Positions 1 to 64,000 of a stretch of 64,000 bases of DNA are shown here, piece by piece. A program made the translations under genes and the position numbers. Source of the stretch: Brevundimonas subvibrioides ATCC 15264 (GTDB taxonomy: Bacteria; Pseudomonadota; Alphaproteobacteria; Caulobacterales; Caulobacteraceae); assembly GCF_000144605.1 (NCBI RefSeq), contig NC_014375.1, positions 992,001 to 1,056,000 on the forward strand, read 5' to 3'. Each line of letters starts with the position of its first letter. The stretch's first letter is position 1. The notes under the pieces are model-generated. The model was not told where the DNA came from, did no database searches, and worked only from the letters and a program-made list of their open reading frames with translations.

Positions 1-899
1 ATCTCGATCACGACCATCCGGCCGTCGGCGGGGTTGATGGCCCACTGGACGTTCGATCCGCCGGTCTCGACGCCGATCTCGCGCAGGACGTTGATGGAGC
101 CCGTGCGCATGCGCTGGTACTCCTTGTCCGTCAGGGTCAGGGCCGGGGCGACGGTGATGCTGTCGCCCGTATGGACGCCCATCGGGTCGATGTTCTCGAT
201 GGAGCAGATGATGATGCAGTTGTCCGCCTTGTCGCGGACCACCTCCATCTCATACTCCTTCCAGCCCAGCACGCTCTCCTCGATCAGCACCTCGGTGGTC
301 GGCGACAGGTCGAGGCCGCGCAGGACGATCTCCTCGAACTCCTCGCGGTTGTAGGCGATGCCGCCGCCGGTGCCGGCCAGGGTGAAGGAGGGGCGGATGA
401 TGGCGGGCAGGCCGACGAACTCCAGCCCGTCAAGAGCCTCGTCCAGCGTGTGCGCCGCCTTGGACTTCGGGGACTCGAGGCCCAGCTTGTCCATGGCGTC
501 GCGGAATTTCTGCCGGTCCTCGGCCTTGTCGATGACGTCCGCCTTGGCCCCGATCATCTCGACGCCGTACTTGGCCAGTGCGCCCGACGCGTCCAGCGCC
601 AGGGCCGTGTTCAGCGCGGTCTGGCCGCCCATCGTAGGCAGCAAGGCGTCGGGGCGCTCCTTGGCGATGATCCGCTCGACGAACTCGGGCGTGATCGGCT
701 CGATATAGGTCGCGTCCGCCATGTCCGGATCGGTCATGATCGTCGCCGGGTTCGAGTTCACCAGGATGACCCGGTACCCCTCCGCCTTCAGCGCCTTGCA
801 CGCCTGCACGCCCGAATAGTCGAACTCGCACGCCTGACCGATCACGATCGGCCCCGCCCCGATGATCAGGATCGACTGAATGTCCGTACGTTTGGGCAT
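1..899 (-). CDS. carB: Carbamoyl-phosphate synthase large subunit, N-terminal part (cut by window edge)
   Basis: CarB makes carbamoyl phosphate from bicarbonate, ammonia (channelled from CarA) and two ATP for pyrimidine and arginine synthesis. The frame starts at the ATG at 897-899 with [20 protein letters not shown], the standard CarB start. It continues through [27 protein letters not shown] and [14 protein letters not shown], which belong to the first pre-ATP-grasp and ATP-grasp domain. About 299 codons are visible of the usual ~1,070-1,100, and the gene runs off the left edge. The RraB-like gene lies 12 bp upstream on the same strand. carA is not adjacent: it lies at 11114-12283 on the opposite strand. 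The family call is secure. Confidence 0.97.
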
Positions 900-911
900 C
901 TCAGCCTCCCT

Positions 912-1187
912 CTAGTTCGTCACGACCGCGCACTCCCAGCCGTCGTAATCGAGCTGGAAGGCCGCGGCCCAGGATTGCATCATCGCGCTGACCGGGGCGA
1001 AGCTGTCTTCGTCCACGGCCATGGTCGTCTCGAGAATGGTGGCGTCGTCCTGGCCCTTGGTCAGGAAGCCGGCGCGGCGGGCGACCTCGTTCAGGTCGTC
1101 GTGGTCGCCCTCACCGTAGAAATAGAACAGGGTGTGGCGGGGCGTGATGCCGCTGTCGCCATGGGCCGCCAGCGACGCCCGCACCAT
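912..1187 (-). CDS. RraB-like ribonuclease E inhibitor family protein (start uncertain)
   Basis: The 91-residue product resembles the core of RraB, a protein that binds RNase E and modulates RNA decay. Visible features are a TLFYFYGEGDHDDLNEVARR strand-helix segment and a C-terminal DYDGWECAVV, comparable to the VEYDGWGTYF end of E. coli RraB. The ATG at 1187 is probably not the true start. The same frame stays open upstream and gives a plausible ARERETALDDDAIPHEERDA, but it offers no ATG, GTG or TTG there, only CTG codons. It lies 12 bp upstream of carB, so the two may be cotranscribed. The family call rests on motif memory and is moderately sure. Confidence 0.6.
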   Translation of the reverse strand: MVRASLAAHGDSGITPRHTLFYFYGEGDHDDLNEVARRAGFLTKGQDDATILETTMAVDEDSFAPVSAMMQSWAAAFQLDYDGWECAVVTN

Positions 1188-1355
1188 GGCGTCCCGCTCT
1201 TCGTGAGGGATGGCATCGTCGTCCAGGGCGGTCTCTCGCTCGCGCGCGAACGTCCGGCGCAGCGGGATTCGCGGCCGGGGGCGTTCGGGTTGTCGGTTAA
1301 GCGGCCGGTTTAGAGAGAGCGTGGCAGGCGTGCAAGGTGCCGGACGCCAGACAGG

Positions 1356-1387
1356 AAAAAGGGGCGGCGCCTTTCGGCACCGCCCCC
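1356..1387 (-). terminator. Rho-independent terminator of the first TonB receptor gene
   Basis: Read on the minus strand, an 11-bp stem (GGGGCGGTGCC / GGCGCCGCCCC) with a GAAA loop is followed by TTTTT. It lies 23 bp past the stop codon of the receptor gene and upstream of the RraB-like gene, so it should separate those two transcripts. Confidence 0.85.
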
Positions 1388-1409
1388 TCCATTGTCGATC
1401 GGCCGCGGC

Positions 1410-4400
1410 TCAATAAGTGGTGGCGAACCGCAGGAAGAAGTAGCGCCCGACGCTGGACACCGGGGTGGCGACCGAGGCGATGAACGGCTCCTCGTTCGTC
1501 ACGTTGTTGACGCCGAAGGTGACGGCGTAGTCGTCGGCGTCCCAGCGCACCGACAGGTCGTGGATCCAGATTTCGTCGGCGAAGGCGAACGCGAAGTTGT
1601 CGGCGTTCTCGATCTCCACGCCCGGCAGGGCCTGTTCGCCCATGTACTGGTGGCCGGTGTTGATGGTGAAGTCGCCGATGGTCCACCGGATGCCCGCGTT
1701 CAGAGACAGTTCCGGATTGTTGAGCTGAAGCTCGACCGGGTTGGCCTGGGTCGGGTTGGTGGCGAACGGATAGTCGTTGCGATCTTCCACGTGGGTGCCG
1801 CCGACCGACAGGGACATGTCGCCCCAGGCGGGGCGACCCAGCGCGGCGAAGTCGAAGGCGTAGCTGACGTTGAAATCAATCCCCGACGCCTCCAGCCCGG
1901 CGAAGTTCAGCTGGGTCGTGGTGATGGAGTTGAAGCCGAGGAACGTCGGCGAGGATGCATTTCGGTTCCGCGTGAACTGACCGCAGAAGACGTTGGTCAG
2001 GTCGGGGCCGTCATAGCAGCTGTCGACGATGTCCTGGGTCGTGACCGCCTGGATCGCGTTGGTGATCTCGATATTGTAGTAGTCGACCGTGACCGCCAGG
2101 CCCGGAACGAAGCGCGGCTGCAGGACGATGCCGTAGGTGAAGCTGTCGGATTCCTCTTCCTGCAGGTTCGGGTTGCCGCCGGTCCGACCGGCGAACTGGC
2201 TGGTCAGAGGGTCGGTGAAGCCGGCGGGAATGCCGTCGGCCCGGCAGTTGGCCAGACGGTTGGCCGGGTTGTTGCCCAGACCGATGTTGTTCTCGTCGCA
2301 CGGGTCGATCGGCCGGGCGTTGAACGAGGTGATCGGCGAGAACAGCTCGGAGATGTTGGGCGCGCGAACCGTCTTGGCCTGCCCTCCGCGGAAGCGGATG
2401 TCGGGGATCGGCGCCCAGACCGCATCGTACTTGTAGGTGGTGGTCGAACCGACCGTCGAATATTCGCCGGCCCGTACCGCGCCCGTCACGGTCAGTTCGT
2501 CGAAGAACGGCATGTCGGCCAGCAAGGGGACGCGCAGTTCGGCGAAGATTTCCTGTACGTCGAACTCGCCGCTGACATCGGCGGTGATGCGGCTTTCGAA
2601 GTTGAAGCCTTGGTTGACGAAATCGTCGCCGTTGAAGTCGCTCTTCTCCTTGCGATACTCGCCGCCGATGACGAACCCGATCGGGCCCCCGGGCAGGGAG
2701 AACAGGGGCGCGGAATCACCGGTCAGCACGCCGGTCACCACCGTCTGCTCGATCGTGAACAGGTCGACGGCCGTGTAGGCGATGAAGTCCAGAGCCGCCT
2801 GGCTGGCCTGATTGAGGCCGAACAGGTTCAGCGGGCGACAGGCGGAGCCTGCGCCGGGCGTGAAGGTGTTGAACGGGATGGTGCCGCCCGGATTGGGGCC
2901 GAGCTGTCCCTTGCTGGGGAGGGCGGTGGGGTCGAGCGTCGAACGGCAGACGACCTGGCCATTCGGCGCGGTCACGGCGTCGATGGCCGCGAAGTAGCGA
3001 TCTTCCAGACGCACGGCGCTGCGCGCCTCTCCCTCGGTCCGGCCGTAGTTCAGCGACAGGTCGTAGGACAGGTTCCAGCCCAGCTCGCCCCGGGCGCCGA
3101 TGACGGCGCGATAGGTCGAGCGCTCTTCCTCGGCCCGCGGATCGAACAGGTCGATGTTGTCGCGACCCAGGAGCACCTTGGCGACCCCTGCGATCGAAGG
3201 ATCGGCCGCGATCTCTGCATTGATGTAGCGGCGGATGTCAGCCGGGATGAAGGGGTTGTCCAGCTGGATCGGGATGGAGTCGTCGAAGGTGTTGTACGGA
3301 TTGTAGGTGGTCGACGTGGTGCGGACGGCCTTCAGCTCCGCATAGGGATGGAAGGCGCTGTTGACCTCATAGTTCAGGAAGACGTTGGCGGCGATCTGCG
3401 TCTCGTCCGGGACGAGGGACGTGCCGTTGAAGGTCTGGCCAGCGCCGTCGCCGCCCGACTGGTTGATGCCGCCGGCATAGATGCCGTCGACGAACGGCCG
3501 CACGCGGCCGGTCACGGGATCGACCACGTAGCAGCCGTAGCCTTCGCGGCCGGCGCGGCTTTCCTGACAGTCGTTGATGCCGTCGCCGTCCAGGTCCTGG
3601 GTCGTCGAGAAGAAGCGCGCCGGCGTCGAGAAACCGCTGCCGTCCAGATCGAAGCCGATCAGGCCGCTGGTGCTGGACACATCGAAGGTCGGGCGGTTGA
3701 TGAAGGTCTGGGCCCGGGCGGCACGGGCCCGCGCGACCAGGGCCGGATCCGTGCCGGCGAAACGCGGGTTGCCACCGACCAGGATGGTGCGGCCCAGCGC
3801 ACGCGTCTGACCCGCCGGGATGGGATCGCCGATCTGGAAGAACAGGTCGGGGTTGGGATAGTTGTCGGCCAGGAAGTTGTCGCGCGTGAAGTCCCGGTCG
3901 CCGTAGAAGACGGCCTGGCGATCGTAGCCCTCGACCGACACCGTGATGTTGCCGCGGTCGCCTTCGCCGAAGTTGGTGCCGAACAGGAACGAGCCGTACA
4001 TCTCGTTGCCGTCGCCCTCGCCCGACAGGCCGGCCTGCATGGTGAACTGCGAGCCCTCGAAGTCATCCTTGATGATGAAGTTGACGACCCCCGTGACGGC
4101 GTCCGAGCCATAGACGGCCGAGGCACCGCCCGTCAGCACGTCGACGCGATCGATCAAACCGGAGGGGATCGAGGCGATGTCCACCGCGGAGGAGCCGGGA
4201 ACGCCCGAAACGTGACGGCGGCCGTTGACCAGAACCAGTGTGCGGTTGCCGCCCAGGCTGCGCAGGTTCAGCGTCGCCGCACCGCCGTTGGCCTGGGCCG
4301 AACTGGTCGAGCTGATCAGGGCCGGCAGGGTGTCGAGGAGATCCGAGATGGCGACCGTGCCCTTGGCGGCGATGACCTCGGCCGTCACGACCTGCACGGG

Positions 4401-4574
4401 TTGCGGGGCCTGCAGCACGGAACCTGACGACAGACGCGAGCCCGTGACGACGATTTCGTCGACCTGATCCGCTTCCTGGGGTGGCGTTTGCGGATCAGCC
4501 GACTGGGCCAGAACCGGCCCCGCCATCAGAAAGGTCGCTGCGGACCCCAGCAGCCATAGCTTCGCCGTACGCAT
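1410..4574 (-). CDS. TonB-dependent outer-membrane receptor (large, signal peptide, plug and barrel)
   Basis: A 1,054-residue outer-membrane active transporter powered by TonB. The start at 4574 (MRTAKLWLLGSAATFLMAGP) gives a clean signal peptide ending in VLAQ and is preceded by GGGGAA; the frame extends 23 codons further upstream, but that would bury the signal. After the signal come a TonB box-like DEIVVTGSRL, a plug domain with LRSLGGNRTLVLVNGRRHV and VDVLTGGASAVYGSDAVTGV, and a long beta-barrel ending in an aromatic residue (FATTY), as expected for BAM recognition. The substrate cannot be told. It is paralogous to the divergent receptor at 5003-8065, with the same plug motifs. Receptors of this size are common in Caulobacterales and often import glycans or other large nutrients. 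Confidence 0.93.
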   Translation of the reverse strand: MRTAKLWLLGSAATFLMAGPVLAQSADPQTPPQEADQVDEIVVTGSRLSSGSVLQAPQPVQVVTAEVIAAKGTVAISDLLDTLPALISSTSSAQANGGAATLNLRSLGGNRTLVLVNGRRHVSGVPGSSAVDIASIPSGLIDRVDVLTGGASAVYGSDAVTGVVNFIIKDDFEGSQFTMQAGLSGEGDGNEMYGSFLFGTNFGEGDRGNITVSVEGYDRQAVFYGDRDFTRDNFLADNYPNPDLFFQIGDPIPAGQTRALGRTILVGGNPRFAGTDPALVARARAARAQTFINRPTFDVSSTSGLIGFDLDGSGFSTPARFFSTTQDLDGDGINDCQESRAGREGYGCYVVDPVTGRVRPFVDGIYAGGINQSGGDGAGQTFNGTSLVPDETQIAANVFLNYEVNSAFHPYAELKAVRTTSTTYNPYNTFDDSIPIQLDNPFIPADIRRYINAEIAADPSIAGVAKVLLGRDNIDLFDPRAEEERSTYRAVIGARGELGWNLSYDLSLNYGRTEGEARSAVRLEDRYFAAIDAVTAPNGQVVCRSTLDPTALPSKGQLGPNPGGTIPFNTFTPGAGSACRPLNLFGLNQASQAALDFIAYTAVDLFTIEQTVVTGVLTGDSAPLFSLPGGPIGFVIGGEYRKEKSDFNGDDFVNQGFNFESRITADVSGEFDVQEIFAELRVPLLADMPFFDELTVTGAVRAGEYSTVGSTTTYKYDAVWAPIPDIRFRGGQAKTVRAPNISELFSPITSFNARPIDPCDENNIGLGNNPANRLANCRADGIPAGFTDPLTSQFAGRTGGNPNLQEEESDSFTYGIVLQPRFVPGLAVTVDYYNIEITNAIQAVTTQDIVDSCYDGPDLTNVFCGQFTRNRNASSPTFLGFNSITTTQLNFAGLEASGIDFNVSYAFDFAALGRPAWGDMSLSVGGTHVEDRNDYPFATNPTQANPVELQLNNPELSLNAGIRWTIGDFTINTGHQYMGEQALPGVEIENADNFAFAFADEIWIHDLSVRWDADDYAVTFGVNNVTNEEPFIASVATPVSSVGRYFFLRFATTY

Positions 4575-5002
4575 GAATCGTTCCCCTGGAATAAAAATCA
4601 GCCTCAGACAGGGATGGTTCTTGCGGCGACCGTCGTTACGCAAGCCGCGAAATGCCGCGTAACTATTATGTCCGGAATGTGTCGCGCTTTAGTCACGGTC
4701 AAGCTTTCGGCCCGATGCGGCGTCATGGCCTGCCAAGGGGGAGAAAGGTGGGCCCGCCGGAACGCCGAGCCGGGATCTGCATTTGCTGGATGGACACGTC
4801 CCCACGCGCCGACCGTCAGCGCGCGGTAGAGACTGCCAGACAGAAAAGACGTCGCCGAGCGGTCCCAACCTCATCGAAAATTCTCACAATCGTGTGAGAA
4901 TGAGGCGAAAGTGACATGGTTCGGTCGTGTGTGTGTTGCGATACGGGCACCACAGACGGTAGGTCGCCGTCAGTTTTTTCCAGTCAGTGAAAAGTAGTCT
5001 CC
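4575..5002. promoter_or_regulatory. Divergent promoter region between two TonB receptor genes
   Basis: This 428 bp holds no convincing gene. It must carry the promoters and leaders of both receptor genes, which read outwards from it. The half near the plus-strand receptor is comparatively AT-rich and contains the palindrome described at 4881-4900. No good sigma-70 hexamer pair could be chosen by eye. Confidence 0.6.
4881..4900. promoter_or_regulatory. Palindromic operator candidate in the receptor promoter region
   Basis: Perfect 8-bp arms TTCTCACA and TGTGAGAA flank a 4-bp centre. An additional pair, CCTCAT (4869-4874) and ATGAGG (4900-4905), surrounds it asymmetrically. It lies about 100 bp upstream of the plus-strand receptor start. 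A dimeric repressor or activator site is the natural reading; the cognate regulator is not obvious in this window. Confidence 0.5.
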
Positions 5003-8000
5003 ATGGTCAGTCGCTTCCGTTTGCGCCACTCTTCCGCCCTTGCAGGAGGCATCCTGGCCTTCGCACTGATCGGGACGCCTGTGTTGGCGCAGACGGCACC
5101 GGAGCCGCAGGATCCGGAGACGTCGCTCGATGAAGTCGTCGTCACCGGGACCCGCATCCGGGTGCAGGACTATGTCGCCGCCAACCCCGTGACCTCGGTC
5201 ACCGCTGAGACCATCGAGAACTCGGGCCAGACCAACCTGACCCAGTTCCTGACCGACATTCCGGCGCTGTCGAGCTCCGTGACCCTTCAAGACGGCGCGG
5301 ATACGACCACCCCCGGCCTGGCCGGCCTCAACCTGCTGAACCTGCGCGGTCTGGGCACTGACCGGACCCTGGTCCTGGTCAACGGCCGCCGCCACATCTC
5401 GTCCAGCCCCGGTACGCCGTCGGTGGACGTCAACTCGATCCCCGTCGCCCTGGTCGAGCGGACCGAGGTCCTGACCGGCGGTGCTTCGGCCGTGTACGGC
5501 GCGGACGGCGTGTCCGGCGTGGTCAACTTCATCCTCAAGGACGATTTCGAGGGCGTCGATTTCCGCACCCAGTACGGCACTTCGGACGAAGGCGGCGCCG
5601 ACAACTATTTCGCCAGCCTGCTGCTCGGCAACAATTTCGCCGACGGACGCGGCAACGTCACGCTGGGCTTCGAATACAACAAGGACGAGGCCCTGAAGGT
5701 CTCGGAGCGCGAGTACACCCGCTCGGGCAACCGCTTCATCTTCATCAACAACCCCGACGATCCGGAGACCTTCGGCGGTGCCCAGACCCCCGGCATCCCG
5801 GACCTGATCCTGTCGAACAATGTCCGCTACATCGACACGTCGCGGGGCGGCTCGATCTACACCAACTTCGCAACGGCGACGACGGGCTCGGGCGTCAGCT
5901 TCCTGGGTAACGGCGACCCGTTCGTCGACGGCATTTCGGCCGGCGGCTTCACGGCCATCGGCGGCAGCGGCAGCCCGCTGGACGATTTCAACGACGATCT
6001 GCTGCCCGGTCTGGAGCGCGGGACGCTCAGCCTGACCGGCCGATACGACATCACGCCCGGTCTGCGCGCGTTCACCGAGCTGAAATACACGCAGAGCCAG
6101 ACGCAGTTCTTCGCCCAGCCCAGCTATGTCTACGGGCTGTTCGTTCCGCTCGACAACCCGTTCATCCCGGCCTCGGCCCGCGCGGATTCCCTGACGCCCG
6201 GCGGCCTCGGTCTGTCCGACGGCGCTGTTCTGCTGGCCCGCGACAACTTCGATCTGGGCACCCAGAACTACGACATCACGCGTGAGACCTACCGCGCCGT
6301 GGTCGGCCTGTCCGGAGACCTGACGGACAACATCGCGTTCGAGGCCTCCTACGTCTATGGCCGCGCGGATCAGGAACAGACCGCCAAGAACGTCATCATC
6401 AACGACCGCTTCTTTGCGGCCAGCGACGTGATCGTGTCGGGTGGACAACCGGTCTGCCGGTCCAACATCGATCCGACCGCGGTTCCGGTTGGCGACGTGT
6501 TCGGTCAGTTCCAGTTCCCCGCCGCGGCGTTCGGCGCGACCTTCACGCCCGGCGCGAACTCCGGGTGTCAGCCGCTGAACCTGTTCGGCGAAGGCCTGAA
6601 CTCCCAGACGGCGATCGACTGGATCACCGGGGAATACACCGAAGAAGCCACCATCGAGCAGCACGTGGTCAACGCGTTCGTCTCTGGTGACACGACGGGC
6701 TTCTTCCGCCTGCCGGGTGGCCCCGTCGGCTTCGTGGTCGGCGGTGAATACCGCAAGGAAAGCAGCGACTCGCGGCCGTCCGATATCCAGCTGCTGGCGG
6801 ACGCGCTGGAGTATCCGTTGACGGGCGTCGGCCGCGCCTCGCGCACCCAGGGCGAGTTCGACGTGGCGGAATTCTTCACCGAAGTGTCGGTGCCGATCGT
6901 CAAGGACCTGCCCTTTGCCAAGTCGGTCGAGCTGTCCGCCGCCTATCGTTACTCCGACTATTCCACCAGCGGCGGTGCCGACACGTGGAACGTCAACGGA
7001 CGCTGGGACATCGACGACACCCTGGCCTTCCGGGCGACCGTGGCCCGCGCCGTGCGCGCCCCCAACATCGTGGATCTGTTCCAAGGGCGTCAGCAGACCT
7101 TCGGCACCTTCGCCGACCCCTGCTCGCGGGAAAACCTGACGGAAGGCGAGAACCCGACCCTGCGTCTCCAGAACTGCCAGGCCGACCTCGCGACGTTCGG
7201 ACTGACGGTCGGTGCCGGCGGGTATCAGAACACCAGCTCGGAATCGGTCGGTGGCTTCGTTCAGGGCAATCCGGACCTGAGCCCGGAAAGCGCCGACACC
7301 TACACCTTCGGCTTCGTGATCACGCCGGCCGATGTTCCCGGGCTGTCGCTGTCGCTCGACTATTACAACATCGAGATCAGCGACGCGATCCAGGCCTATT
7401 CCTCGCAGACGATCGTCAACAACTGCTACGACCTCCCGCGGCCGAACCAGTTCTGCGATCTCATCGAGCGCGGCACCGTCGGTGGAAACCCCGGCCGGAT
7501 CGTCAGCTTCAACCAGATCCCCGGAAACCTGGCCAGCTACGAAACCTCCGGCTGGGATCTGAACGCCCAGTACCGTCTGGACCCGGCCATGTTCGGCATC
7601 GAGCGCGACATCGGTACGTTCAACTTCAATCTGGTTGCGAACCTGCTCGACAGCCTGACCTTCACCGAGGTGTCCGGCGCGGACCCCATCAACTCCCAGA
7701 ACCGTCCGGGTTCGCCCGAGTACACGGCCACCTTCGACGTGACCTGGAACTGGAAGGCGCTGTCGGCCAACTATGGCTTCAGCTACTTCAACGCCGTCGA
7801 TCGTCAGAGCCGCCAGGGTCTGGTCAACAACCCGGATGCCTATGAAGCCCAGTACCGCCGGTTCCCGGCGCGCGAGGTTCACGACTTCCGCGTGGCCTAT
7901 GACGTCAACGACGGTCTGGGCGTCTACGCCGGCGTGAACAACTTCACCGACGAGCAGCCCGCTCCCGGATCGGAATCCTATCCGGTCAGCGCGCTGGGTC

Positions 8001-8065
8001 GCTACTTCTATGTCGGCGCGACCGCCAAGCTGGGCTCGCTCGGCAGCCTGTTCGCCTGGCGCTGA
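5003..8065 (+). CDS. TonB-dependent outer-membrane receptor (large, paralogue of the divergent receptor)
   Basis: The 1,020-residue protein starts at ATG 5003 with a signal peptide (ALAGGILAFALIGTPVLAQ). A TonB box-like DEVVVTGTRI follows, then a plug with LRGLGTDRTLVLVNGRRHI and TEVLTGGASAVYGADGVSGV. The barrel holds YCR-type segments shared with the neighbour (for example GGPVGFVVGGEYRKE). It ends in an aromatic-poor AKLGSLGSLFAWR, but the penultimate strand ALGRYFYVGATAKL is typical of the family. It is transcribed away from its paralogue at 1410-4574 and ends at a strong terminator. The substrate is unknown. The pair probably arose by duplication and may serve related substrates. Confidence 0.93.
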   Translation: MVSRFRLRHSSALAGGILAFALIGTPVLAQTAPEPQDPETSLDEVVVTGTRIRVQDYVAANPVTSVTAETIENSGQTNLTQFLTDIPALSSSVTLQDGADTTTPGLAGLNLLNLRGLGTDRTLVLVNGRRHISSSPGTPSVDVNSIPVALVERTEVLTGGASAVYGADGVSGVVNFILKDDFEGVDFRTQYGTSDEGGADNYFASLLLGNNFADGRGNVTLGFEYNKDEALKVSEREYTRSGNRFIFINNPDDPETFGGAQTPGIPDLILSNNVRYIDTSRGGSIYTNFATATTGSGVSFLGNGDPFVDGISAGGFTAIGGSGSPLDDFNDDLLPGLERGTLSLTGRYDITPGLRAFTELKYTQSQTQFFAQPSYVYGLFVPLDNPFIPASARADSLTPGGLGLSDGAVLLARDNFDLGTQNYDITRETYRAVVGLSGDLTDNIAFEASYVYGRADQEQTAKNVIINDRFFAASDVIVSGGQPVCRSNIDPTAVPVGDVFGQFQFPAAAFGATFTPGANSGCQPLNLFGEGLNSQTAIDWITGEYTEEATIEQHVVNAFVSGDTTGFFRLPGGPVGFVVGGEYRKESSDSRPSDIQLLADALEYPLTGVGRASRTQGEFDVAEFFTEVSVPIVKDLPFAKSVELSAAYRYSDYSTSGGADTWNVNGRWDIDDTLAFRATVARAVRAPNIVDLFQGRQQTFGTFADPCSRENLTEGENPTLRLQNCQADLATFGLTVGAGGYQNTSSESVGGFVQGNPDLSPESADTYTFGFVITPADVPGLSLSLDYYNIEISDAIQAYSSQTIVNNCYDLPRPNQFCDLIERGTVGGNPGRIVSFNQIPGNLASYETSGWDLNAQYRLDPAMFGIERDIGTFNFNLVANLLDSLTFTEVSGADPINSQNRPGSPEYTATFDVTWNWKALSANYGFSYFNAVDRQSRQGLVNNPDAYEAQYRRFPAREVHDFRVAYDVNDGLGVYAGVNNFTDEQPAPGSESYPVSALGRYFYVGATAKLGSLGSLFAWR

Positions 8066-8095
8066 TCCCCCCGACCGGCACCGGATGACGAAGGG

Positions 8096-8126
8096 AAAGG
8101 CGGCCCCTCCGCAGGGCCGCCTTTTT
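8096..8126 (+). terminator. Rho-independent terminator after the plus-strand receptor gene
   Basis: The stem GGCGGCCC / GGGCCGCC is followed by TTTTT, 30 bp past the receptor stop codon. It fills the gap to the convergent HAD gene, and the AAA on its other side may give weak termination for that gene too. Confidence 0.85.
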
Positions 8127-8822
8127 CTATGCCCGCTCGGCGATCCAGGCGGGCAGGGCGGCAATGGTGTCCAGCGTGCCGTAGCGGGCGTGACCGTCCG
8201 GGGCGTCGGCCAGTTCGTGGGCCCAGGTAATGTGATAGGGAATGTGGACGGCGAAGGCCCCGGCCTCCAGCGCGGGCAGGACGTCGGACTTCATCGAGTT
8301 CCCGACCATCACCGCCTCGTCCGCGCCCGTGCCATGGCGGGCGAAGACCCGGTCGTAGGTGCCGCGGTCCTTCTCCGAGACGATCTCGACGGCGGCGAAC
8401 AGCTCGCCGAGCCCCGAGGCCGCAAGCTTGCGTTCCTGGTCCAGAAGGTCGCCCTTGGTGATCAGGACCAGCCGGTGGCGCTCGGCCAGGGCGGCCACGG
8501 TCTCGTCCACGCCGGGCAGGGTCTCGACCGGGTGGGCGATCATCTCGCGCCCGGCGGCCAGGATCTCGCGCACCACCGGGGCCGGGGCCTCGCCGTCGCA
8601 CAGCTCCATCGCCGTCTCGATCATCGACAGGGTGAACCCCTTGATGCCGTAGCCATAGAGACGAAGGTTCCGCCGTTCGACCTCGGCCAGCCGCGCTTCT
8701 GTGGTGGCGGTGTCGGCGTGGGCGGACAGCAGGTCCAGGAACCGCGCCTGGGTCAGGCGGAAGATGGTCTCGTTGTGCCACAGGGTGTCGTCGGCATCGA
8801 GACCGACCGTGGTGATGGGCAT
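8127..8822 (-). CDS. HAD-superfamily hydrolase
   Basis: A 231-residue haloacid-dehalogenase-type phosphatase. Motif I is DADDTLWHNE, with the two catalytic aspartates and Thr. Motif II is LVLITKGD, motif III includes the lysine in VSEKDRGT, and motif IV is VMVGNSMKSDVLPA. A helical cap lies between motifs I and II, as in the FMN/phosphoglycolate phosphatase-like group. The start at 8822 (MPITTVGLDADD) places motif I at the usual distance from the N-terminus. The substrate is not predictable. It faces the SDR gene at 9022 divergently across 199 bp. Confidence 0.88.
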   Translation of the reverse strand: MPITTVGLDADDTLWHNETIFRLTQARFLDLLSAHADTATTEARLAEVERRNLRLYGYGIKGFTLSMIETAMELCDGEAPAPVVREILAAGREMIAHPVETLPGVDETVAALAERHRLVLITKGDLLDQERKLAASGLGELFAAVEIVSEKDRGTYDRVFARHGTGADEAVMVGNSMKSDVLPALEAGAFAVHIPYHITWAHELADAPDGHARYGTLDTIAALPAWIAERA

Positions 8823-9021
8823 GGGGGCGCTCCGGCAGGGGGTGTGCGTGCAGTAGCGCAGACCTTCGCGGCGCGTCATCCCCGGACCCGATCCGGCCGA
8901 ACGCCGGGGCGGTCGTGAGCGGAAGCGTCGCACGGACCTGCGAGGGCGAACCGTCTAGGTCTGTGCTGCGGACGGGCCGGTCTTCGGACCGGAACCGGGG
9001 TGACGCTATGGGAGCGATGAT

Positions 9022-9720
9022 ATGACGGATCGAGCGGCGGTCGTGATCGGGGCCTCGGGGGGGATCGGGTTTGCCGTCGCCGAGGCGCTCGAGGCCGGCG
9101 GCACCTTCGGGACCGTCCACCGGTTCGGGCGGTCGATGGCCGGCGAGGCGCATATCGATCTCGAGGACGAGCGCACCCTCTCGGCCGCCGCCGCCCGCGT
9201 GGCCCAAGGGCCTGTCCCGACCCTTTTCTTTGTCGCGACCGGGGTCCTGCATCACGGCGAGGAGCCGGAGCGATCCTACAAGGCGATGACGGCCGGGCAC
9301 CTGCTCCGGGACTACCGGGTCAACACCGTGGGGCCGGCGCTGGTCGCCAAGCATTTCGCGCCGCTGCTGCCGCGCGACCGGCGGGCGGCGTTCGCGGCGC
9401 TGTCGGCGCGGGTCGGATCGATCGGCGACAACCGTCTGGGCGGGTGGCACAGCTATCGGGCGTCCAAGGCGGCGCTCAACATGATCCTGACCAACCTGGC
9501 GCTGGAACTGGGGCGGTCGCACCCGCAGGCGGTGGTGGCGGGGCTGCATCCCGGAACGGTCGACACGGGGCTCAGCGAGCCGTTCCAGCGCGGCGTGAAG
9601 CCGGAAAAGCTGTTCACGCCCGCCTATTCGGCCGAGCGGCTGCTGTCGGTGCTGGACGGGCTGACACCCGCCGACAGCGGTGGTGTTTTCGCATGGGACG
9701 GAGCGCGCATTCCGGCCTAA
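9022..9720 (+). CDS. Short-chain dehydrogenase/reductase (SDR) family oxidoreductase
   Basis: A 232-residue Rossmann-fold oxidoreductase. The N-terminus MTDRAAVVIGASGGIGFAVA carries the nucleotide-binding GASGGIG. The catalytic set is visible as a serine in AALSARVGSIGDN and YRASK, with the Tyr and Lys of YxxxK. RVNTVGPALVAKHF holds the structural Asn. It resembles the C-factor/CsgA-type SDRs. The substrate is unknown. The broken permease begins 10 bp downstream, so the two were probably an operon. Confidence 0.9.
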   Translation: MTDRAAVVIGASGGIGFAVAEALEAGGTFGTVHRFGRSMAGEAHIDLEDERTLSAAAARVAQGPVPTLFFVATGVLHHGEEPERSYKAMTAGHLLRDYRVNTVGPALVAKHFAPLLPRDRRAAFAALSARVGSIGDNRLGGWHSYRASKAALNMILTNLALELGRSHPQAVVAGLHPGTVDTGLSEPFQRGVKPEKLFTPAYSAERLLSVLDGLTPADSGGVFAWDGARIPA

Positions 9721-9730
9721 GCGTCGGCGC

Positions 9731-11068
9731 ATGAGCCAGACCGAAACGATTCCGCTTGAGGCCCAGCACGGCGGCCGCAAACTGGGCTGGGGCCTGGCGG
9801 CGCTGGTGGTGGCCGGCAACATGATCGGCTCGGGCGTCTATCTGGCCCCCGTGGCCCTGGCCTCGACCGGATCGTCCAGCCTGATCGGCTAGCTGATCTG
9901 CGGGGCGGGGGCGATGATCCTGGCGGCGGTGTTCGCGGGCCTCGGCCGGTTCCAGCCGGACGCCGACGGCCTGACCGACTTCACGCGCCGGGGACTGGGG
10001 CGTTTCGTCGGCTACCAGACCGCGATCGCCTACTGGGGCGTCTGCCTGACCGGCAATGTTGCGGTGGCGCTGGCGGGAACGGGCTATCTGGCCTTCTTCG
10101 CACCGGTCCTGGCCGAGCCGATCCCGGCCATGCTGTGCAATCTGGTGCTGATCGGCGTGACGACGTCAGCCTATGCGGCCGGAGCCCGCATCGCGGCACG
10201 GCTGGGGGCGGTGACGCTGGTGATCGGGCTGTTGCCGCTGGTGCTGGCCATCGTGGCCGGGATCGTCGCCTTCAGCGGGACGACCTTCGCCGCCTCCTGG
10301 TCCCCGCAGGGCCTGCCGCTGGCTCAGAGCGTGCCGGCCTCGCTGGTCGTGATCTTCTGGTCCTTCCTGGGGCTGGAGAGCGCGGCGGCCCTGTCGCGGC
10401 TGGTACGAAACCCGGCCCAGGATGTCGGCCGGGCCAGCGTGGCGGGCGTGGGACTGGCGCTGGTCGTCTATGTCGCCGCCAGCGTGGCGGTGTTCGGCGT
10501 CATCCCGGCCGGGGAGCTGGCGAGCTCGACCAGCCCGTTCGCCGACCTGGCGGCGCGGGTGTTCGGGGCCTCGGTGGCCGGCTTCGTGGCCGCCTGTGCG
10601 GTGATCAAGGCCCTGGGCACCATCGCGGGCTGGACCATCCTCGGCGGAGAGACGGCGCGGAGCGCGGGCGAGGCCGGCTATCTGCCGCGCTGGTTCGGAT
10701 CGGCCGCGACGCCGGGGCGACTGCCCCTGGCCAATCCGCTGATCAACGGGGCGATCATGGCTGGGCTGGTCGTCATGACCTCCCAGCCGACCCTGGCCGG
10801 GCAGTTCGCCTTGCTGATCGGGGCCTGCACCGTCCTGACCATCTGCCTGTATGCCCTGTGCTGCATCAGCCTGTTCCGGGCCAGCCGGGCCCCGGGCTGG
10901 CGAGTGCTGTCGGTCGTCGGGCTGATCTTTTCGATCGGCGCGGTGGTGGCGGCGGCTCCGGGAAACATCGTGCCGGCCATCGTCCTGTTCGCCGTGGCTT
11001 CCGTGGGGTGGGTTTGGGTGCGAAACGCCCCGGAACGGCGCGTTGACCCGATCGGGCCATCTGTTTAG
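9731..11068 (+). pseudogene. AdiC-like APC-family amino-acid permease interrupted by an in-frame amber codon
   Basis: The frame from ATG 9731 encodes 445 residues, the length of E. coli AdiC (arginine:agmatine antiporter), but codon 54 (9890-9892) is TAG. Both sides stay in the same frame. Before it the sequence reads GNMIGSGVYLAPVALASTG, the APC helix-1 motif; after it LICGAGAMILAAV continues helix 2. AdiC has a tryptophan at this point (YGWLVTIIGA), so a single TGG-to-TAG change explains the break. About eleven further membrane helices follow, including FWSFLGLESAA. Internal restart at ATG 9914 would lose helix 1 and the substrate-binding GSG motif, so it is unlikely to be functional. Substrate assignment beyond basic amino acid/polyamine exchange is uncertain. 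Confidence 0.85.
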
Positions 11069-11113
11069 TCACGCAGCCGTTTGTTCGCCGGGATTCGGTG
11101 TAAGGGAACGGCC

Positions 11114-12283
11114 ATGACCCAGACTTCTTTTCCGGCGCTTCTTCCCGGCTGCACCGGCGTTCTGGCCCTGGCCGACGGCACCATCTTCCAGGGCATCGGC
11201 GTCGGCGCGACCGGCGCCGCCCTCGGCGAGGTGGTCTTCAACACCGCCATGACCGGGTATCAGGAGATCCTGACCGACCCGTCCTACATGAGCCAGATCC
11301 TGGCCTTCACCTTTCCGCACGTCGGCAACACCGGCACCAATGTGGAAGACATCGAGCAGATGGGCGGCGGATCGGACACCTCGGCCCGGGGCGCGATCTT
11401 CCGCGACCTGCCGACCGATCCGGCCAACTGGCGCAGCGATGCCAGCCTGGACGTCTGGATGAAGCGACGCGGCGTCGTGGGCCTGTCGGGCATCGACACA
11501 CGGGCGCTGACGCAGCGCATCCGCGACCACGGCGCGCCCCACGCGGTGATCGCCCACGATCCCGAAGGCCGGTTCGATCTGGAGGCACTCGTCGCGCAGG
11601 CCCGGGGCTGGACCGGCCTTGTCGGCCTGGACCTGGCCAAGCCGGCCTCGACGCTGCAGGCGTTCGAATGGGACGAAGGCCTGTGGGAGTGGCCGGAAGG
11701 TCATCCGAAGACCCATGGGCGCAAGTCGGTCGTGGTTCTGGACTATGGCGTGAAGCGCAACATCCTGCGGGCCCTGGCCTCGACGGGCGCGAAGATCACG
11801 GTGGTCCCGGCAACGACGACGGCCGAAGAGGTCCTGGCGCGCAATCCGGACGGCATCGTCCTGTCGAACGGCCCGGGCGATCCGGCGGCCACCGGCGACT
11901 ACGCGGTGCCCGAGATCCGCAAGCTGGTCGACAGCGGCAAGCCGGTGTTCGGCATCTGCCTGGGGCACCAGATGCTGGCCCTCGCGCTGGGCGGCAAGAC
12001 GGTCAAGATGGAACAGGGCCACCACGGGGCCAACCATCCGGTCAAGGATCTGACCACCGGCAAGGTCGAGATCGTGTCGATGAACCACGGCTTCACCGTC
12101 GACCGCGACAGCCTGCCGGACGCGGTGGTCGAGACGCACGTCAGCCTGTTCGACGGCACCAACTGCGGTATCCAGCTGAAGGACCGGCCGGTCTTCAGCG
12201 TCCAGCACCACCCCGAGGCCTCGCCCGGACCGACGGACAGTCTGTACCTGTTCGACCGCTTCCAGGCCCTGATGGACGCCTAG
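11114..12283 (+). CDS. carA: Carbamoyl-phosphate synthase small (glutaminase) subunit
   Basis: CarA hydrolyses glutamine and passes ammonia to CarB. The 389-residue product has the CarA N-terminal domain ([33 protein letters not shown]) and a class I glutamine amidotransferase domain. The amidotransferase nucleophile cysteine is in [16 protein letters not shown] and the His/Glu pair in [11 protein letters not shown]. The start at 11114 ([12 protein letters not shown]) gives the normal family length; an ATG 33 bp upstream is in frame but not needed. A glycosyltransferase-like gene begins 1 bp after its stop. It is separated from carB by ~10 kb and lies on the opposite strand. Confidence 0.97.
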
Positions 12284-12284
12284 G

Positions 12285-13241
12285 TTGGCGTCTTCACCCA
12301 GCGCCCGGTCGGACTATCTGCACTGGCTGGCGCAGGCGCTGGGGAGCGTGCGGGTCGAGACCGGGGCGGAAGTTGGCACCCGGGACCTCGTGGCCGGCTA
12401 TGCCACCGGCTATGACGCCCACCATATCGCCCCCTTCGTGCGGTCGCTCCGCAGCGTCTTCGACGGCGAGATCGCCCTGGCAGCCGATGCCCGGCCCGAT
12501 GTGGAGGCCCTGTTCGCCGATCACGACGTCCGCTTCCTGACCCAGCCGGACACACAGGGCTGGCAGCCGCATCCCGTCATGGCCCGGTTCGCCGCTGTCG
12601 ATGCCCACCTGACCGCGCGATCGGATATCCGCAACGTCCTGCTGACCGACGTCCGCGACGTGATCTTCCAGAAGTCCCCGTTCGAGCCCGCGCCCGATGG
12701 ACTTGAGGTGTTTCTCGAAGGCGACCGGCTGAAGGATCATGCCTTCGACATGAAATATCTCAGGGCTCTGGCCGGGGACGGGATTGCCGACGCCCTGGGG
12801 CTCGCGCCGGCGATCTGTGTCGGGACGATCCTGGGGCCCCGCGCCGACATGGTCCGGTTCTGTCGCACGGTGTTGATGCTGGCCGCGGTGCCTCGCTCGG
12901 AGATGGGCGGCAGCTTCGGGGCGGACCAGGCCGCCTGCAACATGGCGATCCACATGGGGCTGGTGCAGGCCGAAGTGCGGGCCAACTACGGGCGGGTGGC
13001 GACCATCGGGCTGCAGGCTGCCGCAGACTTCGCCTTTCGGGATGGACAGGTCATCAATCCCGATGGCTCGATCAGCGCCATTGTGCATCAGCACGACCGG
13101 CACCCCTTGCTGGCAGCCGCCGTGCGTGGCCGCTGGGCGGTCGGGCTGGAGGCCCGCGAGCGTGTGACGCCGCGGACGGTGTCGTCCCGACTGCGGCGCA
13201 TGAAACAGTCCCTGGCGCGTCGGCTTCCCGAGGCCCGCTGA
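12285..13241 (+). CDS. Glycosyltransferase-like protein (DVRD motif), TTG start
   Basis: A 318-residue soluble protein. The central VLLTDVRDVIFQKSPFE resembles the metal/sugar-nucleotide-binding aspartates of glycosyltransferases that handle nucleotide sugars. Upstream, VAGYATGYDAHHIAPFVRSL fits a GT-A-like first strand and helix. Later GGSFGADQAACNMAIH resembles the late acidic motif of such enzymes. No signal peptide or membrane helix is seen. The TTG at 12285 lies 1 bp after the carA stop, so translation is probably coupled to carA; no in-frame ATG near the start serves better. The acceptor and donor are unknown, and the functional link to carA is unclear. Confidence 0.55.
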   Translation: MASSPSARSDYLHWLAQALGSVRVETGAEVGTRDLVAGYATGYDAHHIAPFVRSLRSVFDGEIALAADARPDVEALFADHDVRFLTQPDTQGWQPHPVMARFAAVDAHLTARSDIRNVLLTDVRDVIFQKSPFEPAPDGLEVFLEGDRLKDHAFDMKYLRALAGDGIADALGLAPAICVGTILGPRADMVRFCRTVLMLAAVPRSEMGGSFGADQAACNMAIHMGLVQAEVRANYGRVATIGLQAAADFAFRDGQVINPDGSISAIVHQHDRHPLLAAAVRGRWAVGLEARERVTPRTVSSRLRRMKQSLARRLPEAR

Positions 13242-13285
13242 ACGCCGTAATCGTTCCGTGATCGCGGGCGTGGTAGAGGGAAGAC

Positions 13286-14425
13286 ATGCGCGCACTCGTC
13301 CTGTCCCTGACCGCCTGTCTCGCCATGGCTCTTGGAGCCTGCGCCAGCGGTGCGCGAACCAGCTTTGACCTTCAGGATCGCGACGGGGCCCGGCCGATGG
13401 GGCTGGTGGCCCGGACCGGCCATCCCATCCGCGTCTATCTGGATGCGGAAGATCGCGCCGCCCTTTTCCAGCAGGCCTTTCGCGAGGGCGTCCCCCTCGG
13501 ACCCGACGGTGTGCTTGATTTCATCGCGCTCAGCGGCGGCGGCTCCAACGGCGCCTTCACGGCCGGTCTGATGAAGGGCTGGAGCGAGACCGGCGAACGG
13601 CCGGATTTCGAGGTCGTGACGGGCGTATCCACGGGCGCGCTGGCAGCCCCCTTCGTGTTCCTCGGGGCCGACTACGACGACGAGCTGGCCGAAGCCTATA
13701 CGGGCGGCGCGGCGGCGGGCCTGCTTCAGCCGCAGGGGATCGGGGCCTTCTTCGGCTCGGGAATCTACAAGCCGCAACCGCTGCGAGCCCTCGTTGATCG
13801 CTACGTCGATGCGGCCCTCCTGCGAGCCGTCGCGGCGGAGTACGCCAAGGGCCGCGTCCTGCTGGTCGCCACCACCGATCTGGACTCGCAGCGCGGCGTC
13901 AGCTGGGATCTCGGAGCCATCGCAACCCAGGGCACGCCCGAGGCGCTTGAGCTGTTCCGCAGCGTGCTGGTCGCCTCGGCCAGCATTCCCGGGGCGTTCC
14001 CGCCTGTGCTGATCCAGTCCGACAATGCCGGGCTGCAGTTCGAGGAGATGCATGTCGACGGCGGCGTGACGACGCCCTTCCTGGCTGTACCCGAGACGCT
14101 GTGGTCCTTCCGCGAGCCTTCCGGCACCCTGAGGGCCGCGCGCTTCTACGTCGTCATCAACGGCCGGACCAATCCCAGTTTCGAGATCACCCGGGACACG
14201 CCGCAGCGCGTGCTGGGCCGCAGTATCGACATTCTGCTGAGGGCTTCGATCATCACGACCCTGGCCGGAAACCGGGCCTTCGCGGACACCAACGACCTGT
14301 TCTTTCGCTATGCGGCCCTGCCGGACGACTCGGAGGCCTCGGCGCTGGACTTCAGCGTGGAGTCGATGAGCGCGGTGTACGACATCGGGCGCCAGGGCGC
14401 GATCGACGGCACCGCCTGGCGTTAG
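13286..14425 (+). CDS. Patatin-like phospholipase, predicted lipoprotein
   Basis: A 379-residue exported acyl hydrolase. The N-terminus is a lipoprotein signal with lipobox ALGAC (Cys at residue 19), so envelope anchoring is expected. The patatin oxyanion glycine motif is IALSGGGSNGAF, the nucleophile elbow is GVSTG and the catalytic Asp lies in HVDGG. It is the convergent counterpart of a second patatin-like lipoprotein at 14884-16017 with the same layout, so the two are paralogues. The start at 13286 gives a complete signal peptide. The lipid substrate and whether it acts in remodelling or defence cannot be told. Confidence 0.88.
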   Translation: MRALVLSLTACLAMALGACASGARTSFDLQDRDGARPMGLVARTGHPIRVYLDAEDRAALFQQAFREGVPLGPDGVLDFIALSGGGSNGAFTAGLMKGWSETGERPDFEVVTGVSTGALAAPFVFLGADYDDELAEAYTGGAAAGLLQPQGIGAFFGSGIYKPQPLRALVDRYVDAALLRAVAAEYAKGRVLLVATTDLDSQRGVSWDLGAIATQGTPEALELFRSVLVASASIPGAFPPVLIQSDNAGLQFEEMHVDGGVTTPFLAVPETLWSFREPSGTLRAARFYVVINGRTNPSFEITRDTPQRVLGRSIDILLRASIITTLAGNRAFADTNDLFFRYAALPDDSEASALDFSVESMSAVYDIGRQGAIDGTAWR

Positions 14426-14431
14426 GCTTGC

Positions 14432-14698
14432 TCACGGCAGGGGGGCGAAGCTGCGTTCCTCGCGCAGGGCGCAGGCCTTCCTGACCGCCACCGGCGCGGC
14501 ATGGAGCCAGTAGTCGGCATCCTCATGCCGGTCAGCCCGTTTTCGCTCCACGCCACGCAGACGCCGCTGGGCGGCGTTCTCCAGCAGGCGCGCATGCAGG
14601 GCGCGGGGCGTCAGATCATGGATGGCGGGGGAACCGGGGACGGCGACGGCGTCGGGACCGATGGGTTCCACCGCCGGGCGGGCGATGGCGATGAACAT
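14432..14698 (-). CDS. Hypothetical small protein (88 aa), unrecognised
   Basis: A possible 88-residue protein, basic in its second half, starting MFIAIARPAVEPIGPDAV. It has no signal peptide or membrane helix and I do not recognise a family. It lies between the convergent ends of the two patatin genes, 6 bp from the first stop. There is no clear Shine-Dalgarno sequence. The frame could be extended upstream to 14836, but the added segment is arginine/proline-rich and looks non-coding. The 185 bp between it and the second patatin gene (14699-14883) contain AT-richer sequence and no gene that I can see. Confidence 0.4.
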   Translation of the reverse strand: MFIAIARPAVEPIGPDAVAVPGSPAIHDLTPRALHARLLENAAQRRLRGVERKRADRHEDADYWLHAAPVAVRKACALREERSFAPLP

Positions 14699-14883
14699 GG
14701 TGGGCAAATCCGAAGCAGGGCCGCCCGTCGCGCAGCGCGGCCGGGGCGGGCGAGGACGCCCCGTTCTGGGGCGTTCGGTATGGTTAATCCACAAACCCTG
14801 TGGATTGTTCCCTAAGTACCGCGAAAATTGGCCCAAAATCAGATGGTTACGGACACGGTTTCGCCCGTGTGGTTAACGAGAGA

Positions 14884-16017
14884 TTAATCGCGGGCTGATG
14901 GCGTGCCCGCCCACGCCTCGCCGCCCAGGCCCGCCTGAAGGCCCTGGTCGAACAGACCCTGCATCCAGAGCTTGTCAAAGCGAAGGTTGTTGTCGGATCC
15001 GACCGGGGCCATGGCGACGGACAGGGACAGACCGCGCAGTCGGGCGAACTGGTCCGCAGCCACCAGGCTCATCCGGGTCGATGCCTTCATCATCGTATCC
15101 AGGCCCCGCGACGCCACTCCCACCCCGCTGTAGGACGCCACGCTGAACCGCGCGTCGGGCCGGCCGTTGATGGCGATCCAGATCCGCCCGTCCGAGCCAT
15201 TGGCCAGAAGGGCGGGATCCAGCATCAGCCGCTCGGGCGCGATGAAGAAATTGGCGGTGGTCCGGCCGTCGGCATGGAGTTCGCGAACGACGTGGCCATC
15301 GTCCTCCAGCGCCACGAACACCGGCGGAAACACGCCCGGAATGCTGGCAGAGGCGGTCAGGATGTCGATGAAGACCTCTCGCCGGTTCGGGCGATCGGAC
15401 GCCGCCAGCGCCCCCATGTCCCAGACCACCTGGCCCTGGGTGTCGAGACTGGTGGTGGCCACGTACAGCCTTCGCCCGGCCCGGTGCCCTTCGGCGACCC
15501 GGGCGAGCAGGTCGTCGGTGACCGAGGCGGCCACCAGATCGCGCAGGGGGCGCTGTCGAAACAGCCCCGGGCCTACCAGTGACATGGCCCAGCGCGCCTG
15601 CAGCAGCCGGTCGGACCGTCCGTCGGTGAACGCGGCCTGCAGGGCCGCGTCGCCGTCGCTGCCGATGAAGGCGAAGGGCGCGATCATCGCCCCGGTCGAC
15701 ACGCCCGTGACCACCTCGAACACCGGCCGATCGCCGCGCCGGGTCCACCCGACCAGAAGGCCGGCACCGTAGGCCCCGACCGCGCCGCCGCCCGACAGGG
15801 CCAGCAGGTCGAAATGCCCGTCGCGCGCGGCCAGGACCGCCGCGTTGGTGCCGGCGACGTAACGCTCGCGGTCGGTGGGGCCGTGAAAGTCGAGCCGGAT
15901 GTCCGGGCTGGCGGTGGCGATGTCATCGTAGGTGAAGGCCGCTCGCGACACCGTCTGGCATCCACCCGCCAGAAGTGCGCCGATCAGGCCTGCGATCGCG
16001 ACGGCACGACGTATCAT
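14884..16017 (-). CDS. Patatin-like phospholipase, predicted lipoprotein (second copy)
   Basis: A 377-residue paralogue of the gene at 13286. It has a lipobox LLAGGC with the Cys near residue 20. The oxyanion motif is LALSGGGAVGAYGAG and the nucleophile elbow is GVSTG. The catalytic aspartate position reads ELHADGRTTANFF, so the usual DGG/DGA is DGR here; the Asp itself is kept. The strand order and the segment TASASIPGVFPPVFV match the first copy closely. It is transcribed divergently from dnaG, with 103 bp between the starts. Catalytic activity is likely but the altered DGR may affect it. Confidence 0.87.
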   Translation of the reverse strand: MIRRAVAIAGLIGALLAGGCQTVSRAAFTYDDIATASPDIRLDFHGPTDRERYVAGTNAAVLAARDGHFDLLALSGGGAVGAYGAGLLVGWTRRGDRPVFEVVTGVSTGAMIAPFAFIGSDGDAALQAAFTDGRSDRLLQARWAMSLVGPGLFRQRPLRDLVAASVTDDLLARVAEGHRAGRRLYVATTSLDTQGQVVWDMGALAASDRPNRREVFIDILTASASIPGVFPPVFVALEDDGHVVRELHADGRTTANFFIAPERLMLDPALLANGSDGRIWIAINGRPDARFSVASYSGVGVASRGLDTMMKASTRMSLVAADQFARLRGLSLSVAMAPVGSDNNLRFDKLWMQGLFDQGLQAGLGGEAWAGTPSARD

Positions 16018-16120
16018 GTCTGCTCCCTGCCAACCGCCATATCAGGGGTCGGTGACGCTATCCACCGTCTTGGACGCGCCATTGCTTCGCGCCGGGCCGC
16101 AATGGCGTTAAGGATTACGG

Positions 16121-17992
16121 GTGCGTTTCGATGACCGCTTCCTGGAAGAACTGAAGGCTCGCCTTCGCCCGTCCGACGTGATCGGCCGGTCGGTGAAGCT
16201 CAAGCGTCAGGGACGGGAATGGGTCGGGTTGAGCCCCTTCTCGAAGGAGAAGTCGCCGTCCTTCTTCGTCAACGACGACAAGGGGTTCTTCCACGATTTC
16301 TCGTCCGGCAAGCACGGCGACGTCATCTCCTTCCTGCAGGAAACCGAGCGGCTGAGCTTTCCGGAGGCCGTCGAGCGTCTGGCGGCCGAGGCCGGCATGC
16401 AGTTGCCGGCCGAGGACCCCCAGGCGGCCGAGCGCGAGGCGAAGAAGCAGGGCCTGTCGGACTGGATGGACCTGGCCCAGAAATGGTTCGCGGCCAATCT
16501 GCGACGGTCGACCGGCAAGGCGGCGCGCGAGTATCTGGAGCGGCGCGGCCTTCCCGAGGATCAGTGGGAGCGGTTCGGCCTGGGCTATGCGCCCAACGAC
16601 CGCGAGGGCCTGAAATCGGCGCTGGTGCAGCGCGGGGCCAAGCCCGGCGACCTGGTCGAGATGGGGATGCTGATCTCGCCCGAAGGCGGCGGGGCACCCT
16701 ATGACCGGTTCCGCGACCGGCTGATGTTCCCGATCCTGGATGCGCGCGGGCGGCTGGTCAGCTTCGGCGGCCGGGCCATGAACCCCGATGACCGGGCCAA
16801 ATACCTCAATGGTCCCGAAAGCCCGCTGTTTCACAAGGGCGCGACGCTCTACGGCCTGCCCGAGGCGCGGCGGATCCTGGGGGCGGAGAGCAAGTCGACC
16901 CAGAGCGTGATCGTGGTCGAGGGCTATATGGACGTGATCGCCTGCCAGCGCGCGGGCCTGCCGGCCGTGGCCCCCATGGGCACGGCCCTGACCGAGGATC
17001 AGATGGCCCTGCTCTGGCGCGTCTCCTCCGAGCCCATCCTGTGTTTCGACGGCGACGGGGCGGGGCAGAGGGCGGCCTATCGCGCGATCGAGCGGGCCCT
17101 GCCGCTGCTGAAATCCGGCCGATCGTTCCGCTTCGCCCTGCTGGAGGGCGGTCAGGACCCCGACGACATCCTGCGCGACAAGGGGGCCCCGGCGCTGCGT
17201 CAGGCCATGACCGAGACCCGGCCGTTCGCAGAGGTGCTGTTCAAACGCGAGGCCGAGGTCGAGCCGCTGGACACGCCCGAACGCCGCGCGGGCCTGAAGG
17301 GCCGGCTGCGCACGGCCGCCGGGGCCATCGCTGACAAGGATCTGGCGGAACAGTACCGGCGGGAGCTGTTCGAACGGTTCGACGCCCTGTTTCCATCCCG
17401 GGCGCAGGCTCCGCAGCGGCCCCAGCAGTCCGGCGGTCGCTGGCGTCCCGGTCCCCCGCCCAAGCTCGGACAGACGGCCGAGGGGGCGCAGGCCATGCAG
17501 GCGCTGAACCGTTCGATCGAGCCGGTCGCGGCGGCCCTGGCGCACGGGGCCATCGAGGACCCCGAGCGGATGGACGATCATCTCGAGGCGATCGCGTCCC
17601 ACGGCTTTGGCGATCCGGCGCTCGATGGGCTGGCGCAGGAGCTCGTGAGGCTGCGTTTCGGGGGCCAGACGCTTGACAGCGCGGCCCTGCGTCGCCATCT
17701 CGCGTCCTCCGGACACGACGCTTTAGTGCGCGAGGTCGAGAAGGCGGCGGCAAAGTCCGGCGCGCCTTTCCTGGCCGCGAATGCGCCCCTCGCCGAAGCA
17801 AGGGTCCGGTGGTCGCAAGGCTTCGATGCCCTGACCCGCGTGGCGGGTCTGGACGCGGCGCTGGCGTCAGCGAAGTCGGGGGCGGATCACGTCTTCGATG
17901 CCTCGGCCTTCAGTCGCCTGAAGGCGGAGCGTGATGCGTTGCGGCGGGCCATCAAGACCGGGACGATCTGGGACGACGCGGCGGTTTCGTAA
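16121..17992 (+). CDS. dnaG: DNA primase without zinc-ribbon ligands
   Basis: DnaG makes RNA primers at the replication fork. The 623-residue product starts at a GTG with AAGGATTACGG upstream. The N-terminal domain aligns with the CHC2 zinc ribbon, but the four ligands are replaced: Ser38 and Ser41 in GLSPFSKEKSPSFFV, and Asp59 and Ser62 in FFHDFSSGKHGD. The RNA-polymerase core follows with YAPNDREGLKSAL, FPILDARGRLVSFGGRAM, the TOPRIM acid in VIVVEGYMDVIA and the CFDGDGAGQRA metal site. The C-terminal helicase-binding region is present. Length is normal, so this is an intact primase with a zinc-free N-terminal fold. rpoD follows after 92 bp, as in macromolecular-synthesis operons. Confidence 0.95.
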   Translation: MRFDDRFLEELKARLRPSDVIGRSVKLKRQGREWVGLSPFSKEKSPSFFVNDDKGFFHDFSSGKHGDVISFLQETERLSFPEAVERLAAEAGMQLPAEDPQAAEREAKKQGLSDWMDLAQKWFAANLRRSTGKAAREYLERRGLPEDQWERFGLGYAPNDREGLKSALVQRGAKPGDLVEMGMLISPEGGGAPYDRFRDRLMFPILDARGRLVSFGGRAMNPDDRAKYLNGPESPLFHKGATLYGLPEARRILGAESKSTQSVIVVEGYMDVIACQRAGLPAVAPMGTALTEDQMALLWRVSSEPILCFDGDGAGQRAAYRAIERALPLLKSGRSFRFALLEGGQDPDDILRDKGAPALRQAMTETRPFAEVLFKREAEVEPLDTPERRAGLKGRLRTAAGAIADKDLAEQYRRELFERFDALFPSRAQAPQRPQQSGGRWRPGPPPKLGQTAEGAQAMQALNRSIEPVAAALAHGAIEDPERMDDHLEAIASHGFGDPALDGLAQELVRLRFGGQTLDSAALRRHLASSGHDALVREVEKAAAKSGAPFLAANAPLAEARVRWSQGFDALTRVAGLDAALASAKSGADHVFDASAFSRLKAERDALRRAIKTGTIWDDAAVS

Positions 17993-18084
17993 CGAACTGC
18001 GTGTCTGGGCGTTCTGTTTTGGAACGGATGTTGCATTTTTGCCAAGGGGCCTGATCCTCCCCTTCGGCCGGAGAAGAAGACGTA

Positions 18085-20043
<1,959 letters not shown>

Positions 20044-20047
20044 GTTC

Positions 20048-20071
20048 AGGCAGTAGGCAGTAGGCAGTAGG
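20048..20071. repeat. Three tandem copies of a 7-bp repeat (GGCAGTA)
   Basis: Directly after the rpoD stop there are three head-to-tail copies of AGGCAGT. The same unit occurs four times, plus an inverted set, in the ftsK-lolA gap (58239-58332). No gene is involved; this is a short intergenic repeat. A weak GC-rich segment followed by TTTTTC at 20095-20110 may help end the rpoD transcript. Confidence 0.85.
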
Positions 20072-20111
20072 GATCAGGGTCGCTTCCGGGAGGGGGCGGC
20101 CCTTTTTCTTT

Positions 20112-20274
20112 CCCTCTCGCGGCGGGAGAGGGCTTGAGGCTCGCAGAGCGTAGCGATGCGCCAGCCGAAAGGGTGAGGGGCTTCTGTCGACGGGTGAGGG
20201 CTGCCCCTCACCCTTTCGCACCAGGACGATCACTGCGTGATCGTGTGCTCAAGCCCTCTCCCGCCGGGAGAGGG
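20112..20274. repeat. Intergenic palindromic element with CCCTCTC/GAGAGGG ends
   Basis: About 163 bp with long inverted arms. CCCTCTCGCGGCGGGAGAGG at 20112 pairs with CCTCTCCCGCCGGGAGAGGG ending at 20274, both flanked by GCTTGAG/CTCAAGC. An inner perfect 16-bp pair, CGAAAGGGTGAGGGGC (20166-20181) and GCCCCTCACCCTTTCG (20203-20218), surrounds a short loop. The design is that of a non-coding REP/MITE-like element able to fold into a cruciform or long RNA hairpin. It separates rpoD from the convergent VOC gene, and may act as a bidirectional terminator. Confidence 0.75.
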
Positions 20275-20278
20275 GAGG

Positions 20279-20785
20279 TTATGCCCGTTCCAGCGTCCTG
20301 ACCTGCGGCGCGTGGCTGTTGAGGACGCCGGTGGGGTTGGCCATGCGGCCGACGGCGTCGGCGAAGTCGAGGTATTCGGCGGCGAAGGCGGGGGGCAGGG
20401 CCTCGACCAGCCAGGCGTTCTCGATCCAGACCTCGACCACATGGAAATGGCCGCCGCGGTCACACACGAAACAGTCCCAGCCGCGCGCCGCCGCCATCGC
20501 CTGGATGGTCGGGGCGTTGCGGTCCACGCTGAGCGCGAAATGGGTGGGCGAGCGGTCCACGGGCTCGGTCGGGCGGGTCAGGAAGACGGCCCCAGGATCG
20601 CCGTTGGGGGCCATGACGGTGCCGGCGGGATAGATCTCGATCGCGGTGCCGTGGCCGTCGGCCTTGAACACCATATAGCTGCCGGGGTTGGGGGCGAAGT
20701 CGACGGTGACGCCGTCGATCAGCTCGGCGAAGAAGTCGGCGACCGCTTTCGGATCGCGGGCGGCGACGGACAGGTGGTGGATCAT
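20279..20785 (-). CDS. VOC-superfamily (glyoxalase-like) protein
   Basis: A 168-residue protein with the paired beta-alpha-beta-beta-beta fold of the vicinal-oxygen-chelate superfamily. It starts MIHHLSVAARDPKAVADFFA, in which the first His is the usual metal ligand, and later has THFALSVDRN and HFHVVEVWIENAWL. The ATG at 20785 has a good SD (AAAGGAG), so the longer frame to 20842 is not needed. The substrate is unknown; such proteins act in dioxygenase, glyoxalase or resistance chemistry. It is convergent with rpoD across the palindromic element. Confidence 0.8.
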   Translation of the reverse strand: MIHHLSVAARDPKAVADFFAELIDGVTVDFAPNPGSYMVFKADGHGTAIEIYPAGTVMAPNGDPGAVFLTRPTEPVDRSPTHFALSVDRNAPTIQAMAAARGWDCFVCDRGGHFHVVEVWIENAWLVEALPPAFAAEYLDFADAVGRMANPTGVLNSHAPQVRTLERA

Positions 20786-21140
20786 GACAGGTCTCCTTTG
20801 AGGTCTGGACAGGGCTCCGCCGGGGCGCGCGGCCGGGGCCACGCACCGGACAGCCGGAGCGTTTCGGGGATGGGATGTGGTCGGGACCTTGCCCCGCCGA
20901 CGGCGCGATCTAGTCCGGGCGAACGGCGGTCTTCAACTTAGAGCTCTGTCATGAGGTCGAGTTAACCTTGGCCGTATTTTCGACCGCAAACCGCCGCGTG
21001 CGGGACGCGGCCAGACCCCCGGTTCCGCCGGTGAATTCGACCACGCCCGGACGGAGACTTCGGACCTGGCCGGAGGGGACTTCGACGACACCGACGACCA
21101 CGCGTCCGATTCTGACGTACCGATGTTCCATAATGGCGGC
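20786..21140. other. Intergenic region without a convincing gene
   Basis: This 355 bp separates the VOC gene from the HTH gene and should hold both promoters. One minus-strand frame (20949-21131, 60 codons, starting MEHRYVRIGRVVVGVVEVPS) has fairly GC-rich third positions but no SD and no recognised family. It is left uncalled. No repeat or strong hairpin was seen. Confidence 0.4.
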
Positions 21141-21953
21141 ATGGAGCATTTCCGACTGCGCAAATACCGGGGGCCGGAGGTCTGGGAGCGGGTGCGCGAG
21201 GCCTATGTGGCGGGCGAGGCCGGCCCCCAGCTGGCCCGCCGGTTCGATGTCGGCCTGGCCAATCTGCGCAAGAAGGCCATGCGGGAGGGCTGGACCCGCC
21301 GCGCGGCGGCTGCGGCGAGCGACCCCCTGATCCTGGCCACCCAGCCGCGCCTGCTGGGGGCGGGGCCGGGGGCGGGACCGGGGTGCGCGGACGTCGTCGT
21401 CGCCGACCCGGTCGAGGCCCGCGCGCGGGCCATCGCCCAGGCCGCCGCGCTTCTGGGCGAGGGCCGGGCAGCGGAGGCCAGCGCGATCCTGAAGGCCGCC
21501 GAGGCGCTGGGGCGGATCACGGAGGTCCCGGCGGCCGGGCCGATGGACCCGGCGCAGGCCGAGGCCGAGCGTCAGGAGCAGCAGGGCGTGATGTTCGAGA
21601 TGGTGCGTTTCGCGGTCGAGCGTCGCGCCGAGGATCTGGTGCAGCGGCTGCTGGACACCAATTTCGACAACCGGGGCCACTACACCCTGTTCGCCCTGAA
21701 ATGGCGGGCCGCCCAGCTGGGCTCCGAGGTCGCCGAACACGACCGGCGCCGGTGCGAGGCCCAGGGCCTGGCCACCGACTTCTACGATGCCGATGGGCGT
21801 CTGCTGCCCTTCGGCGAGGCCGCCCGGGCCATGAGGGACGGCGACCTCGATCCATGGGGGCTCCAGGCGCATTGGCGGGAGACGGAGGGGGAGGCGGAGG
21901 GCGAGGGCGAGGCGAACCCCGTGACGGAGGGGCCGAGGGCGTGGCTCTCGTGA
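21141..21953 (+). CDS. Hypothetical protein with N-terminal HTH resembling phage small-terminase DNA-binding region
   Basis: A 270-residue protein. The N-terminus (VWERVREAYVAGEAGPQLAR, then VGLANLRKKAMREGWTRRAA) looks like a helix-turn-helix followed by the AxREGWTR signature seen in terminase small subunits and related DNA-binding proteins. The middle is helical and alanine-rich; QGVMFEMVRFAVERRAEDLV starts a second helical domain. No phage genes surround it, so it is more likely a chromosomal regulator or a domesticated gene. The start at 21141 is preferred to 21123, though neither has a good SD. Codon use is normal for the window. Confidence 0.55.
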   Translation: MEHFRLRKYRGPEVWERVREAYVAGEAGPQLARRFDVGLANLRKKAMREGWTRRAAAAASDPLILATQPRLLGAGPGAGPGCADVVVADPVEARARAIAQAAALLGEGRAAEASAILKAAEALGRITEVPAAGPMDPAQAEAERQEQQGVMFEMVRFAVERRAEDLVQRLLDTNFDNRGHYTLFALKWRAAQLGSEVAEHDRRRCEAQGLATDFYDADGRLLPFGEAARAMRDGDLDPWGLQAHWRETEGEAEGEGEANPVTEGPRAWLS

Positions 21954-22218
21954 GCGCCCGGGGCGCGTCCGACCCGGCGTCGAGGGCCGCCCTCGACCGA
22001 TGGTCGACGTTTCGGCCTGTCCCATGCGAGCGGGAGCGTCGCCCGAAATGTCCCTTATTCTGGGTATTGTTGCTCGGCGAACGGGAATGTCAGAGTGCCG
22101 GGGCTGGCGGTTCCCCCCGGACGTCAGCTGTCGGCCCGGCCCCGTGATGAAACCGCAGCCTTCATGCGAGGCCGGGCCGACAGGCGTCGAAGCGGGGCGC
22201 GTTGTGTCGAGGGCGACC

Positions 22219-22323
22219 ATGTTCGGCGAGGTGATCACTGCCGCACACCGGGCCAGACGGTGGCTGGCCGTTGTCCTGACGGCCCTCGCCGCCCTGTTCG
22301 TCTTCGTCGCCTTCCAGAGCTGA
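22219..22323 (+). CDS. Possible single-span membrane micro-protein (34 aa)
   Basis: The frame MFGEVITAAHRARRWLAVVL continues with one strongly hydrophobic helix of about 17 residues and ends FQS. GAGGGCG lies just upstream of the ATG. The next small gene starts 11 bp after its stop. The family is not recognised. The 265 bp before it (21954-22218) hold nothing I can support. Confidence 0.35.
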   Translation: MFGEVITAAHRARRWLAVVLTALAALFVFVAFQS

Positions 22324-22334
22324 AGGTCAGAGGC

Positions 22335-22613
22335 ATGGGCCGTCAGGGGTCGACGCTGCGAAAGCTGAGGGGCATTGCCGGTATGCCGTCCAGAACAACG
22401 GAACTGAAAACCGAGGCCGGCGTGCGGCTGACCCTGGTCGAGGAGGTGACCCCCCTGGGCACCGTCCGGGCGAGCCATTACCGGCTCACGACCCTCAGGC
22501 CGAACCAGCAGCGCGTCCTGGCCCGCCTGGAGTCCGCCGAGGAGGCGTTCGACCTCGAAGTCAACGCGTCGCTCATGGATCCGGTCGTCCAGGCGCTCGT
22601 GACGCGGCACTGA
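22335..22613 (+). CDS. Hypothetical small protein (92 aa)
   Basis: A 92-residue protein from ATG 22335, with AGAGG just upstream; a second in-frame ATG at 22383 would give 76 residues. The second half (TLVEEVTPLGTVRASHYRLT, then LRPNQQRVLARLESAEEAFD) looks like a compact folded domain. No family, signal peptide or membrane helix is recognised. The 271 bp following, up to the SulP gene, show no further gene. Confidence 0.5.
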   Translation: MGRQGSTLRKLRGIAGMPSRTTELKTEAGVRLTLVEEVTPLGTVRASHYRLTTLRPNQQRVLARLESAEEAFDLEVNASLMDPVVQALVTRH

Positions 22614-22884
22614 AGACCCCGACGCCCAGGCGTCAGACGTTCGCCCCACGCGGATCGACCCCCAGGTCACCCGGCGGCATCGCCCTGCGTGCGGGCTTTC
22701 CGGCTTTGCGCGATCCTGCGCCGCCGATCCGTCGCGCACATGAGGTCTTGCCTCCGCGGCCGGTTGAAGGCATGAGGCCGCCTTCGCTTCGGACCGGCCC
22801 CGCCCTGCGGGAGGCGGTGGCTATCCTGACCGCCTATCCGTCAGGAAATCGAGCCGCCAGGCGGCTCACGCGCTTGAAAATCAA

Positions 22885-24366
22885 ATGTCCATAATCGCAT
22901 CCGCGCGCCAGCAATGGCTCGCCAATCCGCGTCGCGACCTTCTGGCCGGGACCGTCGTGGCGCTGGCCCTGATCCCGGAAGCCATCGCCTTTTCCATCAT
23001 CGCCGGGGTCGACCCGGCCGTCGGGCTGTATGCCAGCGTCGTCATCGCCGTGACCATCGCCTTCGTGGGCGGTCGGCCCGCCATGATCTCGGCCGCGACC
23101 GGAGCCATGGCCCTGCTGATGGTCACGCTCGTCCGCGATCATGGCCTGGAATATCTGTTCGCGGCGTCGCTGCTGACCGGCGTCTTCCAGATCGCCGTCG
23201 GGCTGTTCCGCCTCGGCCGGTACATCCGGTTCGTCTCGCGCTCGGTCATGACCGGGTTCGTGAACTCGCTGGCGATCCTGATCTTCCTCGCCCAGATGCC
23301 GGAGCTGATCGGGGCGAACTGGCAGACCTTCGCCCTCGTCGCCGCCGCCCTGGTCATCATCTACGGCCTGCCGCGACTGACCAAGGCGGTGCCGTCGCCG
23401 CTCGTCGCGATCGTGCTGCTGAGCGGGTTCGTCATCTGGACCGGGCTGGACGTACGGACCGTCGGGGACATGGGGCAGATGCCATCGACGCTGCCGGCGT
23501 TCCACATCCCGGCGGTCCCGCTGACGTGGGAGACCCTGGTGATCATCGGGCCGATCTCGGCGACGCTGGCCTTCGTCGGACTGCTGGAAAGCCTGCTGAC
23601 CGCCAACCTCATCGACGACATCACCGACACGCCGTCCGACAAGGACCGCGAGACGCGCGGGCAGGGCATCGCCAACATCGCCGCCTCGCTGTTCGGCGGC
23701 ATGGCGGGCTGCGCGATGATCGGCCAGTCGATCATCAACGTCACGTCCGGCGCGCGCGGCCGGCTGTCGACCCTGTGGGCCGGGCTGTTCCTGCTGTTCC
23801 TGATCCTGGTGCTGCAGGACTGGGTCGCCCGGATCCCGATGGCGGCCCTGGTCGCGGTGATGATCATGGTCTCGGTCGGCACGTTCGACTGGGGGTCGGT
23901 CCTGGCGATCCGGTCCACACCGATCCAGTCGTCCGTCGTCATGATCGCGACGACGGCGACCGTGGTGGCGACGCACGACCTGTCCAAGGGCGTGGTTCTG
24001 GGCGTGATCCTCTCGGCGGTCTTCTTCATGCGCAAGGTCGGCAAGACCGTCGTGGTCGAGGAGATTCCCACCGGGGCACCCGGCGTGCTGCGCTATCGCG
24101 TGACCGGCCAGCTGTTCTTCGCCTCGGCGGACGTCTTCGCCGCCGCCTTCGAGCATCACGGCCAGCCGGAGCGGGTCGAGATCGACATGACCGGCGCGCA
24201 TCTGTGGGACCTGACCGGGGTCGCCGCCGTCGACAAGGTGGTCTTCCGATACCGCCGTCAGGGCGCGGCGGTCACCGTCGTGGGCATGAACGCGGCGGGG
24301 CAATCGCTCATCGACCGGGTCGGTCGGCACGACAAGGATCACCTGCCGGCCGGCGCGGCCCACTAG
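22885..24366 (+). CDS. SulP-family inorganic anion transporter with STAS domain
   Basis: A 493-residue inner-membrane anion carrier. The N-terminus has the SulP signature ([33 protein letters not shown]), followed by about 12-14 membrane helices including [21 protein letters not shown] cytoplasmic STAS domain starts near residue 395 ([20 protein letters not shown]) with the core [20 protein letters not shown]. Members move sulfate, bicarbonate or other anions; the lack of a carbonic anhydrase or sulfate genes nearby leaves the substrate open. It ends 16 bp from the convergent iron-uptake operon. Confidence 0.92.
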
Positions 24367-24382
24367 CGACCGCCGGGGCCTG

Positions 24383-24586
24383 TCAGCCGCCGCGCACCCG
24401 CCGCGCGGCCGCTACCCGGGCCCACACCACCGCCACCCCCGGCACCGCGATCAGGGCCGCGCCGATCCCGTCCCACAGGCCGTCGGCCAGCAGGGCGCCG
24501 ATCAGGCCGGTGAGGACTAGGGCGGCCAGCAGCAGGGGCAGGGCGAAGATCGCGGCCAGGGACTGGCGGTGGGCGAGGGCGATCAC
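24383..24586 (-). CDS. Small two-helix membrane protein downstream of PepSY gene
   Basis: A 67-residue protein (VIALAHRQSLAAIFALPLLL start) with two hydrophobic segments and a basic C-terminus. The GTG at 24586 overlaps the stop of the PepSY gene in a 4-base GTGA, so it is translationally coupled. A longer ATG start at 24628 would lie inside the PepSY gene. The position suggests a small accessory subunit of the iron-uptake operon; the exact family is not recognised. Confidence 0.6.
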   Translation of the reverse strand: MIALAHRQSLAAIFALPLLLAALVLTGLIGALLADGLWDGIGAALIAVPGVAVVWARVAAARRVRGG

Positions 24587-25692
24587 GGGCGCGTCCCCGG
24601 GCGGGCGAGCCGGCGCTTGCCCAGCCACAGATAGAGGCCCGACAGCAGGATGACGATCGTGGCCAGGTCCAGCAGGGCCCAGACGATCTTGAGCGGCAGG
24701 CCGCCGTAGTCCCCGAAATGCAGGGGCTGGGACAGACCCAGCGCCTTCACATACCAGGGCATGGGGGCGATGGCCGCGAGGTTTCCGGTGCGGACGTCAA
24801 TCAGGGCCGGGGTGGTCAGGTGGGTCGTCAGCGGCGTGTCGCCGTGGAAGAAGACCGCATAGTGGTGGTCGGTGGTGTACTCCGTGCCGGGGAAGGCCAC
24901 GAACTGCAGCTTGAGCCCCGGCAGGGCGGCGCGGGCGCGGGCGACGGCGGCGTCCAGCGAGGCGCGCTCGGACACGGGGACGGGGGCGGCGTCGGTGGCG
25001 GACGCGGTCAGGCCGGCGAGGGCGTCGGCCTTCCACAGGGCCAGGATGGGCACGGCCAGGGTGTTGACCACGCCCGTCAGGCCGACGACCACCACCCAGG
25101 CGGCGGTGACGATGCCGAGCAGATTGTGCCAGTCCAGCCAGCGGGTGCGGGCGGTCTTCTCGACCCGCAGGGTGCCGAACGGCAGGCGGCGCATGAAGGG
25201 GGCGTACAGGACCACGCCCGAGACGACGGCCACCAGGAACATCAGCCCCATCAGGCCGAGGAACAGCATGCCGGGCAGGCCCAGGAACATGTCGGTGTGC
25301 AGCTGGAGCAGGAACTCCACCACGGGATGGCCGGCGACCAGGGGGGCGGGCTCGCCCGAGGTCTGGTCGATGGGCTGGAAGTTGTACTGGCCGGCGGGAG
25401 CGTCCGGGGCGCGGCTGGTGACGTTCACCACCGGCCGGTCCTCGTCGAAGCTCATGAAGGCGGGGACGTCGCCGGGCTGGCGCGCGAGGGCGGTGGCCAG
25501 GACCCGGTCGAGGTTGAGGTTCGGCCCGTCGGGGGCGGCGGCCGTCCAGGGCTCGTCCAGCAGGACCTCGTTCAGCTCATGACTGAACACCAGCGGCAGG
25601 CCGGTGATGCAGAGCATCAGCAGGAACAGGGTCGAGACCAGGCTGGACCAGCGGTGGGTCCAGGACCAGGCGCGGATCGTGGCCGGGCTCAC
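24583..25692 (-). CDS. PepSY-associated transmembrane protein (iron-siderophore reductase type)
   Basis: A 369-residue inner-membrane protein with four main helices. Helix 1 is at WTHRWSSLVSTLFLLMLCIT, helices 2 and 3 around MLFLGLMGLMFLVAVVSGVV and NLLGIVTAAWVVVVGLTGVV, and helix 4 near the C-terminus. Conserved histidines in WTHRW, LLQLHTD and WLDWHNLLG fit haem-binding positions of the PepSY/ferric-siderophore-reductase group. Periplasmic PepSY-like segments lie between helices. It starts with GTG 4 bp after the receptor stop and overlaps the small membrane gene, forming a tight receptor-PepSY-small protein operon for iron uptake. Confidence 0.9.
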   Translation of the reverse strand: MSPATIRAWSWTHRWSSLVSTLFLLMLCITGLPLVFSHELNEVLLDEPWTAAAPDGPNLNLDRVLATALARQPGDVPAFMSFDEDRPVVNVTSRAPDAPAGQYNFQPIDQTSGEPAPLVAGHPVVEFLLQLHTDMFLGLPGMLFLGLMGLMFLVAVVSGVVLYAPFMRRLPFGTLRVEKTARTRWLDWHNLLGIVTAAWVVVVGLTGVVNTLAVPILALWKADALAGLTASATDAAPVPVSERASLDAAVARARAALPGLKLQFVAFPGTEYTTDHHYAVFFHGDTPLTTHLTTPALIDVRTGNLAAIAPMPWYVKALGLSQPLHFGDYGGLPLKIVWALLDLATIVILLSGLYLWLGKRRLARPGTRP

Positions 25693-25696
25693 CCGC

Positions 25697-27847
25697 TCAG
25701 AACTCCGCGGAGATCGACAGCGACAGGGTGCGGGGCGCGCCGAGCGTCAGGTAGTTGGCCCCCGGGAAGCCGCCGACGGCGACCCACTGGTCCTCGTCGG
25801 CGAGGTTCTCGACCCGGGCGCGGACGGTCAGGGGGCGGCCCGACGCCTCGAAGGCATAACGGACGCCGGCGTCGAGGCGGGTCCAGCTGTCGAGCTGGAC
25901 GGTGTTGGTGGCGTTGACCTCCTGCTCGCCCGTGTAGACGAGGCGGCCTTCCAGCGTCAGGCCGGTGACGGCGGGGACGTCCCACTCGACGTTGACGTTG
26001 CCCTGGAGCTCCGGCGCGCCGATGGGGGCGCGGCCGTCGAGGGCCCCGCCGGCCGTCTCGGTCAGCTCGGCGTCGAGCAAGGTCCAGCCGCCGAGGACGC
26101 GCAGGCCGTCGCGGGGCTCGCCGAAGAAGGCGATCTCCAGCCCCTGGTTGCGCTGCTCGCCATTGGTGCCGAAGCGGCCGTTCTCGACGAAGGCGCTCTG
26201 GAGGGTGGTGCGGAACAGGCTGACCGAGCCGCCGAAGCGGCCGACGTCGTATTTCAGGCCGACTTCCATCTGCTCGCCGAGGAAGGGGTCGAGCACCTCG
26301 CCGCGGTTGTCGATCTGCACGCCGCCGACGACCTCCGGGGCGATCTGGCCGGGGACCAGGGCCTCGGCGTAGTTGGCGTAGAGCGAGATCCACTCGCTCG
26401 GCTTGTAGACCACGGCCAGGACGGGGGTGACCGCGTCGCTCTCATAGGCGGGGGCGGGCACGCCGGAGCCGTAGGCGTAGGTCCGGGTCTCGATCGACTG
26501 GTGGCGGGCCCCGACGGTCAGCAGCAGCCGGCCGTCCATGAAGGTCATCATGTCGGCGAGGGCGACGCTGGTGTTGTCCACCCGTTCGGTGACGCCGGGG
26601 TTGGCGAGGTCGCCGCCGACGAAGAAGTCCGGGACCGGGGGGGCGACGGCGACGGGGTTCGACAGGCTGGAGGCGAAGCCGGCGAAATTCGAGAAGGCAT
26701 AGGCGTTCTCCGACTTCGACCGAACCTGCGAGGCCGAGGCGACCAGGCGGTGGTCGACGGAGCCGGTGGTCAGGTCGGCGCGGACGCCGACGTCGCCGGA
26801 CCAGACGGTGTCCTCACGGGTGTTGTCGAAGCGGTAGGCGCTGGTGGTACCGTCGGGCGCTGCGGCGGGATTGGCCAGGACGTTGGACTCCTCGCCGCTG
26901 CGGCCCCCGAAGGCAGCCCAGGCGGAGACGTCGGGCGTCAGGTCCAGCTCGCCGCGCACCACGCCGAACAGCTGTTCCTCGTCGGTATAGGTCCAGGGCT
27001 GGGCGAAGTTGCCCGAGGCGTCGGGCGCGGCGGGGACAGCCCCGGTCGGGGTCACGGTCGGGCGCGGGGCGTCGATGCGGTGGTCCTGCCAGCCCAGGTC
27101 GGCGGACAGGCGCGCGCGCTCGCCGCGTCGGTCGAGGCCCAGACCGACGACGCTCAGGGTGCGGGACTGATCGTCGATCGCGCCCTCGCCGTCGCGACGG
27201 GCGACGTTGAGGCGCAGACCGGTGTCGCCATCGGTGCCGAAGCGGCGCGAGACGTCGGCGGCGGCATAGCCCTCGCGCCCGCCTTCGAGGCCCAGGGTCA
27301 GGCGGGTGAGAGGCTCGTTGCCGGCCCGCTTGGGCGTGAGGTTGAAGGCCCCGCCGACGCCGGACCCGCCGGGGGCCGCGCCGTTCAGGAAGGCGGTGGC
27401 CCCGTGGAAGACCTCGACCCGCTCAAGGAACTCGGCGGCCACGAACTGGCGCGGCAGGATGCCGTACAGGCCGTTGTAGGTCATGTCGTCGGAGTAAACC
27501 GGGAAGCCCCGGATGACGTACAGCTCCTGGAAATTGCCGAAGCCCTTGGAGACGCGGACGGCGGGATCGTTCTGCAGCACGTCGCCGACGCTGCGGGCCT
27601 GCTGGTTCCGGGCGAGCTCTTCGGTATAGGCGGTGACGGCGAAGGGAGTGTCGAGCTGCGACAGCGTGCCGAACAGGCCGACCCGCGCCCCGCGCGCGAC
27701 CTGACCGCCGGCATAGGGGGCGGCGATGCGGACCTGGGAGCCCGTGACGATCACCTCTTCCAGCCGGTCGGCGGCGGCGTCCTGGGCCAGAGCCGGGGCG
27801 GCGAAGGCGATCAGGGCGGTGGTGGTGAGGGCGAGGGCACGGAGCAT
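25697..27847 (-). CDS. TonB-dependent siderophore receptor
   Basis: A 716-residue outer-membrane receptor of the ferric-siderophore type (FcuA/FhuE-like). The signal peptide is MLRALALTTTALIAFAAPAL ending AQ, followed by TonB box-like EEVIVTGSQV. The plug contains SVGDVLQNDPAVRVSKGFGN, YVIRGFPVYSDDMTYNGLYG and ERVEVFHGATAFLNGAAPGG, typical of siderophore receptors. The barrel ends in SISAEF with a terminal phenylalanine. PepSY and small membrane genes follow in the operon. A Fur-like sequence lies just upstream. The siderophore itself cannot be told, and no synthesis genes are nearby, so xenosiderophore use is plausible. Confidence 0.93.
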   Translation of the reverse strand: MLRALALTTTALIAFAAPALAQDAAADRLEEVIVTGSQVRIAAPYAGGQVARGARVGLFGTLSQLDTPFAVTAYTEELARNQQARSVGDVLQNDPAVRVSKGFGNFQELYVIRGFPVYSDDMTYNGLYGILPRQFVAAEFLERVEVFHGATAFLNGAAPGGSGVGGAFNLTPKRAGNEPLTRLTLGLEGGREGYAAADVSRRFGTDGDTGLRLNVARRDGEGAIDDQSRTLSVVGLGLDRRGERARLSADLGWQDHRIDAPRPTVTPTGAVPAAPDASGNFAQPWTYTDEEQLFGVVRGELDLTPDVSAWAAFGGRSGEESNVLANPAAAPDGTTSAYRFDNTREDTVWSGDVGVRADLTTGSVDHRLVASASQVRSKSENAYAFSNFAGFASSLSNPVAVAPPVPDFFVGGDLANPGVTERVDNTSVALADMMTFMDGRLLLTVGARHQSIETRTYAYGSGVPAPAYESDAVTPVLAVVYKPSEWISLYANYAEALVPGQIAPEVVGGVQIDNRGEVLDPFLGEQMEVGLKYDVGRFGGSVSLFRTTLQSAFVENGRFGTNGEQRNQGLEIAFFGEPRDGLRVLGGWTLLDAELTETAGGALDGRAPIGAPELQGNVNVEWDVPAVTGLTLEGRLVYTGEQEVNATNTVQLDSWTRLDAGVRYAFEASGRPLTVRARVENLADEDQWVAVGGFPGANYLTLGAPRTLSLSISAEF

Positions 27848-27856
27848 GGGGCGTAG

Positions 27857-27873
27857 ACCTGAGAATGAGAACG
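27857..27873 (-). promoter_or_regulatory. Possible Fur-type site upstream of the siderophore receptor
   Basis: Ten bases before the receptor ATG the sequence CCTGAGAATGAGAACGC contains two GAGAA-like hexamers, comparable with the repeated GATAAT-type units of Fur boxes. Iron control would fit the operon. The match is imperfect. Confidence 0.3.
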
Positions 27874-27956
27874 CGTCGCAGTAACCGACGCAATCTCCGG
27901 CCGCAACCCCGCGCCCTGTGCCCGCCCCGCGTCATGCGGCCGCGCAGCGGGCCGTC

Positions 27957-28304
27957 TCAGCCTCCGAAGATCACCTCGAAGCCGCCCCACATCATGCGCT
28001 TGCCGTCGAAGGGCATGTCCATGTCCTTCCAGGCCGGGTCCGTTTCCATGGTGGCGAAGCAGGCGTCGGCGGTGGCCCGGTCCGGCCATTTCAGCCACGA
28101 GAAGACGACGACCTCGCCGGGTTCCAGCTTCACCGCCAGGTCGAAGCCGGTGACCTTGCCGGGGGGCACGTCGACGCCCCAGGTCTCGACCTGTTCGAGG
28201 CAGCCGTATTTCTGGAAGACCGGCCAGCTCTTGGCGGCCGAGGCGATGTAGCGGTCCTTGTCCTGTGCCTTCACGGGGGTCAGGAAGCCGGAAACGTAGG
28301 GCAT
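27957..28304 (-). CDS. DUF1428 family protein
   Basis: A 115-residue protein with the features of the YbaA/DUF1428 family: MPYVSGFLTPVKAQDKDRYI at the start, a central VVVFSWLKWPDRATADACFA and the C-terminal MPFDGKRMMWGGFEVIF. These are small ferredoxin-like alpha/beta-barrel proteins of unknown role, often found with VOC or stress genes. The ATG at 28304 has GAAGGAG upstream. It follows the VOC gene on the same strand after 119 bp and may share the HxlR-controlled promoter. Confidence 0.9.
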   Translation of the reverse strand: MPYVSGFLTPVKAQDKDRYIASAAKSWPVFQKYGCLEQVETWGVDVPPGKVTGFDLAVKLEPGEVVVFSWLKWPDRATADACFATMETDPAWKDMDMPFDGKRMMWGGFEVIFGG

Positions 28305-28423
28305 TCTTTTTGCTCCTTCGGAGGGCCTACCGCTCGCGCCGTGGGCGCTCGCTGCTTGAGGCCGGGTTGGCAGGTGGGTTGATTGTTTGAGCGCCGGGTC
28401 GAGATCGGCGGGCAGGCGTCGGG

Positions 28424-28855
28424 TCAGGCGGGTTCGAGGGCGGCGGCCCCCTGGGCGGCGGCCGCGGGGTCCATCCACATGATCTCCCAGATGTGGCCGT
28501 CCGGATCCTCGTAGCTGCGGCCGTACATGAAGCCGCCGTAGTTCTGTTCGGGCGTGGGGTCGGGCCTGCCGCCGGCCGCGGTGGCGGCGGACAGCTGGTC
28601 CAGCACCGCTTGTTTGCTGTCGCACGACAGACAGAACAGGGCCTCCACCGTCGAGCGGTCCGCGATGGGGCGCGCGGTGAAGCTGGCGAATTTCGGGTGC
28701 GTCAGCAGCATCACGAAGATGGTGTCGGACACCACCATGCAGGCGGCCGTCTCGTCGCTGAAGGCCGGGTTCTTCGTGGCCCCGACGGCTTCGTAGAAGG
28801 CGACGGACCGGGCCAGATCGGCGACAGGCAGATTGATGAAGATCAGGCGCGACAT
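28424..28855 (-). CDS. VOC-superfamily (glyoxalase/bleomycin-resistance-like) protein
   Basis: A 143-residue VOC protein of the YdeL-like group. It starts MSRLIFINLPVADLARSVAF, followed by FYEAVGATKNPAFSDETAAC, and ends with GRSYEDPDGHIWEIMWMDP, where His and Glu are the usual metal-site residues. The ATG at 28855 has AAGGAA upstream. It is divergent from the HxlR regulator gene, and the tandem operators lie between the two starts, so it is likely the regulator's main target. The substrate is unknown. Confidence 0.88.
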   Translation of the reverse strand: MSRLIFINLPVADLARSVAFYEAVGATKNPAFSDETAACMVVSDTIFVMLLTHPKFASFTARPIADRSTVEALFCLSCDSKQAVLDQLSAATAAGGRPDPTPEQNYGGFMYGRSYEDPDGHIWEIMWMDPAAAAQGAAALEPA

Positions 28856-28916
28856 CGGGTTTCCTTCCTGTGAGGCGTCTGGATGCGCCATTGACGTTGT
28901 GAAGCCTACCCACCGA

Positions 28917-28954
28917 AGTTATATATGGCAACTATGAAGTTAGAAAAAGTAACT
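28917..28954. promoter_or_regulatory. Two tandem AGTT-N9-AACT operators between VOC and HxlR genes
   Basis: Two inverted repeats of identical form, AGTT-N9-AACT, occupy 28917-28933 and 28938-28954, exactly 21 bp apart (two helical turns). TTGTGA (28897-28902) and TATATA (28920-28925), 17 bp apart, fit a promoter for the regulator gene, and the -10 lies in the first repeat. On the other strand TTGCCA at 28926-28931 could be the -35 of the VOC gene. The AT content is clearly higher than nearby. Binding by the HxlR-type regulator encoded alongside is inferred. Confidence 0.6.
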
Positions 28955-29650
28955 ATGGAGGGGGCGGCGCGGTCGGCGCGTCGCTATGAGGACGCCTGCG
29001 GGGCGGCGCATGCGCTGGACCTGGTCGGCGAACGATGGGCGCTACTGGTCATCCGCGAGATGATGTTCGGCCCGCGCCGGTTCGGGGAACTGCGCACCAG
29101 CCTGCCGGGGATCAGCGCCAATGTCCTGACCCAGAAGCTGGAAGCGCTCGAGGCGGCCGGGGTGGTCGAGCGCCGGAGGCTGCCGCCACCCGCCTCGGTC
29201 CAGGTCTATGACCTGACCGACTGGGGACGGGAACTCCACCCGGTGTTCGGCATGCTGGGGATGTGGGCGGCCCGGTCGCCGCGGCACGACCCGACCCTGC
29301 CGCTGAGCGCCATCTCGATGATGATGTCGTTCCAGACGATGTTCCGCGCCGAACGGGCGAAGGGGATCGACCTGACCCTGAACTTCATCTTCGGGGACGA
29401 CCGGTTTCGCGGCACGGTCCGCGACGGCCGGTTCACGGTCGAGCGTGGGGTCGCGGAAGAGGCCGATGCGGTCGTGACCGGCCAGCCCCCGGCGCTGGCG
29501 GGCCTCGTCTATGGCGGCGTTCCGCTGGCGGCGCTTCAGGCCGAGGGCCTGCTGGATCTGGAGGGCGACCCGGACGTTCTGGCGCGGTTCGCCGGCCTGT
29601 TCGAATTGCCGCCCAAGGTCGCCGGCCCGCCTGTCCCTGCGGCCGGATAG
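28955..29650 (+). CDS. HxlR-type transcriptional regulator with C-terminal SCP2-like domain
   Basis: A 231-residue regulator. The HxlR winged helix covers DACGAAHALDLVGERWALLV, IREMMFGPRRFGELRTSLPG and ISANVLTQKLEALEAAGVVE. The C-terminal half (LTLNFIFGDDRFRGTVRDGR, then ADAVVTGQPPALAGLVYGGV) resembles a sterol-carrier/SCP2-like domain that could bind a hydrophobic ligand. In-frame ATGs at 28925 and 28934 lie inside the operators and the putative -10, so 28955 is preferred although it lacks a clear SD. It is divergent from the VOC/DUF1428 genes and probably represses them and itself. Confidence 0.88.
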   Translation: MEGAARSARRYEDACGAAHALDLVGERWALLVIREMMFGPRRFGELRTSLPGISANVLTQKLEALEAAGVVERRRLPPPASVQVYDLTDWGRELHPVFGMLGMWAARSPRHDPTLPLSAISMMMSFQTMFRAERAKGIDLTLNFIFGDDRFRGTVRDGRFTVERGVAEEADAVVTGQPPALAGLVYGGVPLAALQAEGLLDLEGDPDVLARFAGLFELPPKVAGPPVPAAG

Positions 29651-29721
29651 CGATCGGGGGTCTGGACCTTTCGTCGTTTGAGTTGACGCCCGGGAGCCGT
29701 GTCCTTGTCCGGGGCTGCTGG

Positions 29722-29915
29722 TTCATCACGAAGGGCACAAAGAGGATCACAAAGGGCACAACGGGACCTGTCCTGTTGCCCGAGCCGCGCCCGTCTTCGC
29801 TGGATCAATGCGGCGTACGCCGCGATAGTAAACGCACCCGTGAAGAGGGAGCTCTCCAACGCGGCTCCGCTCCCGTCGTGTCCTTCGTGGCTCCCTTTGT
29901 GCCCTTTGTGATGAA
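29722..29915. repeat. Palindromic MITE/REP-like element, copy 1
   Basis: About 194 bp. The ends TTCATCACGAAGGGCACAAA and TTTGTGCCCTTTGTGATGAA pair with one mismatch, and inside them a second ATCACAAAGGGCACAA unit repeats the theme. The centre holds the palindrome GCGGCGTACGCCGC. A second copy lies at 35796-35991 in the opposite orientation, and the similarity runs through the centre. It fills most of the 324 bp between the HxlR gene and the 69-residue protein gene. No coding function is seen. Confidence 0.8.
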
Positions 29916-29974
29916 ACTCTTGCGCGCCTGACCCGAGACGGTGCCCCTCCGGCTCAACCCAGCGGACGACGTCT

Positions 29975-30184
29975 CTAGGCCAGCATGTCCAGCAGGGTGC
30001 CGGTCATGTCGTCGGCGGTGCGAAGGACCGCCACATTGGCGGACACGGCGACCTTGGCCTGCATCCGTTCGACCATTTCGCCGGCGAGGTCGTCCAGCGG
30101 CGCAGCGGCGGTACGGGCCGCGCTCTGGTCGAACCGGGCCATGGCCGAGGCGATGCCGCTGGCCGCGATCGAACCGGCGATCAC
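29975..30184 (-). CDS. Conserved-looking small protein (69 aa) coupled to the TadG-like gene
   Basis: A 69-residue protein beginning with GTG (VIAGSIAASGIASAMARFDQ) and ending NVAVLRTADDMTGTLLDMLA. The GTG overlaps the upstream TadG-like stop in GTGA, so it is translationally coupled. The C-terminal helix resembles the coiled-coil ends of flagellar rod/hook-type proteins, but that is only a resemblance. No signal peptide or membrane helix. Confidence 0.6.
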   Translation of the reverse strand: MIAGSIAASGIASAMARFDQSAARTAAAPLDDLAGEMVERMQAKVAVSANVAVLRTADDMTGTLLDMLA

Positions 30185-31863
30185 CGGCTGATCCTCAGGT
30201 TCTCGATGGCCCCCGCGATGCGGTCGAAAGCGGCCCCGATGCCGGCGGCGCTGTCGACCGGGAAATAGTGGTCGGTGTCGGTGGCGCAGCGCCGCAGAAG
30301 GGTCTGGGCCGTCGAGTCGACCTGGACAGCGACGGTGTACACCTCGATGTCCTTGTCCTTCATGTTGCCGCACATGTCTTCGGTCGCGGCGGTGGCGTGG
30401 TCGAAACGGTTGTCCATCCGCGTGCGCCGGGTCGTATCGTTGCCCGAGACGATGCCCAGCCGGTTCTGCCAGATATAGCCCAGGCCGTTGTAGGTGCTGT
30501 CGTTCGGGCTGGTGGTGTCGGACATGACGTTCGCGCCGTCCGTCATGATGATGATGATCTTCTTCAGCCGCTCGGTGCCGTAGGGCCGGCCGTCACCGAA
30601 CGGCGCGTTGGGCGACAGGGTGTGCCAGCCCCACATCGTGCCCAGCGGCACATTGGTGTTGCCCGACGCGATCATGTTGTTCACCGCCGTGCGCAGCGCC
30701 GTGTAGTTGTCGGTCAGGCGGATGATGGGCTGCAGGTCGCAGCCGCGGTTCGGGCCGAAGCCTGTGTTCAGGGTGTTGCGCGGAGTGGTGCTGTAGCGGC
30801 TGACGGACCGGACCCGCGCAAACCATTCGGTCGTGCGCGCGGCGGTGTTCGCAAAGGGGCTGTTGGCGTTAGACCCCGGCCGACCATCGTCCAGGTAGTC
30901 GTTGCCCTCATACTGCCAGTTCTGCCACGTCGAATGGTTCGGATAGTCGGCCCTGTCCGGCTCGTCGGGCGCGAAATAGGGCACGAACATGGTCGCCTGG
31001 GTGCCGCTGGACGGCGCGGTGTCGCGAATGTCGTAGGGCTGCGGACGGCTTTCGACGCACCCGCCCCAAGTCGTGTTAAGGCGGCCGAAGAGGGTGAAAC
31101 GGCCAACGGCGGTGTCGAACGCGCTGTAGGGATTGGATCCCGAGTTCCAGGCGCCGCCACCGGTGTGGGTGTCGGCGTTGGACATAAAGCTGGGCGGCGT
31201 GTTGGTCCCGCCCTGGGCGACGCGGACGGTCATCGAGAAGGGCACCAGCGAGATCTTGATGGCGTCCTGCTCGATGGATCGGCCGTCGGCGGCCTCCAGC
31301 CGGTTGATCAGGTCGATGGCGGCGGTCTTTGTATTGGTCAGCTTGGCACCGTCCATGGAGCCCGTGTTGTCGATCACCAGCGCGACCTCGATCCGGTTGT
31401 TGGAGCGCAGGACCTCGGAATGGGCGTTGGCCGGCAACTGGTCGTCGAAGAACTGGCCATAGGGCGGCAGGAAGATGTTGGCGACCAGGGCCCGGACGTT
31501 GACCTTGGCATCGGCCTCAACCGCCCCCGTGGCCGTGTTCAGCCGGAAGTTCGTCTGGGTGGTGTCCAGGGTGACGTCGCCATAGGGGGCCAGGTTGGCC
31601 TGCAGCGCGGCCAGGCCGACGGCGTTGATCCGGGGGTTGTCGGTGTACTGCGACCGGGCAGCGGCCAGGGTGGCGGCGTCGAGGGCGTCCTGGACGTTCA
31701 TGCGCACGGTGGAGACGCGGGCGATGTCGACCCCGCCCAGCGTCATCAGCATCATCGGCGGCAGGGCCAGGGCGAACATCATGGCGACGTTGCCGCGCCT
31801 GTCGTCGGAGAAACGCGTCCCGAAGGTCTTCAGGGCAGAGACTGTCCGCTTCATGATCCGCAT
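30181..31863 (-). CDS. TadG-like pilus-assembly protein with von Willebrand factor A domain
   Basis: A 560-residue single-span protein. After a short basic N-terminus, FSDDRRGNVAMMFALALPPM and the following hydrophobic stretch form the TadE/TadG-like membrane anchor. The vWA domain carries a MIDAS-like VALVIDNTGSMDG and the later KKIIIIMTDGANVMSD. The long middle part is an extracytoplasmic insert with an Asn/Thr-rich composition. TadG proteins belong to Flp/Tad pili, but no other tad genes are in the window, so this is an orphan. Start may be 31863 (MRIMKRT) or 31854 (MKRT). It is coupled to the 69-residue gene downstream. Confidence 0.87.
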   Translation of the reverse strand: MRIMKRTVSALKTFGTRFSDDRRGNVAMMFALALPPMMLMTLGGVDIARVSTVRMNVQDALDAATLAAARSQYTDNPRINAVGLAALQANLAPYGDVTLDTTQTNFRLNTATGAVEADAKVNVRALVANIFLPPYGQFFDDQLPANAHSEVLRSNNRIEVALVIDNTGSMDGAKLTNTKTAAIDLINRLEAADGRSIEQDAIKISLVPFSMTVRVAQGGTNTPPSFMSNADTHTGGGAWNSGSNPYSAFDTAVGRFTLFGRLNTTWGGCVESRPQPYDIRDTAPSSGTQATMFVPYFAPDEPDRADYPNHSTWQNWQYEGNDYLDDGRPGSNANSPFANTAARTTEWFARVRSVSRYSTTPRNTLNTGFGPNRGCDLQPIIRLTDNYTALRTAVNNMIASGNTNVPLGTMWGWHTLSPNAPFGDGRPYGTERLKKIIIIMTDGANVMSDTTSPNDSTYNGLGYIWQNRLGIVSGNDTTRRTRMDNRFDHATAATEDMCGNMKDKDIEVYTVAVQVDSTAQTLLRRCATDTDHYFPVDSAAGIGAAFDRIAGAIENLRISR

Positions 31864-31983
31864 GGCCCACCCGCATGGTCTTTGGCGGCCCGCGAGGGGT
31901 CCGCAATCGACCTGATGTACCAAGGCGCGGTTAAGGGATCGGTGAGGGCGAGGGTTAACGGCCCGGGATCGATCGGCGTTCGG

Positions 31984-32694
31984 TCAGAGGACGCAGGCGG
32001 CCAGACCCTCGTTTCGGACGACCCGGGCCGAGGCCTGGATGCGCGACGCCCGCCGGCGGACATAGGGGCCGGGCGTTCCGGCGTCGTAGCGGCGCGGACT
32101 GGGCAGGATGGCGGCGAGGCGGGCGGCCTCGCGCGGGGTCAGGTCGGCGGCCGACTTGCCGAACCAGTGGCGGGCCGCGGCCTCGGCCCCATAGACGCCC
32201 GGCCCCATCTCGGCGACGTTCAGATAGACCTCCATGATGCGGCGCTTGCCCCAGCCGGTCTCGATCAGGACGGTATAGCCCGCCTCCAGGCCCTTCCGGA
32301 CCCAGTCGCGGCCGGGCCAGAGGAAGACGTTCTTGGCCGTCTGCTGGCTGATGGTCGACCCGCCCCGGATGCGACGGCCCTGTTCGTTGTCCTTCAGCGC
32401 CTTCTCGATCGCCTCGAAGTCGAAGCCGCCGTGGCTGCAGAAGCGCGCGTCCTCGGCGGCGATGGCCGAGGCGACGAGGTTGGGCGAGATGTCGCGAAGG
32501 GGCTTCCAGCGATAGTCGAGACCGTTGCCCGCCAGGCCCTCGCGGATCATCAGCAGCGTGTAGGGGACCGGCACGAACCGGTGGATCAGCACCGCGCCGA
32601 ACGGCGGCAGGGCCAGCACCACCAGGGCGGTCAGGATCGGGCGGCCCTTGCGGCGGCGCGGCCCTGGCGGAACGGGGGGCTGGGTTTCGCTCAT
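31984..32694 (-). CDS. mtgA: Monofunctional biosynthetic peptidoglycan transglycosylase
   Basis: MtgA polymerises lipid II into glycan strands. The 236-residue protein has one N-terminal membrane helix ([20 protein letters not shown]) and a GT51 domain. Visible GT51 motifs are [20 protein letters not shown] with the catalytic Glu, [40 protein letters not shown] and [15 protein letters not shown]. There is no transpeptidase domain, so it is the monofunctional type of normal length. Its ATG overlaps the stop of a 43-residue membrane gene (ATGA). Confidence 0.95.
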
Positions 32695-32822
32695 TTCGGC
32701 AGGTTCACGTCCCAGAGGAAGACCACGAGCCAGGCGCCCACCGCGACGACGAGGACCACGACCACGGCCAGACATCCGAAGGCCGTGCGCGGCGATCCCC
32801 CGCGTCCCTTGCGATTTCGCAT
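32691..32822 (-). CDS. Single-span membrane micro-protein (43 aa) overlapping mtgA
   Basis: The frame reads [20 protein letters not shown], then a Val-rich helix of about 20 residues, ending FLWDVNLPK. The stop TGA overlaps the mtgA ATG as ATGA, which implies translational coupling. The basic N-terminus predicts the N-terminus in the cytoplasm. It could modulate MtgA or simply set its translation; no family is recognised. Confidence 0.6.
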
Positions 32823-32876
32823 CCCGACCCCTCGTTCCCCCCGACGATAGGCGCGGGCGAACCGGGCTGTCGAGGG

Positions 32877-33863
32877 TCAGTCGATGACGACGTCGGACAC
32901 CCCGGCCTGGCCGTCCTCGTCGGCCCAGGCGACGCGGGCGGCGTCGGGGCTGAGGGCGAGGGCGACGATGGGGGCGCCCTTCCCGGCCTTGACGAAGTTC
33001 AGGCCCTGACCGGCCGGATCGGCGACCCAGACGCGGCCGTCGGCGAGGCCGGCTGCCAGGCGCCCGTGCGGGTTGGCGGCGGCGACCAGGGTGACCGTGG
33101 TGCTGTCGTCGAAGCCGATCTCCGAGGCCTCGCGTCCCATCGGGCCGTTCGACCCGGTGAAGGGCCACAGGACCGCGCCCTGGGCCCCCGACGTGGCCAG
33201 AAGCGATCCCTTCGACAGGAAGGCCATGGAGCGGACCTTGGACGGGTAGCCGCCCATCCGCATGTTCTTTGAATCCTTCAGCCGCCAGCCGTGAAGCTGC
33301 ATGTCCTGCATGGTGGTGACCACGAAGGCCCCGTCGGGCGAGAAGGCGACGCCGGTGTGCGAACCGGCCCAGACCAGTTTCGTCGGCTTCTGCTCGGCGA
33401 TACGGGCGAACCACAGGCAGGCCCCGCCGTAGGTCGAGGTGGCGACGCGGCGACCCTTGGGATCGAAGGCGACGCCGGAGACGGTGCGCTCGTGCTGGAA
33501 GTCGCGGCGAAAGCCCATGTCGGTCGCGTCGATGACGGACAGGGTCTTGCCCGAGGAGAAGGCGATCAGCTTGGTCTCGGGCGAGGCGTCGATGGCGTCG
33601 ATCCACCCGCCGACATTGGAGCCCTTCGCGGTGGCCAGCACGCCGGCCTCGCCGCGGCGGTTCCAGATCACGCGGCCGTCGTCGCCGCCGGTGACGAGGC
33701 CCTCGCCGGACGGGTGGACGGTGGCGCACAGGATGGCCCCGTCATGCACAGCGTTGAAGGTCCGGTCCTCGAAGCGGACCGAGCCGTCGCCCAGGGCGAA
33801 GATCGCGCCGGCGGTATCGAAATGCGCCGAGGTGACCTGGGCGTCGAAGGAGAAGGTGGTCAT
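32877..33863 (-). CDS. WD40-repeat beta-propeller protein
   Basis: A 328-residue cytoplasmic protein made of WD40-like repeats. Repeat strands are visible in [60 protein letters not shown] and [20 protein letters not shown]. No signal peptide or catalytic domain is seen. It is the last gene of a CobW-SDR-WD40 series on the minus strand, starting 10 bp past the SDR stop. A scaffold or chaperone role with the CobW GTPase is an inference from neighbourhood. Confidence 0.9.
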
Positions 33864-33873
33864 GCCGGGTGCG

Positions 33874-34557
33874 TTACCACGCGATCTCGCGTCCGCTGTA
33901 GTCGATGAAGCGATGGGCGTGCGACCCGGCGTGGGCCTTCAGCTGGTCGGCGATGCCGGAGACGCTGGTGTCGACGTCGATGTCGGCCCCCGCGCCGCCC
34001 ATGTCGGTCTTCACCCAGCCCGGATGGACCGACAGCACCGTCACGCCGCGGGCCCTGGGCGACCCCAGCCAGAGCGACCGCGCGAAGCTGTTCTGGGCCG
34101 TCTTGGTGGCGCGGTAGACCTCCATCCCGCCGGAGGTGTTTTCGGCGATCGAGCCCATGATGCTGGACATCAGGGCGAGGACGCCCGTCTGCTCGCGCAC
34201 CCGGTCGGCGAGGGCATGGGCCAGGCGGATGGGTCCGAAGACATTGGCCTGCATCGCCGCGTTCAACTCGTCGGCCGTGGCGGCGACGACGCTTTTCGGC
34301 CCGCTGATCCCGGCGTTGATGAAGACGACGTCGATCGGGTCCGGGAGGGCGGCGGCGAGGCGGGCGATGTCGGCGTCCGACGTCACGTCCAGATGATGGA
34401 TCGTCAGGCGGTCGGACCCGGGGAGGGCCTTCAGAGCCGGCTCGTCCCCGGTCTTCCTGACCGTGGCGATGACGTCGAAGCCGCGCTTCAGGTGTTCGGC
34501 GACGAGGCCGAGGCCGAGGCCGCGCGAGGCCCCGACGATGAGGATGGTCTGGGTCAT
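33874..34557 (-). CDS. SDR-family oxidoreductase
   Basis: A 227-residue Rossmann enzyme. It has MTQTILIVGASRGLGLGLVA with the GASRGLG cofactor motif, FINAGISGP with the NAG motif, a serine in LALMSSIMGSI and YRATK as YxxxK. SVHPGWVKTDMGG follows the usual PG motif. It resembles the C-factor/YdfG-like group. It sits between cobW and the WD40 gene, with 11 bp and 10 bp gaps, so the three form an operon. The substrate is unknown. Confidence 0.92.
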   Translation of the reverse strand: MTQTILIVGASRGLGLGLVAEHLKRGFDVIATVRKTGDEPALKALPGSDRLTIHHLDVTSDADIARLAAALPDPIDVVFINAGISGPKSVVAATADELNAAMQANVFGPIRLAHALADRVREQTGVLALMSSIMGSIAENTSGGMEVYRATKTAQNSFARSLWLGSPRARGVTVLSVHPGWVKTDMGGAGADIDVDTSVSGIADQLKAHAGSHAHRFIDYSGREIAW

Positions 34558-34568
34558 GACAGGATCTT

Positions 34569-35702
34569 TCAGGCGGCGCAGGCTTCGAAGCCGGCTTTCA
34601 AAGCGGTTTCGTCGAGGTCGCGGCCGATGAAGACGGCGCGGCTCCAGCGGCGTTCGGTGGCTCCCCATTCCCGCTGCAGGTCGCCCTCGAGGATCATGTG
34701 GACGGCCTGGAAGACCAGGCGGCGGTCCTCGCCCTGGACGTCGATGATGCCCTTGGCGCGCAGGATGTTCTGGCCCTGCTGGCCCAGCAGCTGATCCAGC
34801 CACTGGGTGAATTTCGCGCCGTTCATGGGGCGATCCAGCGACAGGGAGATGCCCTTGATGTCGTCGGCATGACTGTGCCCCCGGGGGCCCTCGGCGGGCG
34901 TCGAAACACCGTCCGACCCGTCCGACCCGTTCGGGGTGTGCGCATGGTCGTGCCCGTGATGGTCGTGATCGTGGTCATGATCGTGCGCGTGGTGGTCGTG
35001 GCCGCAGTGTTCGTCGTGGACGTGGCCGGCCTCGCCGTGCGCCGGGTTGGCGAACTCGGGGTGGATGTGGAGGATCCGCTCCAGGTCGAAGCCGTGCAGG
35101 CCCAGGACCTGGTCCAGCGGAACGTTGGCCCGCTCGGCGCGGAGGATGGGGGCCAGGGGGTTCAGGGCCCGCAGCCGGGCCTCGACGGCGAACAGCTCTT
35201 CCGGCGTGGCCAGGTCGACCTTGTTCAGGATGATGCGGTCGGCGAAGGCGACCTGCTCGCGGGCCTCCCTGGAGTCGTCCAGCCGGGCCATGACGTGGTG
35301 GGCGTCGACCAGGGCGGTGACGCTGTCCAGTTTCGTCTTGGCCTTGACGTCCTCGTCGACGAAGAAGGTCTGGGCCACCGGGCCGGGGTCGGCCAGTCCC
35401 GTGGTCTCGACGATGATGGCGTCGAAGGCGGGGGCCCCGGGCTTCTGGCGCTTCATCAGGCCGGCGACCACGCGGATCAGGTCGCCGCGCACCGTGCAGC
35501 AGACGCAGCCGTTGTTCATCTCGAACACGTCCTCGTCGGCGCCGACGACCAGATCGTTGTCGATGCCGATCTGGCCGAACTCGTTGACGATGACGGCGTA
35601 GCGCTTGCCGTGGTCCTCGGTGAGGATGCGGTTCAGGAGCGTGGTCTTGCCCGCGCCGAGGTAGCCGGTGAGGACGGTGACGGGAATGCGTGTGTCGGTC
35701 AT
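34569..35702 (-). CDS. CobW/COG0523-family GTPase, putative metallochaperone
   Basis: A 377-residue G3E GTPase. Walker A is TVLTGYLGAGKTTLLNRIL, the metal-binding CxCC is NNGCVCCTVRGDL, Walker B is IIVETTGLADP and the base motif is NKVDLATPEE. A long His/Asp-rich loop (from about residue 230, starting HVHDEHCGHDHHAHDHDHD) is typical of zinc-handling members. The C-terminal CobW_C domain contains LDRPMNGAKFTQWLDQLLG and DVQGEDRRLVFQAVHMILEG. ATG 35702 starts just before the P-loop. No cobalamin genes are nearby, so zinc rather than cobalt handling is more likely. No convincing Zur box was seen upstream. Confidence 0.93.
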   Translation of the reverse strand: MTDTRIPVTVLTGYLGAGKTTLLNRILTEDHGKRYAVIVNEFGQIGIDNDLVVGADEDVFEMNNGCVCCTVRGDLIRVVAGLMKRQKPGAPAFDAIIVETTGLADPGPVAQTFFVDEDVKAKTKLDSVTALVDAHHVMARLDDSREAREQVAFADRIILNKVDLATPEELFAVEARLRALNPLAPILRAERANVPLDQVLGLHGFDLERILHIHPEFANPAHGEAGHVHDEHCGHDHHAHDHDHDHDHHGHDHAHTPNGSDGSDGVSTPAEGPRGHSHADDIKGISLSLDRPMNGAKFTQWLDQLLGQQGQNILRAKGIIDVQGEDRRLVFQAVHMILEGDLQREWGATERRWSRAVFIGRDLDETALKAGFEACAA

Positions 35703-35795
35703 GGGCGCTAGATGGCGGCTGTGGGCGCGAAGGGGAAGGGGAGGGACCAGATCGATTGTCCTGAACCTGCAGACCAGACGTGGGGGGTGGGCAGG

Positions 35796-35991
35796 TTCAT
35801 CACAAAGGGCACGAAGGAAGGTCACAAAGGACACGAAGACAGCCGAGCCGTGTTGGGGTCGATGCCTTCGGGGCTGAGGTTTACTCGCGGCGTACGCCGC
35901 ATCGATCCTGTGAGACGGCGGGCCCGGCTTGAGCGACCTCGCAGAACCCGTCGTGGCCTTTGTGGTTTTCCTTCGTGCCCTTTGTGATGAA
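35796..35991. repeat. Palindromic MITE/REP-like element, copy 2 (inverted relative to copy 1)
   Basis: About 196 bp bounded by a perfect 22-bp terminal inverted repeat, TTCATCACAAAGGGCACGAA plus GG and its complement. The complementarity extends with few mismatches to ~43 bp per arm, each arm carrying two TCACAAAGG-CACGA units. The centre contains GCGGCGTACGCCGC and, read along the plus strand, matches the minus strand of the copy at 29722-29915. It occupies most of the 355 bp between the CobW gene and the DUF1295 gene. Confidence 0.85.
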
Positions 35992-36057
35992 CCCGACCTC
36001 GCCAGGCTATGGAATCTCGGCTTGCGTCCGGACGGGCGATAGGCTCGTTAGAGACCT

Positions 36058-36864
36058 ATGACGCTGATCGAACTCGCCGGCCTGCTGGGCCTGAACCTGG
36101 TGCTTATCGTCGCCGTGATGCTGGGCCTGTGGACCCTGTCGTTGCGGCTGAAGGACGTCAGCTTCATCGACGGGGTGTGGCCGCTGGGGATGCTGTTCCT
36201 GGCGCTGATCACCTTTCCCCGGACGGACGGGGATCCGGTGCGCAAGGGCCTGCTGCTGTGGCTGTGCGCGGTCTGGGCCATCCGGCTGGGCTGGCACCTG
36301 CTGCACCGCTGGCGCGGGCACGGGGCGGACGGGCGCTATACCGACATCGTCGAGCACCAGGAGAAGAACCACGGCTGGAGCTTCGGCAAGACGGCGCTGC
36401 TGTTCGTCTTCCTGCCGCAGGCCTTCCTGGCCTGGCTGACCTGCCTGCCGGTGCAGCTGGGGCAGGTGTCGCCCGTGCCGGCGATGGGGGCGATCGGCTG
36501 GATCGGGGCGGTGATCGTGGTCGTCGGCATCGCCTTCGAGAGCATCGGCGATGCCCAGCTGTCGGCCTTCCGCAAGGACCCCAAGAACAAAGGCAAGGTG
36601 CTGGACACCGGCCTGTGGCGCTATACGCGGCACCCGAACTATTTCGGCGACGCCTGCGTCTGGTGGGGGCTGTGGCTGATCGCGGCGGAGACGGGCTGGA
36701 TCGGCATCGCCTCGGTGCTGGGTCCGGTCTTCCTGACCTTCACCCTGACCAAATGGTCGGGCATCGGCATCACCGAGAAATCGACGGCCAAGACCAAGCC
36801 GCAGTATGCCGACTACATCCGTCGGACCAGCGCCTTCATCCCGATGCCGCCGAAGAAGGACTGA
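36058..36864 (+). CDS. DUF1295 family membrane protein (steroid 5-alpha-reductase-like)
   Basis: A 268-residue multi-pass membrane protein with about six or seven helices. The C-terminal third has the family signature: GKVLDTGLWRYTRHPNYFGD, followed by WWGLWLIAAETGWIG and PQYADYIRRTSAFIPMPPK. The RHPNYFG segment is shared with isoprenylcysteine methyltransferases and steroid reductases and is thought to bind NADPH or SAM. The substrate is unknown. It is convergent with the TetR gene, 4 bp from its stop. Confidence 0.92.
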   Translation: MTLIELAGLLGLNLVLIVAVMLGLWTLSLRLKDVSFIDGVWPLGMLFLALITFPRTDGDPVRKGLLLWLCAVWAIRLGWHLLHRWRGHGADGRYTDIVEHQEKNHGWSFGKTALLFVFLPQAFLAWLTCLPVQLGQVSPVPAMGAIGWIGAVIVVVGIAFESIGDAQLSAFRKDPKNKGKVLDTGLWRYTRHPNYFGDACVWWGLWLIAAETGWIGIASVLGPVFLTFTLTKWSGIGITEKSTAKTKPQYADYIRRTSAFIPMPPKKD

Positions 36865-36868
36865 CGGT

Positions 36869-37444
36869 TCAGGCGCGCGGCAGGCCGGCCAGGGCGGCGG
36901 TGGCCACGTTGCGGATGGTCCGTTCCTCGGCACCCGCCCGGCCCAGCGTCATCAGGCTGACGACCGTGCCCGTGAGGCTGTCGGCCCAGAGGTCCGGATC
37001 GGCGTCCGGCCGCAGCTCGCCTGCCGCGGCCGCCTGATCGAGGGCCGTGCGGAAGAAGGCGCGGATCTCGTCCATGCGGGCTTGCGCCATCGCATGGGTC
37101 CGGGCCGAATGCGCGTGGCGTTCGGCGACCGTGTTGACGATCAGGCATCCCTTGCGCTCCGGGTCCGCGACCGACAGGTCCGCCTGGACCCCCAACCAGG
37201 CCTCGATGGCAGCGAGACCCGTCAGGCCCTGCGGCAGGGTCGCGCGAAAATGGGCGGCATAGGTCTCGAAGGCACGCTGGAACAGCCGCTCCTTGTCCCC
37301 GAAGGCCGCGTAGACGCTGCCGGGCTTCAGGCCCGTCGCGGCATAGAGGTCGGCCATGGACGCGGCCGCATAGCCGGATTGCCAGAAGACCTGCATCGCC
37401 TGTTCGGTGACGGCGTCGATGTCGAAGGCGCGGGGACGGCTCAT
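36869..37444 (-). CDS. TetR-family transcriptional regulator
   Basis: A 191-residue regulator. The N-terminal HTH covers AFDIDAVTEQAMQVFWQSGY, AAASMADLYAATGLKPGSVY and AAFGDKERLFQRAFETYAAH. The C-terminal domain carries a cysteine in ERKGCLIVNTVAERHAHSA, a segment typical of the NemR/ComR-type (TetR_C_16-like) group, where this Cys can sense electrophiles. Two copies of an operator-like palindrome lie between its start and the divergent SnoaL-GST genes. Autorepression and control of those genes is the likely job. Confidence 0.93.
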   Translation of the reverse strand: MSRPRAFDIDAVTEQAMQVFWQSGYAAASMADLYAATGLKPGSVYAAFGDKERLFQRAFETYAAHFRATLPQGLTGLAAIEAWLGVQADLSVADPERKGCLIVNTVAERHAHSARTHAMAQARMDEIRAFFRTALDQAAAAGELRPDADPDLWADSLTGTVVSLMTLGRAGAEERTIRNVATAALAGLPRA

Positions 37445-37457
37445 CCGGACAAGATAG

Positions 37458-37473
37458 TGGATCGCTCGATCAA
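37458..37473. promoter_or_regulatory. TetR operator candidate, proximal (imperfect)
   Basis: TGGATCG-CT-CGATCAA is a copy of the stronger site at 37496-37517 with one mismatch in the inner 7-bp arms. It lies 14 bp before the TetR start, where binding would block its own transcription or translation. Confidence 0.6.
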
Positions 37474-37495
37474 AAAAAGTCCTCTCCGCCTCTTG

Positions 37496-37517
37496 TTATT
37501 GATCGGTCGATCAATAA
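37496..37517. promoter_or_regulatory. TetR operator candidate, central (perfect palindrome)
   Basis: Perfect 10-bp arms TTATTGATCG and CGATCAATAA flank a GT centre. The site is AT-rich within GC-rich surroundings and lies between the TetR gene and the SnoaL gene start at 37566. A site of this size suits a TetR dimer pair. Confidence 0.75.
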
Positions 37518-37565
37518 TTGCGTCGGGTCGCGGCCGATCGCGGCGTTTCATCGGGACTGACCACC

Positions 37566-38129
37566 ATGTTGAAGTACCTGTTCACCGGGGCGACCCTGGC
37601 CCTCGTCCTCGCCGCCAGTCACGCGACAGCGCAGGAATTCACCGACCCGCCCGCGGCGCCGGGCACCGTGGCCTACAACACCTGGCTGGGGCGGAGCTTT
37701 TCCGAGGTGCTGCTCAATGAGCGCTCGCAGGCGAAGCGGATCGAGATCCTGAACCGGATCGTGGCCACCGACTACATCCAGCACAATCCGCTGGTGCCCG
37801 AGGGGCGGCAGGGCCTGATCGACTTCATCCCCGTGATCTATCAGGCCATGCCCGACGCGCGGTTCATCCTGCGCGACGTCTATGCGACCGAGGACCGGGT
37901 CGTCACGCGATGGACCTGGACCGGCACCCTGACGGGCGAGGGCTTCCTGGGCGTCGCGCCGGCCGGGCAAAAGCTGGAGTTCGACGTGATCGACACCTGG
38001 ACGGTCCGCGACGGCCAGCTTTACGAGCACTGGGACCAGTTCGACTGGCCGCGCGCCTTCGTCCAGCTGGGCGTGCAGGGCCTTCCGGCGCCCTTCTACG
38101 CCGTCGCTCAACAGCCCTACGACCGGTGA
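37566..38129 (+). CDS. Secreted SnoaL-like (NTF2-fold) protein
   Basis: A 187-residue exported protein. The signal peptide is MLKYLFTGATLALVLAASHA with TAQ cleavage. The mature part has the SnoaL/ester-cyclase pattern: NRIVATDYIQHNPLVPEGRQ, MPDARFILRDVYATEDRVVT and WTWTGTLTGEGFLGVAPAGQ. The conserved Asp/His (DYIQHNP) fit a catalytic or binding pocket. The start at 37566 gives an intact signal. GST follows after 5 bp; both are probably controlled by the divergent TetR regulator. Confidence 0.88.
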   Translation: MLKYLFTGATLALVLAASHATAQEFTDPPAAPGTVAYNTWLGRSFSEVLLNERSQAKRIEILNRIVATDYIQHNPLVPEGRQGLIDFIPVIYQAMPDARFILRDVYATEDRVVTRWTWTGTLTGEGFLGVAPAGQKLEFDVIDTWTVRDGQLYEHWDQFDWPRAFVQLGVQGLPAPFYAVAQQPYDR

Positions 38130-38134
38130 GCGGC

Positions 38135-38806
38135 ATGAGCGTCAAGACCCATGGGTGGGCCTTCAGCCCCTATGTCCGCGCCGTGCGGATCGCCCTGAAC
38201 GAAAAGGGCGTGGCGCATGACCATGTGCCGCTGGCCCTGCCCGACCTGGCGACCCCGCAGGGGCGGGCGCTGAGCCCGTTCGGCCGGGTGCCGGTCCTGG
38301 AGCACGACGGGCGTCGTCTGTTCGAAACCGTGGCCATCCTCGACTATGTCGACGCGGCCTTCGACGGGCCCAGGCTGAAGAGCGGCGATCCGTACCGGGA
38401 CGCCCTGTCCACGGCGGTGGTCGCGGCGGCCGGGCACTATCTCTATCCGACGGCGGTGATGGGCGTGTTCTTCAACCAGGCCTACATCCTGGCCAACGGC
38501 GGCCGGGTGGATGCCGACCGGCTGGCGGCGGCGGTGGAGGCGACGGTGGAGCCGCTGAAGGCCATCGAGTCGGTGGTCGAGACCCTGATCTGGTTGTCGG
38601 GTGGTCCGTTCATGGGCGGGCCCGGGTTCGGTCTGGCCGATGCGGCGCTTGTCCCGATGATCCAGAACCTGTCGCTGGCCGAGGCGGGGCGCGGTCTGAT
38701 GGCGGAACGACCGGGCCTGTCCGCGTGGTTCACCGAGGCGGTCCGGCGTCCGTCCGTGACGTCGACCGAGGTGCCGATCCCGAACTTCGGACTGCCGCCG
38801 GACTGA
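38135..38806 (+). CDS. Glutathione S-transferase family protein
   Basis: A 223-residue GST. The N-terminal thioredoxin-like domain has WAFSPYVRAVRIALNEKGVA, with SPY at the GSH-activating position, SPFGRVPVLEHDGRRLFETV with the cis-proline and the GSH-binding ET. The all-helical C-terminal domain contains GGPGFGLADAALVPMIQNLS with the capping Asp. It lies 5 bp after the SnoaL gene. A role in detoxifying electrophiles would fit with the Cys-bearing TetR regulator, but this is inference. Confidence 0.92.
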   Translation: MSVKTHGWAFSPYVRAVRIALNEKGVAHDHVPLALPDLATPQGRALSPFGRVPVLEHDGRRLFETVAILDYVDAAFDGPRLKSGDPYRDALSTAVVAAAGHYLYPTAVMGVFFNQAYILANGGRVDADRLAAAVEATVEPLKAIESVVETLIWLSGGPFMGGPGFGLADAALVPMIQNLSLAEAGRGLMAERPGLSAWFTEAVRRPSVTSTEVPIPNFGLPPD

Positions 38807-38814
38807 GGACAACG

Positions 38815-38844
38815 AAAAGCCCCCGCCGCTTTCGCGACGGGGGC
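38815..38844 (-). terminator. Rho-independent terminator after the small lipoprotein gene
   Basis: On the minus strand GCCCCCGTCGC pairs with GCGGCGGGGGC across a GAAA loop, followed by TTTT. It lies 26 bp past the lipoprotein stop and between the convergent GST and lipoprotein genes; its stem would also slow the GST transcript. Confidence 0.85.
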
Positions 38845-38870
38845 CGATCGGTCTTCAAGCCGGATAGGGC

Positions 38871-39161
38871 TTAGTTGGCCGGGGGCGTGGTGACCGGGGC
38901 CATGGCACCTTCCGGAGCCGACGGCGAGGTGTTCGGCGTGTTCGAGGTGGTCATGCCACCGTCGGCGTTGCCGGCCTGTTGCTCGATGCGGTCGGCCTCG
39001 GCGTTCAGGGCGGTTTCCTGAGATTCGGTCGGGGCGGCAGCGGCTTGTTGCTCCAGGGCGTCCGCTTGCACTTCGGCCTGCTTGTCGGCAGCCGATTCAC
39101 CGCAGGCGGCGAGCGAGCCGGCCAGGGCGATGGCGGCGGAGGCGATGATCAGTTTACGCAT
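38871..39161 (-). CDS. Small predicted lipoprotein (96 aa)
   Basis: The N-terminus MRKLIIASAAIALAGSLAAC is a lipoprotein signal with lipobox LAAC (Cys at 20). The mature part is an Ala/Glu/Gln-rich helix (ADKQAEVQADALEQQAAAAP, ALNAEADRIEQQAG) followed by a Pro/Ser/Thr-rich tail. It probably forms a coiled coil tethered to a membrane. No family function is known to me. It has its own terminator and probably its own promoter in the 84 bp before it is reached from the glk side. Confidence 0.8.
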   Translation of the reverse strand: MRKLIIASAAIALAGSLAACGESAADKQAEVQADALEQQAAAAPTESQETALNAEADRIEQQAGNADGGMTTSNTPNTSPSAPEGAMAPVTTPPAN

Positions 39162-39245
39162 GGTAGTCCCTTCCTCAGTTGAGCCGAGAAAATGCCGCGG
39201 CTCACGGAAGGTTCACGCGGACGTGACCGGAAAATACGAACGCCG

Positions 39246-40232
39246 TTATCCCGCTTCGGCAAATGCGACCCGCGCGGCCCCCAGAAGCGCGGCATGCTTG
39301 TGCGTGATCACCCACGTCGGGATGTCGGCCATATAGTCCTTGAACCGGCCCTTGCGCTCGAACCGCTGACGGAAGGGGCTGGCTTTCAGGAAGGGCAGGA
39401 TCCGCGGGGCGATGCCGCCGGCGATATAGACGCCGCCGCGCGCGCCGGTGGTCAGGGCGATGTCACCGGCGACGGCCCCCAGGATGGCGCAGAACCGCGC
39501 GAGCGTCGCGCCGCACGGGCTGTCGGGGTCGGCCAGGGCGGTCTTCGTGATCTCGGCCGGATCCTCGATATGGGTCTCGCGCCCGTCGATCTCGGCCAGG
39601 GCGCGGTGCATGTTCAGAAGGCCGGGGCCGCAGATCAGCCGCTCGATCGACACGCGGTCGTAACGGCGGCGCAGGATGCGCAGGATCTCGTCCTCGACCG
39701 TGTCGCCGGGCGGGAAGCAGGCGTGCCCGCCCTCGGACGGCATGGCCATTTCCTGGCCGTGGGCGTCGCGGATCAGGGCCGAGACGCCGAAGCCGGTGCC
39801 GGGGCCGAGCACCGCGATGGTGGCATGGGGATCGCCGGCCTCGGGTCCGCCCAGCCTTTCCAGGTTCTCGGACGGGATCACGGGGGCACCCCAAGCCAGG
39901 GCCTCGAAATCGTTGATCAGCTTGACCGGGTTCAGACCCAGGGTCTGGAGCTCGGTCTCGGACACCGCCCACGGGCTGTTCGTCAGGTCGATGGCGCCGT
40001 CCTCGACCGGTCCGGCCACGGCGATCACCCCGCCGGACGGCTTGGTCTCGCAGCCGTCGATGAAGGCCTTCACCCCGCCGAGGAAGGTCGGATACTGCTC
40101 GGCCGGGAAGCTTTCGTGGTGGTCCAGCACGATCTGGCCACCCTCCATGCGGGCCAGGGCGAAGCGGGCGTTGGTGCCGCCGACGTCTCCAACAAGGAGG
40201 GGGCCTACCAGAAGCGTCTTGCTGTCACTCAT
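39246..40232 (-). CDS. glk: Glucokinase
   Basis: Glk phosphorylates glucose with ATP to glucose-6-phosphate. The 328-residue protein has the E. coli-type glucokinase pattern: [20 protein letters not shown] as the phosphate-1 loop, [12 protein letters not shown] with the catalytic Asp, [23 protein letters not shown] and [16 protein letters not shown] 40232 overlaps the edd stop as ATGA. It is the last gene of the zwf-pgl-edd-glk operon, which feeds glucose into the Entner-Doudoroff pathway. Confidence 0.96.
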
Positions 40233-42118
40233 GCGTCCACAGCCCTGTTCTGTACATTCGCGTCCGCTACATCGCGGATCTCTGGTTGTTGCGTTGTCGG
40301 TTCGGCCACGAAACAGACCGAGGCGCCCTGTTCGGCGGCGGACACGACCGAGCGGAAGGCCCCGAACAGCTCGCGGCCATAGCCCCAGCTCTGCACCGAC
40401 AGCGGCCGGGCGCGATCGCGGCTCGACAGGTCCGCGGCGACGGTCAGGACCCCGGCCTCGGCGTCCAGACGGACGATGTCGCCGTCGTGCACATAGGCGA
40501 GCGGGCCGCCCTCCAGCGCCTCGGGCGTGACGTGGATGGCGGCGGGGGTCTTGCCGGAGGCCCCGGACATGCGGCCGTCGGTGACCAGGGCGATGGGCAC
40601 GCCGCGGTCCTGAAGCACGCTCATCAGCGGCGAAAGGGAATGCAGCTCCGGCATGCCGTTGGCCTTGGGGCCCTGAAAGCGCAGGACGATGACGCCGCCG
40701 GTGTCGAGCTCGCCGCGCTGGAAGGCGGCCAGGACGTCTTCCTGGGCGTCGAACACCCGGGCGGGGCCCTCCACGATCCGGTGCTGCGGCTTGACCGCCG
40801 AGATCTTGATGACCGCGCGGCCGAGGTTGCCTTGCACCAGGCGCAGGCCGCCCTCGGTGTCGAACGGGTCGGAGGCGGGGCGAAGGATGTCGCGGTCGAG
40901 GCTTTCGGCCACGCCGTCCTTCCAGACCAGTTCGCCGTCGATCATCGCCGGTTCCTGGAAATAGGGGTGGATGCCTTTGCCCATGATGGTGGTGACGTCG
41001 GAGTGGATGTGGCCGGCCTGGGCCAGCTCGCGGGCCACGAAGGCCACGCCGCCGGCGGCCTGGAAGGCGTTCACATCGGCTGAGCCGTTGGGATAGACCC
41101 GGGCCAGCAGGGGGGTGACGGACGACAGCTGGTCCATGTCGGTCCAGTCGATCAGCACGCCCGCCGCCCGCGCCATGGCGACCAGGTGGATGGCGTGGTT
41201 GGTCGACCCGCCGGTGGCCAGCAGGGCCACGATCATGTTGACGACCGACTTCTCGTCGACGACGTCGGCCATGCGGCATTCGCCGGACTGGGCCAGTTCG
41301 ACCGCCCGCTTGGCCGCCGCCGCCGTCAGGGCGTCGCGCAGGCCGGTCTCCGGATGGACGAAGGCGGTGGAGGGCATGTGCAAGCCGCCCAGCTCCATCA
41401 TCATCTGGTTGGAATTGGCGGTGCCGTAGAAGGTGCAGGTGCCGGGCGAGTGATAGCTGCCGATCTCGCTGGCCAGCAGGACGGACCGGTCGACCTTGCC
41501 TTGCGCGTATTCGGCGCGGACGCGGGCCTTTTCGGCATTGGGGATGCCTGAGGGCATGGGGCCGGCGGGGGCGAAGACCACGGGCAGGTGGCCGAAGGCG
41601 AGCGCCCCCATGAACAGGCCGGGCACGATCTTGTCGCAGACGCCCAGCATCATGGCGGCGTCGAAGGCGTCGTGGGTCAGGGCGACGCCCACCGACATGG
41701 CGATGACGTCGCGGCTGAACAGGCTCAGCTCCATGCCGGGGCGCCCTTGCGTGACGCCGTCGCACATGGCGGGCGTGCCGCCGGCGACCTGGGCCGTGGC
41801 ACCGACCTCGCGGGTGGCCTTCCTGATCACATCGGGGAAGCGCTCGAACGGCTGATGCGCCGACAGCATGTCGTTGTAGGCGGTGACGATGCCGACGTTG
41901 GGCGTCTTGCCGGTCATGGCGGTCAGCTTGTCGGCGATGGTCTGGCCGGCGAAGGCGTGGGCCCAGTTGGCGCAGCTGAGCTTGGCGCGGCCGACGCCGC
42001 TGTCGCGGGCCGCGTCCATGCGGCGGATGTAGTCGGCGCGGGTGTCTTTCGACCGTTCGACGATGCGTTGCGTGACCTCGGCCACGACCGGATGCAGCGC
42101 GGGGGCGTGAAGGGCCAT
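40229..42118 (-). CDS. edd: 6-phosphogluconate dehydratase
   Basis: Edd converts 6-phosphogluconate to KDPG, the committing step of the Entner-Doudoroff pathway. The 629-residue product is of the IlvD/Edd iron-sulfur dehydratase family: [52 protein letters not shown] with a cluster cysteine, [20 protein letters not shown] and [20 protein letters not shown]. Length is normal for Edd. It overlaps pgl by one base and glk by four. KDPG aldolase (eda) is not in the window. Confidence 0.97.
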
Positions 42119-42819
42119 CAGTTCGCTTCCGTCCAGACGACTTCGAGGGGGACCTTCGCCGCGATCATCGCCGCGATGGGTTGCGTGGCCGGGTCGCCGT
42201 CCGCCTCGCGCTCGAAGACCGAACGCTTGGCGGCACCTTTCAGGCCCAGAATGACCCGGCCGGCCGATATCAGATACGGCAGATTGATCGAGAGCCGCTC
42301 GAGGCTGGGGGCGGCGCCGTCACGGCCGTGGGGCACGCCGAGCACGGTCGGCTTGAGGCCGGGCGACAGCAGGGTCTTCAGCGTCGGGCTGTTCGGGAAC
42401 ATCGAGCAGATGTGGCCATCCTCCCCCATGCCCAGCAGCACGGCGTCGAACCGGCCGCCGGCACCGGCGAGCGCATGCGCGGCCTTGGCCGCCGCACGGT
42501 CGACGGTGACCTCGGGGTGATACAGCGGGATGAAGGTCGCGGCGGCGGCGGGGCCCTGGAGCAGGACGTCCCGGATCAGCCGGGCGTTCGACTCCGGCGA
42601 GGTCTCGGGCACGTAGCGCTCGTCGACCAGGGTGACCGCGACGTTCGACCAGCCGATGTCGGCCTGGGCGAGGCGGGCGTAGACGGGGGACGGGGTCGAT
42701 CCCCCCGGCCCGGCGAACAGGGCGCGGCCGTTGGCGAGGACGGCGGCGGCGAGCGTCTCCTCAAGCCGGGCCGCGATCGTGGCGGCCCAGGTGTCGAGGG
42801 TGGGGAAGGTCTCAAGCAT
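42118..42819 (-). CDS. pgl: 6-phosphogluconolactonase
   Basis: Pgl hydrolyses 6-phosphogluconolactone. The 233-residue protein is of the DevB/SOL type, starting [20 protein letters not shown]. It has [20 protein letters not shown] as the phosphate-binding glycine motif, [20 protein letters not shown] and [20 protein letters not shown]. The start overlaps zwf by 8 bp, and the stop overlaps the edd start by one base, so translation is coupled along the operon. Confidence 0.95.
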
Positions 42820-44266
42820 CGCTGGTGTTCCAGTCCCGGCCGGTGCGCGCCATCAGCATGTCGGCGGCGTCGGGCCCCCAGGTACCGGCGCGATAGGGCA
42901 GGGGTTTGACGTTGCCGTCGACCCAGGCCTGGGACACGCCGTCGACCCATTCCCACGCCTTTTCGGCCTCGTCGCGGCGGACGAACAGGGTGGAGTCGCC
43001 GTTCAGGGCATCCAGCAGCAGGCGCTCGTAGGCGATACGGCGGCGCGGCGGGGCGTCGCCCTTGCCGCCTACCCCCCACGACAGGCTCATCTTGATCGGC
43101 TGCAGTTGCATGCGCTGATCCAGCCCCGGCTTCTTGTTCATCACCGTCAGGGAGATGTCTTCCTCGGGCTGCAGCTCGATGATCATCCGGTTGGCGGCGT
43201 CCTCGTCGCGGGCGTCCTGGCCGAAGATCGAGTGGGGCACGGGCTTGAACTGGATGACGATCTCGGTGCGCTTCTCGGGCAGGCGCTTGCCGGTCCGCAG
43301 GAAGAAGGGCACCCCGGCCCAGCGCCAGTTGTCGATGTCTACGCGGATGGCGACGAAGGTCTCGGTGTCGCTGTCCGACCCCCGCTCCTCGTCATAGCCG
43401 GGGACGCGTTTCCCATCGACGGTGCCCGAGACGTACTGGCCGCGCACGGTGGTGCGCTCGGCGTCCTCGTCGGTGATGGGGCGCAGCGAGCGGATCACCT
43501 TGACCTTCTCGTTGCGCACCGAGTCCGGGTCGAGATCGCTGGGCGGCTCCATGGCGACCAGGCAGAGAAGCTGCAGCATGTGGTTCTGCAGCATGTCGCG
43601 CAGGGCGCCGTACTCATCGTAGTAGGGCCAGCGGTCGCCGACGCCGACGGTCTCGCCCACGGTGATCTGGACGTGGTCGATCGACAGGTTGTTCCACAGC
43701 GGTTCGAAGATGACGTTGCCGAAGCGCAGGGCGATCAGGTTCTGGACCGTCTCCTTGCCCAGATAGTGGTCGATGCGGAACACCTGGTGCTCCGAGAAGG
43801 CATCGGCCACGGCGTCGTCGATGGCGCGGAAGCTCTCCAGATCGCGGCCGACCGGCTTTTCCAGCACGACGCGATCTTCCGGTTCGGCCAGGCCGGCGGC
43901 CCGCATGGCGGTGACGATCTTCGCATAGAGGGACGGCGAGACGGCGAGGAAGCTGGTGCAGGCCCCGTCGCCGACCTTGTCCTTCAGCGGCTTCAGGCTC
44001 TCGGCCGAGGTGGCGTCGACGGCGAGGTAGTCGAGGCGGGCCTCCAGCCGGCTCCAGGCGTCGTCGGACCAGTGACCGTCGGCCTTCGACTCGACCGCCG
44101 TGCGGACCTTGGCGATGTATTCCTCGGGGGTCTCCTCGGAGCGGGCGGCGCCGATGATCTTCAGGCCGTCGGGCAGCAGGCCGTCGTGCTCGAGGAAATA
44201 CAGCGAGGGCAGAAGCATCCGCATCGCCAGATCGCCGCCGCCGCCGAACAGGACCAGAGCCGTCAT
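42812..44266 (-). CDS. zwf: Glucose-6-phosphate 1-dehydrogenase
   Basis: Zwf oxidises glucose-6-phosphate and makes NAD(P)H. The 484-residue protein begins MTALVLFGGGGDLAMRMLLP with the GGGGDLA nucleotide motif. The active-site FRIDHYLGKETVQNLIALRF holds the catalytic His-Tyr and Lys, and EKPVG is present. It is the first gene of the Entner-Doudoroff operon and begins 37 bp after the hisIE stop. That gap holds a 6-bp hairpin (CGAGGG/CCCTCG) without a T-run, so read-through from the his operon is possible. Confidence 0.97.
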   Translation of the reverse strand: MTALVLFGGGGDLAMRMLLPSLYFLEHDGLLPDGLKIIGAARSEETPEEYIAKVRTAVESKADGHWSDDAWSRLEARLDYLAVDATSAESLKPLKDKVGDGACTSFLAVSPSLYAKIVTAMRAAGLAEPEDRVVLEKPVGRDLESFRAIDDAVADAFSEHQVFRIDHYLGKETVQNLIALRFGNVIFEPLWNNLSIDHVQITVGETVGVGDRWPYYDEYGALRDMLQNHMLQLLCLVAMEPPSDLDPDSVRNEKVKVIRSLRPITDEDAERTTVRGQYVSGTVDGKRVPGYDEERGSDSDTETFVAIRVDIDNWRWAGVPFFLRTGKRLPEKRTEIVIQFKPVPHSIFGQDARDEDAANRMIIELQPEEDISLTVMNKKPGLDQRMQLQPIKMSLSWGVGGKGDAPPRRRIAYERLLLDALNGDSTLFVRRDEAEKAWEWVDGVSQAWVDGNVKPLPYRAGTWGPDAADMLMARTGRDWNTSDA

Positions 44267-44303
44267 GCCTATTCCTCAAATCGCGAGGGCAGGCCCTCGA
44301 CAG

Positions 44304-44926
44304 TCAGTCTGCGTGTGTGGCCGGTCGCGCGCGCGAGGCCAACACGTCCAGAACGTCCTGAAACGACATTTGACGCGCCCGTAACAGAACCAGCAGATGA
44401 TAGACCAGATCGGCGGCCTCGGATGCGACTTCCTCGTCGGGACCGGCGGCTCCGGCCAGGGCGGTCTCCACGCCCTCCTCGCCGACCTTCTGGGCCACGC
44501 GCTTGGGGCCTTCGGCCAGCAGGCGGGCGGTCCAGCTGGTGGACGGATCGGCGGCGGCGCGTTCGGCGATCGTGGCCTCCAGACGGGCGATCCGGCCGAG
44601 ACCCGGCGCGTCCTCGGACCCGAAGCAGCTGGTGGTGCCGAGGTGACAGGCCGGACCCATCGGGCGAACGGCCAGGACCAGGGAATCGTTGTCGCAGTCG
44701 GGGGTGATGGAGACGACCGTCAGGCGGTTGCCGCTGGTCTCGCCCTTCCGCCACCGTCCGCCGCGCGAGCGGGAGAAGAAGGTGGCCTCTCCACTCTCGA
44801 TCGTCTCGTCCAGCGCCGCCCGGTCCATATAGGCGAGGGTCAGCACCTGCAGGGTGTCGGCGTCCTGCACCACGGCGGGGATCAGGCCGTTGCCCTTGGC
44901 GAAATCGAGCTGGTCCGGGTTCACGC

Positions 44927-44930
<4 letters not shown>
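44304..44930 (-). CDS. hisIE: Bifunctional phosphoribosyl-AMP cyclohydrolase / phosphoribosyl-ATP pyrophosphatase
   Basis: A 208-residue fusion catalysing steps 2 and 3 of histidine synthesis. The N-terminal HisI domain has [40 protein letters not shown] and [12 protein letters not shown] with the zinc/metal cysteines. The HisE domain follows from about residue 115 with [20 protein letters not shown] and [17 protein letters not shown]. The fused form is the rule in enterobacteria, whereas many alphaproteobacteria keep hisI and hisE apart. It overlaps hisF as ATGA and is the last his gene. Confidence 0.96.
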
Positions 44931-45690
<760 letters not shown>

Positions 45691-45694
<4 letters not shown>

Positions 45695-46425
45695 GCGCAG
45701 GCTTCTATGGCGTCGCGGGCGCTGAAACGACCCTCGTAGATGGCGCGGCCGACGATGGCCCCGTCGCAGCCGATGGCCCGGGCCGCCTTCAGGTCTTCCA
45801 GCGAGGACACCCCGCCCGAGGCCTGGACCTTCAGGTCGGGACGGCGGCGGATGACCTCGGCCAGCAGGTCGAGGTTCGGACCCGTCAGGGCCCCGTCTCG
45901 GCCCACGTCGGTGATCAGGACATGCTCCACCGTGCCCGACGGATAGCGGTCGAGCGCGGTCCACAGGTCGACCGGCGCGGCCTCCGTCCAGCCCTTGAGC
46001 GAGGGCACCGGGACGCCGTCCTCGCCGACGCGGACGTCGAAGGCGAGGGTCAGCCGGTCGGCCCCGAATTCGGCCAGCCAGGCGGAGACCACGTCCGGCT
46101 GGGTCACAGCCTGGGAGCCGACGACGACGCGGCTGACGCCGGCGTCCAGCAGGTTCTGCACGTCGGACAGGGTGCGGACGCCGCCGCCCGACTGGATGGC
46201 GACCGACAGGCTGCCCGCCAGTTCGCCGATGAGGGCGTGCTGGACCGCGCGTCCGGCCTCGGCCCCGTCCAGATCGACGATGTGGACCCAGGTCGCGCCC
46301 TCGGCGACGAAGGCGGCCAGACGCGCAGCGGGGACAGTGTCGTACTCGGTCACCTGGTCGAACCGGCCGTGCATCAGCCGCACGCAGACGCCGTTTCGCA
46401 GGTCGATGGCGGGATAGATGATCAT
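45691..46425 (-). CDS. hisA: Phosphoribosylformimino-5-aminoimidazole carboxamide ribotide isomerase
   Basis: HisA performs the Amadori rearrangement of ProFAR to PRFAR. The 244-residue barrel starts [20 protein letters not shown] with the catalytic Asp in AIDLRNG. The second acid is in [20 protein letters not shown], and phosphate motifs are [20 protein letters not shown] and [20 protein letters not shown]. It overlaps both neighbours (hisH stop and hisF start) by four bases. Confidence 0.97.
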
Positions 46426-47024
46426 GCGGGCAGCTCGAGGAAGTTCTTCAGGATCCGCGCCCCTGCTTTGGCCGACCGCTCCGGGTGGAACTGGCAGCCC
46501 CAGCGGTTGCCGGTCCGGACCATGGCGGGGACCTCGGCACCATAGTCGGCGCAGGCGATGGTCGCGGGGGTATCGGGGCAGGCGTAGGAGTGGACGAAAT
46601 AGGCATAGTCGCCCTCGACCACGCCCTGCAGCAGGGGGTCGTCTTCCAGGTTATGCAGCTGCGACCAGCCCATGTGCGGCACCGGCAGGTCGTCGCGGAC
46701 GGGCATGCGGGTCACCCGGCCGGGGATGAAGCCCAGCATGGAGGCCCCGCCGTTCTCCTCGCTCTCGGCGAACAGAAGCTGCTGTCCCAGGCACAGGCCC
46801 AGCAGGGGGCGCTCGAAGCCCTTGATGATGTCGGTGAGGCCCAGCGCCGCCATCTGCTCCATGGCATAGCCGGCCGCGCCGACGCCGGGCAGGACCAGAC
46901 GTTCGGCCTCGGCGATCTCGACCGGATCGGCGGTGATGCGGGCGTCGGCTCCCAGCCGCTCGAGCGCGAACAGGACCGAGGCGGTGTTCCCGGCGCCCAG
47001 GTGGACGATGGCGGTATGGGTCAA
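46422..47024 (-). CDS. hisH: Imidazole glycerol phosphate synthase, glutamine amidotransferase subunit (TTG start)
   Basis: HisH supplies ammonia to HisF. The 200-residue protein has the class I amidotransferase triad: Cys78 in [20 protein letters not shown], and His180 and Glu182 in [35 protein letters not shown] gives the oxyanion region. The TTG at 47024 overlaps the stop of the hisC-like/hisB gene as TTGA, the same coupling seen elsewhere in this operon, and gives the normal family length. Confidence 0.95.
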
Positions 47025-48448
47025 AGCACGCCCTTCGTGCTGGGTACGGCGTCGCCCTCGACGCGGATGGCCTGACGGAGCGCGCGACCGAAGCCCTTGT
47101 AGACGGCCTCGGTCTTGTGGTGGTCGTCGTCGCCCTTGACCGAGATCTGGATCGCGGCCCCGAGGTGCTCGGCCAGCGAGCGGAAGACGTGGGCGGTCAG
47201 GTCGGTGCGGTACTCGCCGATGAAGGGGGTGGCGAAGCTGCCCTCGAACACCGGATAGGGACGCCCGGACAGGTCGATGGCGACATTGGCCTGGGCCTCG
47301 TCCATGGCCAGGACGAAGCCGTAGCGCTGGATGCCGCGCCGGTCGCCCAGCGCCTGTTTCAGGGCCTGGCCGAGCGCGATGGCGCTGTCCTCGATGGTGT
47401 GGTGCGGGTCGGTGTGCAGGTCGCCCTCGCACTGCAGCCGCAGGGAGAAGCCGCCGTGGGCCGCGACCTGTTCCAGCATGTGGTCGAAGAAGCCGACGCC
47501 GGTCTCGATCCGGATCGGGCCGGTCGCGTCCAGATCGACGGCGCAGACGATCCGGGTTTCTTTCGTGTCGCGCACGGCCTGTCCCACGCGGTGGGCGCGG
47601 GACTTGGCGGGCGTGAGGCCGAGCGCGGTCAGCAGCCGGTCGTTGACCTCGGCCTTGATGGAGACCGGCAGGCGGACGCGGTCGCCGGAGCGGTCAGCGG
47701 CGATGCCGTATTTCGACAGGTCGGCCAGGGTCGCCCCGATGTCCGACGGGCGCGCCATCAGGATGGGGCCGACGCCGGTCTCCACGACCATGACGCGGCC
47801 GATCTCGCGCACCAGCCGCTCGCGCTCGCGGCGGACGGCGGCGATGCGTTCGGCGGTCTCGATCATGCGCGATGGATCGAGGGCCTGCATGGCCAGCCGG
47901 ACCAGCGGTTCGGGCAGGGCGTAGGGTTCGACGACCTCGGTCAGTCGCGCCAAGGTCGCAGGCAGGGCCAGGGCCGCGCCGACGCGGGCTCCGGCCAGGC
48001 CATAGGCCAGCGACAGGCTGCGCAGGATGACCAGATTGGCGTGGTCCCCGATCAGGGTGGCGGCGGAAGGGGCGTCGGCGAACTCGACCAGGCCCTCGTC
48101 GACGACCAGCAGGGCGGGGGCGACGCGCTCGGCCATCTCGGCCACGGCCTCGGCCGAGCCGAGGGCGCGGATGACCACGGCAGCGCGCTCGCCGTCGCCG
48201 GCGCGGTAGATGCGGGCGAGGCCGGCGTAGGGCTCGGCATCGGGGGCCTCGATGGAACGGCCGTCCCGGGCGGCGAGACGGAACGCGAGTTCCAGCCCGT
48301 GGGTCAGGCCGCGGACGGGCAGGACCTGGTCGGGGGCGACGCCATAGACCTGGGCCATGCGGGCGGCGAGGGCGGAGGGATCGCCCGGATAGGCGTCGAG
48401 GCCTTCGCCACCGGCGACCAGCGGCGGATAGGGGGCGGGCAGGGTCAT
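47021..48448 (-). CDS. hisB: Fusion of a degenerate HisC-like domain with imidazoleglycerol-phosphate dehydratase (HisB)
   Basis: A 475-residue protein. Residues ~292-475 are a complete HisB (step 6): RDTKETRIVCAVDLDATGPI, GVGFFDHMLEQVAAHGGFSL, the metal histidines in DPHHTIEDSAIALG and DDDHHKTEAVYKGFGRALRQ, ending VPSTKGVL. Residues ~15-278 follow HisC (histidinol-phosphate aminotransferase): LDAYPGDPSALAARMAQVYG, LLVVDEGLVEF and ILRSLSLAYGLAGARVGAAL. The PLP lysine of SLSKA is Leu147 (codon CTG at 48008-48010), and the usual Tyr after VVDEA is also lost, so aminotransferase activity is not expected. The N-terminal arm of HisC is short. No internal start precedes the HisB part. A palindromic repeat lies between it and hisD. 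Confidence 0.92.
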   Translation of the reverse strand: MTLPAPYPPLVAGGEGLDAYPGDPSALAARMAQVYGVAPDQVLPVRGLTHGLELAFRLAARDGRSIEAPDAEPYAGLARIYRAGDGERAAVVIRALGSAEAVAEMAERVAPALLVVDEGLVEFADAPSAATLIGDHANLVILRSLSLAYGLAGARVGAALALPATLARLTEVVEPYALPEPLVRLAMQALDPSRMIETAERIAAVRRERERLVREIGRVMVVETGVGPILMARPSDIGATLADLSKYGIAADRSGDRVRLPVSIKAEVNDRLLTALGLTPAKSRAHRVGQAVRDTKETRIVCAVDLDATGPIRIETGVGFFDHMLEQVAAHGGFSLRLQCEGDLHTDPHHTIEDSAIALGQALKQALGDRRGIQRYGFVLAMDEAQANVAIDLSGRPYPVFEGSFATPFIGEYRTDLTAHVFRSLAEHLGAAIQISVKGDDDHHKTEAVYKGFGRALRQAIRVEGDAVPSTKGVL

Positions 48449-48452
48449 CGAG

Positions 48453-48601
48453 AATCCTCCCTCGAGAAGCGCAGCGGAACGGGGGAGGGGGACCGCGAAG
48501 CGGTGGAGGGGGCGGAAGCAAGCAGGGTGTCTGGGGTCGCCCCCTCCACCACGACGCAAGCGCGTCGCGGTCCCCCTCCCCCGCCGACGCGGGGGAGGAT
48601 T
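48453..48601. repeat. Palindromic repeat element inside the his operon
   Basis: About 149 bp between hisD and the hisC-like/hisB gene. The arms run AATCCTCCC ... GGGGGAGGGGGACCGCGA ... GGTGGAGGGGGC, against GCCCCCTCCACC ... TCGCGGTCCCCCTCCCCC ... GGGGGAGGATT. It can fold into a long stem in RNA. The AATCCTCCC end starts only 5 bp before the hisB-fusion ATG, so a folded transcript could affect ribosome access there. It is probably a REP/MITE-like insertion. Confidence 0.8.
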
Positions 48602-48614
48602 GAAGACAGCGAAC

Positions 48615-49937
48615 TCACGCGACACTCCTCAGGTCGGCCGCCCTGGCGTGGGCTTCCAGCCCTTCCAGCCGGGCCAGGCGTGCGGCGATGGGCCCGAGGC
48701 GTTCGGCTCCGGCCTCGGTCACGGTCTGGACCGACATGGAGGTCATGAAGCTGGCGGTGGTGATGCCGCCGAGCGTCCGCGCCCCGCCGTCGGTGGGCAG
48801 GACGTGGCTGGGGCCGGCGGCGTAGTCGCCGAGCGTCTCGGCGGCCCAGCGACCGACGAACACCGCTCCGGCGGCCCGGATGGAGGCGACCAGCGCCTCG
48901 GCGTCCTCGGCCTGGATCGCCAGGTGTTCGGGGCCATAGAGGTTGGACACCGCGCAGGCCTCGGCCATGTCGGACACGAGGATGGCGCGGGCTTCGGACA
49001 GGGAGGCGCGGGCGATGTCGGCGCGCGGCAGGGTGGTCAGCTGCTCTTCGACCTCGGCCAGGATGGCGTCGATCGTGGCGGCACGCTCGCAGACCAGGAT
49101 GACCTGGGCGTCGGCGTCGTGCTCGGCCTGGCTGAGCAGGTCGGCGGCAGCGATCTCGGGGTCGCAGAAGCGGTCGGCGATGACCAGCAGCTCCGACGGC
49201 CCGGCCGGCATGTCGACCGAGGGACCGTTCGGCAGGGCGGCGGCATAGCGTTTGGCCTCGGCGACATAGGCATTGCCCGGCCCGAACAGCTTGTCGCAGG
49301 CGGGGATCTCGCCGTCGTCCAGCACGGCGCCATAGGTCAGGGCCGCGATGGCCTGGGCTCCGCCGATCAGCCAGATCGCATCCAGGTTGGCTTCCGCCGC
49401 CGCCAGGATCATGGCGGGGTGGACGCTGCCGTCCTTCGCGGGCGGGGTGACCACGACCCGGGTCGTGACGCCCGCGACCTCGGCCGGGATGGCCTGCATG
49501 AGCAGCGACGAGAACAGGGGGGCCGTGCCGCCGGGGACGTAGATTCCCGCGGCACCGATGGGCCGCCAGACCAGTTTCGACTTCACGCCGGGCGTGGTCT
49601 CGACGAAGGCGGTGTCCTCGGGTTTGGTCGCCTGGTGGAAGACGCGGACGTTCTCGGCGGCCACTCTGAGCGCGCGGGTGTCGGCGGGGGGCAGGGCGTC
49701 ACGCGCGGCGGCGACGGCCTCTGGCGTGATGGCGATGCGGCGCGGCTTGAAGCCGTCGATCCGCTCGGCGAACTGGGTCACGGCCAGGCCGCCCGAGAGG
49801 GCGACCTGTTCGAAGATGCCGCTGACGACGTCCTGGACGTCGCGTTCGCTGCGGCGCGAGGGGCGGGCCAGGGCGTCGAACCGCCCCTGTCCGTCGAGGC
49901 TCGCCCAGTCGATGCGTTTGATGTCGAGCGTGGTCAT
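48615..49937 (-). CDS. hisD: Histidinol dehydrogenase
   Basis: HisD makes the last two oxidations to histidine with NAD+ and zinc. The 440-residue protein has GAAGIYVPGGTAPLFSSLLM, DKLFGPGNAYVAEAKRYAAA, VDMPAGPSELLVIADRFCDP, DLLSQAEHDADAQVILV, the catalytic Glu-His in NLYGPEHLAIQ and GPSHVLPTDGGARTLGGIT. The ATG at 49937 overlaps the hisG stop by one base. The gap to the next his gene (166 bp) is the only long one in the operon and contains the palindromic element. Confidence 0.97.
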   Translation of the reverse strand: MTTLDIKRIDWASLDGQGRFDALARPSRRSERDVQDVVSGIFEQVALSGGLAVTQFAERIDGFKPRRIAITPEAVAAARDALPPADTRALRVAAENVRVFHQATKPEDTAFVETTPGVKSKLVWRPIGAAGIYVPGGTAPLFSSLLMQAIPAEVAGVTTRVVVTPPAKDGSVHPAMILAAAEANLDAIWLIGGAQAIAALTYGAVLDDGEIPACDKLFGPGNAYVAEAKRYAAALPNGPSVDMPAGPSELLVIADRFCDPEIAAADLLSQAEHDADAQVILVCERAATIDAILAEVEEQLTTLPRADIARASLSEARAILVSDMAEACAVSNLYGPEHLAIQAEDAEALVASIRAAGAVFVGRWAAETLGDYAAGPSHVLPTDGGARTLGGITTASFMTSMSVQTVTEAGAERLGPIAARLARLEGLEAHARAADLRSVA

Positions 49938-50818
49938 CACATCATCTTCTCGATCGGCAGGACCAGGATGGCCGAGGCCCCGGCGGCCTTGAGCTTCTCC
50001 AGCGTCTCCCAGAAGACGGCTTCCTGACACACCGCGTGGACGGCGACCGCGTCGTCGCGGCCCATCAGGGGCATGACGGTGGGCGCGCCGGCTCCGGGCA
50101 GGATGGCGGTGATGGCGTCCAGCGCCGAACGGGGCGCGTTGAGCATGACGTATTTGGCGCCCTGCGAGGACACCACGCCGGCCATGCGCTCGATGATCGA
50201 CTCCAGCAGGTGCTGCAGGCCGGGCTCGGGCGCGACCGGCGACTGGATCAGGACGGCCTGGCTTTCGAACACGGTCTCCTTGGCGACCAGGCCGTTGGCC
50301 TCCAGCGTCGCGCCGGTGGACACGAGATCGCAGATGGCCGAGGCCAGCTTCAGGCGCGGGGCGACCTCGACCGCGCCGCGCATGACGACGATGTCGGCCC
50401 CGATGCCCTGCTCGTCCAGATAGCGACGCAGGATCTTGGGATAGGAGGTGGCGATGCGCAGACCCTGCAGCGAGGCCGGTCCGGCGTAGTCCAGCATCGG
50501 CGGGCAGGCGAGCTTCAGCGTGCATTTGCCGAAGCCCAGCGGCATGACGACGGACGCATTGGCCCCGCCGTTCTTGCCCTCTTCCAGCACGTTCTCGCCG
50601 ACGATGCCGAGGTCGCAGACGCCGTCCGCCACGAAGGTGGGGATGTCGTCGTCGCGGACCCGCAGCAGGTCGATCGGATAGTTCTCGACCTTGTAGAGCA
50701 GGTCGTTGGCGCCCTTGACGACGCGCAGGCCCGCATCGCGGACGAGGTCGAGGCTGCGGTCGGCCAGACGGCCGGATTTCTGCACGGCGATGCGAAGTCG
50801 CCCCTGAACGGTACTCAT
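49937..50818 (-). CDS. hisG: ATP phosphoribosyltransferase, long form
   Basis: HisG catalyses the first, feedback-regulated step of histidine synthesis. The 293-residue length is the long form with a C-terminal ACT-like regulatory domain, which does not need HisZ. LRIAVQKSGRLADRSLDLVR, ENYPIDLLRVRDDDIPTFVA, AICDLVSTGATLEANGLVAK and KLKAAGASAILVLPIEKMM are all very close to E. coli HisG. Many alphaproteobacteria instead carry the short HisG with HisZ, so this points to a gammaproteobacterial-type operon. It starts 10 bp after the regulator gene. Confidence 0.97.
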   Translation of the reverse strand: MSTVQGRLRIAVQKSGRLADRSLDLVRDAGLRVVKGANDLLYKVENYPIDLLRVRDDDIPTFVADGVCDLGIVGENVLEEGKNGGANASVVMPLGFGKCTLKLACPPMLDYAGPASLQGLRIATSYPKILRRYLDEQGIGADIVVMRGAVEVAPRLKLASAICDLVSTGATLEANGLVAKETVFESQAVLIQSPVAPEPGLQHLLESIIERMAGVVSSQGAKYVMLNAPRSALDAITAILPGAGAPTVMPLMGRDDAVAVHAVCQEAVFWETLEKLKAAGASAILVLPIEKMM

Positions 50819-50828
50819 GATGTGGGGC

Positions 50829-51149
50829 TCAGTCTTTCCGGGAAAGGCGGTCCAGCACCAGGCGATAGCCCTGATGCTGCATTTCGCGCAGGAAGCGCGC
50901 GACGCGGACGACGGTCGTGGGACTGGCCCCGGCCTCGATCGCGATCTCTCGATAGGATTTGGACTTCTGGTCCAGCAACCGGGCCACGGCCCAGCGCTCG
51001 GCGAAGGCCCGCAGTTCGGCGGGGGTGCAGAGGTCCGACAGGAAGGCGTCCATCTCCTCGCGCGTCTTCAGCGACAGGAAGGCGTCATACAGCGCCATCC
51101 GGTCGTCGGCGGCCTTGTTCACGGCCTTGCGGGAGAGGGTGTCGGTCAT
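50829..51149 (-). CDS. TrpR/YerC-family repressor, probable histidine-operon regulator
   Basis: A 106-residue protein with the TrpR-family helical fold: DRMALYDAFLSLKTREEMDA, FLSDLCTPAELRAFAERWAV, then the HTH YREIAIEAGASPTTVVRVAR. It belongs to the YerC/YecD branch, whose members next to his genes are predicted histidine regulators (HisR). It is the first gene of the his operon, 10 bp before hisG. A perfect inverted repeat overlapping the putative promoter lies just upstream of its start. Autorepression with histidine or a related co-repressor is a reasonable inference. The start at 51149 is chosen because longer versions would run through the operator. Confidence 0.88.
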   Translation of the reverse strand: MTDTLSRKAVNKAADDRMALYDAFLSLKTREEMDAFLSDLCTPAELRAFAERWAVARLLDQKSKSYREIAIEAGASPTTVVRVARFLREMQHQGYRLVLDRLSRKD

Positions 51150-51155
51150 TGAGTG

Positions 51156-51188
51156 CGTTCCACTATGCTGTAACAGTGGAACGGTCAA
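51156..51188 (-). promoter_or_regulatory. Probable his-operon promoter and operator
   Basis: Perfect 9-bp arms CGTTCCACT (51156-51164) and AGTGGAACG (51175-51183) are separated by 10 bp. On the minus strand TTGACC (51183-51188) is a good -35, and CATAGT about 15 bp downstream is a possible -10 inside the palindrome. A repressor bound here would exclude RNA polymerase. It sits 6 bp from the regulator's start codon, so the leader would be short. Confidence 0.7.
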
Positions 51189-51206
51189 GGGGTTGCGTGC
51201 CGGACG

Positions 51207-53513
51207 TCAGGCCGCCTTCACCTCTTCGACGGCCGGCTGACCCAGGCGTTCGATCAGACCGGCCATCGGCAGGGCCCTGGCGATGAAATAGCCCTGGGCG
51301 GTGTCGCAGCCCATGCCGCGGAGGAGGGCCAGCGCCGTCGCGGTCTCGACCCCCTCAGCGGTGACCTTCAGGCCCAGGCTGTGGGCCAGGTCGATGGTCG
51401 ACTTGACCAGCAGGGCGTCGCGCGCGCTCTCGTCCAGGGTCAGGATGAAGGCCTTGTCGATCTTCAACTCGTCGGCGCGGATCTGTTTCAGATAGGACAG
51501 CGACGACAGGCCCGAGCCGTAGTCGTCGATCGAGACGCGGATCCCTGCGGCCGAGAACCGGTCGACGATGCCCAGCGCCATGGCGGGGTTGTCGATGACG
51601 GCCGTCTCCGTGATCTCGAAGATCATGTCGGCCCCCGCCCGCGCGACCTCCGCCAGGGCATGGTCGGCGAAGCTCTCGTCGGTCAGCAGCCGGCCGGAGA
51701 TGTTGACCGACATGGTCAGGGCGTGTCCGGCGGCCGCCAGGGTCTTCTGGTCGGCGATGGCGCGACGCAGGCCCCATTCGGTCAGTTCGCGGATCTGGCC
51801 CGTCTCTTCGGCCATGGTGATGAACAGGTCCGGGGAGACGAAGCCGCGACGCGGGTGGTTCCAGCGCATCAGGCCCTCGACGCCGGTGATGGCGTTGGCC
51901 CGCAGGTCGAACTTGGGCTGATAGGCCATCCAGACCTGGTCGCTCTCCAGCGCGCCCATCAGGTCGCTGATGAGGCTGAGGTTCCCGACCGGGTCGCCAT
52001 AGGCCGTCGCGTCGAAGCGGGCGGCCTTGCGGTGTCCGTCGCGGGCCTGGTCCAGGGCGATAGCGGCGCGGTCGATGAGGGAGTCCACGCCGCCCGTGAC
52101 GTCCACGGCGCTGGCGACCCCGGCGCGCAGGGTCGCGTCCACGGTCGCCCCGATGAGTTTGACCGGCCGGTCCGCGACGGCGCAGAGCCGCTCGGCCAGA
52201 GCCAGGGCCTCGGCGGCATCGGCGGCGGTCAGGACCATGCCGACGACCCCGGCGGAGACCCGCGCGACCTTCACGCCGCCGGCGGTCTCGGTGATGCGGG
52301 TCGCCAGCGCCGACAGCAGCTGGCCCATGGCGTCGTAGCCGATGGCGTTGCGGACGATGGGGAACCGGTCGATGCCGAGCACCACGACAAAGCCGTCCGT
52401 ATGGACGGCGACCTGCTGTTCCAGCCAGAGGCGGTTAGGCAGGCCCGTCTCCTGTTCGTGCAGGGCCATGTGGGTCAGGCGCGCTTCCCGGTCCCGGATG
52501 TCCCCGGCCATGGCGTTGAAGCTCTGTGCCAGCCGTCCGATCTCGTCGGGCGACGAGACGGTCACCTCGGCGTGCTCGCCGGCCTGCAGCCGGTGCACGG
52601 CCTGGTCCAGATCGGTGATGGGACGGGTCAGGCCGCGCGACAGGAACCAGGTGCCGCCCAGCAGCAGGCCGAACCCCGCCAGGGCGATGGCGCCGAGGGC
52701 CCAGAACATCGGCGCATAGGGGCGGAGCGCGCGCGCCATCGGATAGCTGAGGGTGAGGACGGCGGGGGCGTCGGCATCGAAGCTGGGCAGGGGCTTGGCC
52801 AGGACCATGGCTTCGCCCTCGTCCAGCCGGGCCTCGATCGGGCGGCCGCGGGGGGTGGTCAGGGCCTGGTCGATCGCGCCGTCTAGGGCGCTGGTCGGCC
52901 CGGCCATGTCGCGCCAGCCGGCGTTTGAGGAGGTGAGCACCGAAGCCGTCAGGGGAATGGCGGACAGGGTCTCCAGCTTGCGCATCTGGGCCTGGTCCAG
53001 GCGCTCGACGAAGACGACCCAGCCGATCAGGACCGGGGCCATGATCGGCGCGGCCACGGCCTGGTAGGGCTGGCCGTCGACGGTCAGCACCCCGGCCTCG
53101 ATGCCGCCGGCGTTGAGGCCTTGCCACAGGGTGTCGGTGGCCGCCTCATCGAGCGTCAGGCCCGCGCCGGTGGCATAGCCGTCGACGCCCAGGATCAGGG
53201 CTCCATCCACCTGCTGGCGGGCGCGGAGATTGTCGAGGGCGGACCGGACCGTCGGCTCGTCCTCGGTGGCCACGGCTTCGCGGAATCCGAAATCCTGGGC
53301 CAGGACCGAGGCCCCCTGGTGCAGCTGGGCCGAGCGCGATTCCCACAGCTGGCCGTAGACGGCGCCCGATGCGGTGAGCTCGTCGCGGACCAGGCCGCGC
53401 GCGCTGCCCGTGATCGCCGTGAACACCGCGGTCGCCACCAGGATCAGGGCGATGCCGAACAGACCGGCATACAGCACCGTCATGCGGGTGCGCAGGGTGC
53501 GGAACCTCAGCAC
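51207..53513 (-). CDS. Membrane sensor with HAMP, degenerate GGDEF and EAL domains (c-di-GMP phosphodiesterase)
   Basis: A 768-residue protein starting with GTG. Helix 1 (TVLYAGLFGIALILVATAVF) and helix 2 near residue 275 bracket a ~230-residue periplasmic sensor region. HAMP follows (RPITDLDQAVHRLQAGEHAE). The GGDEF domain is degenerate: the signature site reads VARVSAGVVGMVL. The EAL domain looks active: VEGLMRWNHPRRGF (EGL for EAL), MSVNISGRLL, IFEITETAVI, SIDDYGSGLSSLSYLKQI, ELKIDKAFI, TAEGVE and AQGYF are all kept. It should degrade c-di-GMP in response to an envelope signal. The cupredoxin gene ends 1 bp upstream, so the two are cotranscribed. Confidence 0.92.
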   Translation of the reverse strand: MLRFRTLRTRMTVLYAGLFGIALILVATAVFTAITGSARGLVRDELTASGAVYGQLWESRSAQLHQGASVLAQDFGFREAVATEDEPTVRSALDNLRARQQVDGALILGVDGYATGAGLTLDEAATDTLWQGLNAGGIEAGVLTVDGQPYQAVAAPIMAPVLIGWVVFVERLDQAQMRKLETLSAIPLTASVLTSSNAGWRDMAGPTSALDGAIDQALTTPRGRPIEARLDEGEAMVLAKPLPSFDADAPAVLTLSYPMARALRPYAPMFWALGAIALAGFGLLLGGTWFLSRGLTRPITDLDQAVHRLQAGEHAEVTVSSPDEIGRLAQSFNAMAGDIRDREARLTHMALHEQETGLPNRLWLEQQVAVHTDGFVVVLGIDRFPIVRNAIGYDAMGQLLSALATRITETAGGVKVARVSAGVVGMVLTAADAAEALALAERLCAVADRPVKLIGATVDATLRAGVASAVDVTGGVDSLIDRAAIALDQARDGHRKAARFDATAYGDPVGNLSLISDLMGALESDQVWMAYQPKFDLRANAITGVEGLMRWNHPRRGFVSPDLFITMAEETGQIRELTEWGLRRAIADQKTLAAAGHALTMSVNISGRLLTDESFADHALAEVARAGADMIFEITETAVIDNPAMALGIVDRFSAAGIRVSIDDYGSGLSSLSYLKQIRADELKIDKAFILTLDESARDALLVKSTIDLAHSLGLKVTAEGVETATALALLRGMGCDTAQGYFIARALPMAGLIERLGQPAVEEVKAA

Positions 53514-53514
53514 G

Positions 53515-54135
53515 TCAGCGCACCGCCGCCCGGCCGGAGAAGTCGCCGGCGATGGTGTGACGTCCCGCGCCGGCGCCGATGGTCACCGGATAGGCCGTCT
53601 CGTTGCCGCGCACGTTGAGCTGGGGGTGCCAGACCCGCAGCGAGGCGGCCCCCGCCGGGATGGCCGGGATGGTGACATTGCCGCTGGCGTCGGTCTTGCC
53701 GGCCCAGGGCGTGTCGACGACGCGGACGAAGGCCAGCATCTGGTCGTGGATGTTGCAGCCGAGGGCCGCGACGCCGGCGGTGGTGAAGGTGTGGCTGCGT
53801 GTCTGGTCCTGGCCGAAAAGCTCGATCTCGAACCGGTTGCCGCGCGAGAAGGAGTAGACGTGGTGGCGGACCCGATCGAGGTTGGGGAAAGAGACCGTTG
53901 CGCCCACCGGTGCGATCAGGACGTAGGGCTGGAACTGGACGTTCTGCTGGACGACGCGGAGCGGCCAGGAGAAGCGGATCGGTCCGGACGGGACGCCGGC
54001 GTTGGGTCGGACGGTCACGACCGCATCACGCACCGGCTGACCGGCGGCATTTCGGACGCTGATGGTCAGATCTCCTGCGAACGCTGTTCCATGAACGGAA
54101 ATAACGAATAGCAGGGCAAAAAGTATAGAGCGCAT
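53515..54135 (-). CDS. Secreted cupredoxin-like (methylamine-utilisation type) protein
   Basis: A 206-residue periplasmic protein. The signal peptide is MRSILFALLFVISVHGTAFA. The mature part has a beta-sandwich with NLDRVRHHVYSFSRGNRFEI and GVAALGCNIHDQMLAFVRVV. His in HHVY plus the Cys, His and Met in CNIHDQM form the usual ligand set of a type 1 copper site. After the cupredoxin core, AGKTDASGNVTIPAIPAGAA resembles a carboxypeptidase-regulatory-like fold. It lies 1 bp upstream of the EAL gene and is divergent from the DUF3034/haemoglobin pair, which suggests an electron-transfer or sensor-partner role. Confidence 0.85.
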   Translation of the reverse strand: MRSILFALLFVISVHGTAFAGDLTISVRNAAGQPVRDAVVTVRPNAGVPSGPIRFSWPLRVVQQNVQFQPYVLIAPVGATVSFPNLDRVRHHVYSFSRGNRFEIELFGQDQTRSHTFTTAGVAALGCNIHDQMLAFVRVVDTPWAGKTDASGNVTIPAIPAGAASLRVWHPQLNVRGNETAYPVTIGAGAGRHTIAGDFSGRAAVR

Positions 54136-54331
54136 CAATGCTCTCTAAGCAGCGGTCCGTGAAATCGAAGTAAACGGTCACGCAACCAGAGATGGTAGGC
54201 GGTTTTCAAGTAGCGTTGATGTCCTGTAACCGCCAACGCATGCGCTTAACTCGAAATCCAATCATTTTTATTCGCGGTTAACCCTGTCCGCCCTAGCAGC
54301 GCCCGGCAGTATGCACTGCCGGAGGTTCGTC
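54136..54331. promoter_or_regulatory. Divergent promoter region of the cupredoxin-EAL and DUF3034-haemoglobin units
   Basis: 196 bp with higher AT content than its surroundings. It contains the inverted pair GGCGGTT (54198-54204) and AACCGCC (54228-54234), and the palindrome GGTTAACC (54276-54283). Either could be a regulator site. No definite promoter hexamers were chosen. Confidence 0.4.
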
Positions 54332-55237
54332 GTGTCTCGATCGTGGGTTTGGCTGGCCGGTGCCGCGGTCGGGAGCGCGCTTTGGTGCGTGTCTTGCCCG
54401 GCGTCTGCCCAGGCGTTCGACTGGGTCCCCGAGAGCCGGACCGGCGGGAAGCTGCTGCTGACCGGCGGCGTCTCCACCCTCGAGGGCTCGGGCGGCGGGG
54501 GCATGGCGACCTGGGCGACCACGACCGGATACGGGGCCGAGGACGGCATCGGCGGCAATGTGCACGCCACCTGGGTCAACCTGCCGGACTATGAACTGCG
54601 ATCCTGGGGCGCGGCCGTGGGGCTGTGGGACCGGGTCGAGCTGTCCGTCGCCCGGCAGGAGTTCGACACCGGCGACACGGGCGCGGCGCTCGGTCTGGGG
54701 CAGGGATTCACCTTCACCCAGGACATCGTAGGTGTGAAGGTCCGGCTGCTGGGCGACGCCGTCTATGACCAGGCCGGCTGGATGCCCCAGGTCGCGGTGG
54801 GGCTGCAGCACAAGACCAACGACCAGGGCGCGATCATCACGGCCGTCGGCGGCAAGGACGACGAGGGCACCGAAGCCTATGTCGCCGCCACAAAGCTGTT
54901 TCTGGCGCAGTCGCTGCTGGTGTCCGGCACCGTGCGCTGGACCGATGCCAACCAGACCGGCCTGCTGGGCTTCGGCGGCGACCGCAACGACGACCTGGAG
55001 CCGCAGTTCGAGGGTTCGGTCGGCTATCTGCTGAGCCGCAACCTCGTGGTCGGGGCCGAAGTCCGCACCAAGCCGGACAACCTGGGTTTCGCCGGCGAGG
55101 ACGACTGGCTGGACGTCTATGCGGCCTGGGCCATCAACAAGCATCTGTCGGTCACGGCCGCCTGGGTCGACCTGGGTTCCATCGCCACCTTCGAGAACCA
55201 GCGTGGCCTCTATCTGTCGCTCCAAGCGGGGTTCTGA
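54332..55237 (+). CDS. DUF3034 family outer-membrane protein
   Basis: A 301-residue exported protein. GTG 54332 is chosen because GGAGG lies 6 bp upstream; the ATG at 54311 has no SD. The signal peptide runs MSRSWVWLAGAAVGSALWCV to SAQA. The mature sequence has alternating amphipathic strands such as YELRSWGAAVGLWDRVELSV and GVKVRLLGDAVYDQAGWMPQ. It ends in YLSLQAGF, with the C-terminal phenylalanine typical of outer-membrane barrels. DUF3034 has no known function. The truncated haemoglobin gene follows after 3 bp. Confidence 0.82.
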   Translation: MSRSWVWLAGAAVGSALWCVSCPASAQAFDWVPESRTGGKLLLTGGVSTLEGSGGGGMATWATTTGYGAEDGIGGNVHATWVNLPDYELRSWGAAVGLWDRVELSVARQEFDTGDTGAALGLGQGFTFTQDIVGVKVRLLGDAVYDQAGWMPQVAVGLQHKTNDQGAIITAVGGKDDEGTEAYVAATKLFLAQSLLVSGTVRWTDANQTGLLGFGGDRNDDLEPQFEGSVGYLLSRNLVVGAEVRTKPDNLGFAGEDDWLDVYAAWAINKHLSVTAAWVDLGSIATFENQRGLYLSLQAGF

Positions 55238-55240
55238 ATC

Positions 55241-55774
55241 ATGCGCCTGTTCCTGATCGCCGCTGCGCTCGCCACACTAAACACGCCCGCCTTCGCCCAG
55301 GACGCCGACGCGCCGCTGGAGCTGCCCCCGGTCGTCATGTCGACGGAGCACCCGGGCGAGATCGCGGTCGACGCCTATGAGCGCTCCGATGCCAACGCCG
55401 GGGCGACCCCGTTTCAGGGCACGGCCATGTGGGAGGCGTTCCACGGCGAGGCGGGCGTGTCGCGGATCGTCGACGCCTTCGTGGCCCGCAACGTGGCGGA
55501 CCCCCGCATCGCGGGCACGTTCGTCAGCCACGATCTGATCCGCCTGCGCCGGACCCTGAAGGAACAGTTCGGCTACATCCTCGGCGGTCCGGTCACCTAT
55601 TCCGGCCGCGACATGGAAAGCAGCCACCGCGATCTGGGACTGCAGGCCGCCGACATGGGCGCGCTGGTCGAGAACCTGCAGGCGGCCATGCAGGCCGAGG
55701 GCATCAGCTTCCCGGCCCAGAACCGGTTCCTCGCCAAACTGGCCCCGATGAAGCCGGACGTCGTCACGAGGTAA
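55241..55774 (+). CDS. Secreted group 1 truncated haemoglobin
   Basis: A 177-residue protein with a signal peptide (MRLFLIAAALATLNTPAFAQ). After a linker, the globin domain spans about residues 60-175: WEAFHGEAGVSRIVDAFVAR, RIAGTFVSHDLIRLRRTLKE, QFGYILGGPVTYSGRDMESS and HRDLGLQAADMGALVENLQA, in which the His of SSHRDLGL is the proximal haem ligand. Truncated haemoglobins bind O2 or NO. Export is unusual and points to periplasmic sensing or detoxification. It lies 3 bp after the DUF3034 gene and opposite a cupredoxin-EAL unit. Confidence 0.87.
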   Translation: MRLFLIAAALATLNTPAFAQDADAPLELPPVVMSTEHPGEIAVDAYERSDANAGATPFQGTAMWEAFHGEAGVSRIVDAFVARNVADPRIAGTFVSHDLIRLRRTLKEQFGYILGGPVTYSGRDMESSHRDLGLQAADMGALVENLQAAMQAEGISFPAQNRFLAKLAPMKPDVVTR

Positions 55775-55830
55775 ACAGCCTCTTAACCCCGTTCCTGCGA
55801 CACTGACCGCCAGTTCGTCCGGAGCCGTCG

Positions 55831-58233
55831 ATGTCCGCCGCCCTCGCCATCAGCCAGCGCGCCTTCATGAGCGCCCTCATCCTGTGGGACGCGCCGTTCG
55901 TGGTGCGGTTTCGCGGGGTGCTGCAAGCGCTGCTGGCCACCCTGCTGGTCGTGGCCCTGGTGTCGTGGAACCCCGCCGATCCCAGCCTGAATGCGGCCTC
56001 CTCGAATGGCGCGACCAACTGGTTGGGGACCAATGGCGCTATCTTCGCCGACCTGTTCATGCAGTCACTGGGGCTGGCCGCATGGCCCGCTTCGGCCCTG
56101 ACGGTCGCCTTCGGTCTGGCCGCCGCGATCGGCGACGCGATCCAGCAGCGACTGAAGCCCACGCCGTTGAAGGCGCTGGCCGCCACCGGCGGCGTGCTGG
56201 CCCTGTCGGCCGCGCTTTCGGCTCTGGCGGCGCCCTCGGCCTGGCCGCTGGCGGCAGGGCTGGGCGGGCTGTGGGGCGATGCGGTGATCGGTCTGTTCGC
56301 CTCGGCCTTCCGTGCCCTGGGCGTGCCCGGCGGCGGGATCATCGGGGGTGTCCTGTTCCTGACGGCCGGCCTTTGGGCCTGCGGCTATGCGGTGGGGTTG
56401 CGCATCTCCGATTTCGGCGAGGGGATCGCCTGGGCCTCGGGGCTGCGGCGTCAGCCCCCGCCCGCGCCCCGGCCGGCGCGTCGTCGGCCCGAGCCGGAGC
56501 TGGAGCCGGAGATCGCCGCAACCAAGGCCCCCCGCAAACCGGGTCGGCTCGAACTGCCCGAGGACGACGACGCCGTCGCGCCCCTGCCGTGGGACGAGCC
56601 GGTCGCCGAGCCGACCTTGCCGGCCGCCCGCGCGGCCGTCGAACCGCGCGTGGCCGCGCCCAAGCCTGCCAAGACCTCGAAGAAGGCCGTCGACGACGGC
56701 CAGGTGGCCTTCGACTTCGTGCGGCCCGAAGGCGACTTCGACCTGCCGCCGCTCGCCATGCTGGCCAAGCCCCAGGCCCGCGTCGGCACCGTCGACGAGA
56801 CGGCCCTGAAGCAGAACGCCAAGATGCTGGAAGGCGTGCTGGCCGAGTTCGGCGTCAAGGGCGTCATCGACCAGATCCGCCCGGGCCCCGTGGTCACCCT
56901 GTACGAACTGGTGCCGGCTCCGGGCGTCAAGCACGGCCGCGTCGTAGCCCTGTCGGACGACATCGCGCGCAGCATGTCCGCCCGGGCCTGCCGCATCTCG
57001 GTGGTGCCGAACAGGAACGCCATCGGCATCGAGCTGCCCAATCTGAAGCGCGAGACCGTCTATCTGCGCGACCTGCTGGCCAGCGCCGAATACGGCAAGC
57101 CCGCCCACCTGCTGCCGCTGGCGCTCGGCGAGACCATCGGCGGCGAGCCCTATGTCGCCGACCTGGCGCGCATGCCCCACCTGCTGATCGCGGGCACCAC
57201 CGGCTCGGGCAAGTCGGTCGGGGTCAACGCCATGATCCTGTCGATCCTGTACCGGCTGAGCCCGGCCGAGTGCCGCTTCATCATGATCGATCCCAAGATG
57301 CTGGAGCTGTCGGTCTATGACGGTATCCCGCACCTGCTGGCCCCTGTCGTGACCGATCCGAAGAAGGCCGTCGTCGCCCTGAAATGGACGGTGCGCGAGA
57401 TGGAGGACCGCTATCGCCGCATGTCCAAGCTCGGCGTGCGCAACGTCGCCAGCTACAACGAGCGCGCCATCGAGGCCCAGAAGAAGGGCGAGCATTTCGA
57501 GCGCACGGTCCAGACCGGCTTCGACGACCAGGGCCGCCCGGTCTATGAGTCCGAGAAGATCCGCCCCGAGCCCATGCCCTATCTGGTCGTGGTCATGGAC
57601 GAGATGGCCGACCTGATGCTGGTCGCCGGCAAGGACGTGGAAGGCGCGGTCCAGCGCCTGGCCCAGATGGCCCGCGCCGCCGGCATCCACCTGATCATGG
57701 CCACCCAGCGCCCCTCGGTCGACGTCATCACCGGCACCATCAAGGCCAACTTCCCGACCCGGATCAGCTTCCAGGTCACCTCCAAGATCGACAGCCGCAC
57801 CATCCTGGGCGAACAGGGCGGCGAACAACTGCTGGGCCAGGGCGACATGCTCTATATGGCCGGCGGCGGCCGCATCACCCGCCTGCACGGGCCGTTCGTG
57901 ACCGACCAGGAAGTCGAGGAGGTCTGCAAGCACCTGCGCAGCCAGGCCGAGCCCGACTATCTGGACCTGATCACCGACGATCCGGACGGCGACGGCGACG
58001 GGGCCATGGACGAGGGCGGCGGGGCCTCCTCGGGCGACGACCTGTACGACCGGGCCGTGGCCGTGGTCACCCGCGACCGCAAGGCCTCGACCAGCTACGT
58101 CCAGCGTCGCCTGCAGATCGGCTACAACCGCGCTGCCTCCCTGATCGAGCGGATGGAACAGGAAGGCGTCGTCTCGGCCGCCAACCACGCGGGCAAGCGC
58201 GATATCCTGGCGGGCCCGCCGCCGATGGCGTGA
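55831..58233 (+). CDS. ftsK: DNA translocase FtsK
   Basis: FtsK couples chromosome dimer resolution and segregation to division. The 800-residue protein has about four N-terminal membrane helices, a Pro/Ala-rich linker (residues ~210-300) and a motor domain. The motor holds Walker [21 protein letters not shown] and Walker [20 protein letters not shown]. The C-terminal gamma winged helix ([40 protein letters not shown]) reads KOPS sequences. Length is normal for alphaproteobacteria. lolA follows after a repeat-bearing gap. Confidence 0.96.
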
Positions 58234-58236
58234 GGA

Positions 58237-58332
<96 letters not shown>

Positions 58333-58466
58333 CCCCGGGAACCTTCCCACCTGAACAGGGCTTCATCTCGCCGCCGGAATAAGGTCTAGCTGCCGTCATC
58401 GCCGCGCCGCGCCGGGCCGCCATAACGGCACGATCGACAAACATCCCGAACGGGAGAAAGACCCTC

Positions 58467-59102
58467 ATGACCCTGTCTCGCAGAGACCTCGGCTTCGGCC
58501 TCGCCGCCATCGCTTCGCTCGCCGCCCTGCCGGCCGCCGCCCAGTCGGGCCTGTCGGCCGAGGACCGCGCCACCCTGGCGACGGCCCAGACCTATCTGCA
58601 GAACCTGACCTCGGCCCAGGGCACCTTCACCGAGACCGGTGCCGGCGGGCAGCGACGCTCGGGGCGGTTCTGGCTGCAGCGTCCCGGCCGGATGCGGTTC
58701 GAGTACACCGACCCCGCGGGCCTGCTGGTCGTGTCGGACGGCTCGAACGTGAAGCGCTATGATCCGCGCCTGAATGTCTTCCGTCAGGTGCCGCTGGGCG
58801 CCACGCCCCTGTCCACCTTCCTGGCCCGCAACGTGCGGCTGGACCAGGGCGTGCGGATCGACCGCGTCACGCGGATGCAGTCGGGGGCCTTTGCCCTGAC
58901 CGTGCGCGATTCCTCGCGCCCGAACGACGGCTCGGTCATCCTGGCCTTCGCGGGCAATCCGATGCGGCTGCAGGAGTGGACGATCACCGAGGCGTCCGGG
59001 GCCCGCACCCGGACCCAGCTGACCAGCCTGACGCCCGCGTCGGGCCTGTCCGCCAGCCTGTTCCGCCTGACCGATCCGACCCGCCGTCCGGGCCGCAACT
59101 GA
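58467..59102 (+). CDS. lolA: LolA-family outer-membrane lipoprotein carrier
   Basis: LolA carries lipoproteins across the periplasm from LolCDE to LolB or the outer membrane. The 211-residue protein has a signal peptide with a twin-Arg-like SRRDLGFGLAAIASLAALPA and AAAQ cleavage. The mature fold shows AQTYLQNLTSAQGTFTETGA, SGRFWLQRPGRMRFEYTDPA, GLLVVSDGSNVKRYDPRLNV and FRQVPLGATPLSTFLARNVR. Position after ftsK is the usual one in proteobacteria. Confidence 0.92.
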   Translation: MTLSRRDLGFGLAAIASLAALPAAAQSGLSAEDRATLATAQTYLQNLTSAQGTFTETGAGGQRRSGRFWLQRPGRMRFEYTDPAGLLVVSDGSNVKRYDPRLNVFRQVPLGATPLSTFLARNVRLDQGVRIDRVTRMQSGAFALTVRDSSRPNDGSVILAFAGNPMRLQEWTITEASGARTRTQLTSLTPASGLSASLFRLTDPTRRPGRN

Positions 59103-59162
59103 CGGTTTTGCGAATCCTTGACCGTGTTCGGACGATCACAGGCAAACCGCTTTGATGATCGT

Positions 59163-59301
59163 TTGACTATTTCGATGAGGAGTGACACTTTGGGCACAGG
59201 ACGGCTTCGGCGGTCCTTCGCCTTCGGACGTCATCCCCTCCCGACGGCTGCGAGAGAAATCCACTTCCACCCCCGGTATGCCCTGCCGGGGGTGGTTTTT
59301 T
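59163..59301 (+). ncRNA. Candidate intergenic small RNA or long 3' leader ending at a strong terminator
   Basis: A strong terminator lies 165 bp beyond lolA: CCACCCCCGG (59267-59276) pairs with CCGGGGGTGG (59286-59295), followed by TTTTTT. Upstream, TTGACT at 59163 could be a -35 with a poor -10 about 17 bp later. The stretch between can form further GC hairpins around CTTCGG loops. It has no convincing reading frame. It could be a ~100-nt sRNA or only the lolA 3' untranslated region. Confidence 0.35.
59267..59301 (+). terminator. Rho-independent terminator downstream of lolA
   Basis: A 10-bp perfect stem with a 9-nt loop is followed by six T. It ends transcription coming from ftsK/lolA or from a small RNA before the repeat element and xthA. 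Confidence 0.9.
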
Positions 59302-59470
59302 GTCTCCTCCCCGGCGCGAAGCGAGGGGGGAGGTGGCGCGGTGCTTCTTCGGCACCGTGACGGAGAGGCTCTTCACACCCCCACGGATCTTGCCCGCTTC
59401 AAGAACCCCTCCGTCAGCTCGCGAAGCGCTCGCCGCCACCTCCCCATCCTTCGGACGGGGAGGAGACGAA
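59299..59470. repeat. Palindromic element upstream of xthA
   Basis: About 172 bp whose ends GTCTCCTCCCC and GGGGAGGAGAC are exact inverted copies. Inner pairs are GGGGAGGTGGCG against the complement CGCCACCTCCCC region, and GACGGAG against CTCCGTC. The layout is like the element in the his operon (48453-48601), and both begin with a TCCTCCC end, so they may be one family. It runs up to 28 bp before the xthA start. Confidence 0.75.
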
Positions 59471-59498
59471 ACCGGGCGCGCCGTTTAAGACCCGCCAC

Positions 59499-60293
59499 AT
59501 GCTTCGCGTCGCCACCTGGAACATCAACTCCGTCCGCCTGCGCATCGACCAGGTCGCGCGCTTCGTCGCCGAAAGCGGCACCGATGTCCTGTGTCTTCAG
59601 GAGATCAAATGCCTGGAGGACCAGTTCCCCCGGAACGCCTTCGCCGACATGGGCCTGCCGCATCTGAAGATCGCGGGTCAGAAGGGCTGGCACGGCGTCG
59701 CCATCGCCAGCCGCCGGCCGATCGAACCCAGCGAGACCTTCCAGTCGTGCAAGCTGGGGCATGCCCGGTGCGTGTCGGTTCAGGTGGCGGGCGTGGATAT
59801 CCAGAACTTCTACATTCCGGCCGGGGGCGACGTGCCGGACCGCGAGCTGAACCCCAAGTTCGATCACAAGATGGACTTCTACGAGCAGCTGACGGCGACG
59901 GTGGCGGCGCAGGATCGCTCGCGCCCGCTGCTGATGTGCGGGGACTTCAACATCGCGCCGTCGGAGTTCGACGTCTGGAACCACCGCTATATGTCGAAGA
60001 TCGTCAGCCACACCCCGATCGAGGTGGAGACGCTGAACCGGCTGCAGGTGGCCGGGGCCTTCACCGACGTGGTCCGCGAGGCGTTTCCGGAACCGCAGAA
60101 GCTGGCCAGCTGGTGGAGCTATCGCGCCGAGGACTTCAGGAAGTCGGCGCGCGGGCTGCGGCTCGACCACATCTGGACCTCGCCCGGCCTGACGCCCGCC
60201 GTGGTGGCCGGATCGGCCACCATCCACGAACCGGTGCGGGCCTGGACCCAGCCCAGTGACCACTGTCCGATCACCGTCGATCTGGACGTCTGA
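59499..60293 (+). CDS. xthA: Exodeoxyribonuclease III (AP endonuclease)
   Basis: XthA repairs abasic sites and removes 3' blocks. The 264-residue protein shows MLRVATWNINSVRLRIDQVA with the first Asn, DVLCLQEIKCLEDQFP with the metal-binding Glu, YIPAGGDVPDRELNPKFDHK, PLLMCGDFNIAPSEFDVWNH with the catalytic Asp-x-Asn, RLDHIWTSPGL and the C-terminal PSDHCPITVDL with the Asp-His pair. All catalytic residues are in place and length is normal. Confidence 0.96.
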   Translation: MLRVATWNINSVRLRIDQVARFVAESGTDVLCLQEIKCLEDQFPRNAFADMGLPHLKIAGQKGWHGVAIASRRPIEPSETFQSCKLGHARCVSVQVAGVDIQNFYIPAGGDVPDRELNPKFDHKMDFYEQLTATVAAQDRSRPLLMCGDFNIAPSEFDVWNHRYMSKIVSHTPIEVETLNRLQVAGAFTDVVREAFPEPQKLASWWSYRAEDFRKSARGLRLDHIWTSPGLTPAVVAGSATIHEPVRAWTQPSDHCPITVDLDV

Positions 60294-60335
60294 TCGGCCT
60301 CACGCGGGACTGGCGGAAAAGTTCCCGTCCCGCAC

Positions 60336-60353
60336 CGCAACAAAACTGTTGCG
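60336..60353. promoter_or_regulatory. Inverted repeat upstream of the ATP-grasp/Anbu operon
   Basis: CGCAACA and TGTTGCG flank AAAC, 70 bp before the first gene. It could be an operator or a short hairpin. A further pair, GCGGGAC and GTCCCGC, lies just before it (60304-60332) and may be the end of the xthA transcript. Confidence 0.4.
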
Positions 60354-60423
60354 CATCATCGCGCCGCCGGTCCACGCTGACCCCTCACCCTAGCGCGCGG
60401 GAGCGACCGTCACGTTCGACGAA

Positions 60424-61827
60424 ATGTCAGGCCATGCCGGATCGGATCAGGTTCGTCCCAGCTACCGGACCCTGGCCCGGTGGCTGGAGGCCGCGCCGTC
60501 CGATCTGCTGCAGGCGCGCTCGCGTCAGGCGGAGCTGTTCTTCCGCCGCATGGGGGTGACCTTCGCCGTCTATGGCGACGTCGAGTCCAACGAGCGGCTC
60601 ATCCCGTTCGACGTTGTGCCCCGCATCATCGGCGCGGCTGAATGGGAGCAGCTGGAAAAGGGCCTGAAGCAGCGGGTCACCGCCCTCAACGCCTTCCTGA
60701 AGGACATCTACGGCCCGCAGGAATGCATCAAGGCCGGCATCGTCCCGGCCGAGCTGATCTTCACCAATCCGCACTACCGGCCCGAGATGCAGGGCCGCCG
60801 GCCGCCGGGCGACATCTGGACCCACATCTGCGGCGTCGACCTGGTCCGCACGGGCGAGGACGGGTTCGTGGTGCTGGAGGACAACTGCCGCACGCCCTCC
60901 GGCGTCTCCTACATGCTGGAGAACCGCGAGATGATGATGCGGTTGTTCCCCGACCTGTTCGCCGAGCACCGCATCCGCCCGGTCGAGACCTATACCGACA
61001 TGCTGCTGGCCAGCCTTCGGGCCAGTGCGCCCGAGCACGCCGGGGCCGATCCGAACATCGTCGTCCTGACGCCAGGGCCCTACAACTCGGCCTACTACGA
61101 GCACAGCTTCCTGGCCGACAAGCTGGGGGTCGAGCTGGTCGAGGGCGGGGACCTGTTCGTCAACGACGACATCGTCTTCATGCGCACGACCGAGGGGCCC
61201 CGGCGCGTCGACGTGATCTACCGCCGCGTCGACGACGACTGGCTGGATCCGCTGACGTTCCGCACGGACTCCACCGTCGGCGTGCCCGGCATCATGTCGG
61301 CCTATATGGCGGGCAATGTGACCCTGTCGAACGCGGTCGGCACCGGCGTCGCCGACGACAAGGCCGTCTATACCTACATGCCCGAGATCATTAAGTTTTT
61401 CTCGGGCGGCGACCCCATCCTGGGCAATGTGCCGACCTGGCGCTGCCGCGAGCCCGCGGCGCTGAAGGAGGTGCTGGAGAAGCTGCCCGAACTGGTGGTC
61501 AAGGAGGTCGGCGGGTCCGGCGGCTACGGCATGCTGGTGGGGCCCGCCTCGACCAAGGCCGAGATCGAGGCCTTCCGGGCCAAGCTGATCGCCGACCCCG
61601 ACGACTTCATCGCCCAGCCCACCCTGGCCCTTTCGACCGCGCCGACGCTGGACGGCGGATCGTTGTCGCCGCGCCACGTCGATCTGCGTCCGTTCGTGCT
61701 GTCGAGCCCCGCCGGGGTTCGCGTCGCGCCGGGCGGGCTGACGCGCGTGGCGCTGAAGGCCGGATCGCTGGTCGTCAACTCCAGCCAGGGCGGCGGAACC
61801 AAGGACACCTGGGTGCTGGACGACTGA
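60424..61827 (+). CDS. Circularly permuted ATP-grasp protein (COG2308 type)
   Basis: A 467-residue member of the circularly permuted ATP-grasp group. Typical segments are FDVVPRIIGAAEWEQLEKGL, KQRVTALNAFLKDIYGPQEC, ICGVDLVRTGEDGFVVLEDN with CRTPSGVSYMLENR, VVLTPGPYNSAYYEHSFLAD and VVKEVGGSGGYGMLVGP. These enzymes are predicted peptide ligases that work with alpha-E, transglutaminase and NTN-hydrolase partners. Here exactly those partners follow, the next gene overlapping by one base. The product is unknown. Confidence 0.94.
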   Translation: MSGHAGSDQVRPSYRTLARWLEAAPSDLLQARSRQAELFFRRMGVTFAVYGDVESNERLIPFDVVPRIIGAAEWEQLEKGLKQRVTALNAFLKDIYGPQECIKAGIVPAELIFTNPHYRPEMQGRRPPGDIWTHICGVDLVRTGEDGFVVLEDNCRTPSGVSYMLENREMMMRLFPDLFAEHRIRPVETYTDMLLASLRASAPEHAGADPNIVVLTPGPYNSAYYEHSFLADKLGVELVEGGDLFVNDDIVFMRTTEGPRRVDVIYRRVDDDWLDPLTFRTDSTVGVPGIMSAYMAGNVTLSNAVGTGVADDKAVYTYMPEIIKFFSGGDPILGNVPTWRCREPAALKEVLEKLPELVVKEVGGSGGYGMLVGPASTKAEIEAFRAKLIADPDDFIAQPTLALSTAPTLDGGSLSPRHVDLRPFVLSSPAGVRVAPGGLTRVALKAGSLVVNSSQGGGTKDTWVLDD

Positions 61828-62765
61828 TGCTGAGCCGTACCGCAGAGAGTCTGTACTGGACCGGTCGCTACATGGAGCGGGCCGACTTCCTCGCCCGCAT
61901 CCTGGAGGCGGCCGTGCGTCTGGCCGCCCTGCCGGCGCGCGACGGGGCGGCCGCCACCGCCTGGGCCAGCGCCATCGCCTCGGCCGGGGTGTCGCGCCAG
62001 TTCGCCGCTTCGGGGCGCACGCCGTCCGAGAAGTCGGTGCGCGAGTTCCTGGCCTTCTCGCCCGACAATCCGTCCTCGATCCGCGCCTGCATCACCGCCG
62101 CGCGCACCAATGCCCGCTCGGTCCGCACCGCCCTGACCATCGAGCTGTGGGAGGCCATCAACGGGGCCTGGAACGGGCTGAACGAGTTCGGCGAGCCGTC
62201 CAAGCGCGACGACTTCGTGCGCTTCCTGGAGTGGGTGAAGGGCGTGTCGCTGGCGGTCGAGGGGGCCTCGTCGCGGACCATGCTGCGCAACGACGCCTAC
62301 TGGTTCCTGCGCCTTGGCGGGGCGATCGAGCGGGCCGACAACACCGCGCGCCTGCTGGACGTCAAATATCACCTGCTGCTGCCCGCCGGCGAGCGGGTCG
62401 GGGGTCAGCTGGACTATTTCCAGTGGACGACCCTGCTGCGCGAGGTGTCCGCCCTGACCGCCTATCGCTGGGTGTATCGGGAATCTGTGCGGCCCTGGCT
62501 GGTGGCCGACCTGATGGTGCTGAACCGCCAGATGCCGCGGTCCCTGGCCAGCTGTCAGGGGATGATCGTCAGCTATCTGGATCGTCTGGCGACCGACTAC
62601 GGGCGTCGCGGACCCGCCCAGCGCATCGCCTCGGCGCGGCTGACGCGGTTCAACGAGACCAATATCGAAGAGATCTTCCAGTCGGGGCTGCACGAATACA
62701 TCCTGGCCTTCCTGAGCGAGAACAACGCCCTGGCTGCCGCCGTCCACGATCAGTACCTGGTGTGA
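61827..62765 (+). CDS. Alpha-E domain protein (COG2307)
   Basis: A 312-residue all-helical protein with conserved acidic residues. MLSRTAESLYWTGRYMERAD at the start is the family signature. LRLGGAIERADNTARLLDVK and the RNDAYWF segment preceding it are also conserved. Alpha-E proteins almost always accompany circularly permuted ATP-grasp proteins; their role in the predicted peptide-ligation system is not established. The start ATG overlaps the ATP-grasp stop (TGATG). Confidence 0.94.
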   Translation: MLSRTAESLYWTGRYMERADFLARILEAAVRLAALPARDGAAATAWASAIASAGVSRQFAASGRTPSEKSVREFLAFSPDNPSSIRACITAARTNARSVRTALTIELWEAINGAWNGLNEFGEPSKRDDFVRFLEWVKGVSLAVEGASSRTMLRNDAYWFLRLGGAIERADNTARLLDVKYHLLLPAGERVGGQLDYFQWTTLLREVSALTAYRWVYRESVRPWLVADLMVLNRQMPRSLASCQGMIVSYLDRLATDYGRRGPAQRIASARLTRFNETNIEEIFQSGLHEYILAFLSENNALAAAVHDQYLV

Positions 62766-62769
62766 CCTG

Positions 62770-63612
62770 ATGCGCATCCGGATCGACCACGAAACCCGTT
62801 ACGCCTACGACCGCGCCGCGCGGTTCATCGTCCAGGTGCTGCGCCTGACGCCGCGCTCGACCGAGGGCCAGCAGGTGCGCGACTGGCGCATCGAGACCGA
62901 CGTCGACGCCCATCTGCGTCGGTCCGAGGACGCCTTCGGCAACATCGTCCACACCCTCTATACCGAGCGGCCCACGAACGGCCTGATGGTGCGGGTGACC
63001 GGCGAGGTCGCGACGGTGGATACCGGCGGGGTCCTGCGGGGCACGCCCGAGCGTCTGTCGCCGCTGGTCTTCCTGCGCGACACGCCCCTGACCCATGCCG
63101 ATGCCGCGCTGCGGGCCTTGGCCGTCGAGGTGGGCGATCAGGGCGACCCCCTGACCCGTCTGCACCGGCTGATGGCCACGATCCACGGCACCGTCGCCTT
63201 CATGGTCGGTTCGACCACCGCCGACCACACCGCCGCCGACGCCTATGCCCAGAAGCAGGGCGTCTGTCAGGACCACGCCCAGATCTTCATCTCGGCCGCG
63301 CGGCGGATGGGCATTCCGGCGCGCTATGTCTCCGGCCACCTGCACCGCTCGGACGGGGTCGAGAACCAGGACGCCGCCCACGCCTGGGCCGAAGCCTGGG
63401 TGGAGGGCCTGGGCTGGGTCGGCTTCGACGCCGCCAACGGCATCAGCCCGACCGAACACTATGTCCGCGTCGCCTGCGGGCTGGACGCGCTCGGGGCCTC
63501 GCCGATCCGGGGCACCAGCTATGGCGGCGGGCGCGAGACGATGACGGTGGCGCTGCGTGTGCGCCAGATGCAACAGACCCAGCAGCAACAGCAAAGCCAG
63601 AGCTGGTCATGA
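62770..63612 (+). CDS. Transglutaminase-like cysteine peptidase (COG1305 type)
   Basis: A 280-residue cytoplasmic protein. The N-terminal beta domain begins MRIRIDHETRYAYDRAARFI and includes RLTPRSTEGQQVRDWRIETD. The papain-like core has the catalytic Cys in AYAQKQGVCQDHAQIFISAA and the His and Asp in DAAHAWAEAWVEGLGWVGFD. A glutamine-rich tail (MQQTQQQQQSQSWS) ends it. It starts 4 bp after the alpha-E stop and is the third gene of the ATP-grasp/Anbu set, where it probably cleaves or transfers a peptide bond. Confidence 0.94.
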   Translation: MRIRIDHETRYAYDRAARFIVQVLRLTPRSTEGQQVRDWRIETDVDAHLRRSEDAFGNIVHTLYTERPTNGLMVRVTGEVATVDTGGVLRGTPERLSPLVFLRDTPLTHADAALRALAVEVGDQGDPLTRLHRLMATIHGTVAFMVGSTTADHTAADAYAQKQGVCQDHAQIFISAARRMGIPARYVSGHLHRSDGVENQDAAHAWAEAWVEGLGWVGFDAANGISPTEHYVRVACGLDALGASPIRGTSYGGGRETMTVALRVRQMQQTQQQQQSQSWS

Positions 63613-63699
63613 TCCGTTCAGGGGTCGTCCTGTTAATCGAATCTGTTACCGTTCCCGTTCCTGAGGGGTGGCGGTCCGGTTCGGGCCGGGTCTTCTGAC

Positions 63700-64000
63700 A
63701 TGACTTACTGCGTCGGCATGATGGTGGATGAGGGGTTGGCGATGATCGCCGACACCCGCACGAACGCCGGCGTCGACAACATCTCCTCCTACAAGAAGCT
63801 GCATGTGACCGAGGTCACGGGCGAGCGGGTCATCGCCATTGCCACGGCCGGAAACCTGTCGGTGACCCAGACGGCCCTGGCCATGGTCGCCGAGGGCGTG
63901 CGGATGCCGGGCTCGGACACGCCCGAGACCCTGGAGACCGCGCCCACCCTGTTTCGCGCCGCCCAACTGGTCGGCTACTGCCTGAACCAGGTGCGGCAGG
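63700..64000 (+). CDS. Anbu-type proteasome-like peptidase, N-terminal part (cut by window edge)
   Basis: About 100 codons are visible. MTYCVGMMVDEGLAMIADTR and TNAGVDNISSYKKLHVTEVT match the start of the Anbu (bacterial proteasome-related) family, in which Thr2 becomes the N-terminal nucleophile after Met removal. VIAIATAGNLSVTQTALAMV is the second strand pair. It follows the transglutaminase gene after 87 bp. Anbu assembles into helical rings and is found with ATP-grasp, alpha-E and transglutaminase genes, as here. The gene runs off the right edge. Confidence 0.93.
   Translation, partial: MTYCVGMMVDEGLAMIADTRTNAGVDNISSYKKLHVTEVTGERVIAIATAGNLSVTQTALAMVAEGVRMPGSDTPETLETAPTLFRAAQLVGYCLNQVRQ

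Follow-up and report, generated by a model that had tools for sequence, protein, structure and literature searches.

A conserved four-gene set of Brevundimonas subvibrioides as a candidate envelope-spanning signaling system with a blue-copper messenger

Four genes of Brevundimonas subvibrioides ATCC 15264, located at positions 51207-55774 of the window (the whole stretch of 64,000 nucleotides that was analyzed), very probably constitute one signaling system. The explanation that on balance we favor for the whole set, with less assurance, is an envelope-spanning system in which input from a DUF3034 protein and a truncated haemoglobin is carried by a copper messenger to an EAL protein and thereby to c-di-GMP. 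By inspection of open reading frames and Pfam searches, the genes form two tight divergent pairs, with the following features:

51207..53513, minus strand: inner-membrane EAL transducer, 768 aa, GTG start (Pfam)
51276..51965, minus strand: EAL domain of the transducer, residues 517-746 (PF00563, 215 bits)
52812..53354, minus strand: dCache_3 periplasmic sensor domain of the transducer, residues 54-234 (PF14827, 39.9 bits, cut-off 25.7)
53515..54135, minus strand: cupredoxin, predicted to be exported, 206 aa (profile match to copper nitrite reductase and amicyanin)
53737..53865, minus strand: type 1 copper ligands H91, C127, H130 and M133, C-x2-H-x2-M (74 of 74 relatives)
54136..54331, no strand: divergent promoter region, 196 bp (alignment of 17 loci)
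54332..55237, plus strand: DUF3034 outer-membrane channel, predicted 12-strand barrel with C-terminal Phe (PF11231 and AlphaFold2)
55241..55774, plus strand: group 1 truncated haemoglobin, predicted to be exported, 177 aa (PF01152, PDB matches, signal peptide)
55625..55627, plus strand: codon of His129, the predicted proximal haem ligand (102 of 102 relatives)

The stop codon of the cupredoxin gene ends at 53515, leaving a gap of 1 nt before the start of the EAL gene, and the globin gene begins 3 nt past the DUF3034 stop codon. The GTG start of the DUF3034 gene at 54332 has GGAGG ahead of it and lines up with the ATG of relatives, and thus restores the 196-bp intergenic gap of the first-pass annotation; an alternative start (ATG at 54311) would leave a gap of 175 bp. 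Two motifs of the 196-bp region are kept within the genus in the alignment of 17 loci. Coordinates and sequence matches agree with the first-pass annotation in its description of two tight divergent units, one with a cupredoxin bearing a full set of type 1 copper ligands 1 bp before the EAL gene and the other with a DUF3034 gene 3 bp before a globin gene.

All four domains of the transducer score above Pfam cut-offs: dCache_3 (residues 54-234), HAMP (290-340), GGDEF (352-495) and EAL (517-746). The catalytic set of the EAL domain (Glu, Asn, Glu, Asp-Asp, Lys, Glu and Gln positions) is invariant in all 62 cognate relatives, and the window's protein is, in its predicted activity, a c-di-GMP phosphodiesterase with an intact EAL domain. 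The window's GGDEF motif (R-V-S-A-G-V-V) is degenerate, as had been noticed earlier, but degeneracy is not a general property of the family, about half of the cognate relatives having the canonical motif. Sequence search found no solved relative of the dCache sensor domain.

The copper ligands of the cupredoxin (H91, C127, H130, M133) are invariant in 74 of 74 relatives. No Pfam cupredoxin model matches the protein up to an E value of 0.1; its family profile matches cupredoxins of the PDB (copper nitrite reductase, amicyanin) with a best E value of 5e-8. Amicyanin and the copper nitrite reductase domain have the same H, C, H and M ligands with the same C-x2-H-x2-M spacing, but the window's cupredoxin differs from them in an added C-terminal carboxypeptidase-regulatory-like region and in its partner, which is a signal transducer rather than the respiratory or mau enzyme of known type 1 cupredoxins. 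Public records give its relatives the name 'methylamine utilization protein'. Membership in the mau pathway was considered and rejected, as no other mau genes recur in the 105 loci described below; none are annotated around the copy in Caballeronia. By a home-made signal-peptide rule, export-type N-termini are present in 69 of 74 cupredoxins, 101 of 102 globins and 101 of 105 DUF3034 proteins, which at the level of prediction upholds the earlier claim that the globin and the cupredoxin are exported.

The DUF3034 protein matches PF11231 with 357.7 bits across model positions 1-255 of 255 and was modelled by AlphaFold2 as a barrel of 12 strands. The best fold match of the model is FapF (Z 20.0 over 222 residues, 13% identity), followed by the COG4313 channel (Z 18.7), with a weak likeness to the copper transporter PcoB (Z 13.0). 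The prediction is therefore an outer-membrane channel of 12 strands, like FapF and the COG4313 channels in modelled fold but at only 8-13% identity, and, unlike FapF, without recurrent amyloid genes nearby.

The globin matches PF01152 (39.6 bits, cut-off 21), and its best matches in the PDB are group 1 HbN-type globins, with which, as with cyanoglobin, it has the Pfam family and the proximal histidine in common. G122, M125 and H129 (the putative proximal His ligand of haem) are invariant in all 102 relatives. The window-type globins differ from HbN and cyanoglobin in that they are predicted to be exported or lipoproteins and usually have a pair of cysteines; to our knowledge, the known group 1 truncated haemoglobins are all cytosolic. 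A lipobox is present in 24 of the globins, with Asp at position +2 in none. Sorting of lipoproteins is decided by Asp at +2, those without it passing to the outer membrane, and sorting of the lipobox globins to the outer membrane is therefore predicted. Cysteines at positions 111 and 118 are both present in 94 globins, both absent from 7 (the window's globin among them) and single in one, which has a broken frame; such joint gain or loss matches the expectation for a periplasmic disulphide.

The conservation of the set was assessed in an even sample of 397 Proteobacteria genomes and in a separate sample of genome contigs that leans to near relatives, with flanks of up to 9 kb to either side of DUF3034 loci scored by profiles built from the four-gene set, and with genes in relatives outside annotated records called by codon scoring. 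This gave 105 dereplicated loci in Brevundimonas, Caulobacter, Phenylobacterium, Sphingomonas, Lysobacter, Rhodanobacter, Caballeronia and others. DUF3034 is sparse in the genus (5 of 37 same-genus genomes, the window's included) and occurs in 46 of the 397 genomes of the even sample; at least 586 relatives were confirmed in one scan of proteobacterial genomes. Of the 46 loci of the even sample, 45 contain the globin, 40 the cupredoxin and 37 the cognate EAL protein. The whole set is linked in 36 (on one strand in 28, divergent in 8) and does not stand together in the other 10, an outcome that supports the quartet in the survey set beforehand as the test that might refute it. On a megaplasmid of Caballeronia, DUF3034, a group 1 truncated hemoglobin, a 'methylamine utilization protein' and an EAL protein stand in a row. 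No widespread fifth gene accompanies the set: other recognizable families occur in no more than about 8 of the 105 loci, and larger clusters of candidate fifth genes proved to be shadow frames of the four genes. Apparent natural fusions of the four proteins were likewise rejected, the long open reading frames being merely stop-to-stop frames that overlap a neighboring gene.

That the genes are unrelated neighbors, joined by chance or by operon convenience, is very improbable and was already disfavored. In its favor, the two pairs are sometimes apart, and the EAL gene can persist alone: at 20 same-genus sites upstream of the his flank, five have all four genes, three have the EAL gene only and the remainder have none of the four, some contigs there ending early. 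The joint presence or absence at most of these sites nevertheless argues against it, as do the finding of one gene content in several orders and the occurrence of the cupredoxin, even when unlinked, in 45 of 46 genomes with DUF3034 versus 17 of 351 others (Fisher p=6e-44, with shared ancestry ignored). Three genomes (G386, G246, G270) have the DUF3034 and globin genes alone in one place and an orphan cupredoxin-EAL pair elsewhere. The distance matrices of the four proteins correlate at 0.75-0.84. DUF3034 adjoins the globin in 102 of the 105 loci; most loci have the cupredoxin next to the transducer, sometimes without the globin.

The strongest argument that the four genes are a signaling system is the identity of what replaces missing members. 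The cupredoxin may be followed by a dCache_3-HAMP-Ser/Thr kinase (L058), and the place of the transducer may be taken by a HAMP chemoreceptor (L144) or by a divergent HAMP-PAS-GGDEF-EAL protein (L139); dCache_3 is found in kinase variants at L058 and, below the cut-off, at L244. In five loci (L107, L122, L125, L152, L159) next after the DUF3034 and globin genes come a small secreted cupredoxin and a membrane protein, in that order; in the three that were scanned (L107, L125, L152) the latter is a HAMP-PAS histidine kinase. The small cupredoxin is present in 8 of 31 loci without the large one versus 2 of 74 with it, both of these distant and weak (p = 8e-4). In loci of the Lysobacter and Rhodanobacter type, the gene after the cupredoxin encodes a protein of about 360 aa that has weak matches to Cache/CHASE4 or HAMP and in which no output domain was found; close to DUF3034, several of these loci also encode an ECF sigma factor and a Lipoprotein_15 protein. 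Beside the globin there are HiPIP-like proteins at two loci (L091, L093; matches slightly below the cut-off) and a cytochrome c with a ferritin-like protein at another (L138).

Exchange extends to the outer membrane. Twelve of 20 cupredoxin loci unlinked to DUF3034 contain a different protein of the outer membrane, about 410 aa long, which has no Pfam family of its own and is predicted to be an OprP/OprO-like porin unrelated to DUF3034. No CxxCH haem motifs are present in this porin, and profile search found no globin in the porin-type loci. From this pattern of loss and exchange together with the porin-type loci, the DUF3034-globin pair appears to be one of two alternative input units. The general pattern is an outer-membrane barrel, a periplasmic one-electron carrier and a periplasmic sensor with changeable output, and we conclude that it represents one modular envelope-to-cytoplasm system in which the output swaps keep a periplasmic sensor with HAMP. 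Two proposals of the first-pass annotation are narrowed by these results: the four genes are conserved as a set, but the globin belongs only to the DUF3034 form, the globin-free form using the other porin; and c-di-GMP holds as the output of the window's EAL protein but is only one among several outputs of the wider system.

In the proposed mechanism, the DUF3034 channel and a periplasmic or outer-membrane-tethered globin would be the input unit, and the periplasmic blue-copper protein would be the messenger, contacting and acting on the dCache_3 domain of the inner-membrane protein. The HAMP linker would then pass on the state of the sensor to make the EAL phosphodiesterase in the cytoplasm more or less active and so change the level of c-di-GMP, in a direction that we infer rather than observe. 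What the system reads may be the redox or gas state, with O2, NO or an oxidant acting at the haem of the globin, and the copper protein would report it either by Cu(I)/Cu(II) or by binding. A redox or gas signal is favored by the nature of the recurring partners, which are one-electron carriers and a haem protein, a pattern toward which the HiPIP-like neighbors of two loci and the cytochrome c neighbor of one may also count; that the signal is of this kind and passes through the copper protein has a little under an even chance of being right. More tentatively, there may be a relay of electrons from the channel and tethered haemoglobin to a blue-copper protein, small cupredoxin, HiPIP or cytochrome c, the redox state of which would be read by a periplasmic sensor with interchangeable outputs. 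As the profile finds no globin in the porin-type loci, a globin-to-copper relay cannot be universal.

Three other functions were weighed against this envelope-spanning mechanism. The set might sense copper itself, with the copper-loaded cupredoxin docking on dCache_3, the barrel letting in copper or one of its complexes and the globin protecting from copper- or NO-driven damage. The adjacency of cupredoxin and transducer in most loci, even without a globin, would suit such a role, as would the weak resemblance of the barrel to PcoB, but copper sensing is unlikely, given that no copper export or chaperone family recurs near the 105 loci, that the HiPIP and cytochrome c found as partner swaps carry no copper and that a four-ligand type 1 site with Met among the ligands is usual in electron carriers rather than in regulators that respond to copper. 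Equally doubtful is a detoxification operon in which the cupredoxin re-reduces the globin, a periplasmic NO dioxygenase or peroxidase, while the EAL protein senses a ligand of its own. Group 1 HbN-type globins, the closest solved relatives of this globin, are a class with known NO dioxygenase activity, and single-electron carriers do adjoin the globin; the cupredoxin, however, is tied most tightly to the sensor and keeps its sensor partner in the absence of any globin. A further proposal, that DUF3034 is a FapF-like secretion pore placing the globin or another product on the surface, with the EAL protein only coupling the locus to biofilm state, is less probable still. Its basis is the FapF fold match and the near-constant adjacency of DUF3034 and the globin, but 12-strand barrels are alike in general, as the COG4313 match illustrates, no amyloid, chaperone or protease genes recur near the 105 loci, and the Lol route can take the lipobox globins to the outer membrane. 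FapF-like secretion was therefore set aside as the main function.

The layout that we favor, from outer membrane through periplasm to a HAMP transducer, has been described for other proteins. In YfiBNR of Pseudomonas aeruginosa, control of a HAMP-containing inner-membrane c-di-GMP enzyme lies with an outer-membrane protein and a soluble periplasmic messenger (PMC3375315), and HmsCDE of Yersinia pestis is a tripartite c-di-GMP system of the same layout (PMC5550408); both respond to a reducing periplasm. The layout of the window's set is a prediction from sequence and models, and its parts differ: the messenger is a blue-copper protein rather than a Cys-rich repressor, the outer-membrane part is a barrel with a globin rather than a lipoprotein, and the enzyme is a predicted EAL phosphodiesterase rather than one that makes c-di-GMP. 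Pfam finds no YfiR-family or OmpA-type domain in the four proteins, and no such fifth gene recurs in the 105 loci; the set is thus not a member of either system, which are its closest working analogues in layout.

As the first-pass annotation had supposed, the combination appears to have no described function: no account of the four-gene set was found in the searched library, which leaves most subscription papers outside it, and mentions of DUF3034 there are incidental. Public records annotate the parts, without function, as 'DUF3034', 'group 1 truncated hemoglobin', 'methylamine utilization protein' and 'EAL domain protein'. DUF3034 relatives occur in hundreds of proteobacterial genomes, and most of those examined carry the four-gene set. 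If the explanation favored here is true, it would give a function to a DUF and a role to exported haemoglobins, a copper protein would carry signals instead of serving respiration, the stimulus of one class of periplasmic Cache-domain c-di-GMP enzymes would become directly testable, and the loci, in which outputs change around a constant periplasmic part, would provide a natural comparison set. If the electron relay also holds, these loci would represent a general class of redox-to-signal systems in which the outer-membrane input takes two alternative forms and a c-di-GMP phosphodiesterase, Ser/Thr kinase, histidine kinase or chemoreceptor can serve as the interchangeable output.

The divergent promoter region that separates the cupredoxin and DUF3034 genes contains two motifs that are conserved between the window and the matching gap of Brevundimonas relatives.

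Within 54136-54331, close to the cupredoxin start: GTGAA-N7-8-GTAAA motif
Within 54136-54331, close to DUF3034: GCCATTAACCCTGTTGC-like motif

Elsewhere in the window, an ORF on the reverse strand (47021-48625) has a translation that, judged by eye, resembles a HisC-HisB fusion of a histidinol-phosphate aminotransferase-like part with an imidazoleglycerol-phosphate dehydratase.

Of 102 relatives, 94 possess a pair of cysteines at globin residues 111 and 118, which are either both gained or both lost; the window globin (55571-55594 at these residues) is without the pair.

The cupredoxin also belongs to a second conserved set, in which it is accompanied by an outer-membrane protein of approximately 410 aa and usually by the EAL protein. 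This outer-membrane protein has no family match in Pfam or NCBIfam, and is predicted to be OprP/OprO-like (Z 26). The set was found at the following loci.

L232 (4673-5905), L235, L236, L237, L238, L239, L241-L244, L227 and L229: set with the ~410-aa outer-membrane protein
L100 and L102: further loci of this set

On a Comamonas aquatica plasmid (L266, NZ_CP104280.1), a DUF4394 gene adjoins a cupredoxin-EAL pair that has neither DUF3034 nor an annotated porin nearby.

In Xanthomonadales-type loci (L105, L132, L142, L128, L134, L151, L155), the DUF3034 and globin genes are adjoined by an ECF sigma factor and a putative anti-sigma gene, and in several of these loci also by a Lipoprotein_15 protein. 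These neighbours are perhaps a transcriptional output of the same system as DUF3034 and the globin.
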